Positions 1 to 46,295 of a stretch of 46,295 bases of DNA are shown piece by piece; the stretch's first letter is position 1; each line of letters starts with the position of its first letter. The notes below the pieces were generated by a model. The model was not told where the DNA came from. It did not search any database and was given only the letters and a program-made list of their open reading frames with translations. Both the position numbers and the translations under genes were made by a program. The stretch is from Endozoicomonas arenosclerae (GTDB lineage: Bacteria > Pseudomonadota > Gammaproteobacteria > Pseudomonadales > Endozoicomonadaceae). The stretch is from contig NZ_LASA01000101.1 in NCBI RefSeq assembly GCF_001562015.1, positions 1 to 46,295 on the forward strand, read 5' to 3'.

Positions 1-1
1 A

Positions 2-214
2 TATGCACGAGATGAGGACGGCGACGGTTTTCATGAGATTCATGTGAATACAATGGAGGGGTTCTGGTCGCTGTTGCGTTCCTGGTTGCGTCCTCATCGG
101 GGTATATCACAAGAGAAGTTACCGCTGTATTTGGGTTTCTTCGAGTGCCTGCACAATATCAAGAAGCGCGGGAAAGCAGCTCTAACCGGTCTTCTGGGAG
201 TGTTGTTTGGATAA
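2..214 (+). mobile_element. C-terminal fragment of an IS1595-family (ISXO2-like) transposase, cut by window edge
   Basis: An open frame runs from the window edge to a TAA at 212-214 and gives about 70 residues. It contains HVNTMEGFWSLLRSWLRPHR and then a C-terminal LYLGFFECLHN. The N-x-x-E-x-F-W segment followed by a YL-x-x-F motif is typical of the end of ISXO2-like/IS1595 DDE transposases, where the Glu is the last catalytic residue. The rest of the element lies outside the window. The right boundary of the element must fall between the stop and about 242, because PrpF-like coding sequence begins there. The exact terminal repeat and target duplication cannot be read from one end. Confidence 0.8.
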
Positions 215-232
215 CTCCCCGGAATCCATTAA

Positions 233-973
233 GAGCCAATTTTTATTGCAGATGTTCCAGTTATAAAGGGAGAAGTGGCCGTTCAGGGAGACTTCAGTAT
301 TGCTGGAGTTCCAGGTGCAGGAGCCAGAATAGATCTGGACTACAGTGGTACTGCCGGGGCTGTCACAGGGAAATGCCTCCCTACCGGGAATGTCGTTGAC
401 AAGGTCACACTGGAATCAGGCGAATCCATCGAGATAACCGTATTTGACGCCGGTAACCTGGGAGTCTTTGCCAAAGCTGCAGACCTGGGCGTCAGTTGCC
501 ATGAAACCAAACAGGAGCTGGATGAAAATCAGGCCATTCTCGACAGAGTCCATGAAATACGGGGTAAGGCCGCCCAAATGATTGGCATGTGCAAAAACTG
601 GCAAGACATTGATGAAGTATCACCCCTGCTACCACTGGTTATCCTGGCCAAAGAGCCTGAAAACAATGATGAAGATCTGCGTGTGAGAATGTTCCTGCTG
701 AATAAATGTCATCCGGCCCTCGCGGGTACCGGCTCTGTCTGCACTTCCTCGTCAGGGGCCGTTCCCGGCACTATCGTGAACCAATTGGCGACGATAGCCA
801 GCACCGAAGAATACACCCTCAGAATCATGCACCCCCAAGGCATTATGCCCTTGCATGTCGCCTCTCGCAGCCAGACCAATCAGCTATGGCCCGAGTTCCT
901 TAAGATACAGTACGGCCGAACCGCCCGAAAAATCATGAGCGGGCATGTTTATATCCCCAACGTCGAATACTGA
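233..973 (+). pseudogene. prpF: PrpF-family isomerase, N-terminus removed by IS insertion
   Basis: The open frame begins after a TAA at 230-232 and ends with TGA at 971-973, about 246 codons. The translation carries PrpF-family features in order: FSIAGVPGAGARIDLDYSG, then TGKCLPTGNVVDKV, then the IEITVFDAGNLGVFAKAADLG strand pair, then an IRGKAAQMIG helix. PrpF proteins (2-methylaconitate cis-trans isomerases and relatives such as 4-oxalomesaconate tautomerase) are about 390 residues, so roughly the first 140-150 are missing. The missing part is replaced by the transposase end immediately upstream. A GTG at 275 could start translation of a fragment, but half of the two-domain diaminopimelate-epimerase-like fold would be absent, so activity is unlikely. 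It was probably the first gene of the catabolic set that follows. Confidence 0.75.
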
Positions 974-983
974 GCCGATCATA

Positions 984-1562
984 ATGAAACAAACTGCTTT
1001 ACTGGTGCTCGATCTGATCAACGACGTTGTTCACCCCGATAGCCCCATCGCCTCTGCGGCTCATTGTGTAGTTACTAAAAACCTGATTTTCAATACCAAC
1101 CATCTTGTTGAGCATGTCAGAAAGCAGAATGGCCTGATCATCTTTTTCAGAGTGGGTTTTTCAGCCAGCTACATTGAATGCCCCACTCAGCCCTAGTCAT
1201 TGTTCAAAAGCGTGCGTGAACCCCGAGCTTATGAACTGGGTCAGTGGGGTACAGAGTTTCATCCGGACTTGCTTGTAAACGACAACGATCCGGTGCTTAC
1301 CAAACATCGAATCAGTCCTTTTTATGCCACAGAACTTGAAGCCATCTTGAGAGCACAGTGCATAAACAGATTGTTGATTACCGGTGTATCAACAGATTAC
1401 GTAATCCAGTCCTGTGCCCGGGAAGCCCATGACCGGGACTATGACACGGTCGTCGTTGAGGATCTCTGTGCAGCCTCGACCGATGAAATCCATCAGCAAG
1501 CCATCGCCAGTCTTAAACGACTGGTCAGTGTCGTTCATTCATCAGAACTTCTGCAGGAGTGA
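984..1562 (+). pseudogene. Isochorismatase-family hydrolase interrupted by an in-frame TAG
   Basis: The ATG at 984 opens a frame that runs to TGA at 1560-1562, with a single in-frame TAG at 1194-1196 (codon 71 of 193). Sequence on both sides is clearly one isochorismatase-like fold: LLVLDLINDVV with the conserved Asp, then IIFFRVGFS, then (after the stop) GQWGTEFHPDL, the Lys in VLTKHRISPFY, and GVSTDYVIQSCAREAHDRDY. The position that holds the nucleophilic Cys in nicotinamidase-type members is Val here, so the protein belongs to the cysteine-less type, as EntB also is. The ATG lies 10 bases after the prpF stop and the gene ends 4 bases before the CoA-transferase start, so these were co-transcribed. 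The TAG could be a recent nonsense mutation or a sequencing error. Confidence 0.75.
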
Positions 1563-1566
1563 TCCC

Positions 1567-2886
1567 ATGTCTTACAAAGAGGAATACCGAAAAAAACTTC
1601 GCAGTGCAGCCGATGCTGTCCAGATCATCCCCAAACAGAGCACAATGGTCATTGGACTGGGGATGTCTGAGCCACCTGCGCTTTTAAGTGCCGTCGAAGA
1701 CCGGGTAAAAAACAAAGAGTTTGATAAGCTTCGACTGTATTACATGCATCCGGCTACACCACTGCAAAATACGTTATTGAAAATGGAGTATCTGGAGACC
1801 GTAGAACTTTACCCTTTCTATGGCACCCATAAAGAATGGGAACTGTTGAAAGAAGGTCTGAAGGAAGGAGTGAAGCTGGTTAACTACATCCCGGCCAATT
1901 TTCATCAGATTCCTCACATCATGACCCATGACCTGATGCTGGACACCTGTGTAGTGACTGTATCCCCCATGACCGGAGGCGGCTACTTCAGCACAGGTAC
2001 GAGCTCGGATTACACGATCGTGGCTGCACGAAATGCCAAACGACTGATTATTGAAGTCAACGAAAACATGCCTCAGGTATTTGGCAATACATACATCCAT
2101 ATTTCAGAAGTGGATGCCATTGTCGAGAATACCGTAGAACTCCCTCAAGAGCCTCCCCATAAAGAGCCCAGCGCCATTGATGAAAAAATTGCCAGCCATA
2201 TTATTGGGCACTGCAAGGATGGTATGACGATTCAGATTGGCGCAGGCAATGTGCCCAATGCGGTCTGCAAGAAGCTGTCACAGTTCAATGATATGGGCAT
2301 TCACAGTGAGCTGCTTTCACCATCCATGGTGCAGTTGATCAAGTCAGGAAATGTGAATAACCGTTTGAAGAGCATTGATGTAGGCAAATCCGTCTTTACA
2401 CTCTCAGCCGGCAATACCGAGATGTTTGAGTTTATCCACAACAACCCGGGGATTGAGGGCCACCCTGCCAGTTATGTGAATGACCCCTGTGTCATTGGCA
2501 GAAACGACCGGGCATTCTCTCTCAACGCCTTTGTAGAAATTGATCTCTTCGGGCAGGTAAATGCCGAGTTCATTGCAGGGCACCAGTACAGCACCGTAGG
2601 TGGACAGTTAGACTTTATTGAAGGTGCACAGAGATCCAAAGAAGGCGTTTCCATTCTGTCAGCCACATCGACAGCAGGTGGTGGGAAGTTCTCAAGAATT
2701 GTTAAGAGCATTTCCGGCCCCGCCACAGATACCCGAAACTCTATTCAATACGTGGCTACTGAGTACGGCATAACCAGTCTAAGAGGCAAATCTACTTCAG
2801 AACGAGCCAGAGCGCTTATTGACCTGGCCCACCCGGATTTCCGTCCGGAGCTCGAGGAATATGCCCGTTCACAACACTATATATAA
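1567..2886 (+). CDS. Acetyl-CoA hydrolase/4-hydroxybutyrate-type CoA-transferase family protein
   Basis: This 439-residue protein belongs to the family that moves CoA between acyl donors and carboxylates (Cat1/4-hydroxybutyrate CoA-transferase/acetyl-CoA hydrolase). Family features visible are the TQIG-like IQIGAGNVPNAV glycine loop near residues 219-229, and VEIDLFGQVNAE around residue 324, where the Glu is the expected covalent thioester-forming residue. ATSTAGGGKFSRIV and VATEYGITSLRGKS lie near the C-terminus. The chosen ATG at 1567 has an AGGAG Shine-Dalgarno 10 bases upstream. An upstream in-frame extension overlaps the isochorismatase-type gene and is not protein-like. It is the only apparently intact member of the prpF-hydrolase-transferase group. 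The substrate cannot be deduced; a dicarboxylate or hydroxyacid route is likely. Confidence 0.85.
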   Translation: MSYKEEYRKKLRSAADAVQIIPKQSTMVIGLGMSEPPALLSAVEDRVKNKEFDKLRLYYMHPATPLQNTLLKMEYLETVELYPFYGTHKEWELLKEGLKEGVKLVNYIPANFHQIPHIMTHDLMLDTCVVTVSPMTGGGYFSTGTSSDYTIVAARNAKRLIIEVNENMPQVFGNTYIHISEVDAIVENTVELPQEPPHKEPSAIDEKIASHIIGHCKDGMTIQIGAGNVPNAVCKKLSQFNDMGIHSELLSPSMVQLIKSGNVNNRLKSIDVGKSVFTLSAGNTEMFEFIHNNPGIEGHPASYVNDPCVIGRNDRAFSLNAFVEIDLFGQVNAEFIAGHQYSTVGGQLDFIEGAQRSKEGVSILSATSTAGGGKFSRIVKSISGPATDTRNSIQYVATEYGITSLRGKSTSERARALIDLAHPDFRPELEEYARSQHYI

Positions 2887-2894
2887 GTAAATCC

Positions 2895-2945
2895 AGAACA
2901 GGGTTTTTGAGGGGCTGAATCCTTTCAGCCTCTTCTTCTGTTCGG
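2895..2945 (+). terminator. Hairpin after the CoA-transferase gene, possible terminator
   Basis: GGCTGAA and TTCAGCC form a 7-bp stem with a TCCT loop (2913-2930). It is flanked by a weaker outer pairing of GAACAG with CTGTTC. It lies 15 bases after the stop codon and is followed by a pyrimidine-rich but not T-only run. A role in ending the catabolic operon is plausible but the tail is weak. Confidence 0.4.
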
Positions 2946-3108
2946 AACCCTCTGGTTAATATGTCCACCTTAACCTTTCCCATCGAACTATTAAGTAATT
3001 GTACGGAAATAGGGCCATTGCCCCCCCTCGCCACGATGACAAAGCCACAGCAGGTGATTAGAATTCGCAAACTATAATCAATAACCTTCCTCAGGTAACC
3101 GAAGCATT

Positions 3109-3486
3109 ATGCATAAAGTCATTGAGACCCCGGATGCACCACCTGCCATTGGCCCATACTCCCAGGGTATTCAATTTGGCAACCTGATTTTCACCTCCGG
3201 CCAGCTGCCTATCGAGCCTGAAACCGGTGAAATGTCTGAAGACACCAAGGAACAGGCTCATCAGTGTCTGAAAAACCTGAAATCTGTTCTGGAAGCAGCA
3301 GGCAGCAGCCTGAGCAAAGTCAAAAAAGCCACTGTATTTGTCAAAGACATGAATGATTTCACTGACATCAACGAAGTCTACAAGCAGTACTTTACCTTCC
3401 CCTTCCCCGCTCGCAGCCTGGTGGAAGTGGCTCGTCTGCCAAAAGATGTGAAGGTAGAAATTGAAGTGATTGCCTCCGCCGAGTAA
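3109..3486 (+). CDS. ridA: RidA family 2-iminobutanoate/2-iminopropanoate deaminase
   Basis: A 125-residue protein of the expected length for RidA (YjgF/YER057c/UK114), a trimeric cytosolic enzyme that hydrolyses reactive enamine/imine intermediates released by PLP enzymes such as threonine dehydratase. It shows the family features: IGPYSQGI at residues 14-21, SGQLP at 30-34, the FPARS loop with Arg102 that binds the substrate carboxylate, and the C-terminal VEIEVIA with Glu118. The start follows AGGT about 11 bases upstream. It stands alone, with a 220-base gap upstream and a convergent gene downstream. Confidence 0.93.
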   Translation: MHKVIETPDAPPAIGPYSQGIQFGNLIFTSGQLPIEPETGEMSEDTKEQAHQCLKNLKSVLEAAGSSLSKVKKATVFVKDMNDFTDINEVYKQYFTFPFPARSLVEVARLPKDVKVEIEVIASAE

Positions 3487-3500
3487 TCACTTTCGCCAGC

Positions 3501-3520
3501 AGGGGGCTATGCAGCCCCCC
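3501..3520. terminator. GC-rich hairpin between convergent genes
   Basis: GGGGGCT (3502-3508) pairs with AGCCCCC (3513-3519) around an ATGC loop, 15 bases after ridA and 23 bases before the convergent DUF2058 gene. It lacks a clear T-run on either strand. Its position suits a shared stop for both genes, but the call rests on position and stem only. Confidence 0.45.
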
Positions 3521-3542
3521 TATGCTCATGGCGATTGAGGCA

Positions 3543-4103
3543 TTACCACATCAGGTCGTCTGGAATTTCATAGTCCGCATACCACTCCTGCTCTTCCTCA
3601 GTCAGTTCACTCTGACTTTCTGACTGAACCACCACCGCTGCAGGCTCACGCTCTTCAATTTTTCTGGCCACCGTGGCTGGAATGACCCGATACTCTTCTT
3701 CGTCTCCCTGACTTAAAACACCAATAGCAAAAAGCCCCCGGCTTAGTTTGTTTTGCATGCCTTCAGAGACATAGATCTTTTTGACTTTGCTATCCACAAC
3801 AAAGTTATAGCCTACATCACCCTCTTCACGGGGAATGGTGTTCATTTCGATCAGCTGACGGACCTGTGCCGCAAGCGCCTTCTGCTGACGCTCCTCTTCC
3901 AGCTTACGATTGAGCTCACGATCTCGCTCAACTTGCTCAGCCTTCTGCTTTTCCAGCTCAATCCGACGCTTTTCCTGGTCGGTAAGCTCACCGCTCTTGG
4001 CTGCCTGCTTCTTTTTTTTCTTGCTAGTGGTTTTGGCCTTCAAAGCCTGCTGCTTGGTGGCCAGACCAGCACCCATTAGCTGGTCTCTCAGTGATTTGCT
4101 CAT
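3543..4103 (-). CDS. DUF2058 (YaiL-type) nucleoid-associated/polynucleotide protein
   Basis: A 186-residue protein matching the DUF2058 family (E. coli YaiL). It opens with SLRDQLMGAGLATKQQA, followed by a Lys-rich run (residues 27-35) and a long charged coiled-coil helix rich in Glu, Gln and Arg (about 40-85). A folded C-terminal part contains YNFVVDSKVKKIYVSEGMQ and a hydrophobic FAIGVL segment. It ends with a short acidic tail. Members are annotated as nucleoprotein or polynucleotide-associated, without a defined reaction. It converges on ridA and is unlikely to be in an operon. The start is the first ATG of the frame. Confidence 0.85.
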   Translation of the reverse strand: MSKSLRDQLMGAGLATKQQALKAKTTSKKKKKQAAKSGELTDQEKRRIELEKQKAEQVERDRELNRKLEEERQQKALAAQVRQLIEMNTIPREEGDVGYNFVVDSKVKKIYVSEGMQNKLSRGLFAIGVLSQGDEEEYRVIPATVARKIEEREPAAVVVQSESQSELTEEEQEWYADYEIPDDLMW

Positions 4104-4229
4104 AGCTTATTCAATCAATTGAAGATTTCTGAAAATTTCGCTGCATTTTATCAAGTTTACAGAAGTTATAGCAGGGAACTTTTAATTCATTCAAATGTCT
4201 GAAAATTAAAGGATTCAGAGATTTGCAAT

Positions 4230-6011
4230 ATGGAAGCATTACCCAATCAACAGAGCCTTCACGAGTCTGTCAAAGCCGGTATAGATAGCGGCAAAAACCA
4301 CCAACCGCCCAACACCTCATCCTATCTTGGATATGGTACTTCTCTGGCTATTGGGTCGCCCTTGTTTCATATTGTGGGTGAGCGGGTCAGCGCAGCTATT
4401 AAACCGCTTCTTACCTGGATCATTGACTACCACGCCCCCATTATTCAGGTAGCCCAAAAATTAGATAGCACAACGCCTGACCAGCAGAGCGCACCGGAAG
4501 ACATTCACTCCTCCGAGCTGGCACTTACTCTCACAGACATTGATACAACAAGACATCAGGAACTGGTTGCAGCCTGCAAGGCTCAAAACATTCCATGGAT
4601 TGATCAATCTCCTGATGACGTTCTTGCAGAAAGACTTGAGAACCGAAGCAAAATGACACCGCCTTCAGAAGCGCTGGAGCCTCTGAAAGTCATGCTGGAT
4701 GAGAGAATAAAACCACTCTGTGTCATGAGTGCTGACCGACAATTCTTTATCCAAACTTATCAACAGAAGCTTTTGAAAATCATGAGTGCCTACCCGGCTC
4801 CCGACTCATTTCTTAAGCATTATCTCAGTGAGCATTCAGAAAACCTTCAGGAAGCAGTAGCAAAGGCTGGCGTTTTCTGGGCAATAATGGTTGCCCAGGA
4901 TGCTCAAAATGACAGCAGTATGCTTGATCTGGCATTGGCTTCAGGCTCTGAGCCTCTGGCCAGAGAGCTGATTGCTGCTGGCTGCTTTCCATCAGCAAAA
5001 GAGCCTCTCACTGAAGAGTTTATTCATCTGTTTCTGTCCACGCCTCCGTCAAAGAGTGAAATATCCTATGCCGTAGAGTTTCTGACAATCTTCAACCAGG
5101 CCGATGCACTCACCGGGTACCAGTTAACCCAGAATTTAATTTTGAACTCCTCATCATTCACTGCCAGACGCACTGCACTGTTTTTGCTCAGATCCATTCA
5201 CGAGTCGCTTACCCCGGCTGAAGCGAAGAAACCCTACAATTATGTATTCAGAGCTGATGGCATTTTCTCTTTCCAGAATGTGGACAAGGAAACTCTGCAC
5301 CCGCAGCTGTGTAGATTGAGTCAAGACCTTATCGACTTTCTGACCAATAAGATTCCTGAAGAGACTTTTGATACCGATGCTTTTGAGCAGGAAATTCAAG
5401 CTTGCGGAGGCAGCGCGAGTGACTATCTGGAAATCTTTACCAAATGGGTGGCCGATGTCTGCAAGGTTCGAAGCTTTTTCCCCCTGGATAAACAGATTGT
5501 TCAAGGGATGGCGCAATGGCTGAAGGAACAGGGGTTTGCTTCTGTTGTTGAAGTCATGGCAGGTACCGGTTTCCTCAGCTCCGCCCTGGCCAACGAAGGT
5601 ATAGACATAAAAGCGACTGACAACTTCAAATACTTTAAAGATACTGACTCCGAATCTTTTCTGTATGTTCAGCCACTTGTGGAAAACAAGGGCATCGATG
5701 AAACACTGGCAGAGGAAACCAGAAATCCATCGTCGTATAAACGTCTACTGCTGATCTCAGGCCCACCCAGTGACCCTGACAATGTCCGGCGAGTGGCTGA
5801 TAACATTGAACTTTGGTTAAAAAACCACCCGGACAACGGTGTCATGCTGTTAGTCTGGCCGGAGTATATTGATCAGCTGAATGCACACTGGAAACAGACC
5901 AGAAAAGAACAAAGACCACTGAATATTACTTCTATGGAACAAGCCATACCGGTTAAGAAGCATCATACAGCTTACCTTCCTTACTTTATTCAGTCACCGG
6001 AAGATAGCTGA
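4230..6011 (+). CDS. Large protein with ankyrin-like stretch and C-terminal class I methyltransferase-like domain
   Basis: A 593-residue protein not recognised as a whole. Residues 1-35 are polar and 36-75 are moderately hydrophobic. Residues 230-255 (MLDLALASGSEPLARELIAA) resemble one ankyrin repeat. The C-terminal part from about 438 has VVEVMAGTGFLSSALANEG followed by IKATDN, the glycine loop and acidic residue of class I SAM-binding folds. LLLISGPPSDPD then sits where motif IV would be expected. No signal peptide is evident. No clear Shine-Dalgarno precedes the ATG. It may be a host-interaction or lineage-specific protein; methyl transfer is possible but the catalytic residues are not identified. 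It is transcribed away from the DUF2058 gene. Confidence 0.6.
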   Translation: MEALPNQQSLHESVKAGIDSGKNHQPPNTSSYLGYGTSLAIGSPLFHIVGERVSAAIKPLLTWIIDYHAPIIQVAQKLDSTTPDQQSAPEDIHSSELALTLTDIDTTRHQELVAACKAQNIPWIDQSPDDVLAERLENRSKMTPPSEALEPLKVMLDERIKPLCVMSADRQFFIQTYQQKLLKIMSAYPAPDSFLKHYLSEHSENLQEAVAKAGVFWAIMVAQDAQNDSSMLDLALASGSEPLARELIAAGCFPSAKEPLTEEFIHLFLSTPPSKSEISYAVEFLTIFNQADALTGYQLTQNLILNSSSFTARRTALFLLRSIHESLTPAEAKKPYNYVFRADGIFSFQNVDKETLHPQLCRLSQDLIDFLTNKIPEETFDTDAFEQEIQACGGSASDYLEIFTKWVADVCKVRSFFPLDKQIVQGMAQWLKEQGFASVVEVMAGTGFLSSALANEGIDIKATDNFKYFKDTDSESFLYVQPLVENKGIDETLAEETRNPSSYKRLLLISGPPSDPDNVRRVADNIELWLKNHPDNGVMLLVWPEYIDQLNAHWKQTRKEQRPLNITSMEQAIPVKKHHTAYLPYFIQSPEDS

Positions 6012-6040
6012 TTTAAAGAATTTCCTCCGAATTAGCCACT

Positions 6041-6733
6041 TCACTGTTTCTCGCATGGCTCAGACGCTTTGGACACTACCTTAAGTTTGGGGTATTTCGT
6101 GAGTGCACTTTGCCACTCCAGCTCTACATCCTCTATGGCTTCTTCTGTTGGTTGATTGTCAGCTCCAATGTCCGTAATAGCGTTGTATTTGATGTTCATA
6201 TCCCTATCCACACTGACATCGAACCCTGATTCAATAGCCCCCTTTGCCGTGTCTAAAACACAACTCGAGTCAAAGCAGCCCAGAGGTACGACATCCGTCA
6301 CATCCTGTGACTTCAAAAAATCCTCCAGCTTTCCTTTAAAGGCCTGATCCAGTTTTTGTCCACGAGCAAGATTGACACCTTCAAAAGCATCCTGATGAGC
6401 CTTCAACATCAGCCGGGTACCTTTTTTCATATAAATTGACTGGATTAATGCATTCAACGAGGTGCCGTATTCTTCTATGTTTACATCCACATAGATGACT
6501 TGATCATTTTTAACGAAATAGTTGAGCAACTTTACCTGCTCACCCAAAACTGAACTCAGATTATGTAATGACCCTCTCCCTTCATACGCCAACTGCATAT
6601 CTATTACCAGAATGGCCACTTTTTTCCCTTGCTGTAACAGCTGCTCAATATGAGTCCTGCTTTCATCAAACCCTGCCTGAACGGCAGATACTGTGAGCAA
6701 AATCGAAAAAAAGATCAGAGATTTCATAACCAC
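6041..6733 (-). CDS. Exported isochorismatase-like cysteine hydrolase
   Basis: A 230-residue protein with a clear signal peptide (MKSLIFFSILLTVSAVQA), predicted to be periplasmic. The mature part has the isochorismatase-like fold with a complete candidate triad: Asp45 in ILVIDMQ, Lys111 in RLMLKAHQDAFEG and Cys158 in GCFDSSCVLDTAKGAIESG. This is the cysteine-hydrolase branch (nicotinamidase and related amidases). Export is unusual for this family, which is mostly cytoplasmic. The substrate is unknown; an amide or imide available in the periplasm is the simplest idea. It is unrelated in detail to the broken family member at 984-1562, which lacks the Cys. It converges with the gene at 4230. Confidence 0.7.
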   Translation of the reverse strand: MVMKSLIFFSILLTVSAVQAGFDESRTHIEQLLQQGKKVAILVIDMQLAYEGRGSLHNLSSVLGEQVKLLNYFVKNDQVIYVDVNIEEYGTSLNALIQSIYMKKGTRLMLKAHQDAFEGVNLARGQKLDQAFKGKLEDFLKSQDVTDVVPLGCFDSSCVLDTAKGAIESGFDVSVDRDMNIKYNAITDIGADNQPTEEAIEDVELEWQSALTKYPKLKVVSKASEPCEKQ

Positions 6734-6904
6734 GATTAGATAAGATAAAAACGAATCCCCCCAGGCCTGAAAATGCCAGCTCCCTGTATCGCACTCTTCA
6801 CAAGAGAGCAGAATCGACTTTCAACAGAAGGCTTGCAGATAAGCTACTACGTGTTTGAAAATAGACCATTAAACTCTGGAAAGCAGTCAAGGGTGACGCT
6901 AACA

Positions 6905-7411
6905 ATGAAAACCAATATCACACTCATTGGTATGCCGGGCGCTGGTAAAAGTACCATCGGCATTATTCTGGCCAAAGATCTGGCCTATGGCTTTCTGGAT
7001 ACGGATGTTCTCATTCAAATCAGTCACCAGAAAACCCTGCAGGAAATCGTCGATGAATCCGGCTACATGGCACTGCGAGAGATTGAAGAAGCAGAGCTTC
7101 TAAAAGTGAACCTCAAGCGTCATATCATTGCTACCGGAGGCTCGGCCATCTACAGCGAAGCCGCCATGATGCATCTGGCCGAAGAATCCGTCATTGTTTT
7201 TCTGGATCTGGATCTGGAGCAAATCCGCGAGCGCATTCATAATTTCGATACCCGCGGAATAGCAAGATCAGAAAATCAAACCATTGAAGATCTGTTTGCA
7301 GAGAGAGTAAAGCTGTATAAGAAGTATGCTGATGTAACCATTGATTGCCGAGAGCTGGATCAGGACAGTCTGGCTCTTGAAATTATCAAAAAGACTGAAG
7401 CCCTCCTCTAA
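6905..7411 (+). CDS. Shikimate-kinase-like P-loop kinase
   Basis: Starting at the ATG at 6905 the protein has 168 residues, close to AroK/AroL (about 173). It has the Walker A loop GMPGAGKST (9-17), LDTDVLIQ with Asp32 and Asp34 as in shikimate binding, ALREIEEAEL (Arg58), ATGGSAIY (76-83) and a lid segment DTRGIARSE. Classical shikimate kinases have GGGA where this has GGSA, so it may be a paralogue with another small substrate. An upstream in-frame ATG at 6773 would add 44 residues with no family similarity and is rejected. A degenerate second copy of its 3' end lies at 8892-9201. Confidence 0.7.
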   Translation: MKTNITLIGMPGAGKSTIGIILAKDLAYGFLDTDVLIQISHQKTLQEIVDESGYMALREIEEAELLKVNLKRHIIATGGSAIYSEAAMMHLAEESVIVFLDLDLEQIRERIHNFDTRGIARSENQTIEDLFAERVKLYKKYADVTIDCRELDQDSLALEIIKKTEALL

Positions 7412-7440
7412 CACATACATAGGGAATCACTTACGATTTC

Positions 7441-7480
7441 AGGAGCCTGTCGTGCTTGAGGCTATCTTACCCAGGCTCCC
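7441..7480. repeat. Short inverted repeat resembling the mobile-repeat ends at 8909 and 46050
   Basis: GGAGCCTG at 7442-7449 pairs with CAGGCTCC at 7472-7479. The first 12 bases, AGGAGCCTGTCG, are identical to the end of the 164-bp repeat at 8909-9072. It lies 30 bases after the kinase stop. It could be a collapsed remnant of the same repeat, now perhaps serving as a terminator. Confidence 0.5.
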
Positions 7481-7490
7481 GGAATATTAC

Positions 7491-7510
7491 ATAATGTGAA
7501 TTCACATTAT
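7491..7510. promoter_or_regulatory. Perfect 20-bp palindrome upstream of the MFS gene, operator candidate
   Basis: ATAATGTGAATTCACATTAT reads identically on both strands. It lies 53 bases before the ATG of the transporter. Perfect 20-bp symmetry with a TGTGAATTCACA core suggests a binding site for a dimeric repressor such as a TetR- or GntR-type protein. The core spacing does not fit the CRP consensus. No regulator gene is adjacent. Confidence 0.5.
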
Positions 7511-7562
7511 TTCTTTCTCTCACCTATACTTTTCACTTTCTTGCCTGCAGCTGTCCATCCTT

Positions 7563-8891
7563 ATGCAAGGAAGATTCTATGACATTTATCAGGAAACCCT
7601 TTCTCAATGGAAAGCAGTGGTTGCCAGCTCGGTCGGAGGAATGCTGGAGTGGTACGACTTTGTTCTTTACGGTTATTTAGCTCCGATCATAGCTGCCCAT
7701 TTCTTCCCTTCTAGTAAACCTTTCCTTGCACAGCTAGCCACCTTTGGTGTGTTTGCCGCTGGTTTTATCTCTCGCCCGCTGGGCGGGTTGTTATTGGGGC
7801 ATATTGGCGATCGATACGGTCGAAAGCCGGTTTTATGGTTATCTGTCGTTTTGATGGGAGGATCTACCGTCGGAATTGGCTGTCTTCCTGATTTTGCTCA
7901 GGCTGGCATTCTGGCCCCCTTCCTTCTTGTGAGTTTAAGAACTATGCAGGGACTGTCCATTGGTGGTGAGTTTACTGGCTCAACTATTTATATGGCAGAA
8001 CTGGCCAGTACAAAAAACCGCGCCTACATGGCCAGCTGGCCTGAATTCGGGTGCCTTTGTGGTTTTCTGGCGGGCTCCGGTATTGGCACACTATTAACAG
8101 CCCTGCTCACCGAACCGGTAATGTACGAGTGGGGATGGCGGATTCCATTCTGGATAGGGGGAGGGATAGCCGTTTTTGGCGTATTAATCAGACAACACCT
8201 TTACGAGACAGAAGCATTTCTTTCCATTGAAAAATCCGGAGAAGTCCCAATCCTTCTTGCCTTTCGTCACTACTGGAAAGTTTTGCTGCAAATGATGTTT
8301 CTGGTCATGGCGAGCAATGTCAGCTCGATGCTAGTACTGATCTACTTCATTTCTACCTACGCCAAACACACCTCATTGGCCCAAAGCTATTGGGTCAGCA
8401 ATATTGGTTTAGCAATCACACTGATTATGACCCCACTCGGGTGTATGTTGTCTGACAAAATTGGACGCAAACCAGTTCTTTATATGGTCTCTGCCGGACT
8501 GCTATTTGGCAGTTTTCCCCTCTGGTGGATGCTTCATCAATCCAATGTCGTCTTAACCGCTGCGGGCATGGCCACGTTTTCAGTTCTGTTTGGTATTGGA
8601 CTTTCAGTCAGCACCGTCACGGTGATTGAACTACTGCCCACTGAGCTTCGCTGCAGTGGTGTTTCGGTAGGCTATAACTTGTGTCTTGCCTTGTTTGGCG
8701 GAACCACTCCAGTGATTGCTGTTTACCTCGTTCACAGCCATAACGATATCTATGCACCCGTTTATTATCTGGCTTTCGCCTCTACCCTGTCATGGATTGC
8801 AGCCTGGCTTGTTCCTGAAATGAATGGCAAACCTCTCTACACAAAACAGACTTTCCCGACCAGGCAAGGCAGGACCGACAAAACATCATGA
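7563..8891 (+). CDS. MFS transporter of the metabolite:H+ symporter (MHS) type
   Basis: A 442-residue inner-membrane protein with about 12 hydrophobic segments. SSVGGMLEWYDFVLYG at residues 20-35 and ISRPLGGLLLGHIGDRYGRKPVL at about 77-99 are hallmarks of the MHS branch (ProP, ShiA, KgtP, CitA). These import organic acids, shikimate, betaines or similar with protons. A second DKIGRKPVLY repeat begins the C-terminal half. The ATG at 7563 lacks a strong Shine-Dalgarno. It sits downstream of a shikimate-kinase-like gene and a perfect palindrome. A shikimate or dicarboxylate substrate is therefore possible but unproven. A degenerate kinase fragment abuts its 3' end. Confidence 0.85.
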   Translation: MQGRFYDIYQETLSQWKAVVASSVGGMLEWYDFVLYGYLAPIIAAHFFPSSKPFLAQLATFGVFAAGFISRPLGGLLLGHIGDRYGRKPVLWLSVVLMGGSTVGIGCLPDFAQAGILAPFLLVSLRTMQGLSIGGEFTGSTIYMAELASTKNRAYMASWPEFGCLCGFLAGSGIGTLLTALLTEPVMYEWGWRIPFWIGGGIAVFGVLIRQHLYETEAFLSIEKSGEVPILLAFRHYWKVLLQMMFLVMASNVSSMLVLIYFISTYAKHTSLAQSYWVSNIGLAITLIMTPLGCMLSDKIGRKPVLYMVSAGLLFGSFPLWWMLHQSNVVLTAAGMATFSVLFGIGLSVSTVTVIELLPTELRCSGVSVGYNLCLALFGGTTPVIAVYLVHSHNDIYAPVYYLAFASTLSWIAAWLVPEMNGKPLYTKQTFPTRQGRTDKTS

Positions 8892-9201
8892 GGCCAGAAA
8901 ATCACACCAGGAGCCTGTCGGACTTAAGCTTTCGAGCATAAATTTCAGTAGAACGAGTTAAATTATTGATGGATTCGTGCGAATAGTTGACCTATTTAAT
9001 CGAATTCATCGAATAATTTGGCCGTTCTTTCTGGAATTTAGGCCGAAATTTTCTTAAGTCCGACAGGCTCCTAGTGATGACTCGCTTGAAGAAAGGGTGA
9101 AACCGTAAAAGAAGTATGCCGATGTGGCTATTAACTGCTGGAAACTGGACCAGAGTAGACTTGCTTTTGAAATTATCAAGACAACTAAAGCCCTAATGTA
9201 A
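8892..9201 (+). pseudogene. Remnant of a second shikimate-kinase-like 3' end, split by a mobile repeat
   Basis: Bases 8893-8908 read PENHT and 9073-9201 read SDDSLEERVKP, stop, then KKYADVAINCWKLDQSRLAF and EIIKTTKALM, stop. This aligns residue by residue with SENQTIEDLFAERVKLYKKY and the following C-terminus of the intact kinase at 6905-7411. The fragment has an internal TAA at 9106-9108. It is interrupted between the ACC and AGT codons by the 164-bp repeat at 8909-9072. Only about the last 50 codons are present; the transporter gene occupies the place of the missing 5' part. This indicates a past duplication followed by decay. Confidence 0.8.
8909..9072. mobile_element. 164-bp MITE-like element with 20-bp perfect terminal inverted repeats
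   Basis: The ends AGGAGCCTGTCGGACTTAAG (8909-8928) and its exact reverse complement (9053-9072) enclose an AT-rich core without an open frame. The element lies inside a duplicated kinase fragment, so the insertion point is readable. The neighbouring bases are CCAG on the left and CTAG on the right. The end sequence is shared with the insertion sequence entering the window at 46050. That element probably supplied the transposase for this non-autonomous copy. Confidence 0.8.
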
Positions 9202-9206
9202 ACTTC

Positions 9207-10808
9207 ATGACAAATCCGTCGATGGAGTGGATATCACTTTTCACCGCTCCCAATGGATTCAATGTCATGGATGCTTCACGCTCAAAGCCTAATGCTGCGC
9301 CAGATCCTTTGCCCCTGATTGCTGATGATCCAGAACTGGTTTTTAAAGAAGATCACTTTGCGCTAGACAGTGTTCCTAACAGAATCCCCAAACCCGAGCA
9401 CAATACTCAACAGCAGAGAGTAATGCTTAAAGATAGAGTTATAGAGTCCACAGACCCTTGTGAATCGAGCTGGATGCAATCCCTGATCAGAGACCGTCTT
9501 CACCCCACTGAAGAAGGCACGAACAGAACACATAATGCAATAAAAACACAATTAGAAAACGCTCATATCGCTATTCATGACATCATCGCACGATACCCTG
9601 ACATGGAGAACGATGACCTTCTTTGTCTACAGGAGTTAGCCAATGAGCTTCCAACCATAAAGAGTCTGGACCGATTCACTGTTTTCGGTTTGAAATTTGC
9701 GCTGATGACAACGTTTATACATCAAAAATACCATTCCGGAATGCCTGATGACTATTATGGACTGAACTTCAGAAAGGGTACGACCTGCAGAAAGTTAGCT
9801 GAACTTAACTATGATTCGATGCTTCCTGGCCGAGCTCAAGGGAACAATGAAAGAAAGCCCCTTCTGGTTGAGCTCACACAATATGCACGTGAAGAAGCTT
9901 TTTTCAAAAATCCTTTCAGTCAATCAACCCACGGTACATTCAATCAAAAGCTCTATACCTGTATTAGAGAACTTCGTGACTTACTCAATATGGGACGCAA
10001 AAGGGAACTCGCCCTTCTACCCGTTTTCACACCAGTCAGCGTTGCTTTTACCGTCGAATCGGTACCGCACAGTTTACACACATTAAGTCTTTCCCCTGAG
10101 CCCTTCACTTCCCATGGAAAAATATCCCTGTCTCCTTCACTGCAGTTTCTGGTAGAAGCCCACTTTGCTTACCAGTTAGAGCACAATAAATACAGAGGTT
10201 TTAGTCGATGTCAGCCCTTCGAAGCAAATAGGGCTGAGCTTATGAAACGCTTCTGCGAAAGATACCGAGAGACAGACAGGGAGTACTGGCGTTGCTTACA
10301 GTTCACATTGCATTACTTGTTAACTGTAAAACAGTTCACTTACACAGCCCTCATAGAGGATCCAGAACTCGTACTTTCGGACATTTTTGAGAATAGAGCA
10401 GCTTTGAATTCCATACTGACCATCAGAGCCATGTGCACCCTGCAGGCTTTCTTCGAATTCTTGAAGGAACAGGAAACCCATGGCAGTGACAATCCTGAAG
10501 AGACCATGGCGCGTTTTCAGCTTTCAACACCTCAGAAAGATCTGGATCTAAAAGCTAAAGAACTGTTTGCATGGAGACAACTTGCTCAGGATAAAAATCC
10601 TGAAATTGCTGACATCCTGAATAAATCGACACTGGCCAAGTTGCTCAGAGATTCCAAAACTCAGGACATGGGATTTACGATGCTGGTTTCATACACTTAT
10701 GAACACGAACGGAAAGCTTTTCTTGATCAGATCAAAGAAAAACTGAAAAAGAAAAAGATGAGGAAACAAGATTTACCCGTTGAGTTCAGGCAACTGTATA
10801 AGTTTTAG
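9207..10808 (+). CDS. Hypothetical protein, 533 aa, no recognised family
   Basis: No known domain is recognised. The protein is soluble-looking, with no signal peptide or membrane segment. It is largely helical and charged, with a Lys-rich segment near the end (EKLKKKKMRKQ at about 512-522). The first 75 residues are Pro- and Asp-rich and probably disordered, as in some secreted effectors. The start is uncertain: ATG at 9207, 9222 or 9267 are all in frame and none has a strong Shine-Dalgarno. It lies directly after the decayed kinase copy and ends at a strong bidirectional terminator shared with petC. Lineage-specific role; function unknown. Confidence 0.6.
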   Translation: MTNPSMEWISLFTAPNGFNVMDASRSKPNAAPDPLPLIADDPELVFKEDHFALDSVPNRIPKPEHNTQQQRVMLKDRVIESTDPCESSWMQSLIRDRLHPTEEGTNRTHNAIKTQLENAHIAIHDIIARYPDMENDDLLCLQELANELPTIKSLDRFTVFGLKFALMTTFIHQKYHSGMPDDYYGLNFRKGTTCRKLAELNYDSMLPGRAQGNNERKPLLVELTQYAREEAFFKNPFSQSTHGTFNQKLYTCIRELRDLLNMGRKRELALLPVFTPVSVAFTVESVPHSLHTLSLSPEPFTSHGKISLSPSLQFLVEAHFAYQLEHNKYRGFSRCQPFEANRAELMKRFCERYRETDREYWRCLQFTLHYLLTVKQFTYTALIEDPELVLSDIFENRAALNSILTIRAMCTLQAFFEFLKEQETHGSDNPEETMARFQLSTPQKDLDLKAKELFAWRQLAQDKNPEIADILNKSTLAKLLRDSKTQDMGFTMLVSYTYEHERKAFLDQIKEKLKKKKMRKQDLPVEFRQLYKF

Positions 10809-10833
10809 GAAAATCAGAACGTTTGACAGGCAT

Positions 10834-10862
10834 AAAAAAACCCGGCTCAGGCCGGGTTTTTT
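10834..10862. terminator. Bidirectional intrinsic terminator between the 533-aa gene and petC
   Basis: AAAAAACCCGGC pairs with GCCGGGTTTTTT around a TCAG loop, giving a GC-rich stem with an A-run on one side and a T-run on the other. It lies 26 bases after the plus-strand gene and 15 bases after the end of petC on the minus strand, and can stop both. Confidence 0.9.
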
Positions 10863-10876
10863 CAGACAAGATCACA

Positions 10877-11632
10877 TCAGTGAATGTCCTTCCAGTACTC
10901 ACGCTTGAGCAGCAGAGAGACAATGAAGAGCAGAACCAGGAACAGCAGGACATAAATACCCAGTTGCTGGCGAGTCTGCTTCACAGGCTCTGCAGAGTAA
11001 GCCAGGAAGTTGGTCAGGTCATACATGGCCTGATCGTATTGGGCAGGTGTCATTGAACCCTTACGATCAGGATCAACCACCAGACCACAGATCTTTTCGC
11101 CAGTCAGAGGGTCACGCTCTGTTGGGCTAGCGCCCTGACAGCTGTCAATCTGGATGCCCTGAAGCTCCATCAGAACATGAGGCATACCTACATCAGGAAA
11201 TACCTTGTTGTTCACGCCCCAGGGACGCTTTGGATCTTCATAGAAAGTACGCAGGTAAGTGTATACCCAGTCGTCACCACGAACACGGGTCACCATGGTC
11301 AGATCCGGTGGTGCTGCACCAAACCAAACCTTGGCTTCATCCCTGCGCATGCTGTTCTCCATCAAGTCACCAATTCTGGCTGACTTGGGTACCAGGTTTT
11401 CCATCATCAGATCGTGCGGAATGCCAATATCGTCGGCTACACGCTCATAACGCTGGAACTTGGTGGCATGACAGGCCGCACAATAGTTCTGGTAGAACAT
11501 GGCACCACGCTGAAGCGATGCTTTGTCAGAAGGATCGGTCTCAATAGAGTCCAGAGGATAATCTGAACCACCCGCCGCATATCCGAACAAGGGAACCAGC
11601 GAAAACAACAGGGTAATTATTGCTTTTTTCAT
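10877..11632 (-). CDS. petC: Ubiquinol-cytochrome c reductase, cytochrome c1 subunit
   Basis: Cytochrome c1 of the bc1 complex passes electrons from the Rieske protein to soluble cytochrome c on the periplasmic side. From the ATG at 11632 the protein has 251 residues. It begins with a signal peptide (MKKAIITLLFSLVPLFGYAA), then the haem-binding CAACH at 51-55 and PPDLTMVTRVRG. A C-terminal membrane anchor LGIYVLLFLVLLFIVSLLL ends in KREYWKDIH. Upstream in-frame codons overlap petB and are not used. The petB stop and this ATG share one base (TAATG), so translation is coupled. It is the last gene of petABC and is followed by a strong terminator. Confidence 0.95.
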   Translation of the reverse strand: MKKAIITLLFSLVPLFGYAAGGSDYPLDSIETDPSDKASLQRGAMFYQNYCAACHATKFQRYERVADDIGIPHDLMMENLVPKSARIGDLMENSMRRDEAKVWFGAAPPDLTMVTRVRGDDWVYTYLRTFYEDPKRPWGVNNKVFPDVGMPHVLMELQGIQIDSCQGASPTERDPLTGEKICGLVVDPDRKGSMTPAQYDQAMYDLTNFLAYSAEPVKQTRQQLGIYVLLFLVLLFIVSLLLKREYWKDIH

Positions 11633-12864
11633 TATCCGGTCACCCTCTCCGGTACGGGTTTTGTTTTTTCCCATCGTGTATAGAACGGCATTAACAGGAA
11701 GAATGCGAAGTAAAACAGGGTGCAGATCTGGGCCAGCAGAGTATTTATCACGGTAGCCGGCTGAGTACCCAGCACGGTCAGGATGGCAAATACAATGGCG
11801 AACAGGAAGATGCCCACCTTGCTGATAATTCCCTTGTAGCGCCAGGATTTAACCGGGCTGCGATCCAGCCATGGTAATACAAACAGAATGGCAATAGCGC
11901 CACCCATGGCAATTAACCCACCCAGCTTCGAATCGATTGGACCAATATCAAAGGTAATCGCACGCAGGATGGAGTAGAACGCTCCCATGTACCAAACCGG
12001 AACAATCAGTGCAGGTGTTTTCAGCGGATCAGCCTGCTCAAAGTTAGGCGGCTCAAGGAAGAAGCCTCCCATTTCCGGGAAGAAGAAGATGACACTGCAG
12101 AACACAAACAGGAAGACAGCCACACCCACCAGATCTTTCACTGTGTAATAAGGGTGGAAAGGAATACCGTCCAGAGGTACACCGTTTTCGTCTTTCAGCT
12201 TCTTGATTTCAATACCGTCAGGGTTGTTGGAACCTACTTCGTGCAGGGCAATGATGTGCAGAACCACCAGTCCCAGAATAACGATGGGCAATGCCACAAC
12301 GTGCAGGGCAAAGAAACGGTTCAGGGTGATACCGGAAATCAGGAAGTCACCACGAATCCACTGCTGCAGGTCAGGACCAATAACAGGAATCGCACCGAAC
12401 AGGGAGATGATAACCTGGGCACCCCAGTAAGACATCTGACCCCATGGCAGCAGATAGCCCATGAAGGCTTCAGCCATCAGCGCCAGATAAATGGCCATAC
12501 CGAAGATCCACACCAGCTCACGAGGCGCACGATAAGAACCGTAAATCAATCCTCTGAACATGTGGAGATAGACGACAACAAAGAAGAAGGATGCGCCGGT
12601 TGAGTGCATGTAGCGAATCAGCCAGCCGTATTCCACATCACGCATGATGTATTCAACGGAAGCAAAGGCCTGTTCTGCACTGGGCACATAACTCATGGTC
12701 AGCCAGATACCGGTCAGCAACTGGTTAACCAGAACCAGCAGTGCCAGAGAGCCGAAGAAGTACCAGAAGTTAAAGTTCTTTGGTGCGTAATATTTACTGA
12801 GATGGTCTTCCCAGACCTGGGTGACGGGAAGCCTGGCATTGAGCCAATCCATGAAGTTGCCCAT
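11632..12864 (-). CDS. petB: Ubiquinol-cytochrome c reductase, cytochrome b subunit
   Basis: A 410-residue membrane protein with eight transmembrane helices, the quinone-binding core of the bc1 complex. Haem-ligand histidines lie in HSTGASFFFVVVYLHMFRG and in ALHVVALPIVILGLVVLH, each pair spaced for the two b haems. The Qo-site motif is PVWY instead of the mitochondrial PEWY, a variant known from other gammaproteobacteria. A C-terminal extension with extra helices (to ERVTG) matches proteobacterial cytochrome b. Its ATG overlaps the petA stop by one base and its stop overlaps the petC start by one base. Confidence 0.96.
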   Translation of the reverse strand: MGNFMDWLNARLPVTQVWEDHLSKYYAPKNFNFWYFFGSLALLVLVNQLLTGIWLTMSYVPSAEQAFASVEYIMRDVEYGWLIRYMHSTGASFFFVVVYLHMFRGLIYGSYRAPRELVWIFGMAIYLALMAEAFMGYLLPWGQMSYWGAQVIISLFGAIPVIGPDLQQWIRGDFLISGITLNRFFALHVVALPIVILGLVVLHIIALHEVGSNNPDGIEIKKLKDENGVPLDGIPFHPYYTVKDLVGVAVFLFVFCSVIFFFPEMGGFFLEPPNFEQADPLKTPALIVPVWYMGAFYSILRAITFDIGPIDSKLGGLIAMGGAIAILFVLPWLDRSPVKSWRYKGIISKVGIFLFAIVFAILTVLGTQPATVINTLLAQICTLFYFAFFLLMPFYTRWEKTKPVPERVTG

Positions 12865-13457
12865 TAAGCATTCTCCTCATCTTGACCGACAATGATCACG
12901 GCGTCGCTCTCAAAGCTATAAGGAGGCACTTCCAGATTGGTAGGTGCTGGAACGCCCTTGAATACACGACCCGCCAGATCGAACTTGGAACCGTGACATG
13001 GACAGTGGTAACCACCCTTCCATTCAGGATCAAATTCCATTGGCTTAACTTCAGGCATGTATTTGGGTGAACACCCAAGGTGGGTACAAAGACCAACCAG
13101 AATCAGGTACTCGTCCTTGACCGAACGGTACTCGTTTGCCGCGTACGCGGGCTGCTCTGACTTCTCGGACTTGGGATCTCTCAGCTTGTCGTCAAGAGAC
13201 CGGATATTATCCAGCATGGCCTGGGTTCGTCTTACCACAAACACAGGCTTACCGCGCCATTCAACTACGATCTGCTGTCCCGGCTCCAACTTGCTGAGGT
13301 TCACCTTCACAGGAGCACCAGCAGCCTTTGCTTTGGCACTGGGATTCCATGATTTGATAAAAGGTGTAGCGACCCCAACGGCTCCGGCAGCCCCCACCAC
13401 CGAAGTCGCAGCCACGAGAAAGCGGCGCCGGCTGTTATTTACGCCGTTGTCACTCAT
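12864..13457 (-). CDS. petA: Ubiquinol-cytochrome c reductase, Rieske iron-sulfur subunit
   Basis: A 197-residue Rieske protein. The N-terminus has a twin-arginine-type signal anchor (NNSRRRFLVAATSVVGAAGA), used to export the folded protein and hold it in the membrane. The 2Fe-2S ligands are in CTHLGC (Cys124, His126) and CPCHGS (Cys152, His155), with Cys129 and Cys154 forming the usual disulfide. It is the first gene of petABC, with one-base overlap into petB. A GGGGAG Shine-Dalgarno lies upstream of the ATG. The operon follows rpsI as in Pseudomonas, but about 500 bases separate them here. Confidence 0.96.
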   Translation of the reverse strand: MSDNGVNNSRRRFLVAATSVVGAAGAVGVATPFIKSWNPSAKAKAAGAPVKVNLSKLEPGQQIVVEWRGKPVFVVRRTQAMLDNIRSLDDKLRDPKSEKSEQPAYAANEYRSVKDEYLILVGLCTHLGCSPKYMPEVKPMEFDPEWKGGYHCPCHGSKFDLAGRVFKGVPAPTNLEVPPYSFESDAVIIVGQDEENA

Positions 13458-13898
13458 TTAACCTACTCTCCCCATCCAGGCAAATGCCCAATGACTTCTT
13501 TTAATTCACGGGTGGGATATTAGCAGGGAGTAAAAGAGATGCGTCTCTTATAAGAGAAAAGCCGTTTGATGACCTTTCCCCCGCCCCCCGATCAAAGCTC
13601 TGTCTGATTATTTGTCCCACCTTGGCAGCAATGCGTAATGATACTGGTTTTAGCTTCTATACAAAAGCCTTACATGAAGTTTTCCTGAACCTGAGAATCA
13701 ATCTCGCCAGTATCAAGGGCTCCACACCATGCATACCGCTCAAGCACAACCTGCGTAAGCTACCAGTAAACCGACTTATCCAGACGCTTAAATTACTGGC
13801 ACTTCCTATTCAGAAGTACCCTACATCCAGATACACTGACAACCGCACTCCAAAATAATTAATTCTGGTCGTCTACTTCAGTTTTCTGTTTTCCAGGC
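13458..13898. other. Intergenic region between petA and rpsI
   Basis: No convincing gene is seen. A 78-codon open frame on the plus strand (13622-13858) lacks a Shine-Dalgarno and family resemblance. A perfect palindrome TCTCTTATAAGAGA lies at 13544-13557, about 87 bases upstream of petA, and may be part of its promoter or an operator. Confidence 0.5.
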
Positions 13899-13929
13899 AA
13901 AAAAAAACGCCCGCATAAAGCGGGCGTTT
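13899..13929 (-). terminator. Intrinsic terminator of the rplM-rpsI operon
   Basis: On the minus strand AACGCCCGC pairs with GCGGGCGTT around a TTTAT loop and is followed by nine T residues. It lies 36 bases after the rpsI stop, a textbook terminator. Confidence 0.93.
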
Positions 13930-13964
13930 CTTGCAACAGCGCCTGATAACAGACGCCACTGACA

Positions 13965-14357
13965 TTAACGCTTGGAGAACTGTGGACGCTTACGTGCTTT
14001 ACGCAGACCCACTTTCTTACGTTCAACTTCACGAGCGTCACGAGTAACGTAACCAGCCTTGCGCAGGGTTGGGCGCAGGGTTTCGTCGTACTGCATCAAC
14101 GCACGAGTGATACCGTGACGGATAGCACCCGCCTGACCGGAACCACCACCACCAACAACGGTGATTTTGATGTCAAACTTTTCCAGCAGTTCAGTCAGTT
14201 CCAGAGGCTGGCGAACAACCATACGAGCGGTCTCACGACCGAAGTATTCGTCCAGACTGCGGCCATTGACAGAGATGCTGCCAGAACCAGATTTCAGGAA
14301 AACGCGAGCGGTAGAAGACTTACGACGTCCAGTACCGTAGTATTGAGTCACTGACAT
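13965..14357 (-). CDS. rpsI: 30S ribosomal protein S9
   Basis: A 130-residue protein matching S9 (uS9) end to end. It has [20 protein letters not shown] at the start, [33 protein letters not shown], and the basic C-terminal tail [11 protein letters not shown] that reaches the P-site tRNA in the 30S head. It follows rplM by 12 bases on the minus strand, the universal L13-S9 arrangement, and is followed by a strong terminator. Confidence 0.98.
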
Positions 14358-14369
14358 AGCTACCCCCGA

Positions 14370-14798
14370 TTAAATGTCCAGTTTCTGTGGCTGTTGCGCA
14401 GTATGCGGATGCTCAGTACCGGCGTAAACTTTCAGTTTACGGTACATGTCGCGACCCAGAGGGCCTTTTGGCAGCATACCTTTAACAGCTTTTTCGATGA
14501 CCATTTCTGGCTTGTGCGCAATCAGCTTTTCAAAGCTGGCTGAACGCAGGCCACCAGGGAAGCCAGTGTGACGGTAATACATCTTGTTAGACGCTTTACG
14601 GCCAGTCACGTGAACCTTCTCAGCATTAACAACAACGATATAATCGCCAGTGTCGACATGCGGAGTGTATTCTGGCTTATGCTTACCACGCAGACGGGTA
14701 GCAATTTCGGTAGCCAGACGGCCCAGGGTCTTGCCTTCAGCGTCGACCACGAACCAGTCACGTTTTACTGTTTCTGGTTTTGCACTAAAAGTTTTCAT
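14370..14798 (-). CDS. rplM: 50S ribosomal protein L13
   Basis: A 142-residue protein, the same length as E. coli L13 (uL13). It begins [20 protein letters not shown] and contains [31 protein letters not shown] and [19 protein letters not shown]. The open frame extends 36 codons further upstream, but the ATG at 14798 matches the family start. It is the first gene of the L13-S9 operon; in E. coli the operon is repressed by L13 binding its own leader. The 165-base leader here could serve that role. Confidence 0.98.
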
Positions 14799-14970
14799 TA
14801 AATTCGCCTCAATAGTATTGCTAATGCAACACCTGTTCTTACTTGGCCGCCCCTTACTGAATTCAGTACTTAAATCCGCACAGAAGTCCGCTCGGGGATG
14901 AAGCAAGGCTAATAGCTTCAGGCTACGACCTGCTCAAACATGGGGCGCTCAATTGGGAAACGGGAGCAGT

Positions 14971-14998
14971 ATTATATCGTCTGTTTACAGGAATGAAA
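14971..14998 (-). promoter_or_regulatory. Candidate promoter of rplM-rpsI
   Basis: On the minus strand a perfect TATAAT lies at 14976-14971, with a weak -35-like TTTCAT at 14998-14993 (16-base spacer). It would give a leader of about 165 nucleotides before rplM. The rest of the 14799-15125 gap shows no gene; it also holds the upstream region of tas. Confidence 0.45.
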
Positions 14999-15125
14999 CC
15001 CCTTTGTGACACATTACAGGGTTCATACGTACCAGCTAGTACAAATGTACATCTAAAGTCCTTGAGCCATCTTTAAAAGCAGCGTTATTCTCCCACTGGA
15101 ATCCAACCTCTGGAGCTTGATAACT

Positions 15126-16157
15126 ATGGAATACAGAAATCTGGGCCAAACCGACATAAAAGTGAGCGCCCTCTGTCTAGGTACCATGACCTGGGGCGAG
15201 CAGAATACCGAACAGGAAGCTTTTGCCCAGCTGGATCGTGCTGTGGACTATGGTATCAACTTTATTGATACCGCTGAGATGTACCCGGTCCCAGCCAGAG
15301 AAGAAACCTACACCCGCACCGAAGCCATTATTGGTAATTGGCTCAAGCAGCGCGGTAAAAGCAATGATCTGGTTATCGCCACCAAAATCTGCGGCCCAGG
15401 CCTGGATTATATGGATGGAGGTCGAATGATGACCCCCAAACATATCCATAAAGCCGTTGATGGCAGCCTCCAGCGACTGGGTCTGGAAACCATTGACCTT
15501 TACCAACTGCACTGGCCAGACCGTAACACTAACTTCTTTGGCAAACTGGGCTATATGCACCAGGATGGCTTTGATGGCACCCCCATCGAAGAAACCCTTT
15601 CCGCACTGGATGAACTGGTTAAAGCCGGAAAGATAAGACATTACGGCTTGTCGAATGAAACCCCCTGGGGCGTCATGGAGCATTTACGCCAGAGCGGTGA
15701 ACACAACCTTCCTCGTCCTGTGAGTATTCAGAACCCTTATAATCTGCTGAACCGTTCATTTGAAGTCGGACTGGCTGAAGTTGCCCACCGTGAGCAGGTC
15801 GGCTTACTGGCTTACTCACCACTGGGATTTGGCGTTCTGAGCGGTAAATACCTTGGAGGAGACAAGCCTGAGAAAGGGCGTATAACTCTTTATCCTCAAT
15901 ACCAGCGCTATATGTCAGCAGAATCCCAGAGAGCAACAGAAGCCTACATCAATCTGGCAAAAGAGTCCGGACTTGATCCGGCCCAAATGGCATTGGCCTT
16001 TGTTACATCCCGCTCTTTCCTGACCAGTAACATTATTGGTGCCACTACCCTGGAGCAACTGGAAAGCAATTTAAAGTCGAGTGAGTTGAACTTGTCTGAC
16101 ACTTTGCTGGAAGAGATTGAAAAAATTCACACTCTTCAGCCTAACCCTGCCCCCTGA
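15126..16157 (+). CDS. tas: Tas-type NADP(H)-dependent aldo/keto reductase
   Basis: A 343-residue TIM-barrel oxidoreductase matching E. coli Tas in length and motifs. It begins MEYRNLGQTDIKVSALCLGTMTWG. The aldo/keto reductase tetrad is visible: Asp48 and Tyr53 in FIDTAEMYP, Lys87 in VIATKICG and His129 in LYQLHWPD. The insertion after HWPDRNTNFFGKLGY is typical of the Tas/YajO branch. The natural substrate is not known; Tas was found as a suppressor of tyrosine auxotrophy. The ATG at 15126 with GGAG 12 bases upstream is preferred to the TTG at 15117, which lies too close to that site. Confidence 0.9.
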   Translation: MEYRNLGQTDIKVSALCLGTMTWGEQNTEQEAFAQLDRAVDYGINFIDTAEMYPVPAREETYTRTEAIIGNWLKQRGKSNDLVIATKICGPGLDYMDGGRMMTPKHIHKAVDGSLQRLGLETIDLYQLHWPDRNTNFFGKLGYMHQDGFDGTPIEETLSALDELVKAGKIRHYGLSNETPWGVMEHLRQSGEHNLPRPVSIQNPYNLLNRSFEVGLAEVAHREQVGLLAYSPLGFGVLSGKYLGGDKPEKGRITLYPQYQRYMSAESQRATEAYINLAKESGLDPAQMALAFVTSRSFLTSNIIGATTLEQLESNLKSSELNLSDTLLEEIEKIHTLQPNPAP

Positions 16158-16170
16158 ACCTCCTCTAACC

Positions 16171-16234
16171 CACCTCTTTACTGTGAAAATGTAATTCTGT
16201 CAGGCACTGCAGTCATTTTCATAGTAAAGGGGTG
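16171..16234. repeat. 21-bp inverted repeat upstream of glpT
   Basis: The arms at 16171-16191 and 16214-16234 are reverse complements with only two mismatches and enclose a 22-base loop. The hairpin follows the tas stop by 14 bases but has no T-run. It may be a terminator variant, a small mobile repeat or an operator. The remaining bases to 16477 show only a weak GACATT-CGA-AATGTC hairpin. Confidence 0.6.
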
Positions 16235-16477
16235 AGCTTCATTTCCAGCGCGCAGTTGTTTCTGAAGACATTCGAAATGTCATCGGAAAGAGGCCACCGC
16301 TCATCTTTAGAGTTGTAATTAATCTGCCCAACTGGACATTTTCGCCTATTTTTATCTTTGATTACGGAAATGACTCCTGCCCCAACAGGTATGTTCAGTC
16401 GTTTTATTGAGCCAATCTGGAAGGTGAAAAGGCAGCCTGCCTGCCACTAACAAACCATTCACGAGCATCAGGGTCGT

Positions 16478-17824
16478 ATGAATAACTTTTTGAGTCCGGC
16501 CAGTCACCAGGAACCGATTGCCAGCCAGGATGTCGACAACACTTATAAATATCTGAGACGCCAGGTTTTTCTGGGTATTTTCATCGGCTATGCTGGCTAC
16601 TACCTTGTCCGCAAAAACTTCTCCCTGGCCATCCCACACCTGGTGGAAGAAGGTTTCACCAAAGCCGAACTTGGATTTGCACTCTCAGGCGTCTCCATTG
16701 CTTATGGCATCAGCAAATTCCTGATGGGCAACCTTTCCGACCGCAGCGATGCCCGAAAATTCATCACCTGTGGTCTGGTGCTCAGCGCCATGACCATGAT
16801 TCTGATGGGCTTTGCCCCCTTCGCTACCGCCTCCATACCCGCCATGTTTATTCTGCTGTTTATAAATGGATGGTTTCAGGGCATGGGCTGGCCATCCAGC
16901 GGGCGAGTCATTGTTCATTGGTTTTCTGTAAGCGAACGAGGGACAAGGGCCGCCATATGGAACCTGGCTCACAATGTCGGTGGCGGACTCGTAGGCCCCA
17001 TGGCCATTCTGGGCATGAGCCTTTTTGTTGACTGGCACAGTATTTTTTATTTCTCTGGTCTGGTAGCGGTAGCAGTGGCTTTTATCAGCTGGTTATTGGT
17101 ACGGGATACCCCCCAGTCCTGCGGCCTACCGCCTATTGAGGAGTACACCGGAGACTATCCTCATGCATTCGCCTACAACGATTCCCATGAAAAAGAGTTT
17201 TCAGCCAGCGAAATCTTCTTCAAATACGTTCTGAACAATCGCCTGCTCTGGTATATAGCGATAGCCAATGCTTTTGTTTATCTGGTTCGTTACGGTGTTC
17301 TTGACTGGGCACCTGCCTATCTGGATGAAGCCAAAGGCTTCTCCATGACCGACAGCAGCTGGGCTTACTTTCTGTATGAGTTTGCAGGTATTCCCGGAAC
17401 ATTACTCTGTGGCTATCTCAGCGATCGCTACTTCAGAGGACGCAGGGCACCTGCCAGCCTGGTCTACCTGGTGGCAGTGTTGGCTGCTGTCATTGTTTAC
17501 TGGAAGAACCCTCCGGGCAATCCTCTTGTGGATAACCTGGCACTGATCACCATTGGTTTCCTTATATATGGTCCAGTTATGTTAATCGGAGTTCACGCTC
17601 TGGATCTTGTCCCTAAAAAAGCGGCAGGAACGGCTGCAGGCCTGACGGGATTATTCGGTTATCTTGGTGGTGCCCTGTTTGCCAACATTGCCATGGGCTT
17701 TATCGTTGATCGATACGGCTGGGACGGAGGCTTTCATGTCCTGATAGCCGCCTGCATTGCTGCCATGATCATGCTGTCCATTTCCTGGATTGAAGAAGTG
17801 AAAACCCATCGAAGCATTACTTGA
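16478..17824 (+). CDS. glpT: Glycerol-3-phosphate/phosphate antiporter
   Basis: A 448-residue inner-membrane transporter of the organophosphate:phosphate antiporter branch of the MFS, which imports glycerol 3-phosphate in exchange for phosphate. It tracks E. coli GlpT along its whole length: FLGIFIGYAGYYLVRKNFSL, FALSGVSIAYGISKFLMG, NGWFQGMGWPSSGR, RDTPQSCGLPPIEEY, LWYIAIANAFVYLVRYGVLD and KKAAGTAAGLTGLFGYLGG. The substrate-binding arginine regions (LVRKNF and LVRYG) are kept. AGGG precedes the ATG by 5-6 bases. No glpQ or glpD neighbour is present, so it stands alone, followed by a strong terminator. Confidence 0.96.
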   Translation: MNNFLSPASHQEPIASQDVDNTYKYLRRQVFLGIFIGYAGYYLVRKNFSLAIPHLVEEGFTKAELGFALSGVSIAYGISKFLMGNLSDRSDARKFITCGLVLSAMTMILMGFAPFATASIPAMFILLFINGWFQGMGWPSSGRVIVHWFSVSERGTRAAIWNLAHNVGGGLVGPMAILGMSLFVDWHSIFYFSGLVAVAVAFISWLLVRDTPQSCGLPPIEEYTGDYPHAFAYNDSHEKEFSASEIFFKYVLNNRLLWYIAIANAFVYLVRYGVLDWAPAYLDEAKGFSMTDSSWAYFLYEFAGIPGTLLCGYLSDRYFRGRRAPASLVYLVAVLAAVIVYWKNPPGNPLVDNLALITIGFLIYGPVMLIGVHALDLVPKKAAGTAAGLTGLFGYLGGALFANIAMGFIVDRYGWDGGFHVLIAACIAAMIMLSISWIEEVKTHRSIT

Positions 17825-17852
17825 ACCCAGAGTGTTTTTCTAATAGACAAAA

Positions 17853-17879
17853 AAGACCTGACTCCGTGCGTCAGGTCTT
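17853..17879. terminator. Intrinsic terminator of glpT, possibly shared with the minus-strand peptide gene
   Basis: AAGACCTGAC (17853-17862) pairs perfectly with GTCAGGTCTT (17870-17879) around a 7-base loop, 28 bases after the glpT stop. An A-run precedes it and AAACTTTT follows. The minus-strand gene ending at 17886 is 7 bases away, so the hairpin can act in both directions. Confidence 0.8.
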
Positions 17880-17885
17880 AAACTT

Positions 17886-18032
17886 TTATAAAGTCAGTCG
17901 TGACTGCTCTTTAGTATTCAGACTATGCGGCGCCTTGCCAGCAAAGTCTACTTTTCTGGAAGTTTCCACAGCTTTCAAAACGGCCTGCATCAGCGGGCTC
18001 TGCTTTTGAGTCATGGTGTCATTATTTCTCAT
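17886..18032 (-). CDS. 48-aa peptide gene in the cupin/HEAT cluster, possible precursor peptide
   Basis: A short gene with an excellent AGGAGGT Shine-Dalgarno seven bases before the ATG at 18032, 15 bases downstream of the last cupin/HEAT gene, on the same strand and ending at a shared terminator. The translation begins MRNNDTMTQKQSPLMQAVLK, has an amphipathic helical middle and a polar C-terminus ending HSLNTKEQSRLTL. It has no Cys, no signal peptide and no double-Gly leader motif. The strong ribosome site and operon position make it a real gene in my view. A role as the substrate of the neighbouring cupin-type proteins is an inference; a small regulator or partner is an alternative. Confidence 0.65.
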   Translation of the reverse strand: MRNNDTMTQKQSPLMQAVLKAVETSRKVDFAGKAPHSLNTKEQSRLTL

Positions 18033-18047
18033 GTTGCACCTCCTGAA

Positions 18048-18971
18048 CTATGGAGTCACCCTGTTCATTGCCTGGCCGTGACCAGGCAAAACAGACAGTC
18101 CAAAATACTGAGTCATCCCTTCGTGAAACTGTTTAACAGAAGTTCTCACATATAGATGTGGATCTTTTGCGCCCTGCTCGGCCAGCTGATCAATGTCCTC
18201 TGGATGAGATTGCATCAAAGCATGCCAGGCTGCAGCCCGAACACGCATGAAAGGATGGCGAGTGGCGATTTGCATCAACACATCCCTACAGTTTTCATCA
18301 CCAAAATTGGCAATGGCATGCAGCATCATATCCTTGGCGAATATAGAAACAGCATGGCCATTGACCCGATAGGTTTTTGAATCAAAAGAGCACTCTGCCA
18401 CAGCCATCTGCCGCTCTCTCTGAACCACATTAATAGAAACAGAAGTGGCTTCAGGTGGATACTGCAGGTGAATATCGGTGCCTGCTGTAAACTGCATCAC
18501 CTTGCCCTGGGTCAGAAAAGTGGATTCCACAAAACGGAAGTCTGCCTTCTCACCCAGAACACCACTGCAGCTTTCAAAATCAAACTCGTAAATATCGGTC
18601 TTATACCCTGGTCCGGCATAACCACAAGTGATGAAATTGATATCGTGATTATGAAGGTAGTTGTACTGCCCCTTCTCAATGGTATTGAAGTTATCTGGCC
18701 AAACCACAATCCTGAAGACATAGTCTTTACCAAAACGCGGAATAAACGTCGTTGGCAGTAAACTGTGAGGCGCCTCAAGTGTTGCAAAGCTCTTCAGGTA
18801 ATCACAGAGATATTCCGCCAGGAACGCTCTGTTATTGGAAAGACGATGCAGATAAGGACAGAGAGGCTCCAGATCTTCACCACTCTTTATAGGCGTTGAC
18901 TCACAGATTTCGTAGAAGTCATCCAGAGAGATGGCCTTATCATCGGAGTCGTATTCAAAAGTTCTAACCAT
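18048..18971 (-). CDS. Cupin-like (cysteine-dioxygenase-like) protein with C-terminal HEAT repeats, copy B
   Basis: A 307-residue cytosolic protein, a clear paralogue of the gene upstream (18990-19880). Residues 35-65 form a helical LHRLSNNRAFLAEYLCDYL segment. From about 83 a cupin-type barrel has YVFRIVVWP, LHNHD with His107 and His109, a TCGYAGPGYKTDIYEFD strand, then TAGTDIHLQYPPE with His168 and SVSINV. The His-x-His plus distant His pattern and the order of strands recall the three-His iron site of thiol dioxygenases. Residues 238-275 carry HEAT-type helices (HPFMRVRAAAWHALMQ, DPHLYVRTSVKQ). GAGGTG precedes the ATG. The reaction is unknown; a metal-dependent oxidation of a peptide or thiol is a guess. 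Confidence 0.65.
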   Translation of the reverse strand: MVRTFEYDSDDKAISLDDFYEICESTPIKSGEDLEPLCPYLHRLSNNRAFLAEYLCDYLKSFATLEAPHSLLPTTFIPRFGKDYVFRIVVWPDNFNTIEKGQYNYLHNHDINFITCGYAGPGYKTDIYEFDFESCSGVLGEKADFRFVESTFLTQGKVMQFTAGTDIHLQYPPEATSVSINVVQRERQMAVAECSFDSKTYRVNGHAVSIFAKDMMLHAIANFGDENCRDVLMQIATRHPFMRVRAAAWHALMQSHPEDIDQLAEQGAKDPHLYVRTSVKQFHEGMTQYFGLSVLPGHGQAMNRVTP

Positions 18972-18989
18972 GACGCCACCTCACTTGCC

Positions 18990-19880
18990 TTATTGACTGG
19001 AAGCAAAATCCACAGTTTGCTTCTCAATATTGCGTTTAAGGGTATTGGCATAGGCTCTGACATGAGCATGCTCATCAGTCATAGCTTTTGAGAACAGATA
19101 ATCCCTGTCAGCGGGATTGAACTCAATCAGGGCATGCCAGGCTGCCGCCCGCACCCGCATAAAAGGGTGTCTCTGGGCTATATCAACCAACCTGTCTTTA
19201 CTGTTTTCATTTCCCAGTGTGCAAACGGCATTGAAAACCGATTCCTGAACGGGAATTTTGATGGAATGCCCCATCACCGTCCGTTTTTCCATATCAAATG
19301 AGCACTCGACTATATTTTTCCGGGCCTCACGCTTGATCACATTCAGGGATACAGACAGCTCTTCAGGTGGATACTGAATATGCATATCTGTGCCTGCCTT
19401 GTACTTCATGATTTTACCGGGAGGCAGCATGGTGTTTTCCTGAAATTCAAGATCCACCTCTTCACCCACCAGCCCGGTGCAATGCTCGTAATCGAAACTG
19501 TAAATATCTGTGTGATAACCAGAACCGGTATAGCCACAGGTTATGAAACCCACATCATGATTATGGGGGTAGTGATAGAGCAGTTGATTACCCCACTCAG
19601 CCGGATCAATGACTGGCCAGATAACAATGCGGAAAATATAGGACTTACCAACTCTCGGCATAAACACAGGAGGTAAAAAGCTATGCTCTGGCTCATTCAA
19701 CTCATTCAGGTAATCACAGAAATACTGTTCCAGAAACTGCCTGTTGTTTGCCAGATGCTTCAAGGCAGGCACCAGTTTTTCCAGGTCTTCTTCTGACTGA
19801 AGGTCTGACCTGTCACACAGACTATAGAATTCATCCAGAGGTATGGCCTGCTCTGTCTTGCACTCAATTGTTCTAACCAT
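18990..19880 (-). CDS. Cupin-like (cysteine-dioxygenase-like) protein with C-terminal HEAT repeats, copy A
   Basis: A 296-residue protein sharing its start (MVRTIEC versus MVRTFEY), architecture and key residues with the downstream copy B. It has LKHLANNRQFLEQYFCDYL near 40-58, YIFRIVIWP at 81-89, YPHNHD with His106 and His108, TCGYTGSGYHTDIYSFD, GTDMHIQYPPEELSVSLNV with His167, and HEAT-type HPFMRVRAAAWHALIE. The pair therefore arose by tandem duplication. An AGGAGGTG Shine-Dalgarno lies five to six bases before the ATG and the gene is 18 bases from copy B. Conservation of the three His in both copies supports metal binding. No signal peptide is seen. The family is not recognised by name. 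Confidence 0.65.
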   Translation of the reverse strand: MVRTIECKTEQAIPLDEFYSLCDRSDLQSEEDLEKLVPALKHLANNRQFLEQYFCDYLNELNEPEHSFLPPVFMPRVGKSYIFRIVIWPVIDPAEWGNQLLYHYPHNHDVGFITCGYTGSGYHTDIYSFDYEHCTGLVGEEVDLEFQENTMLPPGKIMKYKAGTDMHIQYPPEELSVSLNVIKREARKNIVECSFDMEKRTVMGHSIKIPVQESVFNAVCTLGNENSKDRLVDIAQRHPFMRVRAAAWHALIEFNPADRDYLFSKAMTDEHAHVRAYANTLKRNIEKQTVDFASSQ

Positions 19881-19913
19881 GGTACACCTCCTGACAAAGC
19901 GATTGAGAAAACA

Positions 19914-20759
19914 TCATGCCGACACAGACAGTGCCATCAGTGTTTTATCAGCCAGTTGACGTATGTATTGATCACCATCGTGCACCAGAGCTGCTTCCAG
20001 CAAGGATCGTCCTCGCTCCTCATCCAGCTTGCAAAGACTTGAAAAAGCCTCCCAGCGAACAAAAGGCGCATAGCGATCACTTTTAGCAACCCCTTCGAGA
20101 CACTCGATACTCTTGCTTGAACCTGATAACTCTCCGATCAGAGAAGCTGCAAGCTGACTCCGTGAATCGGCCACTTGAGTTGCAATCAAACGGGTAGGTT
20201 GAAAAGTCTCCCGGTTGTAAGTCCATGTCAAAGGCCCCCTGGCTTCTGAGTGAGCGGTTAGCAGGCAGGCCTGCTGTTTGATGCCATCAAGCAGCGGCAC
20301 TGAATTATAAGCTTTGAAAATATGAGCGTGATAAGGCCCCAGAATCACGGTTGGACTGTTTTTCGCAGGAACCGGCATTTCGTAGATATGGTTTATGTCT
20401 ACTTTGGTTTGCAGCACTGGGATATCAATGGATTGATTGCCCAGGTTGACCAAAAGCAAGTCGAACTCGTTGGCACAGACTTCATGGCTGTCCGAAGGTT
20501 CTCCCAGACCGTTGCAAAAAACCAGGGAAAGATTGAAATCCCCTTTGCTGTACAGGTAGTTCTGATCAAGAAAAGGCTTTTTCTCTGCGGAGGTTTCTTC
20601 GGAAATATCTTCTGCAACACATTGAAGCAATTGAGGAACGGTTGACGAGTCGATCATCTCTGATAACCCGGCCAGTTGGGAGAACTGATACCCATCCTGA
20701 GCCATTATCTGCTCTGCCCGAGCAATCAGTTGATCTTGAAAATTACTATTTACATTCAC
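19914..20759 (-). CDS. Divergent third member: cupin-like protein with HEAT repeats
   Basis: A 281-residue protein starting at GTG 20759 with AGGAGG eight bases upstream; the overlapping ATG at 20755 is out of frame. It is the first gene of the four-gene minus-strand group. The middle part (FNLSLVFCNGLGEPSDSHEV, NEFDLLLVNLG, ILGPYHAHIFKAYNSVP, ACLLTAHSEARGPLTWTYN) looks like the same barrel order as copies A and B but lacks the HNHD motif. It offers instead a His-Ala-His pair later in the barrel. The C-terminus (YAPFVRWEAFSSLCKLDEERGRS and HDGDQYIRQLADKTLMAL) gives two HEAT-type repeats. It may be a non-catalytic partner or recognise a different metal. The function is unknown. Confidence 0.55.
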   Translation of the reverse strand: MNVNSNFQDQLIARAEQIMAQDGYQFSQLAGLSEMIDSSTVPQLLQCVAEDISEETSAEKKPFLDQNYLYSKGDFNLSLVFCNGLGEPSDSHEVCANEFDLLLVNLGNQSIDIPVLQTKVDINHIYEMPVPAKNSPTVILGPYHAHIFKAYNSVPLLDGIKQQACLLTAHSEARGPLTWTYNRETFQPTRLIATQVADSRSQLAASLIGELSGSSKSIECLEGVAKSDRYAPFVRWEAFSSLCKLDEERGRSLLEAALVHDGDQYIRQLADKTLMALSVSA

Positions 20760-20773
20760 AAAAATACCCTCCT

Positions 20774-21059
20774 CCCTTATTACAAAGGCTGCCCGCTACA
20801 AAAGACATTGGAAGTATTTTTTAAGCGACAAGAGCTTAAGTTGATTCAACCTTCAGTATATCCACAAATATAATCCTCGCCATTACAATCATTTATTGAA
20901 GACATAAACAGAAATAAACTGTTAGAAAACTGTCTACTCTCATCAGTGTCCTCATAGAATGAAGATTAAATAACCCTCCATTAAACATGCTTAATCTATC
21001 GCTTTTCTATGAAGTTCCACAGATAGCATATTGATCACAGCCATCGCTTGAAATTGCTT
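20774..21059. other. AT-rich intergenic region between the cupin/HEAT operon and the divergent methyltransferase gene
   Basis: No gene with a ribosome site is seen. The region must hold the promoters of both the minus-strand operon and the plus-strand methyltransferase. A TTATATT and a TATACT on the minus strand are -10-like, but no matching -35 is convincing. AACTGTCTACT at 20929-20939 matches the core of the dispersed repeat at 31221 and 39937. Confidence 0.4.
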
Positions 21060-21878
21060 ATGCGTACCAAAGAAAATCTGCGCTTTATTGAATGCGAAGA
21101 GCACTACAAAAACACATCCCGTTTTATTGGAAGGGTCGACATATTTCGTTTCAGAAGGAACCCTCAACACTATCTCCACTGGTTGAAAGAACAAGTTCCC
21201 TTCAAAAAGGCTGAAAAGATTCTGGACCTCGGCTGTGGGCCTGCATTGCTGTGGCAGACTTACCCTGGCCTGCTTCAACCAAATCATCAACTCTTTCTGG
21301 CAGACCGATCATTCAATATGCTCGTTCAGGCCAGGAAGAACACCACCGAGCTGAAAGCTGAGCACATTGTCCTGCGCAGCGACATGGAACAACTGGGCTT
21401 CCCGGATCAGCAATTTGATGCGGTACTGGCTCATATGCTGCTCTATCATGCGACGGATATTGATAAGACGCTCAGAGAAATTATTCGAACGCTCAGACCT
21501 CAGGGCTGGTTCAGTGCAACCACTTTTGCCAGCCGCTCAGAAAATATCATCTGGGAAACCGTCCATGCTATTGAGCCGGATATCCCTCCATATTCCGAGA
21601 TACTGGCTCCTTTCAGTGCTGAAAATGCTCTTCCCCAGCTCAAGAACTATTTCTCTTCCCTCAAATCTACAACCTATGAAACCGGATTTGTGTGTCCCAA
21701 CCCAGAAATTTGGGCCGATTTCATCTGCAGCTTCCCAAACATAGAACTCAGACAGTTAAGACCCGAGTTTCGCCAGAAACTGATCCACGCCCTCAAAAAA
21801 CTGATTACCCGACATGGAACCCTCCCTTATCAAACCGAAATGGCACATTACCTGTGCCAAGGGCCTTTAAAGAACTGA
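21060..21878 (+). CDS. Class I SAM-dependent methyltransferase
   Basis: A 272-residue methyltransferase starting at ATG 21060; a TTG at 21048 would add four residues. Motif I is ILDLGCGPALLW (54-65), motif II LFLADRS, then IVLRSDMEQLGFPDQQFDAVLA and LLYHATDIDKTLREIIRTLRPQGWF as in Methyltransf_11-type enzymes. The substrate is unknown. It diverges from the cupin/HEAT operon across about 280 bases, so it may belong to the same pathway, or may simply precede rpe, which starts 63 bases downstream in the same direction. A strong Shine-Dalgarno is absent for either start. Confidence 0.75.
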   Translation: MRTKENLRFIECEEHYKNTSRFIGRVDIFRFRRNPQHYLHWLKEQVPFKKAEKILDLGCGPALLWQTYPGLLQPNHQLFLADRSFNMLVQARKNTTELKAEHIVLRSDMEQLGFPDQQFDAVLAHMLLYHATDIDKTLREIIRTLRPQGWFSATTFASRSENIIWETVHAIEPDIPPYSEILAPFSAENALPQLKNYFSSLKSTTYETGFVCPNPEIWADFICSFPNIELRQLRPEFRQKLIHALKKLITRHGTLPYQTEMAHYLCQGPLKN

Positions 21879-21941
21879 CATCCGCGTGGCAAAAGTCTAA
21901 AATCCCCCTCATTTCTGATCGAACACACCGGAACACAAACC

Positions 21942-22619
21942 ATGCGCGACTTCATTATCGCCCCCAGCATCCTTTCTGCCGACTTCGCCCGCCTGGGTGA
22001 GGAAGTTGATAATGTGATTGCTGCCGGCGCAGACTGGGTTCATTTTGATGTTATGGACAATCACTACGTGCCCAATCTGACCATTGGCCCGATGGTGTGC
22101 AAGGCATTAAGAAACCATGGGGTTACTGCTCCTATTGATGTCCACCTGATGGTCAGCCCGGTAGACCGAATGATCGGTGACTTTATTGAAGCCGGTGCCA
22201 GCATGATAACCTTCCACCCGGAAGCCTCTGATCATATTGATCGCAGTCTGCAAATGATTCGTGAAGGTGGCTGCAAGGCGGGTCTGGTTCTGAACCCAGC
22301 CACTTCCCCTGATGTGATTGAATACGTCATCGACAAGCTCGACATGGTTCTGCTGATGTCTGTGAACCCAGGTTTTGGCGGCCAGAAGTTTATTCCTTCC
22401 ACCCTGCGTAAGCTGCGTCATGTCCGCAAGCTGATTGATGACAGCGGCCTGGACATTCGTCTGGAAGTGGATGGCGGTGTGGGTGTTCAAAACATTCGCC
22501 AGATTGCTGAAGCAGGTGCTGATGCCTTTGTTGCTGGCTCAGCCATTTTTAATGCTGATAATTATCAGGAAGTGATCAGCCAGATGCGCGATGAGCTCTC
22601 CAAAGCTGAAAGCCTCTGA
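21942..22619 (+). CDS. rpe: Ribulose-phosphate 3-epimerase
   Basis: A 225-residue TIM-barrel enzyme that interconverts ribulose 5-phosphate and xylulose 5-phosphate in the pentose phosphate pathway. Typical motifs run in order: [67 protein letters not shown] and LEVDGGV. The metal ligands (two His, two Asp) are all present. In Pseudomonas and many relatives rpe, gph and trpE are adjacent; here an unknown gene separates rpe from gph. Confidence 0.97.
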
Positions 22620-22635
22620 TCTTTAAATCTTCCCT

Positions 22636-22666
22636 ATGGCTCAGATAGACCCTCTGTCTGAGCCAT
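22636..22666 (+). terminator. Hairpin after rpe, probable terminator
   Basis: ATGGCTCAGA (22636-22645) pairs perfectly with TCTGAGCCAT (22657-22666), 17 bases after the rpe stop. The following sequence has only a short CTTTTG some bases later, so it is a stable stem with a weak tail. Confidence 0.6.
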
Positions 22667-22738
22667 CTGCCAGCTTTTGACCCTAAGCCCAGCTATTATC
22701 TACTCTGAACAGCTCACTCCTTCTGGCTGATATTGCCA

Positions 22739-23980
22739 ATGAAAAAGCATCTCCTTGCTGGATGTGCACTGACTCTGCTGGCACAAACCGTTCATGGTTT
22801 CCATCAAGTGTCCATGGAATATGATGCTTATGTGCTGGATGCCAAAGACCGGCTCACAGACTTTGTCACTTCACCCGCCAGTTATGAGTACGTAAAAGTC
22901 GGCATCGTCTCCATCAGTGTCGATTTTCATGGGATGATGCACACCGCACAGCTTTTTGCCCACAAAGCCGGTACCTATCAATTCTCAAGCCCCGACACTC
23001 AAAAACAGACCGAAGAAGCCAGTTCACTGACCCAGATGCTGGGTACATTGGCCTCATGGGCTTTCAATGCCGTCTCAGAACCCTTTACAGGCATGCAGCC
23101 GGAAGCGTCAACACCCACTCGAAATCAGGACTTGGGAGCCAGCCGCTTTGTCGATATCTCGCCCACAGACAACGCCATCGTCAACCTGAAACATCTGACG
23201 GGCACCAATACACTGGCTGACTTTTTTATTTTCGCCCCTAAAAGTTCCGAGTGGGTTCAATTCGATATGGAGCAGATGCAACAGGGCTTCCCCCAGCTTT
23301 CCAACAAGCAGATCTGCTGCAGAATTCCCGGCTCGCTCCCTCTTTGCAGATCTTATAGAGCAGAACAGAAACAAGAGAAAGACGACAAATCTCCGGAATC
23401 AACCCGTCCCGGCTGGCACGAACTGTCAAAAGCCTATGAGTTGCCTACCGGGGGCATTGGGGGAGCCAGCCTGCTCTACGACACTGAAATGTATGTTTTT
23501 CAGCAACAGGGATCACAGCGTGTAAAACCTAAAACCCGAGACCATCTGGAAACCTGGCTTCCCTCCCCGCCGAAAGTGATCATTGGCCTACCAGGATTAT
23601 TTAACCAGACCGCCATGTCACTGTCTGGAAGAGTGACCGTCACAGGCTGGTTTCCGGAATGGGTCGCAACACCTGGTTTGTATAGCACGGACTACCTGTT
23701 GGCCAGCTCACACCCGAACCTGGCGGGAGACGGACTCGATACCCATCATGACTTTGTCGTTTACTCCGCTATACAGAACCCCTACCTGCACGAACAGAGC
23801 AAGCTTTACTCTTCACAAACTACTCCCTGGAGACTGATCGTTCTTCCCTGGGGCAATAAATTTCAGGTGGTACTTCTTTCTCGAGATTTCACTTCCAACA
23901 AGCCCATAACCGTTGAAAGTGCGCCAGAGCCGAATGTTGATATTGATGAGCTGAAAAAAGCGCTTGATGACATTAATTGA
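22739..23980 (+). CDS. Secreted hypothetical protein, 413 aa
   Basis: The protein starts MKKHLLAGCALTLLAQTVHG, a clear signal peptide from the ATG at 22739; a TTG two codons earlier is less likely. The mature part is about 390 residues and contains a Cys-Cys pair with a nearby Cys (ICCRIPGSLPLCRSY), a Gly-rich GGIGGASLLYDTEMY and repeated WLPSPP/TGWFPEW-type segments. No family is recognised. It sits between rpe and gph, which are neighbours in related bacteria, so it is an insertion into a conserved block. Periplasmic or extracellular location is likely. Confidence 0.65.
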   Translation: MKKHLLAGCALTLLAQTVHGFHQVSMEYDAYVLDAKDRLTDFVTSPASYEYVKVGIVSISVDFHGMMHTAQLFAHKAGTYQFSSPDTQKQTEEASSLTQMLGTLASWAFNAVSEPFTGMQPEASTPTRNQDLGASRFVDISPTDNAIVNLKHLTGTNTLADFFIFAPKSSEWVQFDMEQMQQGFPQLSNKQICCRIPGSLPLCRSYRAEQKQEKDDKSPESTRPGWHELSKAYELPTGGIGGASLLYDTEMYVFQQQGSQRVKPKTRDHLETWLPSPPKVIIGLPGLFNQTAMSLSGRVTVTGWFPEWVATPGLYSTDYLLASSHPNLAGDGLDTHHDFVVYSAIQNPYLHEQSKLYSSQTTPWRLIVLPWGNKFQVVLLSRDFTSNKPITVESAPEPNVDIDELKKALDDIN

Positions 23981-24059
23981 CTGCAACCTGTCAATCACAA
24001 CTCAAATCCTCCTATAATCTCACTGTCTTTTATTTCCTCCCTCTGGATATCTGAAAACA

Positions 24060-24746
24060 ATGAAGTTGTTTGAATTGCTGGATAGCCCTGTTCAATTAAT
24101 CATGTACGATCTGGATGGCACATTGGTAGACAGTGTTCCAGACCTGGCCATTGCCCTGGATAAAATGCTGACAGACCTTAACCTGCCCGCAGCCGGTATC
24201 GAAAAAACCAGACTCTGGGTCGGCAACGGCATTCCGTCACTGGTCAGAAGGGCCCTGGCCGATGACATGATGGGAGATCAACCCGGCGTCGTAGACCAGG
24301 AAACCTTTAGCAAAGCTCTGGAACGGTTCAAACATCATTACGCTATTGAAGTAGGACAGCACAGCGCTCTTTACTCTGGCGTATTCTCTTTCCTCAGCCA
24401 GATTCACAAGGCGGGCATCAAGCAAGCCGTGGTCACGAACAAATCTGAAATCTTCACAGAATTGCTGCTGAAGCATATGGGCATTGATCACTTTTTTGAA
24501 CTCAGCATTGGCGGAGACAGTCTGAATGAGAAGAAGCCCCACCCTATGCCCCTGCACCACACCATGGAGCATTTTGGCTGCAACACTCAGAACAGCATCA
24601 TGATCGGAGACTCGAGTAATGACGTTAAAGCCGCCAGAGCGGCGGGTGTAAAAGTAGTGGGCCTTCCTTATGGCTATAACCATGGAGAGCCTATTGAGTC
24701 GTCTCACCCTGACTCTGTCGTTGAGAGTCTGACTGACCTGCTCTAA
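24060..24746 (+). CDS. gph: Phosphoglycolate phosphatase
   Basis: A 228-residue HAD-family phosphatase that dephosphorylates 2-phosphoglycolate. Motif I MYDLDGTLVDS carries the nucleophile Asp17 and acid/base Asp19. Motif II is AVVTNKS, followed by the KKPHP motif III region (LNEKKPHPMPLHHTME) and motif IV MIGDSSNDVKAARAAG. The cap domain inserted after motif I has the usual length. The neighbouring rpe and trpE support the assignment within the rpe-gph-trpE block. Confidence 0.93.
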   Translation: MKLFELLDSPVQLIMYDLDGTLVDSVPDLAIALDKMLTDLNLPAAGIEKTRLWVGNGIPSLVRRALADDMMGDQPGVVDQETFSKALERFKHHYAIEVGQHSALYSGVFSFLSQIHKAGIKQAVVTNKSEIFTELLLKHMGIDHFFELSIGGDSLNEKKPHPMPLHHTMEHFGCNTQNSIMIGDSSNDVKAARAAGVKVVGLPYGYNHGEPIESSHPDSVVESLTDLL

Positions 24747-24756
24747 CGCAACTGTC

Positions 24757-24801
24757 CCCCTGAACCTGAACAGTCAACTAAACTGTTGAAGCTCAGGGGA
24801 G
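24757..24801 (+). promoter_or_regulatory. Hairpin that covers the ribosome site of the next gene
   Basis: CCCCTGA (24757-24763) pairs with TCAGGGG (24793-24799), and inside it AACAGT (24769-24774) pairs with ACTGTT (24782-24787). The 3' arm overlaps the GGGGAG Shine-Dalgarno that precedes the ATG at 24809. The structure could shut off translation of the following gene, or act as a terminator after gph without a T-run. Confidence 0.5.
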
Positions 24802-24808
24802 ACTAGAT

Positions 24809-26737
24809 ATGCAACTGAATTCACTTTCAGAACGTCTCATTCGTCCTATTCTGTTGATGCTGGCCATTATTGTCTTACCTCTGTTGCGCTTTGCTTCTGC
24901 CCTTGAGCCTCCCGACACACATCCCGACACCATTGTCTTACCTTTTGGTGATCTGGACACCTATGCATTGGCCCGATTCAGAGATGACAACACCCGGTCC
25001 TACGGCATCATATTCTGGGACCGATTCATCATCACATCGGTGAAATCCCCCAGTCCAACTCAGTCAGACCTGAAGTTCAGGGAACGAGTGCTGGAACAGC
25101 TTTCGATTACCCCCCTCAACACACCCGAACACATTGAGTCATCCGGAGTCACTTTCTGCCAGCATCAACCCACTGACGAAGAGTATTCCATTCTGGTCTG
25201 TGAACTGGACAGAATCTATGAAGGCTTGACGCCTGTCCTGATGCCTTTTGAAAGGGAAGTTGATTCATTCAATCAGTGGCTAAACAGTTCAACATCAAGC
25301 TCCGTAATCAGCGCTGTTGCGGATATTAACGAGCAAAATCAACTGCTCATCATCCCCTTGAGCTTTGATCCGAGAAATTATCAATCCCTGCCAGGCTGGA
25401 TTGTGGCAGAACATGACGGCTCAAGCTTTACCGCTACACAGACTGTCACCCAGCTTGTACTGCCAGGAATGAGTTGCCTGGGACAAAGCAGCTGGCCTCA
25501 ACAGGAACTCATGTTTCTCGGCTTCAAGCCAGATCGACAAATCTTTCAATACAATAAACCGGATGGAGAGCAATTCCTGCAAATACCCTTTTTGCCTTTA
25601 GAACAGGTTATTCATTTAGTCGCCAGCTCCGCAGGTGTTAGCCAGCACCAGGCTAATCGATGGCAGTTCCGTACGGATGGGAGCGCAACCGCTCTAGCCA
25701 TTACAACTCACGATATTCTTAAACTGTTTGGGGAAGAAACGGACCAAAGCCTTGAAGGTTATCTCTGCCTGTCTGATTGCAGCACAGGAACAGCACCCAG
25801 AGGGAAAGGATTCTGCAGAACTCGTAAAGGCAAGAGCTCATCCTTTTATGTCCTTGAGGGCCGATTGGTAGAGTGGGAGTTCATCCAAAAAGAACCGTTG
25901 CCGGATGAAGCCATGCATCCTGAGACGGATTCAAGATGCACAGTCACCTATCCTGTTTGCTTTGTCGCTGTGGCGGAAGTAACCGGTTTCGGGGAAGTCT
26001 ATGATAAAGAGGGGTGTGATATCGGAGACGATCTAGGTCCCTATTCTGAATATTTTATCGCCATTATAGAGTCGGACAAAGGTGCAACGGTTGACCCGGA
26101 ACAGCCCACCCTTCCTGTGATCAATAACTCTAATTCCACAGCGGACTATTCTGGCAGTCCGCATATAATCGTTATCACCAACCCTGGCTTTACGGAGCCT
26201 TCACAACCCTCATTTATAGGCGGCAATGACTCCCATCCTCCTGACCTGATTCCTCCAGATCCTGTCGACAACAGCTCTATAGACCATCAGACGCTCATTA
26301 TAATTATTGTTGTTCCCGCTGCAGGCCTGACCCTGGTTGTGGTCATCGCCTCAAGTGCCTGCCTGTACTACATTCGAAAGAAAAGACATAGCCAGGCACC
26401 GGAAGAGCGACACAGATTGATCGAAGAAGATACTTCACCACCACCTCCTCCAGATGAAGGCACTGTGGTAATCCCCATGAGCACAATCAGCGGTGGAGCC
26501 TCAGTGAGCCCCGTTATCAGAATATCGCAAGATCAATTGTTTACAGTCGATCGGCCACGCTCTAATGACATTGGAACCATGCTTGAACCTCATAGCACAA
26601 CAGATAACCCCAACGATCCGCCAGCTCTGCATGCCCCACCCATTGAAGGCATCATTCTGATTCCACCGGAAGAGCGTACCCCGGACACACCGTCGTCAGT
26701 GCCTAAATCCAGGCTTCCTGAAGATCAGCAGGATTAA
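24809..26737 (+). CDS. Type I membrane protein with proline-rich cytoplasmic tail, unknown family
   Basis: A 642-residue protein. Residues 1-32 form a signal sequence (LLMLAIIVLPLLRFASA). About 460 exported residues follow with many Cys. A single hydrophobic helix (about 493-517, IIIIVVPAAGLTLVVVIASS) is followed by the stop-transfer YYIRKKRH and a cytoplasmic tail of about 120 residues containing PPPPPDEG and other Pro- and Ser/Thr-rich stretches. This signal-ectodomain-helix-tail order is typical of eukaryotic type I receptors and rare in bacteria. SYGIIFWDRFIITS near residue 64 faintly recalls the start of trypsin-like folds, but no catalytic triad is evident. It is inserted between gph and trpE. 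GGGGAG precedes the ATG. Confidence 0.6.
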   Translation: MQLNSLSERLIRPILLMLAIIVLPLLRFASALEPPDTHPDTIVLPFGDLDTYALARFRDDNTRSYGIIFWDRFIITSVKSPSPTQSDLKFRERVLEQLSITPLNTPEHIESSGVTFCQHQPTDEEYSILVCELDRIYEGLTPVLMPFEREVDSFNQWLNSSTSSSVISAVADINEQNQLLIIPLSFDPRNYQSLPGWIVAEHDGSSFTATQTVTQLVLPGMSCLGQSSWPQQELMFLGFKPDRQIFQYNKPDGEQFLQIPFLPLEQVIHLVASSAGVSQHQANRWQFRTDGSATALAITTHDILKLFGEETDQSLEGYLCLSDCSTGTAPRGKGFCRTRKGKSSSFYVLEGRLVEWEFIQKEPLPDEAMHPETDSRCTVTYPVCFVAVAEVTGFGEVYDKEGCDIGDDLGPYSEYFIAIIESDKGATVDPEQPTLPVINNSNSTADYSGSPHIIVITNPGFTEPSQPSFIGGNDSHPPDLIPPDPVDNSSIDHQTLIIIIVVPAAGLTLVVVIASSACLYYIRKKRHSQAPEERHRLIEEDTSPPPPPDEGTVVIPMSTISGGASVSPVIRISQDQLFTVDRPRSNDIGTMLEPHSTTDNPNDPPALHAPPIEGIILIPPEERTPDTPSSVPKSRLPEDQQD

Positions 26738-26758
26738 CGGTCACAATAGCTCCCAGCG

Positions 26759-26786
26759 TTTGCATTAACCTTTGCAGTCATATAAT
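26759..26786 (+). promoter_or_regulatory. Candidate promoter of the trp leader
   Basis: TATAAT at 26781-26786 with TTTGCA at 26759-26764 and a 16-base spacer. Transcription would begin near 26793, about 45 bases before the leader peptide start. Confidence 0.5.
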
Positions 26787-26836
26787 CTTCGGGTCTTACT
26801 CATACGACTGCGCCCAGACTAATTGCGGAGCCAGCA

Positions 26837-26956
26837 GTGATTAAACGTCATTCAGAGACACAAACAAAGATCAGAGCCACTGCATCAGCAGTGACACTCT
26901 CTACTCCTGCCTCAAAGTTCTCCTCCTGGCGATGGCTTGGCTGGCCCTGCGCCTGA
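26837..26956 (+). CDS. trpL: trp operon leader peptide (attenuation)
   Basis: A 39-codon frame starting at GTG 26837 with GCGGAG six bases upstream and ending at TGA 26954-26956. It ends SSWRWLGWPCA, three Trp within the last nine residues. This is the signature of a leader peptide that senses charged tRNA-Trp and controls read-through into trpE by ribosome stalling. The DNA coding the Trp cluster (GGCTTGGCTG) can pair with CAGCCAAAGCC just downstream, a plausible protector (1:2) stem. A classical terminator stem with a T-run before trpE is not obvious, so the detailed mechanism is open. The region 26957-27110 also has a CCGTGAA...TTCACGG long-range pairing. Confidence 0.8.
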   Translation: MIKRHSETQTKIRATASAVTLSTPASKFSSWRWLGWPCA

Positions 26957-27110
26957 TAAAAAGCCACAACTCAGCCAAAGCCCTGCGTTTTTCGCACAAA
27001 TTTACATCAGCCGTGAACCCGAAAAATCGATTTTCGCCCTCTTGCAGGATGAAATACATTCACGGTCAACGATACTGCTTAATCATTAGCCAGATAATAA
27101 AGAGGCCTGT

Positions 27111-28637
27111 ATGACGCCTGAAGCATTTTCTCGTCTGGCCCGCGAAGGATATAACCGCATTCCTGTAATCCGGGAAATCCTGGCGGACCTGGACACGCCG
27201 TTAACCACTTATCTAAAGCTGGCGAACGGTCGTTACTCCTACCTGCTTGAATCCGTTGAAGGCGGAGAAAAGTGGGGACGCTACTCCATGATTGGACTTC
27301 CGTGCAGAACTATTCTACGGGTGTCTGGATACAGCCCCGACTGCAAGGTCACTCTGGAAACCGACGGCCAGATCGTTGAAGAGCACAACCCGGAGGATCC
27401 CCTGGCCTTTATCAAGGCATTCCAGGCTCGTTATAAAGTGCCGGAACTGCCTGACCTGCCGCGCTTTACCGGCGGTCTGGTGGGCTACTTTGCTTACGAC
27501 ACGGTTCGCTACATTGAAGAACGTCTGAAAAACTCTGCTCCGGACGACGAGCTGGGCAACCCTGATATCATGCTGATGGTGTCCGACGAACTGGTGGTTT
27601 TTGATAACCTCAGCGGCAAGCTGATTCTGGTGACACATGCCAATCCGGATGAACCTGCAGCATTGGAAAAAGCGGAGTTCCGTCTTGATGATCTGGTGCG
27701 CAGACTACAAACCACCAACGTTCTGCCACCTGTGCAGGCTTCCCTGAATCCGGCTCAGGAAGATGACTTCAAATCCGGCTTTGGTCGGGAAACCTTCGAA
27801 GGCGCTGTAGAAAAGATCAAGGATTATATTCTTGCCGGTGACGCCATGCAGGTCGTCCCTTCTCAACGCATGACCATTCCTTTCGACAGCTCTCCATTGA
27901 ATCTATACCGAGCCCTTAGAAGCACCAACCCATCTCCCTATATGTACTACATGGATCTGGGCGACTTTCATGTTGTAGGTTCTTCTCCGGAAATTCTGGC
28001 GCGACTTGAAGACGGTGAAGTCACTGTCAGACCTATCGCCGGAACCCGCAAGCGTGGTGCTACAGAAGAGCGAGACAAGGAACTTGAGAGAGAACTGCTC
28101 AATGATCCTAAAGAACTGGCAGAACATCTGATGCTCATTGATCTGGGTAGAAACGACGCTGGACGAGTATCTAAAACCGGTACGGTCAAGCTGACCGACA
28201 AAATGGTCATCGAGCGTTATTCCCACGTTATGCATATTGTTTCCAACGTGACCGGTCAGTTGAAAGACGGTATGGACGCTATTGAAGTGCTGAAGGCTAC
28301 ACTGCCTGCAGGCACACTCAGTGGTGCACCCAAAGTTCGAGCTATGGAAATCATTGATGAACTTGAACCGGTAAAACGAGGCGTTTATGGCGGTGCCGTT
28401 GGCTATCTGGCCTGGAACGGCAATATGGATACCGCCATCGCCATCCGCACAGCCGTTATCAAAGACCGTAAACTGCATGTACAGGCAGGTGCCGGCATAG
28501 TGGCAGATTCCGTTCCTGAAATGGAATGGAAAGAAACCATGAATAAGGGACGAGCACTTTTCAAAGCCGTCGCCATGGCCCAGACCGGCCTGTCCGCCAC
28601 ACCTTCCAACCAGAAGCAAACAGGGGAGCGAAACTGA
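27111..28637 (+). CDS. trpE: Anthranilate synthase component I
   Basis: A 508-residue chorismate-using enzyme, the aminase subunit of anthranilate synthase, which makes anthranilate from chorismate with ammonia supplied by TrpG. The N-terminal regulatory LLES motif lies in [21 protein letters not shown] and binds feedback Trp. The catalytic domain shows [62 protein letters not shown] and [15 protein letters not shown] precedes the ATG. It follows the trp leader and ends two bases before the trpG start. Confidence 0.97.
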
Positions 28638-28638
28638 G

Positions 28639-29217
28639 ATGCTTTTAATGATCGATAACTATGATTCGTTCACCTGGAATCTGGTTCAGTACTTTGGTGA
28701 GTTGGGTCAGGACGTTGAAGTGCATCGTAATGATCACATCACCCTTGAAGAGATCGAAGCCCTGAATCCAGAGCGCATTGTCATCTCTCCTGGCCCCTGC
28801 ACCCCCAACGAGGCCGGTGTTTCAATGGCAACCATTGAACATTTCAAAGGCAAAAAGCCCATTTTGGGTGTCTGCCTGGGACACCAGAGTATGGGACAGG
28901 TATTTGGTGGCAAGATTGTGCGGGCCAGACAGGTGATGCACGGAAAAGTATCACCCGTCTATCATAAGGGGCTGGGTGTATTTGCTGACCTGCCTAACCC
29001 GGTTACGACTACCCGTTACCACTCGCTGGTGATTGAGAAAGAAAGCCTGCCCGACTGCTTTGAAATCACGGCCTGGACTCAACACGAAGACGGCAGCATG
29101 GATGAGATTATGGGAATACGCCACAAAACCCTTCCATTGGAAGGCGTGCAGTTCCACCCGGAATCCATCATGACCGATCGTGGCCATGACATGCTTGAGA
29201 ATTTTCTAAAGCAGTGA
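28639..29217 (+). CDS. trpG: Anthranilate synthase component II (glutamine amidotransferase)
   Basis: A 192-residue class I glutamine amidotransferase. It opens with [22 protein letters not shown]; the nucleophile is Cys79 in [13 protein letters not shown] and the His-Glu pair lies in [10 protein letters not shown]. The start is two bases after the trpE stop, so the two subunits are translationally linked. It may also serve PabB for folate synthesis, as TrpG does in several bacteria. It has the short form, not fused to TrpD. Confidence 0.95.
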
Positions 29218-29337
29218 GGCCGGAAAGGCTAAAGAAGAAAAAACAGCCAAGAACAAAATGCAGCTCAATCCAAACGCTCAAAAAATCCGACGAGCCTGAC
29301 AAAACTGCATTTTCAGAGTTAATGGGAGCCAGACAAA
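29218..29337. other. trpG-trpD spacer with inverted repeat
   Basis: This 120-base spacer contains AAAATGCAG (29255-29263) and CTGCATTTT (29305-29313), a 9-bp inverted repeat. The hairpin may modulate expression between trpG and trpD. No open frame with a ribosome site is seen. Confidence 0.4.
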
Positions 29338-30375
29338 ATGAACATTAAAGAGGCCATTGGCCGCGCAGTCAGCAACCTGGACCTGAGCCGTGATGAGATG
29401 ATGAGCGTAATGCGTGACATCATGACCGGCCAGTGCACCGACGCCCAGATTGGTTCATTCCTCACTGCCATGCGCATGAAGAGTGAAAGTATTGAAGAGA
29501 TCACCGGTGCCACCCAGGTTCTGAGAGAAATGGTCACGGGTGTTGAAGTTAAAGCTGAACACCTGGTGGACATTGTGGGAACCGGTGGTGACGGCGCACA
29601 CCTGTTCAACGTATCGACTGCATCTTCCTTCGTAGCTGCGGCTGCAGGCGCTCATGTTGCCAAACACGGTAACCGTGGTGTCTCCAGTTCCAGTGGCAGC
29701 GCCGATCTGTTGGAAAAAGCCGGTATTTCCCTTGGCATTAAACCGGAACAGGTAGCCCGCTGTACTGAAGAAGTCGGTGTTGGCTTCATGTTTGCCCCCG
29801 CTCATCATTCAGCCATGAAAAATGTTGTCGGTGTTCGCAGGGAGCTGAGCGTTCGCACTTTCTTCAACATCCTTGGCCCAATGTCGAACCCGGCGGGTGT
29901 AAAGAATCTGGTGATTGGCGTGTTTACCCGTGAACTCTGCCTGCCAATGGCTGAAGTACTGAGAGAGCTGGGTAATCAGCATGTCATGGTCGTACACTCT
30001 GTGGACGGACTGGATGAAATCAGTATTGCCAGCGAAACTCATGTGGCCGAACTGAAAAACGGTGAGATCAGGGAATACACCATCAAACCTGAAGACTTTG
30101 GTATTGAATCCCAGAGCCTGATCGGGCTTACGGTGGAAGGCTCTGAAGATTCCCTGTCCCTGATCCGTGATGCTCTTGGCAAGCGTGAAGGCGAGTATGC
30201 CCATAAAGCCGCTGACATGATCTCACTCAATGCTGGTGCTGCCATTTATGTATCCGGTGTAGCCACCAGTCTTCAGGAAGGTATTGGCATGGCTCAGGAC
30301 GCGATTGCCAGTGGCTTGTCTCTGGAAAAAATGCGTGAGCTGGCTAGCTTTACACAAATACTTGCCGAGGGGTGA
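29338..30375 (+). CDS. trpD: Anthranilate phosphoribosyltransferase
   Basis: A 345-residue enzyme that joins anthranilate to phosphoribosyl pyrophosphate. Hallmarks are the [22 protein letters not shown] region with the PRPP glycine loop, [36 protein letters not shown] and [14 protein letters not shown] precedes the ATG by about nine bases. The gene is followed at once by trpC (three bases between stop and ATG), as in Pseudomonas trpGDC. Confidence 0.97.
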
Positions 30376-30378
30376 TGA

Positions 30379-31194
30379 ATGACTGTTATGAACAAGAGGC
30401 CAACCATCCTCAACAAAATCGTTGAGCGAAAGCAGGAAGAAGTGGCTGAACGTCAGGCAGCCCTGTCCATGAAGGATGTGATTGCCAAAGCGCGCCACAC
30501 CGAAAAAACTCGCGGTTTTACCAAAAGTCTGGAAGCCCGGACAGAAAATCAGCAGGCAGCGATTATTGCCGAAATCAAAAAGGCTTCTCCCAGCAAGGGT
30601 GTCATCCGGGAAAATTTTGATCCGGCCAGCATTGCCAAAAGCTACGAAGAAGCGGGCGCCAGCTGCCTGTCTGTACTGACCGACAAGGATTTTTTCCAGG
30701 GAGCAGAAAGCTACCTTCAGGAAGCCCGCTCCGCATGCTCCCTGCCCGTCCTGCGCAAGGACTTTATGGTAGACCCATGGCAGATTTATGAGTCCCGTAT
30801 GATCGGTGCTGACTGCATTCTGTTAATTGTTTCCTGCCTGAGCGATGGCGAGCTTCAGGAATTCAGCAGCACGGCCCTGGACCTGGGAATGGATGTGCTG
30901 GTCGAAGTTCACGGTGCAGATGAACTGGAACGCGCTCTTCCACTGGAAGGCACATTGCTGGGCATCAACAACCGTAACCTGCATACGTTTGAAGTAACCC
31001 TGGACAATACCTTCTCACTGCTTTCCCAGATCCCTGAAGGCAGAAAAGTCATCACAGAGAGTGGCATCCATACGGTAGAAAACGTTGACAGTATGTTCGC
31101 CAGAGGAGTGAACAACTTCCTGGTGGGCGAAGCCTTTATGCGTCAGGATAATCCGGGTGAAGGGTTGACGAACCTGTTTGGAAAATATTTGTAA
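30379..31194 (+). CDS. trpC: Indole-3-glycerol-phosphate synthase
   Basis: A 271-residue stand-alone TIM-barrel synthase that cyclises 1-(2-carboxyphenylamino)-1-deoxyribulose 5-phosphate. It has [13 protein letters not shown] at the N-terminal helix, [85 protein letters not shown] and VITESGIH. No fused TrpF is present. It overlaps trpD closely and is the last gene of this trp segment. In Pseudomonas vfr follows directly, but here nine kilobases of other genes intervene. Confidence 0.97.
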
Positions 31195-31204
31195 GCTTCA
31201 ACAA

Positions 31205-31273
31205 TAAAGTGATCAGTAATCAGTAGACAGTTTTAAGAAGTCTTTTCCATTTAACTGTCTACTGTTCACTTTA
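31205..31273. repeat. Dispersed palindromic repeat between trpC and sodC
   Basis: CAGTAGACAGTT (31221-31232) pairs exactly with AACTGTCTACTG (31253-31264). The flanks TAAAGTGA and TTCACTTTA extend the pairing with a bulge. The same core occurs near 39937-39990. Lying between convergent genes, it may act as a terminator. Confidence 0.6.
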
Positions 31274-31280
31274 AATTGCC

Positions 31281-31814
31281 TTACTTAATCACCCCGCACG
31301 CGATCCGAGACCCTCCCCCTCCCATAGGCGGATTATCGGAGTAGTTATCACCCCCCGAATGAATCATCAGAGAGCGTCCTTTCAAATCGGACAGTTTGAG
31401 GCGCTTGGCCACCACAGGGATTTTTGAAAATCCTTTGTCGTCTACCGTCAGTCTTGGCAGATCACCCAGATGCCCGTTGCCATCCGGTCCCTGGTGAGTA
31501 TCTGTCTTGTCCGGGTCATAATGACCACCGGCCGCCAGAGCCGCTACCATCACCCCGTTTTTTGACCCGGGATCACAGCTGGGGTTTTCATGAATATGGA
31601 AGCCATGCTCTCCCGGCACAAGGTCATGCAGGTTAGGAGTAAACTCCACGCCTCCGCCCGAAGCGGCAGAAATTGTGATAGTGCCCAACTCAGCACCCAC
31701 ACCGGAAGGAGATACCTGATTCATCTTGACCGTAAAGCTGTCATTGGAAGTACAGGCAGAAAGCATTGCCGTCACGACCACTATGCCAGACAGTCCGCTG
31801 ACTTTTTTGAACAT
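31281..31814 (-). CDS. sodC: Cu/Zn superoxide dismutase, lipoprotein
   Basis: A 177-residue exported dismutase that removes superoxide in the periplasm. From the ATG at 31814 the signal ends in the lipobox MLSAC with Cys21, so the protein is probably lipid-anchored. Copper and zinc ligands are visible: HGFHIHENPSC (His73, His75), GGHYDP (His98), DTHQGPDGNGHLGDLP (His107, His115, Asp118) and the active-site Arg near SRIACGVIK. A GGAG site precedes this ATG; the longer open frame with eight extra residues is not preferred. Host-associated bacteria often use such enzymes against the oxidative burst. Confidence 0.9.
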   Translation of the reverse strand: MFKKVSGLSGIVVVTAMLSACTSNDSFTVKMNQVSPSGVGAELGTITISAASGGGVEFTPNLHDLVPGEHGFHIHENPSCDPGSKNGVMVAALAAGGHYDPDKTDTHQGPDGNGHLGDLPRLTVDDKGFSKIPVVAKRLKLSDLKGRSLMIHSGGDNYSDNPPMGGGGSRIACGVIK

Positions 31815-31930
31815 GATTGCCAACTCCAGCAAAAACAAGTGTGTGACAGAGCAATATAGCCATGCTTATTCGGGTTTACTTAATAGACCGTCTGAAAAAA
31901 AAGAATTTTTACGGTTTTGTTCCAAAAATT

Positions 31931-33211
31931 CTATTCAACATTCCCATCGGTTATGTTTCTGCCCATCCACCAGCAATAGGCCGCTGGTAAAATCACTAAC
32001 AGCCCCATCAATGAATGCCAGGGGTTGTTAAAAACTACATAAGTCGTTGCCAATACAACAGCCAGAAGAAAAAAAGCCGGGGTCACAGGCCAGAATGGGA
32101 TCAACAATGATTGATTACTGAGCTTGAGACGCACCAGAGAAGTAATACACAGAGCTGAACTCAACCCCAGCATATAGCCGACACATGTCATCAGCCATTC
32201 GCAGGAACCCAGCCATAAAAACGCGATCGCCAGGGCCGCCTGAAACAATGTGGCATTTGAAAAGCGGCCATCTTTACTGGATAGAAAAGCCGGCAAGTAA
32301 CCATCGTCTGCCATTTTGCTGTAGATTCTTGGTCCCATCATGATCATGGCTGACAATGAAGTGATCAAAGACAGATTGATTACCAGCAGGGCTATCTTGA
32401 GGCCTAATGGATTCGACAGTTGCTCTGCTGCTCTCACCACTACATCAATCTTCCCTGATAAAAGAGAGAGATCCTGACTGCTCACAATAACCAGATTTAG
32501 CGCCATATAAATCAGAAAGACGCACAAGGAACCTATCAGCGTTGCCTTCATCACATTTTTTTGCGGAGCGCGAATCTCTCCCGCCACATAGATAATGGCA
32601 TTCCAGCCCGAGTAACCAAAGAACGTCCAGATCAAGCACAGCGGCAGAGCATCCATATTGAATTGACTGACCACACCTGGATCAACCTTCAAATTATCGA
32701 AATGGATCTCAAAGCTGGCCACCGCAACAAAAGCCAGGATAAGGACAATTTTGATCACAATGACAAAGTTCTGAAGCTTGAGTCCCGTGGGCATATGAAA
32801 GCAGTGCGCCCCCATAAACAGCAGAATCATCAAGGTGCCTATCCATTCAGTAGAAATCCCTGTCCAGGCACTGAAGGTCAGGCCCAGGCCATAGGCACAA
32901 AGAGCGATGGGAGCGGTAAAGCCCACCATCAGAGAAACCCAGCCAGCCAGACAACCGAAGAATGGATGAAGGGTTCTGGAGAGAAACAGGTATTCACCAC
33001 CGGATTCGGGTATCGCTCTGGCCATGGCCCCATAACAGACAGCCCCTGAGAGCATAACAATCCCGCCTATCATCCAGACTGAAATAACAAGGAGAGGATG
33101 ACCGGCCTCCGCCAGCATCAATCCAGTTAAGGTAAAGGTGCCGGCACCTATAACATTGGCAATAACCAACATGACTGCACTGAACAGCCCAAAGCCTTGA
33201 GGGGAAGACAT
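31931..33211 (-). CDS. APC-superfamily amino acid permease
   Basis: A 426-residue membrane protein with about 12 hydrophobic segments. The N-terminal VMLVIANVIGAGTFTLTGLML has the unwound GAGTF substrate loop of APC transporters. AIPESGGEYLFLSRTLHPFFG, with the conserved Gly-Gly-Glu-Tyr, follows TM2. The exact substrate (amino acid, polyamine or amine) cannot be assigned. The gene follows the exported methyltransferase-like gene by about 39 bases on the same strand, so they may be co-transcribed, and precedes sodC. The ATG at 33211 is preferred to the GTG one codon upstream. Confidence 0.85.
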   Translation of the reverse strand: MSSPQGFGLFSAVMLVIANVIGAGTFTLTGLMLAEAGHPLLVISVWMIGGIVMLSGAVCYGAMARAIPESGGEYLFLSRTLHPFFGCLAGWVSLMVGFTAPIALCAYGLGLTFSAWTGISTEWIGTLMILLFMGAHCFHMPTGLKLQNFVIVIKIVLILAFVAVASFEIHFDNLKVDPGVVSQFNMDALPLCLIWTFFGYSGWNAIIYVAGEIRAPQKNVMKATLIGSLCVFLIYMALNLVIVSSQDLSLLSGKIDVVVRAAEQLSNPLGLKIALLVINLSLITSLSAMIMMGPRIYSKMADDGYLPAFLSSKDGRFSNATLFQAALAIAFLWLGSCEWLMTCVGYMLGLSSALCITSLVRLKLSNQSLLIPFWPVTPAFFLLAVVLATTYVVFNNPWHSLMGLLVILPAAYCWWMGRNITDGNVE

Positions 33212-33250
33212 CACTGAAATTTACCGGATTAGAAAAGTTTTATGCAGAAG

Positions 33251-34123
33251 TCAGGAAGCCGGTTTTTCTCCCGTAAAGACTGCCCATATCTGCTCACCGG
33301 ACTCAACTCGCTGGATCTTGCTGGTCCAGCCATTCACCAGATCCTGATAATCCTCCTGGGAGAATTTTTTCAGAAAGTGCTCTTTATTGCTTTTAAATGC
33401 GGATAACTCGCGGTTGAGAATGTCCAGGAACAGCTTGTTTCTAGACTCCCCTTTCACACCGTGGAAACCCGCTTTTTCCAGCTGCTGTCGATAGGATGAA
33501 ACTGTCGTTAAATAATAATTTCTCTGCTCAATATACTGTTTTGTGGCCTCTGACAGTTCCTTGTCACCTACACAGTAATCACTGATCAGAAAATGCCCCC
33601 CGGGCTTCAACCAGGAGTACATTCTTTTGAATACAGCTTCTTTATCTTTGATATGCAGTAAAGTGTCACGGCTGTAGATGACATCGAATGAGCCTGGATC
33701 AAACTCCAGCTCCATAATATCGCCATGTATGAAATTAACTTTGAGGGCTTTCAGGTCTTTACTGTCGTTCGCCAGCTCGATCATATTCTTTGACAGATCA
33801 ATTCCGGTGACGGCGACATCGTAAGTTCGAGCCATATAAAAAGCGCTGCCACCGATACCACTGCCTATATCCAGAACTTTCTGACCTTTTTTCAGCGATA
33901 AGGTCGCAGTCAATTGCTTTGTCGTTTCCAGACCACCGGTACTGATAAAACCTTCACCAAAAATTTGCTCGTACCGCTTGATACCGTTCATGGTGTATTG
34001 ATTGCCATCCAGGAACGGCTGATCAGCCCTCTCACTGTCATCCGCATTCAGTAGCTGACAATGAATCATGATAAACGACATTAGTAATGTAGATAGAAAA
34101 ATTCTGGAGAACTTCAATAACAT
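33251..34123 (-). CDS. Exported phosphoethanolamine N-methyltransferase-like protein
   Basis: A 290-residue protein resembling the single-domain PMT enzymes of Plasmodium and the phosphobase domains of plant and nematode enzymes, which methylate phosphoethanolamine to phosphocholine with SAM. Matches include FLDGNQYTMNGIKRYEQIFG, FISTGGLETTKQL, motif I VLDIGSGIGGSAFYMA, TGIDLS, DVIYSRDTLLHI, LISDYC and QRNYYLTTVSSYRQQLEKAGF. Residues Tyr43 and His157 correspond to the catalytic Tyr19 and His132 of PfPMT. Oddly it has a hydrophobic signal-like N-terminus (LLKFSRIFLSTLLMSFIMIH), which would place a SAM enzyme outside the cytoplasm. A start at Met19 would shorten this but has no better ribosome site. 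Acquisition from a eukaryote or wide bacterial occurrence cannot be told apart here. Confidence 0.75.
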   Translation of the reverse strand: MLLKFSRIFLSTLLMSFIMIHCQLLNADDSERADQPFLDGNQYTMNGIKRYEQIFGEGFISTGGLETTKQLTATLSLKKGQKVLDIGSGIGGSAFYMARTYDVAVTGIDLSKNMIELANDSKDLKALKVNFIHGDIMELEFDPGSFDVIYSRDTLLHIKDKEAVFKRMYSWLKPGGHFLISDYCVGDKELSEATKQYIEQRNYYLTTVSSYRQQLEKAGFHGVKGESRNKLFLDILNRELSAFKSNKEHFLKKFSQEDYQDLVNGWTSKIQRVESGEQIWAVFTGEKPAS

Positions 34124-34355
34124 TTTTTTACCAAAGGGTTAAAAAATACCTCTGAAGAATGGATCATGAGGTGAGGATTTCAATATTAATTTTGCAGATA
34201 AATTTTTCTGATTCGAGATAGCACTACGAATCCAAAATATAAATATCAACTCTATTTTATGCCTGTTTTTTGAAACTCCTTCCCTTTGGCATTACTGGAC
34301 AGAGCTTTACCAAAAACAAGTCTATTCTTTGAGATTTGTTTTCTGGAATTCCGGT

Positions 34356-34964
34356 ATGCCTGCCAAACTGTTTCGAACGGTCAGACAAACTTCAGGGCTG
34401 TTCATCCTCATGAATGCTCTCCTCTGTCCTGCTCAAACACTTGCTCAGAATGAGAGACAAGCTCATGAGCATCCAGAATCTTTTGGGCTGGGGACAAGCC
34501 CATCGAATAGCGAGCTTGCCGCTATGGATACAGCGATTCGTCCAGATGGCAAAGGCCTGCCGGATGGTCAGGGCTCAGCCAAGGAGGGCCAATCTATTTA
34601 CGAAAGCAAATGTCAGCAATGTCATGGACCAAAAGGCGAAGGCGGCATAAATGATAAATTGGTCGGTACATTGCCCGAAGGTGATTTTCCCTTTGCCGAA
34701 AAGGGCGCTCCCAAAAAAACCATCGGTAACTATTGGCCTTATGCCACCACCCTGTTTGATTACATTCGCAGAACCATGCCCTATACCCTTCCGGGCAGTT
34801 TGACCAATGATGAAACCTATAGCCTCACTGCCTACCTGCTCTATCTGAATAAACTCATCCCTCAAGACAAAGTACTCAACGCCCAATCCCTTCCTGAAAT
34901 CACCATGCCCGCCCAGCACCGTTTTAAAAACGATAACAGAACCCAAACCGACAAGATTCTGTAG
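34356..34964 (+). CDS. SoxD-like cytochrome c, electron-accepting subunit for the sulfite/sulfane dehydrogenase
   Basis: A 202-residue exported protein from the ATG at 34356 with a signal peptide (SGLFILMNALLCPAQTLA). The single haem-binding motif is CQQCH at 86-90 within IYESKCQQCHGPKGEGG. The region YATTLFDYIRRTMPYTLPGSL holds the candidate Met ligand. This resembles SoxD-type and related monohaem cytochromes that pair with SoxC. It is followed after 12 bases by the molybdopterin subunit, and the two form an operon. A TTG at 34329 is a less likely start. It is shorter than diheme SoxD. Confidence 0.8.
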   Translation: MPAKLFRTVRQTSGLFILMNALLCPAQTLAQNERQAHEHPESFGLGTSPSNSELAAMDTAIRPDGKGLPDGQGSAKEGQSIYESKCQQCHGPKGEGGINDKLVGTLPEGDFPFAEKGAPKKTIGNYWPYATTLFDYIRRTMPYTLPGSLTNDETYSLTAYLLYLNKLIPQDKVLNAQSLPEITMPAQHRFKNDNRTQTDKIL

Positions 34965-34976
34965 CGAGAAGACAAG

Positions 34977-36158
34977 ATGAAACGCAGACACTTTCTGAAA
35001 AGCATGACCGCTCTGGGATCCACTACGCTTCTGGCCACTCAGAGTCATGGGGACATTCGCTACCTGGGACCACCTGCCAGAACCATGGGTACCCGCTCCA
35101 TCCATGAACAACTGGAGAAGACCCTTTATGGCCAGATGCAGACCCATGCACTGACACCGCTTCAGGATCTGCACGGCATCATTACCCCATCCGAATTACA
35201 CTTTGAACGCCATCATTCAGGTATTCCGGATATAAGTCCTGAGCAACACCATCTTTATATTCACGGCCTTGTAAATAAGCCACTCAAGCTATCCCTGCAG
35301 GATTTAAAACGGTTTCCATCGGTATCCAGAACCTGCTTTATCGAATGTGCCGGTAATTGCCAGGACTATTTCAAAAAAGGTCCCCAGACACCTCTTCAAC
35401 AGATAGCCGGTATGACCAGTCAGAGCGAATGGACAGGCGTAAAACTGGCTACCCTGCTGAGGGAAACAGGCCTGAGAAAGAATGCTAAATGGCTTCTGGC
35501 TGAAGGTGGAGATGCAGCTCTGGTGACCCGAAGCATCCCTGTAGATAAGGCCATGGACGACGCCATTATTGCCTATGCCCAGAATGGAGAAGCCATACGT
35601 CCAGAGCAGGGTTACCCGTTGAGACTGTTACTGCCTGGTTGGGAAGGCAGCAGTTGTGTGAAGTGGATTCGTCGTCTTGAAGTGGGTGACCAGCCCTGGA
35701 TGACTCGGGAAGAAACAGCGAAATACACAGACCCTTTAAAAGACGGCACCATTCGTCAATTCAGCTTTATCATGGATACCCGCTCAGTCATTACCACCCC
35801 AACCTTTCCCAGCCAATTGGAAAAGGGTTGGCATGAAATCCGCGGTCTGGCCTGGAGTGGCCGGGGAAAAATAAAAAGGGTTGAAGTCAGTACCGATGGC
35901 GGTGGTCACTGGCAACCCGCCCGATTACAAGAACCTGTGTTGAGCATGGCTCACACACGATTCAATATTCCATGGCAATGGAACGGCAAAGAGACCTTGC
36001 TGTTGAGTAGAGCCACTGATGAAAATGGTTATGTGCAGCCCACCGCCAGCGAGCTGATTCATGCCAGAGGCATTGGCTCTTTGAGATACCACAACAATGG
36101 CATTATGGGGTGGCGAGTGAAAAGTGACGGAAGCGTGCTTTATGAGATTGTCGCCTGA
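34977..36158 (+). CDS. soxC: SoxC-like sulfite/sulfane dehydrogenase, molybdopterin subunit
   Basis: A 393-residue protein of the sulfite oxidase family, exported folded by the Tat route (MKRRHFLKSMTALGSTTLLA). The molybdenum-binding Cys is Cys124 in RTCFIECAGNCQDYF. EWTGVKLATLLRETG, PGWEGSSCVKWIRRLEVGDQPW and the C-terminal dimerisation domain with VEVSTDGGGHWQPA are typical of SoxC. It partners the cytochrome encoded just upstream. Other sox genes (soxXYZAB) are not in this window, so it may oxidise sulfite or sulfane on its own. Confidence 0.88.
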   Translation: MKRRHFLKSMTALGSTTLLATQSHGDIRYLGPPARTMGTRSIHEQLEKTLYGQMQTHALTPLQDLHGIITPSELHFERHHSGIPDISPEQHHLYIHGLVNKPLKLSLQDLKRFPSVSRTCFIECAGNCQDYFKKGPQTPLQQIAGMTSQSEWTGVKLATLLRETGLRKNAKWLLAEGGDAALVTRSIPVDKAMDDAIIAYAQNGEAIRPEQGYPLRLLLPGWEGSSCVKWIRRLEVGDQPWMTREETAKYTDPLKDGTIRQFSFIMDTRSVITTPTFPSQLEKGWHEIRGLAWSGRGKIKRVEVSTDGGGHWQPARLQEPVLSMAHTRFNIPWQWNGKETLLLSRATDENGYVQPTASELIHARGIGSLRYHNNGIMGWRVKSDGSVLYEIVA

Positions 36159-36277
36159 CTTTGCCATTGCAGAGCAAAATATAATTTCTCACTCAAACTA
36201 ATTTTTCTTAAATTAATGGCGATCCGGCAGTCCTCTGCAATAGTTACTTTCAAAGTTGCTAACACGAGATTGTACCA

Positions 36278-37633
36278 GTGAAGCTATTTTGCAAAGGGCT
36301 ATTGCTGACGTTGTCCACACTCTGTGGAACCATTGCCTACCCTTACTCTTTCCAATATTTTGAGTTACCTCAGGGGCTTGATGTCTACGAAGGTAACCCC
36401 AGCTATCCAGGCACCAATCGCTACTTCGCTATTCCTGGCTTTATCAGCCAGAAATCAACGAATCAGCGATACCTGGTTGTCAATGTAGGTTTGGGTAAAG
36501 CCGAAGACGGTATGACGGTCATTCCCTTACTGGTTAATGTTGAAAAACCGGAGTCTTCTTTTTTCCTTCTTGATTACATGCATCCCCTGAATCTTAAAGA
36601 CCCTGATGCTCAAAACACCATTCTGGACACCCTGAAACAGAAGAATATGAAGAACCCTCACATCAGGGCACTTTATGTCGACGAGTATGGGTTCATCAGT
36701 GGAATGACTTATAACTGGGACGGCAAGAGTAAAATTGAAAGTACACGTTCAGCCATTTTTGATGTCAACAGCAACAGCTGGCAATACCCTCCCCAGGGCG
36801 ACACTCATTATTCTATGGCTGTGAACAGCATGCCCTCGAATACCAGCATTCCACTCTTCCTTTTATCCAGCCAGGTGATCCTGCCCTATAACATGTCATC
36901 CTATATTCGAACGGATTACCAATTGTCAGTCTGGTCGCCCGGAAAATCTCCGTTAACGATAACATTTGACGAAAGCCAAGGGCATGAAGCCTGGGACAGG
37001 GGGATTGCCAGAAATTACCAGACACCCGACCGCTTCTGGATCAATGTTGGCTATTGCCCCGATGACAACTACTTCCCAAACCCGGATCAGACCGATACCT
37101 ATGAATACTTCCTCAGCGGAAATGCCATCTCCCGAGACAAAGGACAGTACACTCTGAGCTGCCTTGACGGTAAGGATGGAATAGAGTTCGTATTCTCAAA
37201 GAAACTTCTGACGGTTTATCGCAATGGCGAGCTCGAATTTAAAACCACCAAAACACCCTGGAACTACTCAGCCATAGGTACTGCCGTTGCCCAGCTTTGG
37301 GGAAACCAGTGCCTGGGCGCCATGGGCCTGGGCTTAGGCAATGACTTGCTGGTGCCTGACTTCCGTAAAAAAACCATCAGGGTAGCCAGTTCTTACACCG
37401 TAAAAGCCTTTCTTTCGGATAAAGAACAGCTGGGAGACATTCAATACCTCGACTTTGGCGGTACTGAATGGCTGAATGATGAGCTTCATATTCCCTTGTC
37501 TCTGCGAAGTATTACCAAGAGTAAGGATAACCCCGTGAGCTATCGCCTTGGACATCTCATCTTGAATGAAAAGGAACTCAGGGATTTCGCCAGTACAAAC
37601 TCATTAAGGAGCCCGAGAGGACTCCTTAGATAG
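36278..37633 (+). CDS. Secreted hypothetical protein, 451 aa
   Basis: The frame starts at GTG 36278 with a signal peptide (MKLFCKGLLLTLSTLCGTIA) and a mature part rich in aromatic residues and Asn/Pro, probably beta-rich. Features include a Cys-bearing YCPDDNYFPNPDQTDTYEYF and LSCLDG, and a WGNQCLGAMGLGLGND segment. No family is recognised. It resembles in style the other secreted unknown proteins inserted at 22739 and 24809. It follows the Sox pair after 119 bases on the same strand. A weak GAG lies upstream of the GTG, so the start is fairly uncertain. Confidence 0.6.
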   Translation: MKLFCKGLLLTLSTLCGTIAYPYSFQYFELPQGLDVYEGNPSYPGTNRYFAIPGFISQKSTNQRYLVVNVGLGKAEDGMTVIPLLVNVEKPESSFFLLDYMHPLNLKDPDAQNTILDTLKQKNMKNPHIRALYVDEYGFISGMTYNWDGKSKIESTRSAIFDVNSNSWQYPPQGDTHYSMAVNSMPSNTSIPLFLLSSQVILPYNMSSYIRTDYQLSVWSPGKSPLTITFDESQGHEAWDRGIARNYQTPDRFWINVGYCPDDNYFPNPDQTDTYEYFLSGNAISRDKGQYTLSCLDGKDGIEFVFSKKLLTVYRNGELEFKTTKTPWNYSAIGTAVAQLWGNQCLGAMGLGLGNDLLVPDFRKKTIRVASSYTVKAFLSDKEQLGDIQYLDFGGTEWLNDELHIPLSLRSITKSKDNPVSYRLGHLILNEKELRDFASTNSLRSPRGLLR

Positions 37634-37688
37634 CCCCCTGACTGACTTCGGCCACTATACTGCTAAGTATCCATGACAAGGAATGTCT

Positions 37689-38692
37689 ATGCCTGTTCAC
37701 TTTAATCCAGGCCAATCACAGCCCGTACAACCTATTGAATCGGCCAAGGCAGGCGAAGAACCGGCCAGCAGTCAGGGAATCGTCTCTTCAGCACCAGCAG
37801 ATAGAGCATCCAGCCCCAGGTCTCACCCCTTGCGCCAGCGCCGAGCGGCTGCGGTTCGTCCCTTACCACTGACTCGATGGCAAAAGCTTTCACTGGTTAT
37901 TCGACTTGGCATCAAGCCTCCCCCCATAAAAGTGGAAGACCGAAAGTTGCACCTTGATTGTTCAAAGGATAATTATCAGGCTGAGCTGTATCAGTCACTG
38001 ACTCAATACAGAACCACTCACACCCCTGCATGGTATCAACCGGAAAGTTCGAATAAAGAGAGTGATAAAGCCTGGTTGATGTATCAGGCGGCCAGAGATA
38101 ACCATTTAGGCCTGCTGGTATTAGGCAAGGGTGACATCAGAAGCGATCCCGATATGGTCACGAATTTTGGCTATACATCCGTCCATGGACGGAAAGCAGC
38201 CGTACCGAACAACTGGCCTGGGAAGGTACACAGCGTCGTCGTACAACTCGCCAGCATCCGGATGAACTCCATAACGAAACCCTGGGACCCGGTAGCATTC
38301 TCTGTGATAAAGGCTGGTCCCCCATGCTGAATGATGCATTCATTCTCGGAGGCATTCATGGTGACAGCCAGTTCGAACTCGCCCTGCCTTTCACAAGCAG
38401 TGAGAACGGCAAGGACATAACCACTTACCTGGATGAAAACCCCGATTGGTTGTGGCCAGCTGAACAGCCTTTTCCAGCTGTACTGTTAAGGGAATTAATT
38501 GGTTTGAAGTTTGCGGGTTATCAACCCTACCTCAGTGATGCAGGACTGGCCTTTGCTTGCACCAAACCTCAGCTGGCTCAAGCAATAAACCATGAAGCCT
38601 ACCTGAAAGAGCTGGACTCTCTATTACAAGACAGACAACAGGCATTAATGACAATCAAAGATTACCTGAACGATATTGCCCAGATTGCCTGA
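37689..38692 (+). pseudogene. Unknown gene with an internal frameshift
   Basis: The first frame (ATG 37689 with AAGGA six bases upstream) is open to 38330. The second frame is open from 38135 to TGA 38690-38692 and continues plausibly: EFWLYIRPWTESSRTEQLAW, LGPGSILCDKGWSPMLNDAF, ILGGIHGDSQFELALP. Reading shifts by -1 (or +2) somewhere in 38135-38190, after GLLVLGKGDIR. A joined product would be about 334 residues with a Pro/Ser/Arg-rich N-terminus. No family is recognised and no signal peptide is seen. A sequencing error, a pseudogene or programmed shifting are all possible; no slippery heptamer is evident. Confidence 0.6.
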
Positions 38693-38711
38693 TGCTTATT
38701 TGACTACACAG

Positions 38712-39809
38712 TTATCGCCTTTTCGTATCTGCGTCAGCGGTTTCAATATGTCTCGAACTCAGAATGGCGAGCATGCGACTGCCGGATACGCCATTAGTGA
38801 GCTGCTCCCAAAGGAAGCTTATAAAGCTGCTAACCTGCCAGCCATCAACATTCATTTCTTCAACAAACTGGGAGGTTACAATAACATTCTCAAGACCTAC
38901 CTCATCAAACTGAGGGGTCAAAAGAAGATAAAGATTGGAGTCAGGGAGATCTAAAATAAGAAAAACCGTGTTTCCCTCATGCAACTGTATCTCCAGGGAA
39001 TCCGCCATGGCCAAATCAGATTCGCTGCTTTCTGACAAGCAGGCACCCAGGTGGTAATCACTGGCATGGTCTTGAGCAAATGCCTGTACACTCCCTCCAG
39101 ATGAGCTTTGGCAGTATTCGGCAAAATCCTTCACCAACGCTCGAAAATACGTCTTTCTGGATCCATCCAAGACTGAAGATCTGGCACTGACCATAGAGAA
39201 AGACAACTGCAAGAGACCTGCTTCCTTACTGACCGCATAGATCATGGCAGTCAGTGCAGCAACAGGCAGTGTGAACCCCAGTTGAATAGCCACTTGTCTA
39301 AGAGCAGCCAGGAATTCTCTACTACTGACCTGATTAAATGGATCGAACTTTTGTCGGTCTTCAGGCGGAAGAATCATCATAAAATCAGAAAAGCTCAGTT
39401 TAACCAGAGAGCTTTCCCTCACTGGAATATCATCTGTGCCACCTTCGGGAGTGTCTTGTTGGGCTATCTCAGTGTCCGGGACTGGACTCCTGCTTTTTCC
39501 CCCAGCACTCTTTGAGACAACTCTTCCAGGACATCCACTGTAGTGACACACGCCGGAAAGGGTTGGCATCGAGCAATCACTGCATTGTGGATGTGCCTCC
39601 TCTGTCAAAGGTTGGACAGGGGGTTGAACATGTCCATCAGGGCCCGGGCAATGACGGTTACGGCATTCATATGCATTTAACCCGGTTGGCATCATCGGTA
39701 TTTTGCAATGCGGGCATACTTCATAGGCTGCAACACGATTTGCAAACAGCATAGAAAGCAGAAGAAAAAGGATTAGATTGCTTTTAGTGACCCTTGTTGT
39801 GACCAACAT
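38712..39809 (-). CDS. Secreted protein with two Cys4 zinc-ribbon-like motifs
   Basis: A 365-residue protein with a signal peptide (NLILFLLLSMLFANRVAA). Right after cleavage come two Cys4 clusters: Cys32, Cys35, Cys49, Cys54 (YEVCPHC, ECRNRHCPG) and Cys76, Cys79, Cys88, Cys93 (CSDCSMPTLSGVCHYSGCPG). These look like tandem small zinc ribbons, unusual outside the cytoplasm. A linker rich in Ser, Pro and Asp follows, then a folded part with SFSDFMMILPPEDRQKF and a long C-terminal region with HYHLG-like and WEQLTNG segments. The family is not recognised. The gene converges on the frameshifted gene at 37689. Confidence 0.65.
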   Translation of the reverse strand: MLVTTRVTKSNLILFLLLSMLFANRVAAYEVCPHCKIPMMPTGLNAYECRNRHCPGPDGHVQPPVQPLTEEAHPQCSDCSMPTLSGVCHYSGCPGRVVSKSAGGKSRSPVPDTEIAQQDTPEGGTDDIPVRESSLVKLSFSDFMMILPPEDRQKFDPFNQVSSREFLAALRQVAIQLGFTLPVAALTAMIYAVSKEAGLLQLSFSMVSARSSVLDGSRKTYFRALVKDFAEYCQSSSGGSVQAFAQDHASDYHLGACLSESSESDLAMADSLEIQLHEGNTVFLILDLPDSNLYLLLTPQFDEVGLENVIVTSQFVEEMNVDGWQVSSFISFLWEQLTNGVSGSRMLAILSSRHIETADADTKRR

Positions 39810-39936
39810 ATCCGTGATGATTTTACTGAACGAAGGGACAGCATAGGCAACGAAAATACAAAGGAGTATTCGTTTTAAGGAATTAGAGAGGAATCCATGA
39901 CAGGCTTATGAAAGTGAGGCCTGTAGATATAAGCTT

Positions 39937-39990
39937 ACAGTTAACAGTAAGCAGCGTTCAAACTGACTACTGTTAACTGTCTACTGATCT
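39937..39990. repeat. Dispersed palindromic repeat downstream of vfr
   Basis: ACAGTTAACAGTA (39937-39949) and TACTGTTAACTGT (39968-39980) form a perfect 13-bp inverted repeat, followed by CTACTGATCTG. The TAACTGTCTACTG core is shared with the repeat at 31205-31273. It lies just past the end of vfr on the minus strand and may act as its terminator. Confidence 0.6.
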
Positions 39991-39992
39991 GT

Positions 39993-40637
39993 TCAACGGG
40001 TACCAAACACCACCATGGTTTTACCCTTGACCGAGACCAGCCCCTGGGCTTCAAGGTTTTTCAGAACTCGCCCGACCATCTCGCGGGAACAGCCCACAAT
40101 ACGGCCAATTTCCTGTCGTGTGATCTTGATTTGCATGCCATCCGGATGGGTCATGGCATCAGGCTGTTTTGACAGATCCAGCAATGTTCTGGCCACCCTG
40201 CCGGTGACGTCCAGAAACGCCAGATCACCCACCTTGCGGGTGGTATCTTTCAGACGGCTGACCAGTTGTCCGGACAGAGAGAGAAGCAGTTCAGGTTCTT
40301 CCCTGATCAGGCTGCGGAACTGATCATAGCTGATTTCAGCTACTTCACAGGGTCCCTTGGCTTTCACCCAGGCACTGCGCTCGGATTGATCGCCCTCAAA
40401 CAGACCCATTTCGCCAAAATATTCGCCGGTATTCAGATACGTTACGATCATTTCACGACCTTCGTCGTCTTCAATGACAATAGCAACGGTACCCTTGACG
40501 ATGTAATAAAGAGATTCTGATGTGTCTCCGGCACAGAGAATGGTGCTTTTTGCCCGATAGGTTCTGCGCCTGGCTACTGACAGCAATCGGTCCAAACTGG
40601 TTTTTGGTTTTGGTGTGGTTATCGTCAGCATTGTCAC
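39993..40637 (-). CDS. vfr: Vfr/CRP-type cAMP receptor transcription regulator
   Basis: A 214-residue cAMP-receptor protein, closest in sequence style to Pseudomonas Vfr. The nucleotide-binding barrel contains [20 protein letters not shown], with the phosphate-binding Arg-Ser. The DNA-binding half has [18 protein letters not shown] and the helix-turn-helix [20 protein letters not shown], followed by [11 protein letters not shown]. It probably controls many genes, including carbon use and virulence. The GTG at 40637 has GGGAG at good distance; an ATG two codons on is possible. In Pseudomonas vfr lies between trpC and an osmC gene, as the wider order here shows. Confidence 0.93.
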
Positions 40638-41160
40638 TACTACTCCCCGGCTGATTTTTCCTGTCTGTCCATAAATATCGACCCCATCGTGCTCTCATAA
40701 GATTGACGAAACATCGGGTCAAATACTTACTGTTGTTATTATGCTGAAAAATGTCTCATCTTAAAGCCGATGATCCATTCCCCATTGCTCATAGCCGTGT
40801 AGAGCCTGCTCAGTCCCAGACAGTGACCGAAGTGTCCTTTTTCTAATACTCTTCGACCTGTTCATCCACCGTGATGCCATCCCTCGAATGGAAGGAACGA
40901 ACTACGGATGTCATTGGAAATACTGACTTTTTTCTACGTCAGTGGGTTCCAAAATAGCAATCTGCCTCAACGATAACAGATCGACGAACGGTAAACACTA
41001 TGCTCTTTAGTTTCAATTCGTTAATACAGGACTGAGTTGGCATTTTTGAGAGCTAATCCACAGCTACGGTCAAAGGCTGATCAAAAAATAAATGGGAATT
41101 GTCATTTGGATTACACTCAATGATGACTGTTTTCATAGCAATCAGGCTGTTGCATGAGTC
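40638..41160. other. Intergenic region between vfr and the OTU-like gene
   Basis: No gene is supported. On the minus strand TTGACC (40722-40717) and TTATGA (40700-40695), with a 16-base spacer, are a weak candidate for the vfr promoter. No convincing terminator or repeat is seen in the rest. Confidence 0.4.
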
Positions 41161-42273
41161 ATGAAAATCCAGATACCAGGGTGGTTCATTTTGACGCTCG
41201 CCCTGCTGTTCAGTCCACTCCTTCCCGCTCCATTGTTCGATTTGAACGCCCTGCCCTCTTCCTTTTTCATCCTGTCAGGTGGAGACGATCCGAGAATGAT
41301 TGCTGAAGCAGTCATTACTCAATCGGAGGGTGAAATATCCATCGCTTTTTATGACATCGCAACCGGTGAGCAATTCAAAAAAACTTTCTCAACGGAAAGC
41401 TCTTTCTTAACCTGGCTGGAAAGCCAGTTTCAATCCCAGCGGTTCGATCACGGCCTGACCCCCAATGACCTTTTAATGGCTCTTTCTACACTGGTGTTCT
41501 CTGAAGTCCCTTTCAAACCACCGACAACCGAAAGGGATATAAGAATCACAACCGGCCCTGAAATTTCCATGGCATTCCGCCATCCTCAAACCCATGGACA
41601 CAAAGCCAAATTGAAAATGACTCGCTGCCCTGAGAAATATTGCCGAGTAAGCATAAAGATCAGGAACTCAGTGACTGGGGAAAAAAGAGAGTATTTCATC
41701 GAGCGCCCCTGCATCAGCGAATCTCAGCTAATACGGCTCAAGGAAAAGCTGAACCACCTTGGCTACTGGCTGATAGAAGTCGAGCTGGACCATAACTGTT
41801 ATTTTGAAGCCCTGCTGGTCAATGCTGAAAATAAGATGAGTCAACAGGAACTGCGCCGGAAGCTTTGGACTCTGATGAAGAAACTGAGGTCTGCCATTCA
41901 ACAGAACTCAGCCCTGGCTGACGAGTTAGTCATTATTCTGGGCACAGGCCATCAGCAAACCATCATTCAGCACCTGGATCACTTTCTTGCCAATGAGCAG
42001 TTTATTCTGGGGGGGCATGCTCACCACTGGGGGGATATTGCTTTTACTCCCTTCATGACATTGATCCTGCAACAGCCTGTTCATGTCCATACCCATGACC
42101 TGCAGAGCGGTGAGATCATCAACCATCCTTTTGGTGCTCACTCCTGGTCCCAAACACCTCTTCTGAATCAGTGGTTGCAAGAACAGGGACTGATTCAACC
42201 AGCGGCCCAAAGCAACCCGATTCATATACTGCATGACGGTGTTGATCACTTTCAGTCTCTTTTACCAAGATAG
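41161..42273 (+). CDS. Exported OTU-like cysteine protease (deubiquitinase-like) candidate
   Basis: A 370-residue protein with an N-terminal signal (WFILTLALLFSPLLPA). The C-terminal half has the ordered motifs of OTU cysteine proteases: VELDHNCYFEALL with Asp210 and Cys213 (compare DGNCLFRAL), then MSQQELRRKLWTLM (LR helix), then GGHAHHWGDIAFTPFMTLIL with the W-G-D/IA pattern, PVHVHTHD, and PIHILHDGVDHFQSL with candidate catalytic His363. OTU enzymes cut ubiquitin linkages, which bacteria lack, so a host target is the usual explanation. The exported N-terminus supports delivery outside the cell. The N-terminal 200 residues are unrecognised. It is inserted between vfr and osmC. Its identification rests on motif order only. 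Confidence 0.6.
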   Translation: MKIQIPGWFILTLALLFSPLLPAPLFDLNALPSSFFILSGGDDPRMIAEAVITQSEGEISIAFYDIATGEQFKKTFSTESSFLTWLESQFQSQRFDHGLTPNDLLMALSTLVFSEVPFKPPTTERDIRITTGPEISMAFRHPQTHGHKAKLKMTRCPEKYCRVSIKIRNSVTGEKREYFIERPCISESQLIRLKEKLNHLGYWLIEVELDHNCYFEALLVNAENKMSQQELRRKLWTLMKKLRSAIQQNSALADELVIILGTGHQQTIIQHLDHFLANEQFILGGHAHHWGDIAFTPFMTLILQQPVHVHTHDLQSGEIINHPFGAHSWSQTPLLNQWLQEQGLIQPAAQSNPIHILHDGVDHFQSLLPR

Positions 42274-42288
42274 CCATAAGGGCATCAC

Positions 42289-42542
42289 GGTTAGCCCGCA
42301 TATTGCATGAAGAGCCGAGTTTCTCGCTCTGCTATTTTTTCGGCTGACACATTTTGTCGACACATTCATGCTTATTGCATGGATTTGTCGACAAAATGCT
42401 GTCACGGCGGAAAAAGAGCTAGCGAGAAGCCGGCGAGTGGTTATATGACAGTTTATATTTTGCTGCTTTTTATCTGAAGTCCTTTACTTGCAAGGACGTG
42501 AGGGCATTTTTGTAGCGGCTTCATGCAATATGCGGGTTAGCC
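42289..42542. repeat. 254-bp MITE-like element with long inverted ends and a nested palindrome
   Basis: The 24-base ends at 42289-42312 and 42519-42542 are reverse complements with two mismatches (shared core CGCATATTGCATGAAG). Inside, CATTTTGTCGACA and TGTCGACAAAATG form a second inverted repeat near 42352-42405, flanked by related GC-rich arms (GAGTTTCTCGCT against AGCGAGAAGCC). No open frame is present. The flanks are GGCATCAC on the left and TAGCCTCC on the right, without an evident target duplication. Confidence 0.65.
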
Positions 42543-42672
42543 TAGCCTCCTGTTGCTGAGGTAAGATAGCGGCTTTATCTATCTGGCTACTCTCATAACA
42601 AGCGATCATCCCGTCTTCGGCAGTTTGCAGGTATTGCTATGAGAGCCCTCTTCAAGAAAGGAAACATGCTGT

Positions 42673-43083
42673 ATGAAAGCACAAGTCAAATGGGTGGATC
42701 AGGAACGTTTTCTGGGACTGACTGACAGCAACAACTCGGTAGTTATGGACGCTGACAAAAGCGTGAAGTCTGCTCCAAGCCCGATGGAACTGATTCTGAT
42801 GGGTCTTGGTGGTTGTTCATCCGTTGATGTCATCGGTATTCTGGAAAAGGCTCGCCAGAAAGTAGTTGACTGCCACGTAGACATCCAGGCTGAACGTGCC
42901 GACGCAGTTCCTGCTGTGTTTACCAAGATTCACCTGAACTTTGTCGTAAAAGGCACTGCAGTGAAAGAAGCTCATGTGAAGCGTGCCGTAGAGCTGTCTG
43001 CAGACAAATATTGTTCTGTAGCTATGATGCTGGGCAAAGGTGGTGTGGAAATCACCCACAGCTACGAAATTATTGAAGCCTGA
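42673..43083 (+). CDS. OsmC family protein (YhfA-type)
   Basis: A 136-residue protein of the OsmC/Ohr family, thiol-dependent peroxidases active on organic hydroperoxides. The two redox Cys are Cys48 in LILMGLGGCSSVDV and Cys114 in SADKYCSVAMMLGK. The length and absence of extra helices match the YhfA branch found next to crp/vfr in many gammaproteobacteria. A GGAAAC lies nine bases before the ATG. It is followed by a strong terminator. Confidence 0.92.
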   Translation: MKAQVKWVDQERFLGLTDSNNSVVMDADKSVKSAPSPMELILMGLGGCSSVDVIGILEKARQKVVDCHVDIQAERADAVPAVFTKIHLNFVVKGTAVKEAHVKRAVELSADKYCSVAMMLGKGGVEITHSYEIIEA

Positions 43084-43099
43084 ACAGGCTTTGAAAAGA

Positions 43100-43124
43100 C
43101 GGGGTGGCCATCCACCCCGCTTTT
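43100..43124. terminator. Intrinsic terminator between osmC and hinT
   Basis: CGGGGTGG (43100-43107) pairs with CCACCCCG (43112-43119) around a CCAT loop and is followed by CTTTT. It lies 17 bases after the osmC stop; the convergent hinT ends 15 bases further on. Confidence 0.9.
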
Positions 43125-43139
43125 AGACAGAACCAAAAC

Positions 43140-43481
43140 TCAGCCTGGAGGCCAGCTCATCTGACGACCACCGATCAGGTGCAGGTGAATATGGTAGACA
43201 GACTGGCAGCCATGACTGTTGCAGTTCATAACGGTCCGGTAACCGTCTTCAGCAAAGCCTTCTTCTTTAGCTATCTGACTGGCCACCAGCGCCATTTTTC
43301 CTAATACGGCCTGATCTTCCGGAGTCGCATCGTTCAAGGTTGCGATATGCTTCTTGGGAATCACCTGAACATGTACCGGCCCCTGGGGATTGATATCCCT
43401 AAACGCCATAACATCGTCGTCTTCATACACCTTATCGACGGGAATCTCACCTTCCACTATCTTGCAGAAAAGACAGCTCAT
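43140..43481 (-). CDS. hinT: HIT-family purine nucleoside phosphoramidase
   Basis: A 113-residue histidine-triad protein that hydrolyses AMP-phosphoramidates and aminoacyl-adenylates. It begins LFCKIVEGEIPVDKVYEDDD. The active-site triad HIHLHL gives His97, His99 and His101, followed by IGGRQMSWPPG. CX2C near the start (SCLFC) is typical of zinc-binding HinT. GGAGG lies 10 bases before the ATG on the minus strand. It converges with osmC. Confidence 0.95.
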   Translation of the reverse strand: MSCLFCKIVEGEIPVDKVYEDDDVMAFRDINPQGPVHVQVIPKKHIATLNDATPEDQAVLGKMALVASQIAKEEGFAEDGYRTVMNCNSHGCQSVYHIHLHLIGGRQMSWPPG

Positions 43482-43634
43482 TGATTTACCTCCAGGCCTT
43501 TAAGTCGAAAAGCTGAGCCTAGCCTAACACTGGATGCCTTAGCCCGAAAGGTTGAGTAGTAGTCTATAAAAAACTTGTTATAAATAATCTTATCGAACAA
43601 AATCGAACGAACGATCACTACGCAAAAATAATTC

Positions 43635-43985
43635 ATGAAACCCGAAGACATCCACCAGGCATTCGCCAACGCTCTGATCGCCCAGGATCTGGAAGCATTA
43701 GCCAACCTTTATACAGAAGATGCCGTTTTCCACCCAGGCCATAACAAAGCCCCGGTTCAGGGCAGAAGGCAGATCACTAAAGAGCTGGAAGTGTTTATTC
43801 CGGTGGCTGCCACCATGAAACCGGTAGACCGGACCATTATTGAGAAAGGCAATATGGCGCTGATTAAACTGGTTTGGAAAATGACCACAGAACAGGGCGA
43901 AGAAAAACAGTTTAATGCCCTGGAGGTTCTGCAAAAAACCGGAGATGCCTGGCAGTACGCTATTGATAACCCTTACGGAGTCTAG
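43635..43985 (+). CDS. NTF2-like/SnoaL-type small protein
   Basis: A 116-residue protein of the cystatin/NTF2 fold: MKPEDIHQAFANALIAQDLEALANLYTEDAVFHPGHNKAPVQG and the RRQITKELEVF helix, then strands with MALIKLVWKM and QFNALEVLQKTGDAWQYAIDNPYG. This matches the YybH/SgcJ/SnoaL-like group often annotated as ketosteroid isomerase-like. A specific reaction cannot be assigned. It stands alone, divergent from hinT across a 150-base AT-rich gap. Confidence 0.8.
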   Translation: MKPEDIHQAFANALIAQDLEALANLYTEDAVFHPGHNKAPVQGRRQITKELEVFIPVAATMKPVDRTIIEKGNMALIKLVWKMTTEQGEEKQFNALEVLQKTGDAWQYAIDNPYGV

Positions 43986-44016
43986 GAGCCCGTGCTGCTA
44001 AATTGATTTCTATATT

Positions 44017-44109
44017 GGCTGACTGGTTATCCTTTCAAAGGCCAGGAAGGCCTGCTGGCGACTCAGACCAAGGACGGTCTGCCGTAGCGGAAAGGATAAT
44101 CAGTCAACC
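44017..44109. repeat. 93-bp structured repeat with three potential stems
   Basis: The 20-base ends (44017-44036 and 44090-44109) are inverted with two mismatches. Between them AGGCC/GGCCT and CAGACC/GGTCTG make two small hairpins, so the RNA could fold as a three-way junction. It lies between the NTF2-like gene and cysZ, which converge, and may be a mobile repeat or act as a terminator. Confidence 0.6.
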
Positions 44110-44123
44110 CTGCCAGGAATATC

Positions 44124-44855
44124 TCAGGGCTCGATCCGGTCTTCCCAGAGTAGAGTAGAACCCACCACAGCCGCAGGCATAATCAGCAGGTTGACAAAGG
44201 GAATCAGCATTATCAGCGTTACAGTCGCGCCAAAGCCCCAGACATAGTTTCGGTCCTGCTTTAATCGATCCAGCATGTCATTAAACGTCACTCCACGGTT
44301 ATCTGCAGCATAGTCACAGTATTGGATCGACATCATCCAGCTGTTGAACAGAAACCAGAGCACCGGAGTGATCAGGTTCACGACCGGAATAAAAGACAGG
44401 ATCAGGAGAATCACAGCCTTGGGTAAGTAGTAGGTTAACTTTCTCACTTCACGGCCAATGGTTCTGGGTAAGAGGGTCAGCCAGTCTTTCAGCTCATACT
44501 CAGGCAGATCGGTTTTGCCATGAAGGTTCTGAACCTTTTCAGCCAGAAGCCCGTTAAATGGCGCTGCAATAAAGTTACCGACAATGGTAAAGGTGAAGAA
44601 AACGACCCCCAGCATGGCCAGAAACAACAAAGGCCAGAGCAGAAATTCAAGAAAGGATAACCAACTGGGCAACCAGTTCACCATCTGTTCCATCAGACCG
44701 TTCATTTGCTGGAGTCCGAAATAGATCAGAAAGCCGAACACCAGAATGTTAACCGTCAGGGGAATCAGCACAAACCAGCGAAGGGCTGGATCAGGCAGAT
44801 AGGATAAACCTCTGAAAAAATACCCGGGACCACTCCCCGGAGCAGGTGCTGGCAT
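44124..44855 (-). CDS. cysZ: CysZ sulfate permease
   Basis: A 243-residue inner-membrane protein of the CysZ family, which takes up sulfate for cysteine synthesis. Visible features are GPGYFFRGLSYLPDPALRWFVLIPL near the start, NFIAAPFNGLLAEKV, LPRTIGREVRKLTYYLPKA, and FNSWMMSIQYCDYAADN with the conserved Asp-Tyr. AAGGAAC lies about eight bases before the ATG. It diverges from trxB, an arrangement also seen in Pseudomonas. Confidence 0.93.
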   Translation of the reverse strand: MPAPAPGSGPGYFFRGLSYLPDPALRWFVLIPLTVNILVFGFLIYFGLQQMNGLMEQMVNWLPSWLSFLEFLLWPLLFLAMLGVVFFTFTIVGNFIAAPFNGLLAEKVQNLHGKTDLPEYELKDWLTLLPRTIGREVRKLTYYLPKAVILLILSFIPVVNLITPVLWFLFNSWMMSIQYCDYAADNRGVTFNDMLDRLKQDRNYVWGFGATVTLIMLIPFVNLLIMPAAVVGSTLLWEDRIEP

Positions 44856-44995
44856 AACACAGTTCCTTTTTAAAGTACCAGAGTCTGTATGGGCACGAAG
44901 GGACAGACTCAGTGATAAAATAGGTCATTCGCTGAAGAGGTTCTGGTTCTCATCAACGCAAGCCGTTATTATTCACCCAGTTTAACAATTTATGA

Positions 44996-46006
<1,011 letters not shown>

Positions 46007-46009
46007 TCA

Positions 46010-46040
46010 AGAATGGACTGGGCGCTTGCGCCCATTCTAA
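46010..46040 (+). terminator. Hairpin after trxB, possible terminator
   Basis: GGGCG (46020-46024) pairs with CGCCC (46029-46033), and AGAAT upstream pairs with ATTCT downstream with a small bulge. It begins four bases after the trxB stop. There is no clear T-run, so the call is moderate. Confidence 0.5.
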
Positions 46041-46049
46041 AGTGTACCC

Positions 46050-46295
46050 CTAGCAGCCTGTCGGACTTGAACCCATAAACGCAGTTCAAGTAATTTCAGA
46101 CTCTGACTATTCCGGAGAGAACTTATAAAACCCTCTCCGGCGCATTACATTTTCAACTTGTCCTTATGATTTTTCTCACTCTTGGCCTCAGATCAGCCCA
46201 ATAGTGCCACAGATAAGTCGCCAACAAGACCAGTTCCAACCACTGCTCTTCATTCACTTGTTTCAGGCTGAACATCCGCCTCAAGTTATACGCAA
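46050..46295 (-). mobile_element. 3' end of an insertion sequence (IS1182-like DDE transposase), cut by window edge
   Basis: A minus-strand frame enters from the window edge and ends with TGA at 46155-46153, giving 46 residues that begin AYNLRRMFSLKQVNEEQWLE. The YNLRR segment near the end is typical of IS1182-like DDE transposases, but the short piece does not allow a firm family call. The element boundary is at about 46050, where AGCAGCCTGTCGGACTTGAA matches the ends of the 164-bp repeat at 8909-9072. The rest of the element lies beyond the window. Confidence 0.7.

What the first reader, a model, noticed from the sequence alone, without database searches (positions are those of the whole stretch)
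17886..20759. Four-gene cluster of cupin-like/HEAT proteins plus a 48-aa peptide: possible undescribed peptide-modification system
Seen: four minus-strand genes separated by 15-33 bases, each with a strong Shine-Dalgarno, encode three proteins with a cupin-like domain and C-terminal HEAT-type repeats and a short peptide. Two of the proteins conserve His-x-His (HNHD) and a later His in GTD-x-H, in the order seen in the three-His iron site of cysteine dioxygenases. Inferred: a metal-dependent oxidation of the peptide, with HEAT repeats for peptide binding and the third, motif-poor protein as a partner. I do not know a described system with this layout.
Basis: partly seen in the sequence, partly recalled or inferred. 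Interest (0 to 1): 0.8.

Follow-up and report, generated by a model that had tools for sequence, protein, structure and literature searches.

The report
Peptide-modifying enzyme cluster with pseudoenzyme partner
Four adjacent genes make a tiny peptide and three related proteins, two with an intact iron-binding site like that of cysteine dioxygenase and one that has lost it; related gene sets with their own small peptide occur in many bacteria and look like an undescribed way of chemically altering a peptide.

The parts
19914..20759 (-). gene A: pseudoenzyme; cysteine-dioxygenase-type cupin fold without the His triad, C-terminal HEAT helices (281 aa, GTG start)
18990..19880 (-). gene B: 3-His cupin enzyme of thiol-dioxygenase fold (about aa 9-207) plus HEAT helices (about aa 210-295)
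19557..19565 (-). B codons 106-108, His-Asn-His, first two predicted metal ligands
19380..19382 (-). B codon 167, third predicted metal-ligand His
18048..18971 (-). gene C: duplicate of B (51% identity over 278 residues), triad kept (307 aa)
18645..18653 (-). C codons 107-109, His-Asn-His
18468..18470 (-). C codon 168, third His
17886..18032 (-). gene P: 48-aa peptide, proposed substrate; weak but better-than-shuffled relative of the Photorhabdus peptide in the same gene position
17853..17879 (-). intrinsic-terminator-like hairpin and T-run behind P

Best explanation
The cluster is a small RiPP-like (ribosomally made, then modified peptide) pathway. P is the substrate peptide. B and its duplicate C are mononuclear non-haem metal enzymes (most likely Fe(II), O2-dependent) of the thiol-dioxygenase fold that oxidatively modify P. 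A is a catalytically dead paralogue that pairs with B/C, and the HEAT domains of A, B and C hold the peptide (probably its leader) and bring its C-terminal part to the iron. Shown here by computation: operon, fold, triad, loss of the triad in A, frequent company of a peptide gene, purifying selection on several homologous peptides (not testable for window P), a leader-like motif with a variable tail in most of the relatives. Inferred: that P is the substrate, that the metal is iron, that the reaction is an oxidation, that A and B form a complex. Cysteine sulfination is unlikely to be the general reaction because window P and 47 of 52 Sphingomonadales-type peptides have no Cys, although 20 of the 43 peptides collected over all types do; hydroxylation, desaturation or an oxidative ring closure is more likely.
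Against: No product, activity or metal is known. Window P is the weakest link: it matches the Photorhabdus peptide (score 44, 2 of 5000 shuffles as good) and the P. kirkii one (9 of 5000) but not the Endozoicomonas ones (2087 and 1430 of 5000), lacks their LGFGC end, and does not score with the family-wide motif (2318 of 5000). The window operon holds no exporter or protease. In Sphingomonadales the A-B pair sits in a recurrent chromosomal neighbourhood in which the exporter clusters seen elsewhere were not among the neighbours (those neighbours were not annotated), unlike most antibiotic clusters. The second-sphere Ser-x-His-x-Tyr of thiol dioxygenases aligns, in a weak alignment, with Ser178-x-Asn180-x-Ile182, so the chemistry cannot be read off. 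No peptide was found in 3 complete loci (L019, L021, L023), it is unclear in L092, and none passed the filter in 2 of 16 B-only genomes. Five of 72 peptide hits in the family are not next to B.
Confidence: 0.68

Rival explanations
1. The peptide is a bacteriocin-like or signalling product and A/B/C are not enzymes acting on it but immunity, chaperone or export-handling proteins that bind it.
For: Hydrophobic peptide tails; ABC/HlyD and C39 exporters beside several homologues; A has lost the metal site.
Against: Three His plus Trp88 and Gln169 in 91 of 91 B rows and the thiol-dioxygenase fold argue for catalysis.
Confidence: 0.15
2. B and C are small-molecule thiol dioxygenases; the peptide is a regulatory or attenuator ORF.
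For: Fold and metal triad of CDO/3MDO.
Against: The His and Tyr of Ser-x-His-x-Tyr are replaced (Asn in 90 of 91 rows; Met, Ile, Leu or Val in 91 of 91, weak alignment); no Pfam CDO match listed; the peptide lies behind the enzymes in one group and before them in the other, which an attenuator would not do; dN/dS 0-0.36 in nine pairs points to selection on the peptide sequence.
Confidence: 0.08
3. An oxygen or redox sensor: B oxidises the peptide, or a partner protein, as ADO and PCO oxidise N-terminal cysteine, and the mark controls stability or signalling rather than making a secreted product.
For: Recurrent chromosomal neighbourhood in Sphingomonadales without the exporter clusters seen elsewhere; PCO and ADO among the structural matches.
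Against: 47 of 52 Sphingomonadales-type peptides have no Cys; exporters and RiPP-type genes in other lineages.
Confidence: 0.09

Closest known systems
Thiol dioxygenases (CDO, 3-mercaptopropionate dioxygenase, PCO, ADO)
   Different: No sequence-family match listed; His and Tyr of Ser-x-His-x-Tyr replaced; C-terminal HEAT helices; a dead paralogue and a peptide gene beside it.
Two-protein RiPP maturases of the MNIO (DUF692) type with a partner protein (as in the pbs cluster, PMC12257519, passages seen)
   Same: Iron enzyme plus partner protein plus short peptide gene; further oxygenases in some clusters.
   Different: The MNIO is called TIM-barrel-like there; here a CDO-type cupin, and the partner is a paralogue of the enzyme. 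No DUF692 match listed.
Cupin-like/JmjC hydroxylases of RiPP clusters (PbsQ and BpmG, PMC12257519; PF08007 proteins in RiPP-like contexts, PMC12710340; passages seen)
   Same: Cupin-superfamily oxygenases next to precursor peptides; a JmjC-like part is fused to A in two lineages.
   Different: Those are 2-oxoglutarate-type enzymes (recalled); B has three His at the site, no HxD.
HEAT proteins that act on large substrates (phycobilin lyases, deoxyhypusine hydroxylase)
   Same: HEAT repeats related by profile (4d4z, 5n3u; CpcF, weak).
   Different: Only the repeat matches, not the cupin part.

Membership tests
Thiol dioxygenase superfamily | CDO-type cupin fold | tested here: met
Thiol dioxygenase superfamily | three-His metal site, His-x-His then His | tested here: met
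   91 of 91 B rows; aligned with the CDO ligands by a weak profile match (global: probability 7.8%, E 0.0012; local: 13.7%, E 0.002). A lacks it.
Thiol dioxygenase superfamily | Ser-x-His-x-Tyr second-sphere triad | tested here: not met
   aligned place reads Ser178-x-Asn180-x-Ile182; Asn in 90 of 91 rows, position 182 Met/Ile/Leu/Val in 91 of 91 (weak alignment)
Thiol dioxygenase superfamily | match to Pfam CDO_I (PF05995) or the PCO/ADO family | tested here: not met
   none listed at E up to 10, though HMMER's filters drop most matches above about 0.1
Thiol dioxygenase superfamily | oxidation of a thiol | not testable with these tools
   P has no Cys
RiPP biosynthesis | short precursor gene beside the modifying genes | tested here: met
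   73 of 79 loci; 67 of 72 hits adjacent
RiPP biosynthesis | conserved leader and variable core | tested here: inconclusive
   motif in most of 39 peptides, but window P alone does not score
RiPP biosynthesis | maturation protease or exporter | tested here: inconclusive
   C39 exporter, HlyD/ABC or MFS genes in some loci; none in the window operon
RiPP biosynthesis | demonstrated modification of the peptide | not testable with these tools
   needs mass spectrometry
RiPP biosynthesis | RiPP recognition element (RRE) | not tested
   no RRE-specific search was made
MNIO (DUF692) | Pfam DUF692 match / TIM barrel | tested here: not met
   none listed; cupin fold instead
JmjC_2 oxygenase (extra part of A in P. 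kirkii and Photorhabdus) | Pfam PF08007 score over cut-off and HxD...H | tested here: inconclusive
   21.5 bits against a cut-off of 22 in P. kirkii, E 0.012 and 0.018 in two Photorhabdus; HxD...H present; no PDB match by sequence
Anti-phage defence | PADLOC model match | tested here: not met
   none at E up to 0.01 for A, B, C and two fused A proteins

The most novel reading that the evidence does not exclude
A new, widespread class of ribosomal peptide modification in which a cysteine-dioxygenase-fold metal enzyme, paired with its own catalytically dead HEAT-bearing paralogue, oxidises non-cysteine residues of a short leader-bearing peptide; the enzyme was duplicated at least twice independently (window B/C; Photorhabdus and Paraburkholderia kirkii), and the system is extended in some lineages by a JmjC-like oxygenase and an SDR.
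Probability: 0.6. Interest if true: 0.87.

Novelty: new variant of a known kind. Interest (0 to 1): 0.78.

Why it matters
Thiol dioxygenases are known as oxidases of cysteine, cysteamine, mercaptopropionate or N-terminal cysteine. A widespread family that keeps their iron-site histidines but serves peptides mostly without cysteine would be a new enzyme chemistry and a new peptide class. It is directly testable with three or four short genes in E. coli. The peptide genes (37-62 codons among the 43 collected, one of them typed only in part) are easily missed by annotation, and A, B and C reached no curated NCBIfam cut-off and had at most chance-level PHROGs hits, although B occurs in 85 of 239 genomes of one family.

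Tried and rejected
Families: Pfam and NCBIfam at E up to 10, PHROGs at 1 and PADLOC at 0.01 gave nothing for A, B, C beyond HEAT and chance-level hits; P had none in Pfam and NCBIfam. PDB by sequence: B alone nothing; B profile only chance, helical and designed-repeat chains; A profile only HEAT/ARM-type repeat chains; the JmjC-like part of P. kirkii A nothing. A phage or defence origin was considered and dropped: two homologues lie on plasmids, no PADLOC match; the phage collection was not searched. Foldseek 'pdb' was never accepted by the queue; only the VIA second look ran. Thiol dioxygenases from genomes were sparse (2 of 94 genomes; 1 of 150), so the CDO profile has 6 sequences and one search is weak. 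A regex count of the triad (78 of 91) was too strict and was replaced by alignment columns (91 of 91). On re-reading I corrected which residues face Ser-x-His-x-Tyr and checked the columns. The first motif run (29 peptides: 363.6 against a maximum of 274.6 at width 10; 425.8 against 295.3 at width 12) placed several peptides inconsistently; the second left window P, L022a, S036 and S086 out of training and still misplaces some rows (such as L022b, L037, L071, L093b, L130, L131, L132, L135). In one search one of 11 peptide pairs was not found and one gave no dS (saturated). The papers tool gave 0 papers with cysteine dioxygenase + RiPP + precursor peptide and no fitting system; I saw listings, and passages of two papers; subscription papers and preprints are not covered.
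Full report
WHAT IS THERE. On the minus strand of the window four genes follow each other with gaps of 33, 18 and 15 bases: A (20759-19914, 281 aa), B (19880-18990, 296 aa), C (18971-18048, 307 aa) and P (18032-17886, 48 aa). A, B and P have AGGAGG, C has GAGGTGG. A 10-pair hairpin with a T-run at 17879-17853 follows P. Of 230 ORFs of 40-80 aa in the window only P and one other have AGGAGG within 17 bases upstream. G+C of the cluster is 0.466 against 0.483 for the rest.

HOW WIDESPREAD. One scan of genome contigs gave 184 relatives; the best 80 became 79 loci, mostly Sphingomonadales, and Nevskiaceae, Lysobacteraceae, Rhodanobacteraceae, Alteromonas, Photorhabdus, Candidatus Paraburkholderia kirkii, Niveispirillum, Parvularculaceae, Mucilaginibacter, a Blastopirellula MAG and a Verrucomicrobia MAG (the last groups inside Nevskia in the tree and may be mis-binned). 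Two plasmids, of Alteromonas and Vibrio, carry relatives. In samples that include the window's own genome: 5 of 94 relatives, 2 of 369 of the class, 15 of 398 of the phylum, 12 of them in one family. In that family alone: 85 of 239. The family is unnamed; I take it to be Sphingomonadaceae in the wide sense (inference).

A NEXT TO B. A is found by profile at E <= 0.01 in 60 of 79 loci (in L042 and L083 only a part) and by blastp clustering in 12 more, directly upstream of B and often overlapping it. In the other seven it was not resolved: six are G+C-rich (0.64-0.70) with long ORFs on the other strand or overlapping, one is L092.

THE PEPTIDE. Profiles of three peptide types found a peptide ORF by the cluster in 65 of 79 loci (E <= 0.0043); 15 of those loci had supplied training peptides. 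In L090 it reads in the opposite direction, upstream. Eight more were seen by eye: L020, L024, L030, L037, L065, L071, L075, L089. That makes 73 of 79. None was found in L019, L021 and L023; L092 is unclear; L042 and L083 are cut by contig ends. A wider check: in 239 genomes of one family B occurs in 85, the A6 peptide profile in 72, both in 69, peptide alone in 3, B alone in 16. Fisher p is 2.6e-40, without correction for kinship. In 67 of the 72 the peptide lies upstream of B on the same strand within 3 kb, median 991 bases, which leaves room for A; of the other five, one is 40 kb away, one on another contig and three are in genomes without B. I then read the 16 B-only genomes: 14 have an ORF with a ribosome site and the family's look at that place, 2 (L129, L139) gave none by the filter used (by eye, no control set). 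In 94 relatives of the window strong P-type hits (E <= 3.3e-16) fall in the same 5 genomes that have B; four weaker hits (0.013-0.086) look like chance. That profile was built from the window, three of the other four genomes and other loci, so its weight lies in the 89 negatives and in G005. Nine codon comparisons gave dN/dS between 0 and 0.36; none was possible for window P.

TWO ARRANGEMENTS. In a tree of 91 B rows the window, Endozoicomonas, Sphingomonas deserti, Photorhabdus and P. kirkii form a group (17 rows, support 90/61, not strong) with the peptide behind B; in the 72-row group it lies before A wherever it was found. The S. deserti peptide was found only by profile (E 2.3e-14), about 1 kb behind B. 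The window's B and C are each other's closest relatives (100/100), and the two copies of Photorhabdus and P. kirkii form their own group (100/99), so the duplication happened at least twice. Endozoicomonas relatives have MFS gene - B1 - A - B2 - peptide in L012 and L013; in L011 the MFS-B1 and A-B2-peptide parts are 3.7 kb apart. The window peptide resembles the Photorhabdus one (score 44, 2 of 5000 shuffles as good) and the P. kirkii one (32, 9 of 5000), not the Endozoicomonas ones (21 each; 2087 and 1430 of 5000). It lacks the LGFGC end of its relatives.

LEADER AND TAIL. Thirty-nine peptides without the window's share, in most rows, a stretch of the form (P)-D/E-L-D/E-x-x-V/I-G/S/A-x-x-G-S/A near the N-terminus (score 632.6; 25 shuffled sets: mean 338.9, maximum 365.5). 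Some of the 39 are closely related, which lifts the score, and several rows are placed elsewhere by the procedure. The tails differ: acidic plus V/I-rich with a conserved Tyr in the Sphingomonadales type, GG followed by Cys in several others, GRxxGFGC in clade I. The window peptide's best place, VETSRKVDFAGK, is where one would expect it but is not better than chance (2318 of 5000). Cys is absent from window P and from 47 of 52 Sphingomonadales-type peptides, and present in 20 of the 43 peptides collected over all types.

NEIGHBOURS THAT SPEAK FOR PEPTIDE MATURATION. Mucilaginibacter L037 has a LANC_like gene and an ABC exporter with a C39 peptidase domain; Alteromonas (plasmid L015), Stenotrophomonas L047 and Sphingomonas Leaf33 L064 have HlyD and/or ABC transporter genes, and clustering puts like genes beside L022, L050, L071, L090 and L093. 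Photorhabdus, P. kirkii and S. deserti have an SDR gene behind the peptide, S. deserti also a Cupin_8 gene and a sulfotransferase. A of Photorhabdus and P. kirkii carries an N-terminal JmjC-like part just under the Pfam cut-off at best, with HxD...H kept. The window operon has none of these; its genome has three JmjC_2 hits elsewhere, the best probably the usual ribosomal oxygenase (name recalled).

MECHANISM. Best reading, 0.68: A-B (and A-C) is a peptide oxidase in which A and the HEAT domains hold P and B/C oxidise it at a three-His iron site. The duplicate C may act at a second site. Shown: operon, fold, ligands, dead paralogue, frequent peptide neighbour, selection on related peptides. 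Inferred: iron, oxygen, substrate, complex.

NOVELTY. In ten open-access searches no paper combined cysteine dioxygenase, RiPP and precursor peptide (0 papers), and the listings named no such system. Closest are MNIO-plus-partner pathways and cupin-like hydroxylases of biphenomycin-type clusters (PMC12257519, passages) and PF08007 proteins in RiPP-like contexts (PMC12710340, passages). I rate it a new variant of a known kind (RiPP-like), possibly a new class.

Noticed in passing
L014 8582-9503 (G005): A and B are eroded into fragments, yet the downstream peptide is intact and identical in protein to that of G006 and G007 (dN 0, dS 0.33 against G007).
   Followed up: partly
L011 4670-6780; L012 10730-12804; L013 10148-12211: Endozoicomonas relatives have an MFS gene and a second B copy; in L012 and L013 these stand directly before A-B-peptide, in L011 3.7 kb away.
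   Followed up: partly
L017 9882-10181: The S. deserti peptide runs on for more than 50 residues after the GFGC motif, unlike its relatives, with a sulfotransferase gene between B and it on the other strand.
   Followed up: no
L016 5294-6850: The Vibrio plasmid B homologue (225 aa) lacks the HEAT part and sits with a divergent A-like gene and a 59-aa ORF, near restriction-modification genes.
   Followed up: no
L092 upstream of 7971: A Mucilaginibacter MAG locus has no recognised A; ORFs of 213 and 272 aa precede B, and a precursor-like stretch can be read there.
   Followed up: no
L011 12701-12910; L012 7925-8134; L014 9834-10043: A conserved 69-aa ORF lies downstream of the cluster in Endozoicomonas relatives; it looks unrelated to the peptide.
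   Followed up: no
L093 6300-7050; L050 6350-6920: Niveispirillum and Lysobacter have three peptide ORFs each in front of A, with different tails.
   Followed up: partly
L020: The Verrucomicrobia MAG copy groups inside Nevskia in the tree and may be a binning error.
   Followed up: no
window 23813-23998: A 61-aa minus-strand ORF with AGGAGG upstream, outside the cluster.
   Followed up: no
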